In this document: in pieces, positions 1-23,707 of the stretch | Layout: every line of letters starts with the position of its first letter | Position numbering within the stretch: the stretch's first letter is position 1 | Assembly: GCA_030635865.1 (NCBI GenBank) | Contig: DAOVYA010000001.1 | Coordinates: forward strand, 1-23,707 | Source: Gammaproteobacteria bacterium | GTDB lineage: Bacteria; Pseudomonadota; Gammaproteobacteria; UBA9214 | Direction of reading: 5' to 3' | Length of the DNA stretch: 23,707 bases | Notes under the pieces: generated by a model | What the model was told of the DNA's origin: nothing | The model's input: only the letters and a program-made list of their open reading frames with translations | Databases searched by the model: none | Position numbers and translations under genes: made by a program

Positions 1-1
1 G

Positions 2-22
2 CAGGGGCAATACCTGCCCCTG
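2..22. terminator. Short GC-rich hairpin, possible terminator of an upstream gene
   Basis: Bases 2-9 (CAGGGGCA) are the exact reverse complement of 15-22 (TGCCCCTG), with a 5-base loop. A pyrimidine-rich stretch follows, but there is no clean T run directly after the stem. It lies before the first gene, so it may end transcription from outside the window. A rho-independent terminator is only a possibility. Confidence 0.3.
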
Positions 23-121
23 TGCGTCACCCTCTTTTCTGCTCTTTCAAGCCAATCTTTGGCCTACGGGCCTATTTGTAAGAAAATAACAAGCTGCCTT
101 GCAACCTGATTGGCCCCGTCT

Positions 122-973
122 ATGAAAATCTCCGTCGTTATTCCTGCCTGGAACCGTGCCGATCGCCTGGTGAATGCACTTGAATCGGTCTATGCGCAAA
201 GCATTTCACCACACGAGGTTATCGTGGTTGACGATGGTTCCACCGATCACACCCACGAAGTCGTGCGTTGCCAATTCGGAGATGTCCGCTATCTTTACCA
301 GGAAAACCGGGGGGTAAGCAGCGCACGCAATACCGGCATACGGGCAGCTGGCGGCGACTGGATCGCACTACTGGATTCCGATGATTGCTGGCTACCGCAC
401 AAACTGGAACGCCAGCAGTTTCTGTTACGTACCAACCCGCAAGCAAAAATCTGCCACAGTGATGAAATCTGGATACGCAATGGCAAACGGGTCAACCCGA
501 TGAAGAAACATGCCAAGCGTGGCGGCTACATCTTCAAACACTGCCTGCCACTGTGTGCCATCTCACCCTCTTCCGTAATCATCCGACGCGACATCTTCAA
601 TGAAATCGGCCTGTTTGATGAGTCACTGCCCGCCTGCGAAGATTATGATTTCTGGTTACGTATATGTGCTGTATACCCGGTACTGTATACAGACGAACCA
701 CTGATGATCAAACACGGCGGACATGAAGATCAACTGTCACGGCGTTACTGGGGCATGGACCGTTTCCGTATCCGGGCACTGGAAAAAATACTCGCGTCCG
801 GTACATTGAACGCCGAGAACCATGCCGCTGCGCTGGCAATGCTGCTGGAAAAAATCAGGATAGTAGTCAAGGGCGCAGATAAAAGGGACAACACTGAACT
901 TGCCGGGACTTATCGCAATAAACTTCATGATTACTCGCAAACACACGCATTCCAGACTGAAACTACACCATGA
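122..973 (+). CDS. Family 2 glycosyltransferase (GT-A fold)
   Basis: Likely transfers a sugar from a nucleotide-sugar donor onto a cell-surface glycan or another acceptor; the acceptor cannot be read from the sequence. The N-terminus is the typical GT2 start (ISVVIPAWNRADRL), with DDGSTD at residues 37-42, the metal-binding DSDD at 85-88, and an ED pair followed by DFWLR at 173-180, matching the usual catalytic-base region. There is no signal peptide or clear membrane segment, so it is probably cytoplasmic or peripheral to the inner membrane. The ATG at 122 is preferred over an in-frame TTG at 110 because the GT2 fold begins right at this Met. Its stop overlaps the start of the next gene in an ATGA, which suggests translational coupling. 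About 283 residues is normal for a single-domain GT2. Confidence 0.88.
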   Translation: MKISVVIPAWNRADRLVNALESVYAQSISPHEVIVVDDGSTDHTHEVVRCQFGDVRYLYQENRGVSSARNTGIRAAGGDWIALLDSDDCWLPHKLERQQFLLRTNPQAKICHSDEIWIRNGKRVNPMKKHAKRGGYIFKHCLPLCAISPSSVIIRRDIFNEIGLFDESLPACEDYDFWLRICAVYPVLYTDEPLMIKHGGHEDQLSRRYWGMDRFRIRALEKILASGTLNAENHAAALAMLLEKIRIVVKGADKRDNTELAGTYRNKLHDYSQTHAFQTETTP

Positions 974-1773
974 TTAATCTTGTTGTTGCACTACCGGCCG
1001 AGGCACGCCCGCTTATCAGGCACTATGGTCTACATAACAAGCACGCGGACACCACGTTCCCGGTATACATGGGGACAGACATGGCACTGGTTGTTTCCGG
1101 TCCGGGCAAGGTGGCAGCAGCATCCGCCACGGCATGGCTACAGGGACTCACGCCTGGAAACCGGCGCGATGCGTGGCTGAATATCGGTATTGCCGGACAT
1201 GCCACGCATAGCATCGGCAGCGGCCTGCTGGTCAACCGGATAAGCGACCACGCAAACAACAAAAGCTGGTACCCGCCGCAGATACACGACCTGGACATAA
1301 CGTCAGGCAGCCTGCAGACTGTAGACGTCCCGGAAAATGACTATACAGTTGACAGGCTTTATGACATGGAGGCAGCCGGCTTCTATCCCGCCGCATCACG
1401 ATTCTCCACCGGCGAACTGGTGCAGTGCTTCAAGGTCGTCTCGGACAACAGGCAGCAAGCAAGCACAACCATCACCGCGAAACTCTGCGAACAATTGATC
1501 GGTGGTCAGCTGAAAGCCATTGACAGCCTGGTGGATGCATTGGGAAACCTGCAGCAGGAATACAGTGGCTGGCACACCCCGCACCCGGACCTTGAACGCC
1601 TGGCGGCCCAATGGCATTTCACGGTGTCACAACAACATCAACTTGCGAGTCTGCTGCGGCGCTGGAAGACACTGGCACCCGGGCAGACTGCGTGGAGCCG
1701 GAAACTTGAGAAAAAGAGCACCGCAGCCGACGTGCTGCGCTGCCTGGAACGACAACTCAAGGAGTTTTCATAA
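970..1773 (+). CDS. Nucleoside phosphorylase/nucleosidase superfamily protein with C-terminal extension
   Basis: Resembles the PNP/UDP phosphorylase and MTA/SAH nucleosidase family, which cleaves the glycosidic bond of nucleosides. Visible family signatures are an acidic residue in PAEAR (Glu 11), GPGKVAA at 44-50, NIGIAG at 71-76, the ribose-binding DMEAAG at 132-137, and SDN at 158-160, where the catalytic Asp normally sits. The nucleosidase core therefore looks intact. Roughly 80 residues after position 185 are helical, charged and rich in Gln, Arg and Trp, and they go beyond the usual length of about 230 residues; this tail is unexplained. The gene overlaps the glycosyltransferase by 4 bases and ends 2 bases before the radical SAM gene. 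The substrate is unknown. Hopanoid phosphorylase-like and 5'-deoxyadenosine-cleaving roles are both possible. Confidence 0.8.
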   Translation: MINLVVALPAEARPLIRHYGLHNKHADTTFPVYMGTDMALVVSGPGKVAAASATAWLQGLTPGNRRDAWLNIGIAGHATHSIGSGLLVNRISDHANNKSWYPPQIHDLDITSGSLQTVDVPENDYTVDRLYDMEAAGFYPAASRFSTGELVQCFKVVSDNRQQASTTITAKLCEQLIGGQLKAIDSLVDALGNLQQEYSGWHTPHPDLERLAAQWHFTVSQQHQLASLLRRWKTLAPGQTAWSRKLEKKSTAADVLRCLERQLKEFS

Positions 1774-1775
1774 AC

Positions 1776-2774
1776 ATGTTCAGCACTATTTACATAGAAT
1801 CAGAAATCGCGGAACATCCACGGACAAGAGCCATTTGCGCCCGCTTTCCGCAGGCCAATCAGGTCTGCTGCGAACGCTATGGAGAGGTATTCAATCCAAA
1901 ATCACAGGACTTCAGGCTACAGAAGCAAAAACCGGCACTGATTCTTGCAAACAAGCACGACCACAGGGTGCTGCAAACGCCCGCCGGCTACGGTATCGGC
2001 GGCGACAGGAATTATTATTTCTCACACATGCTGAACTGTCTGTACGACTGTCGCTACTGTTTCCTGCAAGGCATGTACCGCTCGGCACACTACGTGTTGT
2101 TCGTTAACTACGAGGACTTTTATTCCGACATCGACATGACCCTTGAAAATGCAAATGGAGAACCGTGCTGGTTCTTCTCCGGCTATGACTGTGACAGCCT
2201 GGCACTGGAACCCGTCACCGCTTTTGCAGAGCAATTCCTGCCATTCTTTGCATCACGCCCGCAGGCACTTATCGAGCTGCGCACCAAGAGCACCCAGGTC
2301 CGCAGCCTGTTAAACCAGGAACCACTGCCCAACGCCGTGGTAGCATTCAGTTTTACCCCGGAAGAAATTTACAAATCCCTGGAACACAAGGTACCGGATA
2401 TTGAGCGGCGCATTGACTCGATGCGCCTGTTGCAGCAAGCGGGATGGTCTCTTGGTCTGCGCTTTGATCCATTAATTTACCAGCCCGGTTACCGCGAACA
2501 GTACCGTAAACTGTTTCAACAGGTATTCAGTCAGCTGGATACCACACAGCTGCACTCTGTCAGCCTCGGCACATTTCGTCTCCCACGCAGCTACTTCAGG
2601 AATATCCTGCAGCTGTATCCGGACGAACCACTGTATGCCGGAACATTCACGGAAACCGGCGGAATGATCTCCTATCCGGCAGAGCAGGAGCACGAAATAA
2701 CCGGATTTTGTACCACTGAGTTACTGAACCATGTTCCAGAGTCACTGCTGTTCCACTGCCCGGCTGCCGCCTGA
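1776..2774 (+). CDS. Radical SAM protein of the spore photoproduct lyase (SPL) family
   Basis: The family splits the 5-thyminyl-dihydrothymine photoproduct in DNA, using a 4Fe-4S cluster and SAM. The cluster motif is visible as C88-LYD-C92-RY-C95, and a further Cys at 139 in GYDCDS sits about 44 residues downstream. From memory, this is within a residue or so of the spacing between the cluster and the hydrogen-donating Cys of Bacillus SPL (Cys141 there). The length of 332 residues is normal for the family. The start ATG is 2 bases after the nucleosidase-like gene. Finding an SPL homologue outside a spore former suggests either a role on another DNA or nucleotide lesion, or a different radical SAM substrate. 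Membership in the family is secure; the substrate is not. Confidence 0.85.
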   Translation: MFSTIYIESEIAEHPRTRAICARFPQANQVCCERYGEVFNPKSQDFRLQKQKPALILANKHDHRVLQTPAGYGIGGDRNYYFSHMLNCLYDCRYCFLQGMYRSAHYVLFVNYEDFYSDIDMTLENANGEPCWFFSGYDCDSLALEPVTAFAEQFLPFFASRPQALIELRTKSTQVRSLLNQEPLPNAVVAFSFTPEEIYKSLEHKVPDIERRIDSMRLLQQAGWSLGLRFDPLIYQPGYREQYRKLFQQVFSQLDTTQLHSVSLGTFRLPRSYFRNILQLYPDEPLYAGTFTETGGMISYPAEQEHEITGFCTTELLNHVPESLLFHCPAAA

Positions 2775-3494
2775 ATGACACATACCACAATCCTGCTGAC
2801 AGGCGCCAGCTCGGGCATCGGCCGTGCAACGGCATCACTCCTGCTTGAACATGGTTACCATGTCATTGGCCTGGCGCGCGACTTCAGCAAGTTTCCGTGT
2901 AAAGACAAAAACTTTACAGCCATTCCTGTCGATCTGTCTGCACTGGTTACACTGCCATCCTTCCTCGAACAGCTTATTAAGGAACATGGTCCTGTTGATG
3001 GCGTCATCTGCAATGCCGGGAAGGGCCGATTCGCTTCACTCGAGGAATTTTCCTATGCCCAGATTCGCAGCCTGCTGGAACTGAACCTCACAAGCCAGAT
3101 CTACCTTGTACGCGCCCTGCTGCCTGGCATGAAACAACGCAAATCCGGCACCCTGATCTTTATGGGGTCGGAAACCGCCCTGGACGGTGCAAAGCGTGGC
3201 ACAGTCTATTCGGCCTCGAAATTCGGCCTGCGTGGCCTGGCACAATCACTGCGCCTGGAGTGCGCCACCAGTGGTGTACGTGTCGGCATTATCAATCCCG
3301 GCATGGTAAAAACGGAATTTTTCGACCAGCTGGATTTCCAACCCGGCGTTGATCCCGATAATTACATCCTGCCGGAAGATGTGGCCGAGGCGGTTTTGCT
3401 GGTACTGGAAGCACGGTACGGCACGGTATTTGATGAAATAAACCTGTCACCCCAGAAGAAAGTCATCCTCTCACCCAAACCGGCCAACAAATAA
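2775..3494 (+). CDS. Short-chain dehydrogenase/reductase (SDR)
   Basis: A classical SDR of 239 residues, NAD(P)-dependent, acting on an unknown alcohol or ketone. The Rossmann cofactor motif TGASSGIG is at 9-16, NAG at 80-82, the active-site Asn at 104, Ser at 132 and the YxxxK pair at Tyr145 and Lys149, so the full catalytic tetrad is present. No signal peptide is visible, so it is cytoplasmic. The start ATG touches the previous stop (TGAATG), which makes this the fourth gene of a compact transcription unit with the glycosyltransferase, the nucleosidase-like protein and the SPL-family protein. Its job in that set cannot be deduced, and chance operon membership is possible. Confidence 0.88.
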   Translation: MTHTTILLTGASSGIGRATASLLLEHGYHVIGLARDFSKFPCKDKNFTAIPVDLSALVTLPSFLEQLIKEHGPVDGVICNAGKGRFASLEEFSYAQIRSLLELNLTSQIYLVRALLPGMKQRKSGTLIFMGSETALDGAKRGTVYSASKFGLRGLAQSLRLECATSGVRVGIINPGMVKTEFFDQLDFQPGVDPDNYILPEDVAEAVLLVLEARYGTVFDEINLSPQKKVILSPKPANK

Positions 3495-3630
3495 AACAAG
3501 GACTTAACAGCATCAACATGCCTGTGTACTGCACGGCCCGCGGTTCATGGCCTGCACCTCGATGGAACTCTTTCAGTATCTTGTATACTAACTGGCTGCT
3601 GCAACCACAATCGCGAATGGAACAGGAACC

Positions 3631-3888
3631 ATGGCAAGAGTAAAAGTCTTCAGTACGGCAAGCTGCCCGTTTTGCGTCAAGGCTAAACAACTGCTGGATA
3701 AATGGAACATCCCCTATGACGAGGGCATGATTGATTCCGACCAGGCGGAACGCCGTGAGTTTGCAGAACTGACCAACGGCGCGCGCACCGTCCCCCAGAT
3801 CATCATTGATGGCAAATGTATCGGTGGATTCACCGAACTCACCGAACTGCACATGGATGACAAGCTCGACCACCTGGTTCAACAGTAA
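3631..3888 (+). CDS. grxC: Glutaredoxin 3
   Basis: A small cytoplasmic dithiol oxidoreductase that uses glutathione to reduce disulfides and mixed disulfides. The active site is CPFC at 12-15 rather than the commoner CPYC. The cis-proline motif TVPQ is at 53-56 and the glutathione-binding GG at 65-66. At 85 residues it has the usual GrxC size. A ribosome binding site (AGGAA) lies just upstream of ATG 3631. It is separated from the SDR by about 136 bases and has its own possible -10 element (TATACT near 3584), though no good -35 was found. It is likely an independent housekeeping gene. Confidence 0.93.
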   Translation: MARVKVFSTASCPFCVKAKQLLDKWNIPYDEGMIDSDQAERREFAELTNGARTVPQIIIDGKCIGGFTELTELHMDDKLDHLVQQ

Positions 3889-3987
3889 CAAGACACTGTA
3901 AACCGACACTGAACTTGCCTTATTGGGTCAAGTATCGTCCAATACAGGCACTAACAAGCCAGAATTAAAGACCTTCGGAGGGTCGGC

Positions 3988-4413
3988 ATGGATTATTCCA
4001 ATATCATTGAGCCAAAGCGCCTGACCAACATGCAGGAAATGGAAGTCCATGTAACTGGACCGGATGACGCCAACCGCCTGTTCATCTACACCGGCATGGC
4101 AGAGGTTGAACTCTGTGGTGGCCTGCCACATCCGCGCTGGTCACTCGAGATTGTCTGCTTTCCTGTCGGCAGGTCCTACAAATGTGAAAACGGTGAGAAG
4201 ATCATCAAGATTGTTTCTACCGCGTCACTGGCTGGCAGTCGTACGGACGGTGTCGCGAGTTTTGCTGGCTGGCAGATCTTCGGTGCCGCCGGTGAGTTCG
4301 ATGAGGAAGACTGCAAGGTGCGCATGAACATTGCCGCAGGCGCCCGTGACACGCAGGCTTTCCTTGAACAGATTTCTTTCCAGGTGAATGTCCTGGCAAA
4401 GGTCAACGAATAA
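3988..4413 (+). CDS. Unrecognised 141-residue protein
   Basis: I do not recognise this protein. A strong ribosome binding site (GGAGGG at 3977-3982) precedes ATG 3988, and the coding sequence is clean over 141 codons, so it is very likely a real gene. There is no signal peptide or membrane segment. The predicted character is soluble and mostly beta, with four cysteines (43, 57, 66, 109) and a Gly/Ala-rich segment around 90-102. The Shine-Dalgarno lies in the loop of a small GACC/GGTC stem (about 3971-3985), which could modulate initiation. The last 11 bases overlap the end of the convergent transporter gene. No function is assigned. Confidence 0.7.
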   Translation: MDYSNIIEPKRLTNMQEMEVHVTGPDDANRLFIYTGMAEVELCGGLPHPRWSLEIVCFPVGRSYKCENGEKIIKIVSTASLAGSRTDGVASFAGWQIFGAAGEFDEEDCKVRMNIAAGARDTQAFLEQISFQVNVLAKVNE

Positions 4414-5872
4414 AGCCGGCTGCATCCTCCAGCCTGATGCCCCATACGAGGGGCAGGACAAAATAAACAAATCCGGAAATCAACAGTACGCCGACAAGGT
4501 TCAACCAGATGCCGGCCCGGACCATTTGTGGAATTGTCACATAACGGCTGCTGAATACGATCGCATTTGGCGGAGTTGCCACCGGCAGCATAAAGGCGAA
4601 CGAGGCAGCTATCACCGCCGCCACCATCAACCCGAGGGGATGTACGTCAATTGCCACCGCCAGCGCCCCCACTACCGGCAACAGTAACGAGGCGGTTGCG
4701 GTATTCGAAGTCACCTCCGTCAGGAAAATCACCAGCAAAACAACCACCGCAATAATCAGCAGAATATCTACCCCCTGTAGCACGGACAGCTGTTTTGCCA
4801 GCCATAACGTGAGCCCGGACTCATTAAAGCCCTGTGCCAGCGCAAAACCGCCTCCGAACAAAATAATAATATCCCAGGGGATCGTGACGGCCGTCTTCCA
4901 GTCGAGCAGGAACTCGCGCCTCGAAAGGTTCACGGGAATCATGAACAGGACCAGCGCGCCGGCGATCGCAATGGTGGAATCCTTTACCATCTCCAACCCC
5001 ACCGGTTTGAACAGGCCACGCAGGATCCACAACATTGCCACCGTGCAAACAACCACCGCGATATATTTCTCCTCACGTGACATGGGCCCGAGCCGGGCAA
5101 TCTGCCGCTGGATCAGCTCCCGCCCACCCGGCAAATGGTCTACTTCGCTACGAAAAACGATCCGCGTCAGGTAAAACCAGGTGATCACCAGCATCACAGC
5201 AGAAAGTGGCAACCCAAAGCTCATCCATTCAACGAAACTGATGCTATATCCGTAGGTCTTCTCGACTACCCCGGCAAAAATGGCATTGGGTGGCGTACCA
5301 ATCAGGGTCGCAATCCCGCCTATGGTCGCGGCATAACCGATCCCCAGCATTAGTGCCGTACCAAATTGCAGCTTGCCGGGTTCGTGTTCAATTTCATGTG
5401 CCACCTCATGTAACACGGCTATCGCAATCGTAACCATCATCATGGTGGACGCCGTGTTACTGATCCACATCGACAAAAAAGCGGTCGCAAGCATGAATCC
5501 CAGCACAATCCGGTTTGGAGTAACCCCGACAATGCGGATGGTATGCAGGGCGATCCGATGGTGCAGGTTCCATTTCTCCATGGTTACGGCGATCAAAAAG
5601 CCTCCCAGGAAAAGATAGATCAGATGGTGGCTATAGGCACGCGTGACATCACTACCACTCAAAACGCCCAGAACAGGAAACAGCAGGATCGGCAACAGGG
5701 CCGTGGCCGGAATAGGTATCGCCTCGGTAACCCACCACACCGCCATCAGGACTGCAACTGCCGCCACGCTCAATCCTTCCGGCGACATGCCCGCGGGAAG
5801 CGGCAACAACAGGATTATCAGGAACAGGACAGGACCCAGCAGCAAACCCTGCACTGAATACTGCTTATGCAA
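4403..5872 (-). CDS. SLC13/DASS-family sodium-dependent anion (dicarboxylate-type) symporter
   Basis: An inner-membrane transporter of the divalent anion:sodium symporter group (CitT/INDY-like), with about 11-12 hydrophobic segments. The two inverted-repeat signatures are clear: SNTAS at 139-142 and SNTAT at 389-393, which in VcINDY-type proteins form the sodium and substrate sites, plus GTPPNA at 192-197 and ATPPNA at 432-437. Likely substrates are C4-dicarboxylates or sulfate-like anions; the sequence cannot decide. The first in-frame start is a TTG at 5872, since the nearby ATG at 5879 runs into a stop. A later GTG at 5854 is an alternative. Two palindromes sit just upstream at 5902-5943. 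The gene overlaps the convergent unknown gene by 11 bases. Confidence 0.9.
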   Translation of the reverse strand: MHKQYSVQGLLLGPVLFLIILLLPLPAGMSPEGLSVAAVAVLMAVWWVTEAIPIPATALLPILLFPVLGVLSGSDVTRAYSHHLIYLFLGGFLIAVTMEKWNLHHRIALHTIRIVGVTPNRIVLGFMLATAFLSMWISNTASTMMMVTIAIAVLHEVAHEIEHEPGKLQFGTALMLGIGYAATIGGIATLIGTPPNAIFAGVVEKTYGYSISFVEWMSFGLPLSAVMLVITWFYLTRIVFRSEVDHLPGGRELIQRQIARLGPMSREEKYIAVVVCTVAMLWILRGLFKPVGLEMVKDSTIAIAGALVLFMIPVNLSRREFLLDWKTAVTIPWDIIILFGGGFALAQGFNESGLTLWLAKQLSVLQGVDILLIIAVVVLLVIFLTEVTSNTATASLLLPVVGALAVAIDVHPLGLMVAAVIAASFAFMLPVATPPNAIVFSSRYVTIPQMVRAGIWLNLVGVLLISGFVYFVLPLVWGIRLEDAAGFIR

Positions 5873-5901
5873 GATTCATCTCACTGCTGTTATTAGAAAC
5901 G

Positions 5902-5943
5902 ATCACGCCGTGATTATCATGCGTTGCCACAAGAATGGCAACG
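5902..5943. promoter_or_regulatory. Two adjacent palindromes upstream of the transporter, possible operator or leader hairpin
   Basis: ATCACG-C-CGTGAT at 5902-5914 is a perfect 13-base palindrome about 30 bases upstream of the transporter start. CGTTGCCA at 5922-5929 and TGGCAACG at 5936-5943 form a perfect 8-bp stem with a 6-base loop. Both lie where an operator or 5' leader of the minus-strand transporter gene would be. No named regulator motif is recognised. Confidence 0.3.
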
Positions 5944-6004
5944 AGGTTGATCAGGATTTTACAAGCCGCGCCAATCTCCATCATTCCGAAAAGAAAAAAC
6001 TTCT

Positions 6005-6081
6005 GCCACAGAGATCACTGAGATCACAGAGACTTCAAGACCAGGTTTTGTAGATTTTGAGTGCTCTGTGAACTCTGTGGC
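6005..6081. repeat. Imperfect palindrome of the CCACAGAG/CTCTGTGG type
   Basis: GCCACAGAGATCACTGAG at the left end pairs imperfectly with CTCTGTGAACTCTGTGGC at 6064-6081, leaving an AT-rich loop of about 30 bases. The left arm also carries an internal near-repeat (GAGATCACTGAGATCACAGAG). It has the look of a dispersed intergenic repeat of the kind common in environmental proteobacteria; dispersal cannot be confirmed from one copy. Confidence 0.55.
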
Positions 6082-6105
6082 AAATATAATTTTATCCTGG
6101 CATCA

Positions 6106-6167
6106 TTGCGTCTTTGCCTACATGGATGTAGGTAAGGGGCGTGAGCAGGAGCGGAAGCTTTGCGAGA
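6106..6167 (+). repeat. 62-bp inverted repeat, left copy
   Basis: These 62 bases are the exact reverse complement of 8792-8853, with no mismatch. Each copy contains a self-complementary core, CCTACATGGATGTAGG (6117-6132 here). Its right end (TTTGCGAGAGAAA, then ATTGACGTT) resembles the end of a third, shorter piece at 9024-9060. The copies face each other across about 2.6 kb holding msrA, a small membrane protein and a dehydrogenase. Confidence 0.9.
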
Positions 6168-6290
6168 GAAATATTGACGTTTATGGACAAACACAAGCTA
6201 CCGACTGGATGCTGGATATCGGCTTCACCGTTTCCGGAATGACACAGGAGAGTTTACAGAGTGGGTCGTGATGCAAACCCGTGCAGCAAT

Positions 6291-6539
6291 TCAGGCAACG
6301 CGCATCCGGATTCTCCAGCGAGCCGGGAATTCGAGTATTCCCTGTGAGCGCCGAACTTCACGCAGATAGAGTTTTGATGCACGGAAACCTTCACGGAAAG
6401 AAAGCTTCATGTATTCCACCTTGTCAAGGTGACCACCGCTCAACCCGTGCCTGAAACCGGCACAAAACCGGTCTTTCTTCACATGGGAAGGGATCCTGAC
6501 ACCTGCTTCCTGCGGACTTGGGTAACGATTATCCATCAC
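6291..6539 (-). CDS. Possible small basic protein (82 residues), uncertain
   Basis: An open frame of 82 codons in an 800-base stretch otherwise lacking a gene. It starts at a GTG/ATG pair (6539 and 6536) preceded by AAAGCGAGG, an acceptable ribosome binding site. The product would be basic (many Arg and Lys), cytoplasmic and without membrane segments. A pattern near residues 28-52, GFRHGLSGG followed by FREGFRASK, loosely recalls the G-[YF]-x-x-G-[IL]-x-G and GWREA pattern of ribosome modulation factor. That resemblance is weak and made by eye. It lies inside the region bounded by the 62-bp inverted repeat and is divergent from msrA. It may be a true small gene, a remnant, or a chance frame. 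Confidence 0.3.
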   Translation of the reverse strand: MMDNRYPSPQEAGVRIPSHVKKDRFCAGFRHGLSGGHLDKVEYMKLSFREGFRASKLYLREVRRSQGILEFPARWRIRMRVA

Positions 6540-6706
6540 GCCGGCCTCGCTTTCATGACTATGCCTGTATAGACCCTATCGGCGGAAATCAGTGCAGGTT
6601 GAACGCCTCCGGAAACCGGGTGTTAAAAATCAATAAAATATATGAAACAATTACTTCCGAGCGCTGTCCATTAGCGGTACCGACCATTCAATTACAGGGG
6701 GTATCC

Positions 6707-7327
6707 ATGAAAATCCCGGCTGTTCGCACGTCTTACCTGCTTCTTTTACTGGCCTGGCTGCCTGCTGCAGGCAGTGCGGAAACCGGCCCCGGCAAGGCGA
6801 ACCTTGAAACCGCCACCTTTGCCGGCGGCTGTTTTTGGTGCATGGAACCACCCTTCGATAAACTGGATGGCGTCATATCAACCACTTCCGGATACACCGG
6901 CGGACACAAGAAAAACCCGACCTACAAGGAAGTCTCGCGCGGGGGTACCGGTCATACCGAGGCCGTACAGATTGTCTACGACCCGGAAAAGGTCAGCTAC
7001 GCGGAGTTACTGGATGTGTTCTGGCGCAACATCGACCCGACCACGGAAGATGGCCAGTTCTGCGACTGGGGCAGTCAATATCGCAGCGAAATCTTTTATC
7101 ACGATGCCGAACAGCAACAGCTGGCAAAGCACTCGAAGTCTGCGCTGGATGAACTCAAACCGTTCAAGGAACCGGTGGTTACCCTGCTTACCAGGGCATC
7201 TGTATTTTATCCGGCGGAAAACTACCACCAGGACTACTACCTGAAAAATCCGGTACGCTACAAGTTCTACCGCTATGGCTGTGGACGCGACAAGCGCCTG
7301 GATGAACTCTGGGGCAGCAGCGACTGA
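6707..7327 (+). CDS. msrA: Peptide-methionine (S)-S-oxide reductase, exported form
   Basis: Repairs oxidised methionine in proteins. The ATG at 6707 is chosen because AGGGGG lies at the right distance upstream and because it gives a textbook signal peptide (basic start, LLLLLAWLPA core, AGSA before about residue 25); longer in-frame starts back to 6518 would bury it. The catalytic Cys42 is in GCFWCMEPPF, GSQYRS is at 122-127, AENYHQDYY at 170-178, and the likely resolving Cys192 sits in the RYGCGRDKRL tail. The product of 206 residues is therefore a periplasmic enzyme protecting exported proteins. It stands alone, inside the segment bracketed by the 62-bp inverted repeat, and its electron source is not encoded next to it. 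Confidence 0.94.
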   Translation: MKIPAVRTSYLLLLLAWLPAAGSAETGPGKANLETATFAGGCFWCMEPPFDKLDGVISTTSGYTGGHKKNPTYKEVSRGGTGHTEAVQIVYDPEKVSYAELLDVFWRNIDPTTEDGQFCDWGSQYRSEIFYHDAEQQQLAKHSKSALDELKPFKEPVVTLLTRASVFYPAENYHQDYYLKNPVRYKFYRYGCGRDKRLDELWGSSD

Positions 7328-7400
7328 CAGTCATTCAACGGTCTTTAAACCATCACCGAAAATACCCTGATTCCGTCGAAGGCGGGATATCCGGCAAGCC

Positions 7401-7613
7401 TCAGTGTTTAAAAAAGAACTCTATTGTCGGATTTTCAAAGTGCCTCTGATACCTGCGGTTATAGCGGGCAATCGACACCACCATGACCCCGACAAATATC
7501 AGGAAGACCGCGACAATAATCGACAATAACGGCGGATAGACAACAAGCAGTATACCGGCAATGATTAAAATGATTCCTGCAAGCATGGTAATCTCCAGTT
7601 TGTTGTGGCTCAT
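7401..7613 (-). CDS. Small two-helix membrane protein, DUF3096-like
   Basis: A 70-residue protein with two adjoining hydrophobic segments (about 11-26 and 29-48) separated by a YPPLL turn, followed by a basic and aromatic tail ending NPTIEFFFKH. This matches my memory of DUF3096-type small membrane proteins; no function is known. ATG 7613 has a weak ribosome binding site. An internal ATG at 7586 has a better one (GGAG) and would give 61 residues without loss of the membrane part. It is divergent from the following dehydrogenase, with about 100 bases between the starts, and convergent with msrA. Confidence 0.7.
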   Translation of the reverse strand: MSHNKLEITMLAGIILIIAGILLVVYPPLLSIIVAVFLIFVGVMVVSIARYNRRYQRHFENPTIEFFFKH

Positions 7614-7714
7614 CTACTTTATATATAGACAAAATCCTGACAATCAACCACTGGCGTTACCGGTGACAGGGATTGATGCCCGCCCCTGGCAGATATACTT
7701 TCTGGGATTCGATC

Positions 7715-8752
7715 ATGAAAAAGGTCACCATCCACAAACCCGGCGGCTACAGGCAACTCGTCATTGAGGAATGTCCGGACCTGGAGCCCGGCACGGGCGA
7801 GGTGCTGATCGACGTCTCGGCCATTGGGATTAACTATGCCGACTGCGTAACGCGCATGGGCCTGTACGCCTCCGCAAAACACTATATTGGCTATCCAATC
7901 ACCCCCGGCTTCGAGGTCTCCGGCGTCATCCGCTCTGCCGGTAAGAACGTCACGGATCTTCAGCCCGGTACAGCAGTGCTGGCCATTACCCGTTTCAACG
8001 GCTACGCCACCCAACTAACCGTCAAACGTGAACAGGTCAGGCCGATACCGGCACAACTCTCATTCGAGACTGCCGCTGCCTTCCCGACCGTCTCACTGAC
8101 CGCATGGTACGCACTGTTCGAACTGGCACACCCGCGACCTGGCGACACCCTGCTGATACATTCGGCGGCCGGCGGGGTCGGCAGCGTGCTGGTGCAACTT
8201 GGAAAGATCGCAGGCTGCAGGGTCGTAGCCGTCGTCGGCGCATCTCACAAAGTCAGTGCCGCACGTGAACTCGGTGCAGATTTTGTCATTGATAAATCGA
8301 CACAGGATCTCTGGAAAGAAGCAGAAGCAATAGCACCGCAAGGCTATGATATCGTCCTGGATGCCAACGGGGTATCGACGCTCGCGCAAAGCTACCGACA
8401 CCTGGCACCCATGGGAAAACTGGTGGTCTACGGTTTTCACAGCATGCTGCCAAAAACAGGGGGCTTACCCGGCAGGCTCAGGCTGGCCAGGGACTATTTG
8501 CGTACCCCGCGCTTCAGCCCGTTTGACCTGACCACGCGTAACCGCAGCGTACTCGGTTTTAACCTGAGCTTTTTGTTCGACAAAGCCGCCATCATGGAAC
8601 GTGGACTACACCAAGCAATTCAATGGCTTGAACAGGGAAAGCTACGCCCGCCAACCGTGACGACCTATCCCTTCGAATCCGTGGCAGAAGCGCACCGCGA
8701 CCTGGAGTCCGGCCAGACCGTTGGCAAACTGGTACTGACCTGCGGGAAGTAA
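7715..8752 (+). CDS. Medium-chain dehydrogenase, quinone oxidoreductase/VAT-1-like
   Basis: An NADPH-dependent oxidoreductase of the zinc-independent MDR branch. The GroES-like N-terminal domain includes GINYADCVTRMG around 38-49 and PGFEVSG at 64-70. The cofactor-binding AAGGVGS is at 151-157, in a Rossmann domain that continues to about residue 270. The cysteines that hold catalytic zinc in alcohol dehydrogenases are absent, which points to a quinone or enone reductase. The family match is closest to VAT-1-like proteins. ATG 7715 is preferred because the conserved domain begins at once; an earlier in-frame ATG at 7673 adds 14 unlikely residues. Length is 345 residues. The substrate is unknown. 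The gene ends 39 bases before the right copy of the 62-bp repeat. Confidence 0.88.
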   Translation: MKKVTIHKPGGYRQLVIEECPDLEPGTGEVLIDVSAIGINYADCVTRMGLYASAKHYIGYPITPGFEVSGVIRSAGKNVTDLQPGTAVLAITRFNGYATQLTVKREQVRPIPAQLSFETAAAFPTVSLTAWYALFELAHPRPGDTLLIHSAAGGVGSVLVQLGKIAGCRVVAVVGASHKVSAARELGADFVIDKSTQDLWKEAEAIAPQGYDIVLDANGVSTLAQSYRHLAPMGKLVVYGFHSMLPKTGGLPGRLRLARDYLRTPRFSPFDLTTRNRSVLGFNLSFLFDKAAIMERGLHQAIQWLEQGKLRPPTVTTYPFESVAEAHRDLESGQTVGKLVLTCGK

Positions 8753-8791
8753 TTACCGGCTGTATTGTTTATTAGTTTCCAACCAAAAGGT

Positions 8792-8853
8792 TCTCGCAAA
8801 GCTTCCGCTCCTGCTCACGCCCCTTACCTACATCCATGTAGGCAAAGACGCAA
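8792..8853 (-). repeat. 62-bp inverted repeat, right copy
   Basis: Exact reverse complement of 6106-6167, including the palindromic core CCTACATCCATGTAGG at 8827-8842. It is followed directly by a nested palindromic structure to 9044, so the right copy appears to be part of a larger element. Perfect identity over 62 bases between two intergenic sites argues for recent duplication or gene conversion. Confidence 0.9.
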
Positions 8854-9048
8854 AGATCGCCAGGAGAAATACCAAGGAAACTTCAATTTATTCGTCATTG
8901 CGAGGAACGCAGTGACGTGGCAATCTCCTGCAGAATGACTCATCTGCCAGCTTCACGAGATTGCCGCGCTTCGCTCGCAATGACGGGAATAAATACATTA
9001 ATCAGCTTCCCAAGGTTTTTACTTGGCGATCTTTGCGTCTTTGCGAGA
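8842..9048. repeat. Nested inverted-repeat element filling the dehydrogenase-trhO gap
   Basis: The 333 bases between the dehydrogenase and trhO contain no gene. Outer arms 8842-8862 and 9024-9044 are perfect 21-base reverse complements. Inside lies a second palindrome, 8886-8994, with arms ATTTATTCGTCATTGCGAG and its imperfect complement, ending in GCAATGACGGGAATAAAT. The inner part (CGTCATTGCGAGG...GGCAATCTC and GAGATTGCC...CAATGACG) has the form of a dispersed MITE-like repeat seen in many proteobacterial genomes. The right end TTTGCGAGAGAAA matches the edge of the left 62-bp copy, as if a short internally deleted copy lay there. Confidence 0.7.
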
Positions 9049-9085
9049 GAAAGAATAGCGTTATAAATGAAAGCCTATAAGTATA

Positions 9086-10072
9086 TTATCCGCACAAGGA
9101 TGTCTTTTGGGTGTTCTTTTTCAGCAGCTTGGCTTCACGGTTGACTGCTGCGCTCCTCACCGCATTATCGCCCAGGTGGGCATCACCCCGTTGCCTTGCA
9201 AGATCCATTTGTTTCTGCCGCTCCCGGTAACGCGTTTTCTGTTCGAGTGTTGACTTGTCATAACAGCAGGGGCAACTCACCCCCTGCTGATACTTGTCAC
9301 TGGCTTTATCAGCTGCGGTAATCGGAAGACGGCAGGCATTACACTGGTCATAGCTGCCCTTCTCCAGCCTGTTATTCACCGTGACACGTTCATCAAATAC
9401 AAAGCACTCCCCTTCCCACAGGGTTTCCTCATCCGGGACTTCTTCCAGGTATTTCAGGATGCCGCCCTTGAGGTGGTATACCGCATCAAAGCCCTGCTCT
9501 TTCAGATAGGCTGTGGATTTTTCACAGCGAATGCCGCCGGTACAAAACATGGCAACCTTTTTATGTTTTTTCGGATCAAGGTTCTCTTTCACAAACCCGG
9601 GAAACTCACGAAAGGTTTCAGTGGCGGGGTTAATCGCATCCTTAAATGTCCCCACCTTTACCTCGTAATCATTGCGGGTATCCACCAGCAGAACATCCGG
9701 GTCGCTGATGAGCTGGTTCCACTCATGGGGACTGACATAGGTGCCAACCACGCGCTTCGGATCGATACCGGGCACACCCATGGTAACAATTTCTTTTTTA
9801 AGCTTTACCCGGGTACGTTTAAACGGAAGCCTGTCAGTAAAGGACTCCTTGTAATCGATATCTGACAAGCGCGGATCATTGCGCAGCCAGGCCAGCAAAC
9901 TATTGACCCCCTCGCGGGACGCGGCAACGGTACCATTGATGCCCTCGCTGGCAAGCAACAGGGTGCCACGCACCTGGTTTTCATGCATCACCCGGAGCAG
10001 GGGCTCACGCAATTCCCTGTAGTTATCCAGGGCGGAGAATTTGTATAAGGCACAAACAACAATTGGGGACAT
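9086..10072 (-). CDS. trhO: tRNA uridine(34) hydroxylase, rhodanese family
   Basis: TrhO (formerly YceA) hydroxylates U34 of certain tRNAs in an oxygen-dependent reaction, the first step toward 5-oxyacetyl- or methoxyuridine. The N-terminal acylphosphatase-like domain contains SEGINGT at 42-48. The rhodanese domain (about 120-215) has the active-site loop CTGGIRC with Cys177 and Cys183. A Cys-rich tail includes CNAC at 244-247 and CPCC at 267-270, probably metal-binding. The length of 328 residues is normal. It begins with ATG 10072 without a strong ribosome binding site and has a good candidate promoter upstream. It stands alone between repeats and the exported-protein cluster. Confidence 0.94.
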
Positions 10073-10131
10073 CGTGAATTACCGTGTAAAAGACCGGGGC
10101 GTACATCCGGCGCAATAATAATTAACTGCCT

Positions 10132-10160
10132 ATTATATAGGCTTTAACAGGTCATGACAT
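10132..10160 (-). promoter_or_regulatory. Candidate sigma-70 promoter of trhO
   Basis: On the minus strand, TATAAT (10137-10132) is a perfect -10 hexamer, preceded at exactly 17 bases by ATGTCA (10160-10155), which keeps four of six -35 positions. The predicted transcript would have a leader of about 50 bases before the trhO ATG. The assignment rests on sequence alone. Confidence 0.45.
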
Positions 10161-10196
10161 GCATCGCAGGAGCCGGCCCGGCAGTCAGCCAGACTG

Positions 10197-10736
10197 CTAG
10201 TTTCCGGCAGCCCTTAGCGCCACAACTCTGGATACCGGCACAACCTCCTGCATGTTATTACCCCAGGCATTGCGTACGTAAGACAGGATTCTGGCAAGCC
10301 CTGCATTATCCAGGGAGTTCCGGAAGGCCGGCATACTACCGCGACCAAAAAGCACGGCTCTGATCAGGATATCGGCGGAGCCCCTGGCAATGGCACTGCC
10401 CTTCAGCGCGGGCGCACCGATGGTTGTTGAACCTGCACCCGAGAGCTGGTGACAGCCGGCACAACGTCCCCGATAAAGGATTTTTCCGCTTTCCAGGATT
10501 TCCAGTTCTTCTGCATCCCATGTTTTGTCAGCTGTATTCCACACCTGCGCAGCTTTAGCAGGATCAAACGGTTCAGCGTCTGTATTGGATGCATCACCGC
10601 AGCCATCGGCCATAAGCAGCACCGCTAAAAAAGGGGCTGCAATTTTCAGGCGGCAAGCGTGCCCGCGAACCACGCCTGTATGAATCCTTTGGATCACACG
10701 ATCAACAACAAGCACCCCTGGTTTATTCGTCTGCAT
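10197..10736 (-). CDS. Exported monohaem c-type cytochrome, possible lipoprotein
   Basis: A small class I cytochrome c. The haem-binding CAGCH is at 92-96 and the likely distal Met ligand at 135 (GSMPAF), with the usual helical end RILSYVRNAW. The hydrophobic segment APFLAVLLMADGC at about 34-46 ends in a Cys, so it may be anchored as a lipoprotein, though the lipobox (ADGC) is not canonical. The ATG at 10736 gives a long hydrophilic lead. A GTG at 10673 with AAAGGA upstream would give a tidier signal sequence, so the start is uncertain. The gene starts 13 bases after the GlcG/HbpS-like gene, so it is probably cotranscribed. It may pass electrons in the periplasm for that set; the partner is unknown. 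Confidence 0.82.
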   Translation of the reverse strand: MQTNKPGVLVVDRVIQRIHTGVVRGHACRLKIAAPFLAVLLMADGCGDASNTDAEPFDPAKAAQVWNTADKTWDAEELEILESGKILYRGRCAGCHQLSGAGSTTIGAPALKGSAIARGSADILIRAVLFGRGSMPAFRNSLDNAGLARILSYVRNAWGNNMQEVVPVSRVVALRAAGN

Positions 10737-10749
10737 TATTCATCCATGT

Positions 10750-11262
10750 TTATTCATCCGCGAAATCCAGCCGCTCCTGTACTGCGTCAATACCCTTTTG
10801 TGCACAGGCCTCGTCTTTATCACCACCCGGCGCACCACTGACTCCCACGGCCCCGATCAGGGAACCTGCCACACGAATGGGCAAACCACCATCCATCAGC
10901 AGCACGCCATCCAGTAAATTCAGTTCATCCCTGATCCGCGCCATATTGACACGCAACTCGGCAGAACTTGAATTGGACAGAACCACTGCATTCGCCTTGC
11001 CGTGCGCAAGCTGCATCATATACTTGCTGACGAATACATCACGCATGACGACGAGTGGGTCGCCGCTGCGATCCGTCACCACGACTGAAACCTGGTAACC
11101 GTCTTTACGACAGTGATCAATGGCGCCCTGTGCGATATCCCGGGCCATGTCCAGACCCATCAACTTCGACGGCACAATATCCTGTGCAAACACAGGCGCT
11201 GCTGCTGCCAGGCATTGCAATAGAAAAAACAGGCAACCGTACTTTTTCAATAAAGCATTCAT
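10750..11262 (-). CDS. Exported GlcG/HbpS-like (heme-degrading-type) domain protein
   Basis: Belongs to the GlcG/HbpS family (formerly DUF336), whose members bind haem or small ligands. Family features are the central run in DGYQVSVVVTDRSG and the C-terminal GAVGVSGAPGGDKDE. The start at ATG 11262 is decided by the ribosome binding site: AGGAGGT at 11277-11271 is 8 bases from this ATG but only 2 bases from the upstream ATG at 11268. This gives a standard signal peptide ending near AAAPVFA, hence a periplasmic protein of 170 residues. The stop codon of the DUF1028 gene is embedded in that ribosome binding site, which implies translational coupling. Pairing with a cytochrome c is consistent with a haem-linked role, but this is inference. 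Confidence 0.85.
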   Translation of the reverse strand: MNALLKKYGCLFFLLQCLAAAAPVFAQDIVPSKLMGLDMARDIAQGAIDHCRKDGYQVSVVVTDRSGDPLVVMRDVFVSKYMMQLAHGKANAVVLSNSSSAELRVNMARIRDELNLLDGVLLMDGGLPIRVAGSLIGAVGVSGAPGGDKDEACAQKGIDAVQERLDFADE

Positions 11263-11275
11263 TGTCATATACCTC

Positions 11276-12277
11276 CTACTGTGATCCGGGGCCGGTAATC
11301 CGGTCGAGCACCTGCCGGTCTGCTTCCAGCAACCCTGCATCGTTCAACCGTAATACCAGCTCACGCCAACGCGCGTCCTGTAAAATAATTGCCCTGAATA
11401 TCGGCAGTGACTCATCGACCCGACCTGCATTTACCAGTGACACGGCATGCCAGAATTTCATTTCCAAATTGTCCGGGAACAAGGCCTGCGCGTGCCCGTA
11501 TTCCGCAAGTGCAGCATCCACGTCACCGCTTTCCAGTGCATGGTCACCACGGTTCATGTGCGCGTACGCGGTATTCAGCTTCAACAACCGGTGCAACTCA
11601 ACCAGCGGTTGCGGACTATCCTCGATATGCAAATCAACCAGCCGGTCAACCCAGGGCTGACCCGATGAGCTGCCCTTGACCACCAGGATCGCCGCAGATT
11701 GTTTGCCTCGCAGGTCACCACCCGCCTCCTGAGCTACCTCTAATGCCGCCAGCATGCGCACGGCAAGCGAGCCCTGCGCCTGCCGAAAGGCCTTTGCCAT
11801 GGCCTCCGGCACACCCTCATTCATCATCAGGTTGGCCTGCACAGCAAAATTTTCCCCGGCAAGGTGCCCTGCATGCTGAATGCACTGGATCCCTGTGTGC
11901 TGGGCAATATTGCCGCTGGCATCGATCATACCGACTTGCCGCACCTCGGGGTTCGGGTCTTCCCTGATCAATTGCTTCAATACATCCTGCGCACTTTTGC
12001 CATCCTGCATCAACGCAAGGCCTTCTACACCGTAACGCACATCGACAAATGACTGGGTAGCGACCGCGCCCACACCGGCCCTGGCCCAGGGGACCAATGC
12101 ACCCACCGAAAACCAGTGCGACTGTACCGCCACGCCCAGTTGCCCGGTTTCCGGGTCACGCGCCACGATGGAATAGGTATGTACCGGGCGCTGTATGCCA
12201 ATCGCGGTATTCGTGTCCGCCAACGTACACGGCAAGGTCAAAAGACACACAAGGCAAACTGCGAAAATTCTCGGCAT
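11276..12277 (-). CDS. Exported DUF1028 protein with C-terminal helical repeats
   Basis: The DUF1028 domain (about residues 33-225) shows the hallmark HTYSIVARDPETGQLGVAVQ, followed by SHWFSVG. The family is thought to have an Ntn-hydrolase-like fold; its reaction is unknown. The C-terminal third (about 230-330) looks like TPR-type helices (LNTAYAHMNRGDHALESG, then AEYGHAQALFPDN), a possible protein-binding part. ATG 12277 is chosen because GGAG lies 8 bases upstream and because it leaves a clean signal peptide (MPRIFAVCLVCLLTLPCTLA). At 333 residues it is the first gene of a three-gene exported set with the GlcG/HbpS-like protein and the cytochrome. A divergent gene starts 70 bases away. Confidence 0.88.
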   Translation of the reverse strand: MPRIFAVCLVCLLTLPCTLADTNTAIGIQRPVHTYSIVARDPETGQLGVAVQSHWFSVGALVPWARAGVGAVATQSFVDVRYGVEGLALMQDGKSAQDVLKQLIREDPNPEVRQVGMIDASGNIAQHTGIQCIQHAGHLAGENFAVQANLMMNEGVPEAMAKAFRQAQGSLAVRMLAALEVAQEAGGDLRGKQSAAILVVKGSSSGQPWVDRLVDLHIEDSPQPLVELHRLLKLNTAYAHMNRGDHALESGDVDAALAEYGHAQALFPDNLEMKFWHAVSLVNAGRVDESLPIFRAIILQDARWRELVLRLNDAGLLEADRQVLDRITGPGSQ

Positions 12278-12347
12278 ATCTTGTTCTCCCGCTTTAATCT
12301 GTGCAAACTTGAAACAATATGCCCACGAACCTGTCAAAGGCGATGGT

Positions 12348-12935
12348 ATGCGATTCAGAATACAATATCTAATTACAATCCGTTGCCTGGCCAGTGTCTT
12401 TCTCGCCGTCCTGGCTTGTACCAGTGCATCTGCAAAAGAAAAGTCCTATCCCGGCCCGTTTGTCGAAAATGACCAGTTGCTTGTTATCCTGATACCACAC
12501 ACACCGGAACAAATGGCGGCCTTCTACGAGGCGCGCGGATTTCCCCGTGATGCAATTATACGAATCAGGAAAACCTGCTTTGTAACTGTCCACATTGAAA
12601 ACAAGAGTCGCTCGACCATCTGGCTGGAACAGAAAAACTGGCGTACCACCAGTAATAACAAACCGCTGCCGCGCTTGGGCAGTGATTACTGGAACGGGCA
12701 ATGGAATGAGATAAACCTGCGCCTGGCGAGCCGTTCTACCTTTGGGTGGACCCAGCTCCCGGCGGTACGCGACCTGCAACCTGATGAATCGGTCGGTGGC
12801 AACATCGCTTTCCCCGGCACAACCGAGTCGTTCGACCTTGAAGCAAACTTTTATGTTGGACAAGACAAGCGTGGCGGCATGCTGGTGATCCGTTTTGAAA
12901 ACGTTCAATGCCCGAAGGATGAGCCCGGCTCATGA
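12348..12935 (+). CDS. Small exported protein of unknown function, possible lipoprotein
   Basis: I do not recognise a family. ATG 12348 follows AAGGCG and gives a signal sequence whose hydrophobic core ends at VLAC (Cys24), a plausible lipobox. A signal peptidase I site after SASA at 29 is the alternative. The mature part of about 170 residues has an alternating beta character, with VTVHIENKSRSTIWLEQ around 75-91 suggesting an immunoglobulin-like or C2-type sandwich, and DESVGGNIAFPG near 145. Its stop overlaps the start of the TlpA-like gene in an ATGA, so the two are translated together, suggesting a shared periplasmic job. Confidence 0.7.
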   Translation: MRFRIQYLITIRCLASVFLAVLACTSASAKEKSYPGPFVENDQLLVILIPHTPEQMAAFYEARGFPRDAIIRIRKTCFVTVHIENKSRSTIWLEQKNWRTTSNNKPLPRLGSDYWNGQWNEINLRLASRSTFGWTQLPAVRDLQPDESVGGNIAFPGTTESFDLEANFYVGQDKRGGMLVIRFENVQCPKDEPGS

Positions 12936-13453
12936 AGGCAAAAATCACAACTGTTTATTTGTACCTGTTACTGACCTGCCTTGCAGTCAACAGCCCCGCT
13001 GCCACACTCCCGCCCGGGATCATGCGCATTGATGGCGTACCGGCACCCGCGTTAAAACTGGCCAACCTCGATGGCGAGGCCTACGACCTTGCCAATAGCC
13101 GCGGGCACTGGGTATTTGTGCATTTCTGGGCCAGCTGGTGCGGCCCCTGCCGCCGGGAAATGCCCAGCATCCAACGAATGACGGACATTCTTGCAGACAG
13201 CGGCATTGAATTTCTCCTGGTTAATACCTCGGAAACCGAGGACGAAGTGTTCACCTTTCTTGGTATCGTGGCACCGGATTTGATGCCGCTGATGGACCTG
13301 GATGGACAGGTTACCGAGGCATGGCAGCCACGCGGCCTGCCGGCAACCTTCTTCGTCGATCCGAATGGACGCATCCAGTACCAGGCACTGGGTGGCCGTG
13401 AATGGGAGCAACCGGCCTACCTGGAATTTCTGCGCGGCCTGTTATCCAGATAA
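12932..13453 (+). CDS. TlpA-like exported thioredoxin-fold protein
   Basis: A periplasmic thiol-disulfide oxidoreductase of the TlpA/ResA type. After a signal sequence (about 1-24) the thioredoxin fold holds HFWASWCGPCRREMP, with the redox pair Cys70 and Cys73 and the cis-proline at 137 (RGLPATFFVDPNG). Such proteins usually keep cysteines reduced for cytochrome c maturation or for copper-site assembly. Here the immediate partner is the small exported protein just upstream, overlapped by 4 bases, and a cytochrome c gene lies 2.2 kb away on the other strand. It may serve either; this is inference. Length 173 residues is typical. Confidence 0.9.
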   Translation: MKAKITTVYLYLLLTCLAVNSPAATLPPGIMRIDGVPAPALKLANLDGEAYDLANSRGHWVFVHFWASWCGPCRREMPSIQRMTDILADSGIEFLLVNTSETEDEVFTFLGIVAPDLMPLMDLDGQVTEAWQPRGLPATFFVDPNGRIQYQALGGREWEQPAYLEFLRGLLSR

Positions 13454-13505
13454 CCACTGCAGGACACAACGTACAGAACAATGAACACTTCCATCTGGTT
13501 GCCGG

Positions 13506-14897
13506 TTACAGTTCAAATGCCTGGTGCAATTCCGGCATCTCGACCCGGGTATTATCCAGCAGGCTGGAAAAAGCGGTCATGCTGTCCATTTCACCATGCA
13601 CCAGGAAGGTGATTTCGGGGCGACCGGTATGCCGGTGCCACTCCAGCAGTTCGGTCTGGCCGGCGTGTGCCGAGAAGCCACCGATGGTGTGGATCTGCGC
13701 ACGCACCGGGTAGTCTTCCCCGAAAATACTGACGGTTTTCGCCCCGTCCACGATACTGCGCGCCAGTGTTCCGCGTGCGGCGTAACCAACAAAGACGATG
13801 CTGCTGTGTTCCCGGCCCAGGTGGCGCTTGAGGTGGTGTCGTACACGTCCACCGGTACACATGCCTGAACCTGCCATGATGACGGCACCGCTGCTAACCT
13901 GGTTGATGGCCATGGAGTCGGCCGTCTCCCGCGTGAAGTGCAGACCGGGGAACTGAAAGGGGTCACGACCGGAAGAGAACAACCCGGCCATCTGCTCATC
14001 GTAGCATTCCGGGTGGCGCCTGAAGATTTGTGTGGCCGAGATAGCCATAGGGGAGTCCAGGAATACCTGTAGAAACCCGGGCAATATCCCCTGGTCCTTG
14101 CCTTCATGCAGGTAATACAGCACCTCCTGTGCACGTTCCAGCGCAAAGGTCGGAATGATGACATTACCGCCCCGCTCCACTGTTTCGTTAATAGCGTTAT
14201 ACAGTTCCTCGACGGATGGCTCGAGTTGTTTGTGCTGCCGGTCACCATAGGTGGTTTCCATGACAACGAAATCGGCCCCTGGCGGTACATCCGGGTCGCG
14301 CAGGATCGGGCGGCCACCCAGTCCCAGGTCACCGGAGAACAGTATCCTGCGCTGTCTGGAGCCTTCCGTCAGTTGCAGCACGAGACATGCCGATCCCAGG
14401 ATATGTCCGGCATCGATAAAGGTAACCTGTATGTCGGGCGACAAATGCAGGGCCTGGTTATAACGCGCAGTGCGGCCGAAATATTCAAGTGCGTTCAGGG
14501 CATCGAGGATTGTATACAGCGGCACGATGACATCCGACGACTTGCCGCGGCGCCGTGCCCGACGGTTCAGGTAACGTGCCTCTTCTTCCTGCAGGCCGGC
14601 GGAATCCAGCATGATCAGGCGTGCAAGCTCCCGGCTGGCAGACGTGGTGATAATTTCCCCTTTAAACCCCCGGCTCACCAGCAGGGGGATACGTCCGCAG
14701 TGGTCAAGGTGGGCATGGGTCAGGAGCAGGTAGTCAATAGCCGCAGCGTCGAATCCGAATTCATCGGCATTGTCCTCTTCGAGTTCGCGGCCGCCCTGGT
14801 AGAACCCGCAGTCAACAAGGATGCGTTTGCCGGCACATTCGAGCAAGTGGCAGGAACCGGTTACTCCCCGGGCCGCACCATGAAATGAAATCTTCAT
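13506..14897 (-). CDS. Beta-CASP metallo-beta-lactamase fold RNase-like protein
   Basis: Likely an RNA-processing nuclease of the CPSF/YSH1-like branch. The zinc motif THAHLDH is at 60-66, then GHILGSA near 160 and FSGDLG; the beta-CASP insert includes TFALERAQE; the closing motifs are GFSAHAGQ and VHGE, so the two-metal site is complete. The length of 463 residues fits the family. ATG 14897 is chosen because the fold begins there (KISFHGAARGVTGS); a longer in-frame start at 14951 lacks support. Upstream is an FNR-type box with a -10 at class II distance, pointing at this gene, so expression may rise when oxygen falls. It is convergent with the TlpA-like gene and divergent from aldolase. Confidence 0.9.
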   Translation of the reverse strand: MKISFHGAARGVTGSCHLLECAGKRILVDCGFYQGGRELEEDNADEFGFDAAAIDYLLLTHAHLDHCGRIPLLVSRGFKGEIITTSASRELARLIMLDSAGLQEEEARYLNRRARRRGKSSDVIVPLYTILDALNALEYFGRTARYNQALHLSPDIQVTFIDAGHILGSACLVLQLTEGSRQRRILFSGDLGLGGRPILRDPDVPPGADFVVMETTYGDRQHKQLEPSVEELYNAINETVERGGNVIIPTFALERAQEVLYYLHEGKDQGILPGFLQVFLDSPMAISATQIFRRHPECYDEQMAGLFSSGRDPFQFPGLHFTRETADSMAINQVSSGAVIMAGSGMCTGGRVRHHLKRHLGREHSSIVFVGYAARGTLARSIVDGAKTVSIFGEDYPVRAQIHTIGGFSAHAGQTELLEWHRHTGRPEITFLVHGEMDSMTAFSSLLDNTRVEMPELHQAFEL

Positions 14898-14962
14898 GTA
14901 TTTTTCATCCCCTGAAACATCCGCATTCCGGTGAAAGAAACCACTACACAAGGCACTCCATA

Positions 14963-15010
14963 ACTATAGTTTATAAGAGCTACGCCCGCGCTGTTATTGA
15001 TTTGTGTCAA
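14963..15010 (-). promoter_or_regulatory. FNR/Anr-type box with -10 element driving the beta-CASP RNase-like gene
   Basis: Read on the minus strand, TTGACACAAATCAA (15010-14997) fits the FNR consensus TTGAT-N4-ATCAA with one mismatch. A -10 hexamer TATAAA (14975-14970) starts 21 bases after the box, one short of the 22 expected for a site centred at -41.5 (class II activation). A second -10 candidate, TATAGT (14968-14963), is further away. Read on the plus strand toward aldolase, no -10 sits at the matching distance. Confidence 0.6.
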
Positions 15011-15088
15011 TGCAGACGCAGACTCAAAGCGTGAGACTGCTAAACTAATGAATAACCATTTTGGAACCCACGAAAGGATGACAGGATC

Positions 15089-16120
15089 ATGAATACAACA
15101 GCCGAACTTGAGGCAACGATTAGTGATATGGTACAGACCGGCAAGGGCATCCTGGCAGCTGATGAAAGTGCGCCAACGATTGCCAAACGCTTTGCCGCCA
15201 TCGATGTCGAATCAACCGGGGAACGCCGGCGCAGCTACCGCAGCCTGCTGTTCACCACGCCGGGTCTCAATGAATTCATCAGCGCCGTTATCCTGTTCGA
15301 GGAGACGCTGACACAACAGTCAGGTGACGGCACACTATTACCGGAAGTACTCGCAAGACAGGGTATCGTGCCGGGCATCAAGGTGGACAAGGGTTTGAAA
15401 CCACTCGCCAACGCACCGGGTGACAAAATCACACAGGGACTGGATGGCCTCGCAGAGCGCCTGCAGACCTACAAGGAACAGGGGGCGCGCTTTGCCAAGT
15501 GGCGCGAGGTATACCCGATCAGCGAGCACAACCCGACTGCACTCGGTCTTGAAGCCAACGCGGAGATGCTGGCGCGCTATGCCGCCATCTGCCAGACAGA
15601 AGGATTTGTACCCATCGTGGAACCCGAGGTGCTGATCGACGGCAACCACACCATCAAACGCAGCGCGGAAGTCATCGAGGCGGTGCTGCACGCCGTGTTC
15701 CATGCCCTGCTCCGACACAAGGTGGTTCTCGAATGCATCGTGCTCAAGCCCAGCATGGTGACCCCCGGCAAGGACCTTCCACCCAGGGCCAGTCCTGAAC
15801 AGGTAGCAGAAGCAACACTAAAGGTGTTCAGGCGCGCGGTACCGGCAGCCGTACCAAGCATCAACTTCCTCTCCGGCGGCCAGACCCCGGAAGAGGCAAC
15901 GGCCAACCTCAATGCCATGAATGCAATGTTTCCGGATGCTCCATGGGAACTGTCATTCTCCTATGGACGCGCACTGCAGGAACCGGCGCTGAAGGCCTGG
16001 CAGGGAAAGACTGAAAATGCAGCCGCGACACAACAGGCCCTGTTCCAGCGCGCCTCTCTTAACGGTGCCGCACGAACCGGTGAATACACACCCGCCATGG
16101 AAACGGAAACGTTTATCTAG
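15089..16120 (+). CDS. Class I fructose-bisphosphate aldolase
   Basis: Catalyses cleavage and formation of fructose 1,6-bisphosphate in glycolysis and gluconeogenesis through a Schiff base, without metal. GILAADES is at 20-27, WREVYPI at 138-144, VEPEVLIDG near 177-185, the Schiff-base lysine in VLKPSMV (Lys220), and LSGGQTPEEA at 261-270. The length of 343 residues matches the eukaryote-like class I enzyme also found in some proteobacteria. ATG 15089 follows an AGGAT-type ribosome binding site. The TAG stop is formed by the first three bases of a 236-bp inverted-repeat element. It is divergent from the RNase-like gene, sharing an upstream region of about 190 bases that carries an FNR-type box. 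Confidence 0.95.
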   Translation: MNTTAELEATISDMVQTGKGILAADESAPTIAKRFAAIDVESTGERRRSYRSLLFTTPGLNEFISAVILFEETLTQQSGDGTLLPEVLARQGIVPGIKVDKGLKPLANAPGDKITQGLDGLAERLQTYKEQGARFAKWREVYPISEHNPTALGLEANAEMLARYAAICQTEGFVPIVEPEVLIDGNHTIKRSAEVIEAVLHAVFHALLRHKVVLECIVLKPSMVTPGKDLPPRASPEQVAEATLKVFRRAVPAAVPSINFLSGGQTPEEATANLNAMNAMFPDAPWELSFSYGRALQEPALKAWQGKTENAAATQQALFQRASLNGAARTGEYTPAMETETFI

Positions 16121-16353
16121 CCCGTATTTCTCACGGGTGGCGAGGTGATCGCGCAGAGATTTGGATTGATGAAATACTTCCCGGTATTTCACCCCTTCGG
16201 GGTCGCTACGCGGTCCAAATCCGTTCCAGACGGATTTGTCACAGGGAATTTTCTGAGGGAGTGGAATACAGACCGTATTCCCGACTGAAGAAAATTTTCT
16301 GTGGATTCAAAGATCAAGTGAGGACTCGTCAATCCCGTGAGAAATGCGGGCTA
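16118..16353. repeat. Structured 236-bp inverted-repeat (MITE-like) element
   Basis: The end arms, 16118-16137 and 16334-16353, are 20-base reverse complements with one mismatch. Between them lie several perfect hairpins: GAAATAC/GTATTTC (16171-16190), ACCCC/GGGGT (16191-16203), CAAATCCG/CGGATTTG (16216-16238) and GGAATAC/GTATTCC (16263-16281), plus the self-complementary GAAAATTTTC near 16289. There is no coding frame. The left arm supplies the aldolase stop codon. The element separates the convergent aldolase and pcm genes, and its hairpins could help end transcription from both sides. Confidence 0.75.
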
Positions 16354-16371
16354 ACCCCGCTGCCGTCCGTC

Positions 16372-17043
16372 CTACTGCTGGCTGACACTCTCCTTGTCCA
16401 CCAGGGGAACAAAGGCCACACCGAGCACGCTTTCCGTCACCGTTTTGCCCTGCTCGTCTTTTCTGACCAGCATCAGTTCCTGGTAACTGTAGGGCAGTCC
16501 CACGGGAATGGCCATCCTGCCGCCCGGCTTGAGTTGCTCGACAAGCGCTTCAGGGATATGCGTGGCAGCGGCGGTAACAATAATGCCGTCATACGGCGCG
16601 TGCTCGAGCCAGCCATGATAGCCGTTGCCAATACGCATTTCGATGTTTTGGTAGCCCAGTCTTTTGAAAAGGTCTGCTGCGGCGATACTCAGTTCTGCAA
16701 CAATTTCAACCGAATACACTTTGCTGCATAATTGCGACAGTATGGCTGTCTGGTAACCGGAACCGGTCCCGATTTCAAGGATACGGTGCTCCGGTTCGGG
16801 CGCCACCATATCGATCATCAAGGCCACAATATAGGGCTGGGAAATGGTCTGGCCGTGGCCGATGGGCAGCGGGCCGTTTTCAAAGGCCGCGGACTTCATA
16901 TTCGGCGGCACAAATTCATCACGCGGTACTTTGCGCATGGCCTCCATGACCCGTGCGTCGAGTGCGTCCTTGCCGATCAGGCTGCGGGTATATTGTACCT
17001 CGCGTTCGATATCATCGAGCATGTCCTGCAGATTCTTTTTCAC
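16372..17043 (-). CDS. pcm: Protein-L-isoaspartate O-methyltransferase, cytoplasmic copy
   Basis: Repairs isoaspartyl damage in aged proteins by methylating the abnormal carboxylate with SAM. RVMEAMRKVPRDEFVP lies at 31-46, LPIGHGQTISQPYIVA at 59-74, and the SAM-binding EIGTGSGYQ at 90-98. The start is taken as GTG 17043 because AGGAAGG lies 8 bases upstream; an in-frame ATG at 17088 would overlap ahcY by 44 bases without a clear ribosome binding site. No signal peptide is present (223 residues). The start lies 1 base beyond the ahcY stop, so the enzyme producing SAH is coupled to the enzyme that removes it. A second, exported homologue is at 19670. Confidence 0.92.
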   Translation of the reverse strand: MKKNLQDMLDDIEREVQYTRSLIGKDALDARVMEAMRKVPRDEFVPPNMKSAAFENGPLPIGHGQTISQPYIVALMIDMVAPEPEHRILEIGTGSGYQTAILSQLCSKVYSVEIVAELSIAAADLFKRLGYQNIEMRIGNGYHGWLEHAPYDGIIVTAAATHIPEALVEQLKPGGRMAIPVGLPYSYQELMLVRKDEQGKTVTESVLGVAFVPLVDKESVSQQ

Positions 17044-17044
17044 C

Positions 17045-18313
17045 TCAGGTGCCTTCCTGCCAGGAGGAAAGATAGCGCACCTGCTCATCAGTCAGGGTGT
17101 CTATCTGAATATTCATCGCCGCCAGTTTCAGATGGGCCACCTCCTGGTCGATTTCGACCGGCACAGCGTGGACGCTGTTATCCAGCTGCTGCGTCTGTGT
17201 TGCCAGATGCACCGCACATAAAACCTGGTTGGCGAAACTCATATCCATGACGGCGGAGGGATGTCCTTCAGCAGCGGCAAGGTTGACCAGCCGCCCTTCC
17301 GCCAGCAGGCATATCCGCCGCCCGTCGGCAAGCCGGTATTCATCGACGGATTCACGCGGCCGCTGTTTGCCGGTCGCCATCGCCTCCAGCGCGGGAATAT
17401 TGATCTCTACATTGAAGTGACCCGCATTCGCCAGCACACAGCCATCTTTCATGACCTCCAGGTGGGCCTTGTCAACAACGTGTTTGTCCCCGCTGGCTGT
17501 GACGATGAAGTCGGACAGTGCGGCCGCATCCAGCAGTGGCATGACACGAAAACCGTCCATGGTGGCCTCCAGCGCCCGCAGGGGATCGACTTCGGTCACA
17601 ACGACGTTGGCACCATGCCCTTTGACGCGCATGGCGATGCCGCGACCACACCAGCCATAGCCGACCACGGTAAAGGTCTTGCCGGCGATAAGAATATTGG
17701 TAGCGCGAATCACGCCGTCCAATGCGCTCTGACCGGTTCCGTAGCGATTATCGAAAAGATGTTTGGTCATGGCGTCATTAACCGCAATAACCGGGAACCG
17801 CAGTGCGCCCTCCCCGGCCATGGCGCGCAGCCGGATCACGCCCGTGGTGGTTTCTTCGGTTCCTCCCAGCATGTTGGCAATCAGGCCGGGACGCGACTGG
17901 TGTATCCGGCTGACAAGGTCGGCGCCGTCGTCCATGGTGATAACCGGCCGGTGGTCGAGTGCTGCGTCGATATGTTGGTAGTAACGTTCGTTTGATTCGC
18001 CGCGAACCGCGAATACAGGGACGCCATAACGTTCGACCAATGCGGCGGCCACGTCATCCTGGGTGCTGAGGGGATTGCTGGCGCAAAGGACGACTTCCGC
18101 GCCCGCTGCTTTAAGGGTACGGGCCAGGTTGGCGGTTTCCGTGGTGATGTGCAGGCAGCCACTCAGGTGAATGCCCCGCAAGGGTTGCTGCTGGCTGAAG
18201 CGCGCCTTGAGTTCACGCAACACGGGCATTTCCTGCCACGCCCACTCTATGCGTTTACAGCCTGCCTCTGACAGTGCCGGATTTTTAATATCGAATTCGC
18301 CAGGGTTTGTCAT
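17045..18313 (-). CDS. ahcY: Adenosylhomocysteinase
   Basis: Hydrolyses S-adenosylhomocysteine to homocysteine and adenosine, relieving product inhibition of methyltransferases. The family blocks are visible: [11 protein letters not shown] at 53-63, MDDG at 127-130, the GGTEETTTG stretch at 150-158, [18 protein letters not shown] at 179-196, and the NAD-binding GYGWCGRG at 218-225. At 422 residues it is the short form, without the insertion of about 40 residues found in many bacterial enzymes. ATG 18313 follows GGAG at a spacing of 6 bases. That site abuts an intercistronic hairpin (18323-18385) whose far arm contains the amrS stop codon, so translation may depend on amrS being read. It sits between amrS and pcm on the same strand. 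Confidence 0.95.
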
Positions 18314-18322
18314 CTGCTGCTC

Positions 18323-18385
18323 CAGCCTGCATTGATTACTAAATGAGTACAGAAGTTACCCGTTAGTAAATGCCCGTTCAGGCTG
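18323..18385 (-). promoter_or_regulatory. Intercistronic hairpin between amrS and ahcY
   Basis: CAGCCTG at 18323-18329 pairs with CAGGCTG at 18379-18385; CAT/ATG extends the stem; TTACTAA at 18336-18342 pairs with TTAGTAA at 18363-18369, closing a 20-base loop. That makes 17 pairs in 63 bases. In the transcript the first arm holds the amrS stop and the last arm ends at the first G of the ahcY ribosome binding site (GGAG). Translational coupling or RNA processing is possible. It does not match the SAH riboswitch. Confidence 0.4.
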
Positions 18386-19472
18386 CAAAGTCACGCAACC
18401 TGACCGGCTGCCGTTTTGCGCCCCAGTTGCCATGGGTCGCCTCAAAGACGCCGGCACAGGGTGTCCCGCAGGATGCACATTTTCCATCGGCGGTCAGTTT
18501 CCAGTCTGTCATCACGTACCAGTCGCGACCGATCAGCTTTTCACCGCATTGATGGCAGTAGGTGCTGTCACCGGCCTCGTTATGCACGTTCCCCGTGAAG
18601 GCATAACGCACACCGTTTTTCATGGCGATCTCACGGGCACGTATCAGGGTATCTTTGGGTGTAGCTGGAACATCCATCATCTTCCAGTCGGGGTGAAAGG
18701 CGGAAAAATGCATGGGCACATCCGGCCCCAGTTTTTCCACCACCCACTGGCTCATTGCGTCGATTTCCTTTTCCGAATCGTTCTTGCCCGGTATCAGCAG
18801 GGTTGTCAGTTCGAGCCAGACATCGGTTTCGTGTTTGATGTATTCCAGGGTTTCCAGCACCGGGGCCAGGTGCGAACCGGTGATCTTGTGATAGAAGTCT
18901 TCGGTAAATGCCTTCAGATCCACATTGGCGGCATCCATGTACTGGTAGAACTCCTTGCGGGGTTCGGGGCAGACATAACCCGCTGTGACAGCCACCGACT
19001 TGATCCCCTTCTCATGACAGGCCCTGGCGACATCGATGGCATACTCGTGGAAAATCACCGGGTCGTTATAGGTATAGGCCACACTCCGGCAGTCCAGTTT
19101 CTGCGCCGCACTGGCGATAAGTTCCGGTGAGGCTTCGTCAGTCAGGGTATGGACTTCCCGTGACTTGCTGATATCCCAGTTCTGACAGAACTTGCAGGCC
19201 AGGTTACAACCCGCGGTACCGAATGACAGCACCGACGTGCCTGGCAGAAAGTGATTCAGCGGTTTCTTTTCAATCGGGTCTATGCAATAACCGCTTGAAC
19301 GGCCGTAGGTGGTCAGCACAATCTGATCGTCGGTATTCTGACGAACAAAGCACAGGCCGCGCTGGTCGGCGTGCAGTTTGCAGAAGCGCGGACACAGGTC
19401 ACACTGCACCCGCCCGTCCTCCAGTTTGTGCCAGTACTTTGTATCGACTGTATAACGATCACGTTCTGTCAT
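18378..19472 (-). CDS. amrS: AmmeMemoRadiSam-system radical SAM enzyme (AmrS/PflA-like)
   Basis: A radical SAM protein of the AmrS group, related to pyruvate formate-lyase activating enzymes. The cluster motif is C89-NLA-C93-KF-C96. Extra cysteines flank the core: 24, 27, 31 and 41 at the N-terminus, and 306, 309, 332, 335 and 339 in a C-terminal zinc-ribbon-like segment. TAGYVCPEP near 163-171 and NVDLKAF at 183-189 are family blocks. The length of 364 residues is normal. ATG 19472 follows AGGA. The usual partners, Memo-like AmrB and AMMECR1-like AmrA, are not in this window. It heads a unit with ahcY and pcm, an unusual linkage. The biochemical role of the family is not settled. Confidence 0.88.
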   Translation of the reverse strand: MTERDRYTVDTKYWHKLEDGRVQCDLCPRFCKLHADQRGLCFVRQNTDDQIVLTTYGRSSGYCIDPIEKKPLNHFLPGTSVLSFGTAGCNLACKFCQNWDISKSREVHTLTDEASPELIASAAQKLDCRSVAYTYNDPVIFHEYAIDVARACHEKGIKSVAVTAGYVCPEPRKEFYQYMDAANVDLKAFTEDFYHKITGSHLAPVLETLEYIKHETDVWLELTTLLIPGKNDSEKEIDAMSQWVVEKLGPDVPMHFSAFHPDWKMMDVPATPKDTLIRAREIAMKNGVRYAFTGNVHNEAGDSTYCHQCGEKLIGRDWYVMTDWKLTADGKCASCGTPCAGVFEATHGNWGAKRQPVRLRDFAA

Positions 19473-19528
19473 TTAAATAGTTCCTCTTATACTGCATTTA
19501 TAGTTAACCTATTGTGCAGGGCCTGTCA

Positions 19529-19570
19529 TTGACACACATCAACAGGAAAGCCGCTTGTTTAAAGTATAGT
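19529..19570 (+). promoter_or_regulatory. FNR/Anr-type box with -10 element of the exported pcm operon
   Basis: TTGACACACATCAA (19529-19542) fits the FNR consensus with one mismatch and differs by one base from the box at 14997-15010 read in its own direction. The -10 hexamer TATAGT (19565-19570) starts exactly 22 bases after the box, the class II distance for a site centred at -41.5. The predicted start is near 19577, leaving a leader of about 93 bases. Toward amrS on the other strand no good -10 sits at that distance. Confidence 0.65.
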
Positions 19571-19602
19571 ACTCACAAACGACTTAACCAGATGGCCGCA
19601 CC

Positions 19603-19660
19603 AGGAGAATCGACACGTGCTATGCCGATAATCACGCGGTCAGGTCAACCGGCTCGGTAA
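19603..19660 (+). other. Leader with strong ribosome binding site and mini-ORFs
   Basis: AGGAGA at 19603-19608 is the best ribosome binding site in this leader, but it does not serve the methyltransferase. It stands 8 bases before GTG 19617, which opens a frame of only four codons, and 13 bases before ATG 19622, which opens a 12-codon frame ending at TAA 19658-19660. The downstream gene at 19670 has only a weak site (GGTAA). An upstream-ORF type control is possible. Confidence 0.3.
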
Positions 19661-19669
19661 AACAAGCCC

Positions 19670-20401
19670 ATGAAGCACTTGGCGCGATTTTATTTTCTAC
19701 TCCTCATGCTGCCCGGCGGCCAGGCGCTGGCCGACACAGCCGATGAATACCAGCAGCAACGCGCGCAGCTGATTCGCTTGATTGAACAGGATGTCCGTGA
19801 AACCAGTGCCTACCTGGACAAGGACAGGCTGGATCCGCGCGTCATGCAAACCATGGCCAGGGTCCCGCGTCACGAGTTTGTCCCCGAGTCTGAAAGGCGC
19901 CACGCCTATGAAAACCGGCCATTGCCGATCGGTTACGGGCAAACCATTTCACAGCCCTATATCGTCGCCATCATGACCGACCTGCTGAAGCTCGAGCCGG
20001 GTGACCGGGTCCTGGAAATCGGCACCGGTTCCGGTTATCAGGCGGCGGTTCTCGCCGAACTGGTACAGCAGGTCTACAGCATTGAAATCATCGGCGACCT
20101 CGCCCGGCGTGCGCGCACTGTGCTCGACCGGCTGGGGTATGAACAGGTCAAGACCCGGGTCGGGGACGGTTACTATGGTTGGGAGGAACAGGCACCTTTT
20201 GATGCCATTGTTGTTACTGCGGCCGCCGATCATGTGCCTCCGCCGCTGATCAAACAACTCAAACCGGGAGGCCGTATGATGATCCCGGTTGGCAGTCGCT
20301 TTATGACCCAGCAACTGGTACTGATAACAAAAGGCGAAGACGCCATCACGACCCAGCTGCTGCTGCCGGTGCGCTTCGTCCCCCTGACCGGTGAACACTA
20401 G
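19670..20401 (+). CDS. Protein-L-isoaspartate O-methyltransferase homologue with signal peptide
   Basis: The catalytic domain is intact: DPRVMQTMARVPRHEFVP at 55-72, LPIGYGQTISQPYIVA at 85-100, and the SAM motif EIGTGSGYQ at 116-124. Unlike the copy at 16372, it begins with a signal peptide (MKHLARFYFLLLMLPGGQALA, cleavage expected before Asp22), so the mature enzyme should be periplasmic. Upstream extension in frame is blocked by TAA at 19658, so this N-terminus is firm. Where its SAM would come from is unclear. It is the first gene of an operon behind an FNR-type promoter and overlaps the start region of the large membrane protein. The mature length of about 222 residues equals the cytoplasmic copy. 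Confidence 0.9.
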   Translation: MKHLARFYFLLLMLPGGQALADTADEYQQQRAQLIRLIEQDVRETSAYLDKDRLDPRVMQTMARVPRHEFVPESERRHAYENRPLPIGYGQTISQPYIVAIMTDLLKLEPGDRVLEIGTGSGYQAAVLAELVQQVYSIEIIGDLARRARTVLDRLGYEQVKTRVGDGYYGWEEQAPFDAIVVTAAADHVPPPLIKQLKPGGRMMIPVGSRFMTQQLVLITKGEDAITTQLLLPVRFVPLTGEH

Positions 20402-20402
20402 T

Positions 20403-22832
20403 GTGATAGCCGACCGGCCACCGGTCATGACCATTGCACTGCTTTCAGCCGCGGCACTCGGTTACGAGATCCTGCTGATCAGGCTGTTTTCCATTATTCA
20501 GTGGCACCACTTCGCCTATATGATCATCAGCCTGGCGCTGCTTGGTTATGGCGCGAGTGGTACCTTTCTGAGCTTTACGCAACAGCGTCTTCTGCAGCGC
20601 TATCCATTGACAATGGTGCTAAATCTGGCCCTGTTCGCTCTAAGCATCCTGCCCTGTTTTCTGCTGGCGCAACACATCCAGTTTAATCCCGAAGAAATGC
20701 TCTGGAACTGGCGGGAGGCACTGCGGCTGGTGATGATCTATTTACTCCTGGCCCTGCCTTTCTTTTTCGCCGCCAACAGCATCGCAATCACGCTGTCCCG
20801 CTACCGTTCGGTTATCACCCGCATTTATGCCGCAGATCTGCTGGGCGCCGGCATCGGCAGCCTGGCCGTGCTGCTGCTTCTCTATGCCGTGCCACCGCTC
20901 ATGGGCCTGTCCATATTGTCGACCGTCGCGGTAGCCTGCCTGGTGGTCGCAGCCGTGGAACTGCGCCTGCCGGGGCGCAACCGGATCACCGCGGCAGCAA
21001 TACTGCTGATGGCTTTAAGCATATGGCTTGGAAGCGCCTTGCAGCTGGAGCTGTCGCCTTACAAGGCACTCAGCCAGGAACTGCGTGTCGATGGCGCCCG
21101 CATCGTCAACCAGCGTTACAGCCCCCTCGGCCTGCTGCACGTGGTCGAGAACCCTGTTATTCCACGGCGCTATGCGCCCGGCATGAGTCTCAATGCAGCC
21201 GCCGGGCCGCCACGACAACTCAGTCTGTACAGTGACGGTAACAGCCTGGGCGCCATTACCCGTGATAGCGGCGAACCACAGTCTTTGCAGTTTCTTGATC
21301 AGCTAACGTCGGCCCTGCCCTATCACCTGCAGCATCCGGACTCCGTGCTTGTTCCTGGTGCCGGCGGTGGCATGAGCGTTCTGCAGGCCAGGTATCAGCA
21401 GGTGCGCGAAGTGGATGCCGTGGAACTCAATCCGCAGATCGCCGAACTGCTGTCTGACGATTATGCAGCCTTCACTAACAACCTTTATCGCCGCCCGGGT
21501 GTGCATGTCCATATCGATGAGGCGCGCGGCTTTATCAGCAATCGCAATACCCGCTATGCACTCATCCAGTTGTCCCTGCAAGGCGCTGGCGATGCTGCGT
21601 CGAGCGGCCTTTATGCGCTGAGTGAGGACTATCTCTACACGACAGAGGCTTTCAAAGCGTATCTCAGACTCCTGCAGTCAGGGGGATATATCGCTATCAC
21701 TCAGTTGATAAAGCTGCCGCCGCGCGACACACTGAAACTGTTGGCAACCGCCATAGATGCCCTGCAGGCCAGCGGCACTGAACAGCCCGGCAGGCAGTTG
21801 ATGTTAATCCGTGGCTGGCAGACCAGCACACTGTTGATCAAAAATGGCATCTTTACCACAGATGAGATCCATGCCATGCAGCTGTTTTGCCGTTCACGCG
21901 CATTCGATGTCGCGTGGTATCCCGGTATGAGTGCTGCGGAGGCCAATCGTTACAACCTGCTCAGGGAGCCCTATTTCTACCAGGCTGCACAGGCTCTGCT
22001 CGGCCCGGACAGGCAGTTATTCCTCGACAGTTACAAATTCAATCTGAACCCGGCAACTGACGACCAGCCTTTTTTTCACAATTTCTTCAAGTGGTCCACA
22101 CTCATGGAAATTCTCAGGCTGCGTGGCCAGGGCGGCCTGCCGTTACTTGAGACCGGTTACCCGGTCATTATCGCCACCCTGGCACAGGCAGTCTTGCTGA
22201 GTCTGGCACTGGTGCTGTTGCCGCTGCTACTGATCAAAAAACAGGATGCATCGGAAACACCACACGCTCTCCTGCGGCTGCGTATCGTTGCCTATTTTGC
22301 TGCAATCGGTGTGGCTTTTCTGTTTCTGGAAATCGCTTTTATCCAGAAGTTCATGCGCTTTCTTCACCAACCGGTCTTCACCGCTGCGGTTGTTCTGGCG
22401 TCGTTCCTTATCTTTGCCGGTCTGGGCAGCTCCTGGTCCCGGCGTTACAGCCTGCGCGGCATGCAGCGAAGCGGCATGCGCCATGCTGCCACCGGCATCG
22501 TACTGACGGGGCTTGTCTACCTGTTTTTACTGGACCCCCTGTTCAACTGGCTGTCGGCCTGGCCTGCTGCGGCCAGGATGGTGGTCAGCAGTCTGTTGAT
22601 TGCCCCACTCGCTTTTTTCATGGGCTCGCCGTTTCCCCTCGCACTCAGCAGCCTGGGCAAACAGGCATCGTCCCTGATCCCTCTCGCCTGGGGCGTCAAC
22701 GGCTGCGCCTCGGTGCTCAGTGCCGTACTGGCGACACTGCTGGCAATCCACTTTGGCTTCCTTGTCGTCATCGTGCTGGCGCTGATGCTCTACGCTGTTT
22801 CTGCATTTGTATTCCCTGCCACTGATTACTGA
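20403..22832 (+). CDS. Polytopic membrane protein with spermidine synthase-like domain
   Basis: About seven membrane segments (roughly residues 8-216) precede a soluble Rossmann-like domain (about 280-480), and four or five more follow after 590. The domain keeps the glycine-rich nucleotide loop (VLVPGAGGGMSVLQA) and the acidic VDAVELNP, but lacks the aspartate-rich amine-binding motif of true spermidine synthases (RYALIQLSLQG stands in its place). Basic residues gather after the second, fourth, sixth and eighth segments, which puts the N-terminus inside and the soluble domain in the periplasm. GTG 20403 is preferred because GGTGA lies 8 bases upstream; GTG 20391 is the alternative. It follows the exported methyltransferase and ends 4 bases before polX. 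Its substrate is unknown; annotation as a spermidine synthase would be misleading. Confidence 0.82.
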   Translation: MIADRPPVMTIALLSAAALGYEILLIRLFSIIQWHHFAYMIISLALLGYGASGTFLSFTQQRLLQRYPLTMVLNLALFALSILPCFLLAQHIQFNPEEMLWNWREALRLVMIYLLLALPFFFAANSIAITLSRYRSVITRIYAADLLGAGIGSLAVLLLLYAVPPLMGLSILSTVAVACLVVAAVELRLPGRNRITAAAILLMALSIWLGSALQLELSPYKALSQELRVDGARIVNQRYSPLGLLHVVENPVIPRRYAPGMSLNAAAGPPRQLSLYSDGNSLGAITRDSGEPQSLQFLDQLTSALPYHLQHPDSVLVPGAGGGMSVLQARYQQVREVDAVELNPQIAELLSDDYAAFTNNLYRRPGVHVHIDEARGFISNRNTRYALIQLSLQGAGDAASSGLYALSEDYLYTTEAFKAYLRLLQSGGYIAITQLIKLPPRDTLKLLATAIDALQASGTEQPGRQLMLIRGWQTSTLLIKNGIFTTDEIHAMQLFCRSRAFDVAWYPGMSAAEANRYNLLREPYFYQAAQALLGPDRQLFLDSYKFNLNPATDDQPFFHNFFKWSTLMEILRLRGQGGLPLLETGYPVIIATLAQAVLLSLALVLLPLLLIKKQDASETPHALLRLRIVAYFAAIGVAFLFLEIAFIQKFMRFLHQPVFTAAVVLASFLIFAGLGSSWSRRYSLRGMQRSGMRHAATGIVLTGLVYLFLLDPLFNWLSAWPAAARMVVSSLLIAPLAFFMGSPFPLALSSLGKQASSLIPLAWGVNGCASVLSAVLATLLAIHFGFLVVIVLALMLYAVSAFVFPATDY

Positions 22833-22836
22833 CGCC

Positions 22837-23707
22837 ATGCCTGTTCACAACGAAGATATTGCCGCCGTATTTGACGAAATCGCGGACCTGCTCGAGATCG
22901 AAGGTGACAACCCGTTTCGTATTCGTGCCTACCATAACGGTGCGCAAACGCTGCGCGAACTCGGTCGGGAAGTCCGCACGCTGATCGAGCACGGCGAAGA
23001 CATCACCCGCCTTTCCGGTATCGGCAAGAACCTGGCCACTAAAATTCACGAGATTCTTGATACCGGTCATTGCCGAACGCTGGACAAGCTGCGTAAAAAG
23101 CTGCCCGCCGATCTGACCGATCTGCTGAAGCTGCCGGGCCTGGGTCCCAGGCGCGTACATGCCCTGTTCCATGAACTGGACATCCACACCCACGAGCAAC
23201 TGGAACGCGCGGCCCGCGACGGCCTGATTCAGCAGTTGCCTGGTTTCGGAGCAAAAACCGAAACGCGCATCCTCGAGGCACTGCAGGCGCATGCCGATAC
23301 CAGCCGGCGTTTCAAACTGGCAGTCGCCGGTCGCTACGCCGAGCCGTTGGTGGCATACCTCAAAACCGCCAGCGGCGTCAGAAAAGTGGAAGTCGCCGGC
23401 AGCTTCAGGCGTTCCCGCGAAACAGTTGGTGACCTGGACATTCTGGTCATTGCGAGCCATGGCCGCAGCGTCATCGAGCACTTTGTTGCCTACGACGAAG
23501 TCGAAAACGTGCTGTCCAGCGGCACCACGCGTGCGACCGTCATCCTGCGCAGTGGTCTGCAAGTCGATATACGCGTCATCGCGCCGGCAAGTTACGGCGC
23601 TGCCCTGTACTACTTCACCGGCAGCCGGTCGCACAATATTGCCGTGCGTCGTATCGCACAGCGGCAAGGCCTGAAAATCAACGAGTATGGCGTCTTTCAA
23701 GGCGACA
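22837..23707 (+). CDS. polX: PolX-type DNA polymerase (family X), 3' end outside window
   Basis: The frame is open from ATG 22837 to the window edge (290 codons), so the gene is cut only by the window. Three helix-hairpin-helix motifs are visible: LSGIGKNLATKI at 59-70, LPGLGPRRVHAL at 99-110 and LPGFGAKTETRI at 134-145. The polymerase palm has GSFRR at 188-192, the metal-binding Asp199 and Asp201 in GDLDIL, and Asp244 in LQVDIRV, with YYFTGS at 258-263. All catalytic aspartates are thus present. Bacterial PolX enzymes fill gaps in base-excision repair and usually carry a C-terminal PHP exonuclease domain, which would lie beyond this sequence. It starts 4 bases after the membrane protein, so it is probably cotranscribed. 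Confidence 0.94.
   Translation, partial: MPVHNEDIAAVFDEIADLLEIEGDNPFRIRAYHNGAQTLRELGREVRTLIEHGEDITRLSGIGKNLATKIHEILDTGHCRTLDKLRKKLPADLTDLLKLPGLGPRRVHALFHELDIHTHEQLERAARDGLIQQLPGFGAKTETRILEALQAHADTSRRFKLAVAGRYAEPLVAYLKTASGVRKVEVAGSFRRSRETVGDLDILVIASHGRSVIEHFVAYDEVENVLSSGTTRATVILRSGLQVDIRVIAPASYGAALYYFTGSRSHNIAVRRIAQRQGLKINEYGVFQGD

Follow-up and report, generated by a model that had tools for sequence, protein, structure and literature searches.

Results

A pcm gene with a predicted signal peptide

The window, by which we mean the whole 23,707-nucleotide stretch of gammaproteobacterial DNA analysed here, contains two adjoining genes on the plus strand. The first (19670-20401) encodes a protein-L-isoaspartate O-methyltransferase of 243 aa (PCMT), and the second (20391-22832) encodes a membrane protein, termed MEM, that combines an MFS-like core with an inserted spermidine-synthase-like domain. 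An earlier note on this DNA had described the first product as an isoaspartyl methyltransferase with an intact SAM motif and a clear signal peptide, and our data bear out both points. PCMT scored 227 bits against PF01135 (cut-off 20.3) and 245.3 bits against NF001453 (cut-off 188), thus passing both curated cut-offs, and its best sequence match in the PDB is 3lbf. The TISQPY motif (residues 92-97, 19943-19960, +) and the SAM motif EIGTGSGY (residues 116-123, 20015-20038, +) are intact, and T92-P96 in the former and E116, G118-S121 and Y123 in the latter are each at least 95% conserved across 76 sequences. These motifs suggest that PCMT is active in L-isoaspartyl methylation.

The N-terminus of PCMT consists of a predicted Sec signal peptide, MKHLARFYFLLLMLPGGQALA (19670-19732, +), followed by DTA. 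Cleavage after ALA was placed by eye, and our signal-peptide rule puts it two residues earlier. An in-frame TAA at 19658-19660 lies just 5' of the ATG, and therefore the start cannot be further upstream. The prediction, together with the rule-based controls described below, supports export of PCMT. A second PCMT in the window (16372-17088) is a separate gene without a signal peptide. A promoter-like site upstream of pcm (19466-19493) was rejected, since such sites occur at chance level (2 found vs 1.9 expected, both strands). No tRNA was found in the window.

Architecture and topology of MEM

As the earlier note had stated, the membrane protein gene follows that of the methyltransferase, and it does so directly. 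The MEM ORF spans 813 aa from a GTG and shares 11 nt with pcm; further in-frame start codons lie at residues 5 and 13. An identical public protein, P0001, has 801 aa, which fits the start at residue 13 (ATG at 20427) and leaves a gap of 25 nt to pcm. The AlphaFold2 model (pLDDT 89.9) contains seven helices (TM1-TM7, residues 12-216, 20424-21038, +), a soluble domain (residues about 225-585, 21063-22145, +) and seven more helices (TM8-TM14, residues 589-806, 22155-22808, +). With the soluble domain itself excluded, loops predicted to be cytoplasmic carry 17.3 K+R per protein vs 3.1 for those predicted to be periplasmic, and the bias has the same direction in 69/69 MEM homologues. Basic loops follow TM2, 4, 6 and 8, as had been noted before, and also TM10. 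The charge bias and the seven preceding segments therefore support a periplasmic location for the domain between TM7 and TM8, in agreement with the earlier prediction.

Moreover, the model indicates a point absent from the earlier note, namely that the membrane core of MEM resembles an MFS protein and contains a 12-helix MFS core. Human SV2A (9okg) shares the MFS fold and 8% identity with MEM and is the one MFS protein in a list of 50 fold matches from one comparison; its function is unrelated, and it presumably has no SpeE-like domain. No MFS entry occurred among the 50 Foldseek matches listed for MEM, and Pfam MFS_1 did not match the window protein at E 0.1. An MFS-like fold does not by itself show a transport function. 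An internal repeat between the two membrane halves is not claimed (hhalign probability 0.2-0.3). By inspection, an E-x4-[R/Q]-x7-H pattern occurs in the MEM consensus at E26/R31/H39 and E647/Q652/H660; the window protein has Q660.

Residues kept and lost in the spermidine-synthase-like domain

The soluble domain of MEM has the SpeE fold, and SpeE-family structures are among its best fold matches. The SpeE motif GGG[DE]GG is replaced by GAGGG (residues 323-327, 21357-21371, +), which lacks the acidic residue; this position is G in 61/69 homologues. In D(S/T)xDP, 60/69 homologues have A or S in place of the first Asp; the second Asp, on which the earlier note is silent, is kept in 63/69 but is Gly (position 398) in the window protein. 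The loss of amine-binding aspartates reported in the earlier note thus extends, for the GGG[DE]GG acid and the first D(S/T)xDP Asp, to most of the 69 homologues. By alignment and counts over homologues, the residues that are retained correspond to those at which SpeE enzymes hold the nucleoside part of SAM or dcSAM. Aminopropyl chemistry looks lost while the nucleoside-site residues are kept, and the conserved residues suggest that the domain may bind SAM.

PCMT and MEM form a recurrent pair

Signal-peptide calls were made with one home-made rule in three groups of PCMTs. A signal peptide was called in 28/31 MEM-adjacent PCMTs (31 of 33 were put through the rule; G213 and G091 were left out), in 0/20 non-adjacent paralogues drawn from 20 MEM-positive genomes, and in 2/30 PCMTs from MEM-less genomes. 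For the last group, 80 of 229 genomes were searched for PCMT, 68 were positive at E 1e-20 and the best 30 loci were examined. An exported-looking PCMT occurs with no MEM in L092 (by rule) and L091 (by eye).

PCMT lies directly 5' of MEM in 75/80 genome loci, and 73 of these 75 PCMTs look signal-like by eye, the other two being truncated by a contig end. The five remaining loci all involve contig ends or runs of N: the sequence begins 38, 201 and 0 nt before MEM in L007, L013 and L030, respectively; L050 has an N run upstream of MEM and no visible PCMT; and L037 has a PCMT across an N run. Because that run forms the PCMT-MEM junction, the read-through ORF in L037 is not taken as a gene fusion, and the locus stays outside the count of 75. 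Locus L039, from the laboratory methanotroph Methylotuvimicrobium buryatense 5G, carries the pair. PCMT also adjoins MEM in 33/38 genomes of a class sample that was drawn evenly. MEM matches occurred in 44 non-own genomes of this sample; the search for PCMT left out five of them, with E above 1e-4, and the count of 38 further omits G240 (E 3.8e-8), along with any second MEM place, or partial or weak one, in the same genomes. The earlier note had named a lack of co-occurrence across genomes as evidence against its proposal, and our survey finds the opposite. Distant MEMs (28-30% identical) in G110, G123 and G143 have no adjacent PCMT, and therefore MEM-like proteins can act alone.

Nineteen plasmid records matched MEM, nine of them covering at least 80%, and the pair was found in all three loci examined (H1, H3 and H8). 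The annotated PCMT start on H1 leaves just the end of the signal peptide. H10, outside the examined set, has an unannotated partial MEM match with 27% identity. When the ORFs from the 80 loci (90 aa or longer) were clustered, no third conserved gene emerged beside the pair; the next-commonest neighbour cluster, response-regulator-like, occurs in 16/80. A class I methyltransferase, without a signal peptide by eye, adjoins the pair in Microvirga. The agreement of the two trees could by itself stem from shared descent.

Discussion

Proteins age via isoaspartate formation, and no turnover driven by ATP operates in the periplasm. SAM chemistry is usually seen as confined to the cytoplasm, and SAM is not known to be used outside the interior of the bacterial cell. 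The PCMT-MEM pair occurs in many Gram-negative bacteria and seems to send a repair enzyme outside the cell interior together with a transporter-like partner, which may bring the methyl donor SAM to it. PCMT belongs to the same family as the Pcm/PCMT repair enzyme, with the SAM and TISQP motifs intact, but differs from ordinary members by its signal peptide and its pairing with MEM. No description of this pair, or of any bacterial PCMT that is exported and works with a membrane protein, is among the matches listed from the open-access literature, which leaves subscription papers and preprints aside.

The fused MFS/spermidine synthases (NF037959) and membrane aminopropyltransferases (NF002956, PRK03612) resemble MEM in that an MFS-like or 7TM part is joined to a SpeE-like domain, whereas MEM places this domain between two membrane halves. 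NF037959 did not match the window protein (E limit 0.1) or any of 34 MEM members (E limit 0.01); the distant relatives L125-L128 match it above cut-off, and L126 and L127 also match MFS_1, below its cut-off. Eukaryotic SAM carriers and Golgi SAM transporters presumably belong to protein families different from MEM. They would solve the same problem of supplying SAM outside the cytosol (for the Golgi case, see the available part of PMC10349129). No bacterial case of periplasmic SAM supply is among the open-access literature matches listed.

The data as a whole are best explained, with a probability of about 0.5, by an envelope unit dedicated to protein repair, with MEM providing the exported PCMT with SAM or clearing SAH for it. 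PCMT would be exported via Sec and would methylate isoaspartyl residues in aged periplasmic and outer-membrane proteins. The exported enzyme would require SAM and yield SAH outside the cytoplasm, and MEM would be the partner that meets this need. Its transporter-like core could move SAM outward or SAH back in, and its periplasmic spermidine-synthase-like domain could bind SAM or SAH and pass the ligand on. That PCMT and MEM act together outside the cytoplasm is very probable, while the odds that MEM handles SAM or SAH are about even. The fuller proposal is tentative and falls somewhat short of an even chance: some Gram-negatives would keep SAM in the periplasm, and a carrier of the MFS type, with a periplasmic domain of its own that binds SAM or SAH, would export SAM (or swap it against SAH). 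The recipient would be an exported PCMT, which would mend isoaspartyl damage in envelope proteins with long lifetimes. The exported-looking PCMTs without MEM (L091, L092) and the distant MEMs without an adjacent PCMT limit the functional idea.

MEM might instead be a periplasm-facing SAM-dependent methyltransferase that modifies exported proteins, as does the fungal N-terminal histidine methyltransferase NHMT (AN4663), which methylates secreted LPMOs (PMC10349129). According to that report, NHMT is located in the ER and has seven TM helices, required for activity, after which comes a spermidine-synthase-like domain that has no GxG(D/E)G acid; MEM likewise has seven helices ahead of a SpeE-like domain lacking this acid, a likeness of architecture. 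G327, E345 and R379 are moreover retained in the lone distant MEMs, and MEM would sit with PCMT because both use the same periplasmic SAM. However, this leaves the frequent PCMT partnership unexplained, as well as the second membrane half and the MFS-like core, and no substrate class is linked. NHMT has 558 aa vs 813 aa for MEM, the second membrane half being a feature of MEM; as far as the available part of the report goes, its authors found the 7TM part in fungi only and, unlike for MEM, described no PCMT partner (PMC10349129). We regard such an enzyme as possible but unlikely.

Less probable still is that MEM transports or senses another compound, such as a nucleoside, a polyamine or a peptide, bound by the SpeE-like domain, with an indirect link to PCMT, for example through envelope ageing. 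Rossmann-like domains can bind other nucleosides, the aminopropyltransferase residues are gone and lone MEMs occur, but in 75/80 loci a SAM enzyme lies next to MEM, and the kept residues correspond to the SAM/dcSAM nucleoside site.

It is very improbable that the signal-like N-terminus or the topology has been misread and that both proteins use cytoplasmic SAM as an ordinary paralogue pair. The start codons are predictions and the signal-peptide rule is home-made, but the upstream in-frame stop sets the longest PCMT frame, signal peptides separate adjacent PCMTs from non-adjacent paralogues (28/31 vs 0/20), and the charge bias holds in 69/69 MEM homologues. Finally, we give hardly any credence to a membrane-anchored polyamine aminopropyltransferase, the activity that some database names suggest and the earlier note also thought unlikely: 34/34 members of the A1 set match such models at E 0.01, 24/34 match Pfam Spermine_synth at E 0.001 and the best fold matches include structures of the SpeE family, but the window protein scores far below the cut-offs (32.7 bits vs 472 for NF002956; 23.5 vs 260 for NF002010) and lacks the GGG[DE]GG acid and the first D(S/T)xDP Asp.

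If the envelope repair unit exists, bacteria repair isoaspartyl damage outside the cytoplasm through a dedicated exported enzyme, and SAM is required in the periplasm, contrary to the usual view. A function would also be assigned to one branch of the MFS/spermidine-synthase-like proteins, whose present names derive from polyamine enzymes. Were MEM to export SAM, the pair would be a bacterial counterpart to the SAM supply of the eukaryotic secretory pathway. In Rhodopseudomonas palustris, survival after growth arrest requires the PCMT gene RPA2580 (PMC5705917), and therefore isoaspartyl repair can matter to resting cells; the likeness concerns PCMT itself. Going by record names, the putative exported PCMT occurs in groups such as nitrifiers, methanotrophs and invertebrate symbionts.

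Predicted export of PCMT

The window encodes a protein-L-isoaspartate O-methyltransferase (PCMT; 19670-20401, forward strand, 243 aa) that passes the cut-offs of PF01135 and NF001453, and directly downstream an 813-aa membrane protein (MEM; 20391-22832, forward strand). The two genes overlap by 11 nt if MEM begins at GTG, or lie 25 nt apart if it begins at the ATG at 20427, a start that fits the identical public protein P0001 (801 aa). The N-terminus of PCMT is a typical Sec signal peptide as predicted from sequence, and an in-frame stop directly 5' of its start makes a longer frame impossible. The window comes from a fragmented draft assembly of 1.89 Mb in 325 contigs, with completeness 82.8 and contamination 6.3.

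An ad hoc rule (basic n-region, uncharged hydrophobic stretch and small-x-small cleavage site, from any start codon) was applied to MEM-adjacent PCMTs, non-adjacent paralogues and PCMTs of MEM-less genomes. It was positive for 28 of 31 MEM-adjacent PCMTs, the other three being signal-like by eye, and for none of the 20 best non-adjacent paralogues from 20 MEM-positive genomes; the second PCMT of the window was likewise negative. Inspection by eye of a larger set found signal peptide-like N-termini in 73 of 75 MEM-adjacent PCMTs, with L016 and L053 cut at a contig end. These comparisons support the signal peptide described in the earlier note.

Two of the 30 best PCMTs of MEM-less genomes were positive, at loci L092 (genome G136, 1408-2202) and L100 (1486-2244, reverse strand). 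The L100 protein has one or two N-terminal segments resembling a membrane anchor more than a signal peptide, and its gene adjoins an apparent ZIP transporter gene (by eye). Another MEM-less genome carries a PCMT that is signal-like by eye (L091 in G140, 1456-2217). Judged from L092 and L091, exported PCMTs may exist where the MEM partner is absent. Against the window PCMT, 31 MEM-adjacent PCMTs scored 255-347 bits and two divergent pairs 175-178 bits, and no PCMT above 250 bits was found in 80 MEM-less genomes. However, a non-adjacent paralogue in the MEM-positive genome G247 scored 267 bits and yet was rule-negative, so the exported group is not definable by score alone.

Conservation and co-inheritance of the pair

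A protein search with MEM gave 5311 relatives out of 7996 scored candidates, 120 of them listed. The best 80 loci from a scan of species genomes comprise Gamma-, Beta- and Alphaproteobacteria and records labelled Desulfobulbaceae, Desulfurivibrionaceae, Deltaproteobacteria, Sulfurospirillum and Helicobacteraceae, labels that may be wrong since many records are MAGs. PCMT lies immediately 5' of MEM on the same strand in 75 of these 80. Among the other five, the sequence begins at or near MEM in L007, L013 and L030; L037 also has a PCMT, separated from MEM by an N run; and no upstream PCMT was seen in L050, which has an N run on that side of MEM. With longest-frame starts, the gap in the 75 loci has a median of 14 nt and is at most 60 nt in 65, ranging from overlap (16 loci) to 513 nt.

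In an even sample of 274 genomes of the class, 45 had a MEM match at E 0.001, the window's own included, and PCMT adjoins MEM in 33 of 38 places considered (one per genome). Of the five exceptions, G131 has MEM at a contig start, while its PCMT lies at the edge of a different contig; in G265, a MEM fragment lies next to an apparent transposase gene. The remaining three (G110, G123, G143) are distant MEMs at 28-30% identity, yet PCMT adjoins equally distant MEMs in G213 and G091. The earlier note had looked to co-occurrence of a signal-peptide pcm gene with this membrane family across genomes, and the counts confirm it: PCMT-MEM is a real, widespread two-gene unit. A description of the pair was not found among the best-ranked matches in the open-access literature. 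MEM at L129 is truncated on its 5' side, beside an apparent transposase gene (by eye).

The PCMT and MEM trees (75 sequences each) agree: 27 of 33 MEM splits with support of at least 0.95 were found again in the PCMT tree, and no such split conflicted with the 18 PCMT splits of the same support. PCMT and MEM distances correlated at 0.69, whereas 500 permutations gave no value above 0.15; tree agreement taken alone could be explained by shared descent. In Paraburkholderia, Microvirga and Sinorhizobium, large plasmids also carry the pair (L086, L087, L088), which points to joint transfer. The Microvirga and Sinorhizobium carriers are from legumes.

Topology and domain residues of MEM

MEM combines an MFS-like membrane core with a SpeE-like (spermidine-synthase-like) domain inserted between TM7 and TM8. 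Under an N-in model, with the soluble domain excluded, 69 sequences average 17.3 Lys and Arg in cytoplasmic loops versus 3.1 in the others, and all 69 are concordant. This bias predicts a periplasmic SpeE-like domain, in agreement with the earlier placement. All 69 MEMs have Glu-26 and Glu-647 in the membrane core; L124, a divergent paired MEM, has Gln at the Glu-26 position.

Within the domain, G323 (68 of 69), G325 (68), G327 (69), E345 (68), D/E377 (69) and R379 (69) are kept, positions that align with nucleoside-binding residues of SpeE enzymes. The acid of GxG(D/E)G is lost (Gly in 61 of 69), as is the first Asp of D(S/T)xDP (Ala or Ser in 60). This agrees with the loss of amine-binding aspartates claimed earlier. 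The second Asp of D(S/T)xDP stays in 63 of 69 but is Gly in the window MEM. With nucleoside positions kept and acidic residues lost, aminopropyl transfer appears unlikely and SAM/SAH binding plausible.

At E 0.001 Pfam gave nothing for the window MEM, and its matches to polyamine aminopropyltransferase models all fell below threshold; 24 of 34 homologues matched Spermine_synth. MEM lies outside the coverage of NF037959, the fused MFS/spermidine synthase model, whereas its distant relatives L125-L128 lie inside; in these the SpeE-like domain follows membrane segments and is placed nearer the C-terminus.

Possible function of the pair

Computation supports export of PCMT, the topology of MEM and their partnership. 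By sequence, PCMT belongs to its known family, and its unusual feature is its predicted location. The pair is most economically read as a unit for repair in the periplasm, in which MEM would handle the cofactor of PCMT. We infer that PCMT would repair isoaspartyl damage outside the cytoplasm, while MEM would move SAM out and/or recover SAH through its MFS-like core, its periplasmic domain acting as the site of binding and hand-over. PCMT repair would thus be relocated with a dedicated partner attached, and the categorically new part would be SAM supply to the bacterial periplasm.

In the main rival reading, MEM could itself be a methyltransferase, by analogy with the fungal N-terminal histidine methyltransferase NHMT. 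The published account describes NHMT as an ER-resident protein in which a SpeE-like domain lacking the acid comes after seven TM helices; it methylates secreted LPMOs, and truncating the TM part eliminated the modification (PMC10349129). The lone MEMs of G110, G123 and G143 fit a methyltransferase better than cofactor supply, whereas cofactor supply better suits the near-constant presence of a PCMT partner. A spermidine synthase is rejected by the residue tests.

Three distant MEM relatives (L120, L121, L122; 25-26% identical in alignment A3) keep G327, E345 and R379; no adjoining PCMT was found at these loci, and apparent cytochrome bd oxidase genes adjoin at L122 (by eye).

Other genes in the window

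Divergent from the exported pcm gene is an AmmeMemoRadiSam system radical SAM enzyme gene (18378-19472, reverse strand; TIGR04337, 663 bits). Beside it and an adenosylhomocysteinase ORF (17045-18313, reverse strand) lies the second PCMT, which has no signal peptide (16372-17088, reverse strand). The two ORFs share 44 nt where that of adenosylhomocysteinase ends, and the true start of this PCMT may lie further inside. An MBL/beta-CASP nuclease (13506-14951, reverse strand) has the type VII CRISPR Cas14 model as its best NCBIfam match. The score is 387 bits where the cut-off is 800, and a CRISPR assignment is therefore unsupported. MsrA (6518-7327, forward strand), whose N-terminus (MKIPAVRTSYLLLLLAWLPAAGSAETG) resembles a signal peptide by eye, is a second repair enzyme of export-like appearance, 12 kb from the PCMT-MEM pair.
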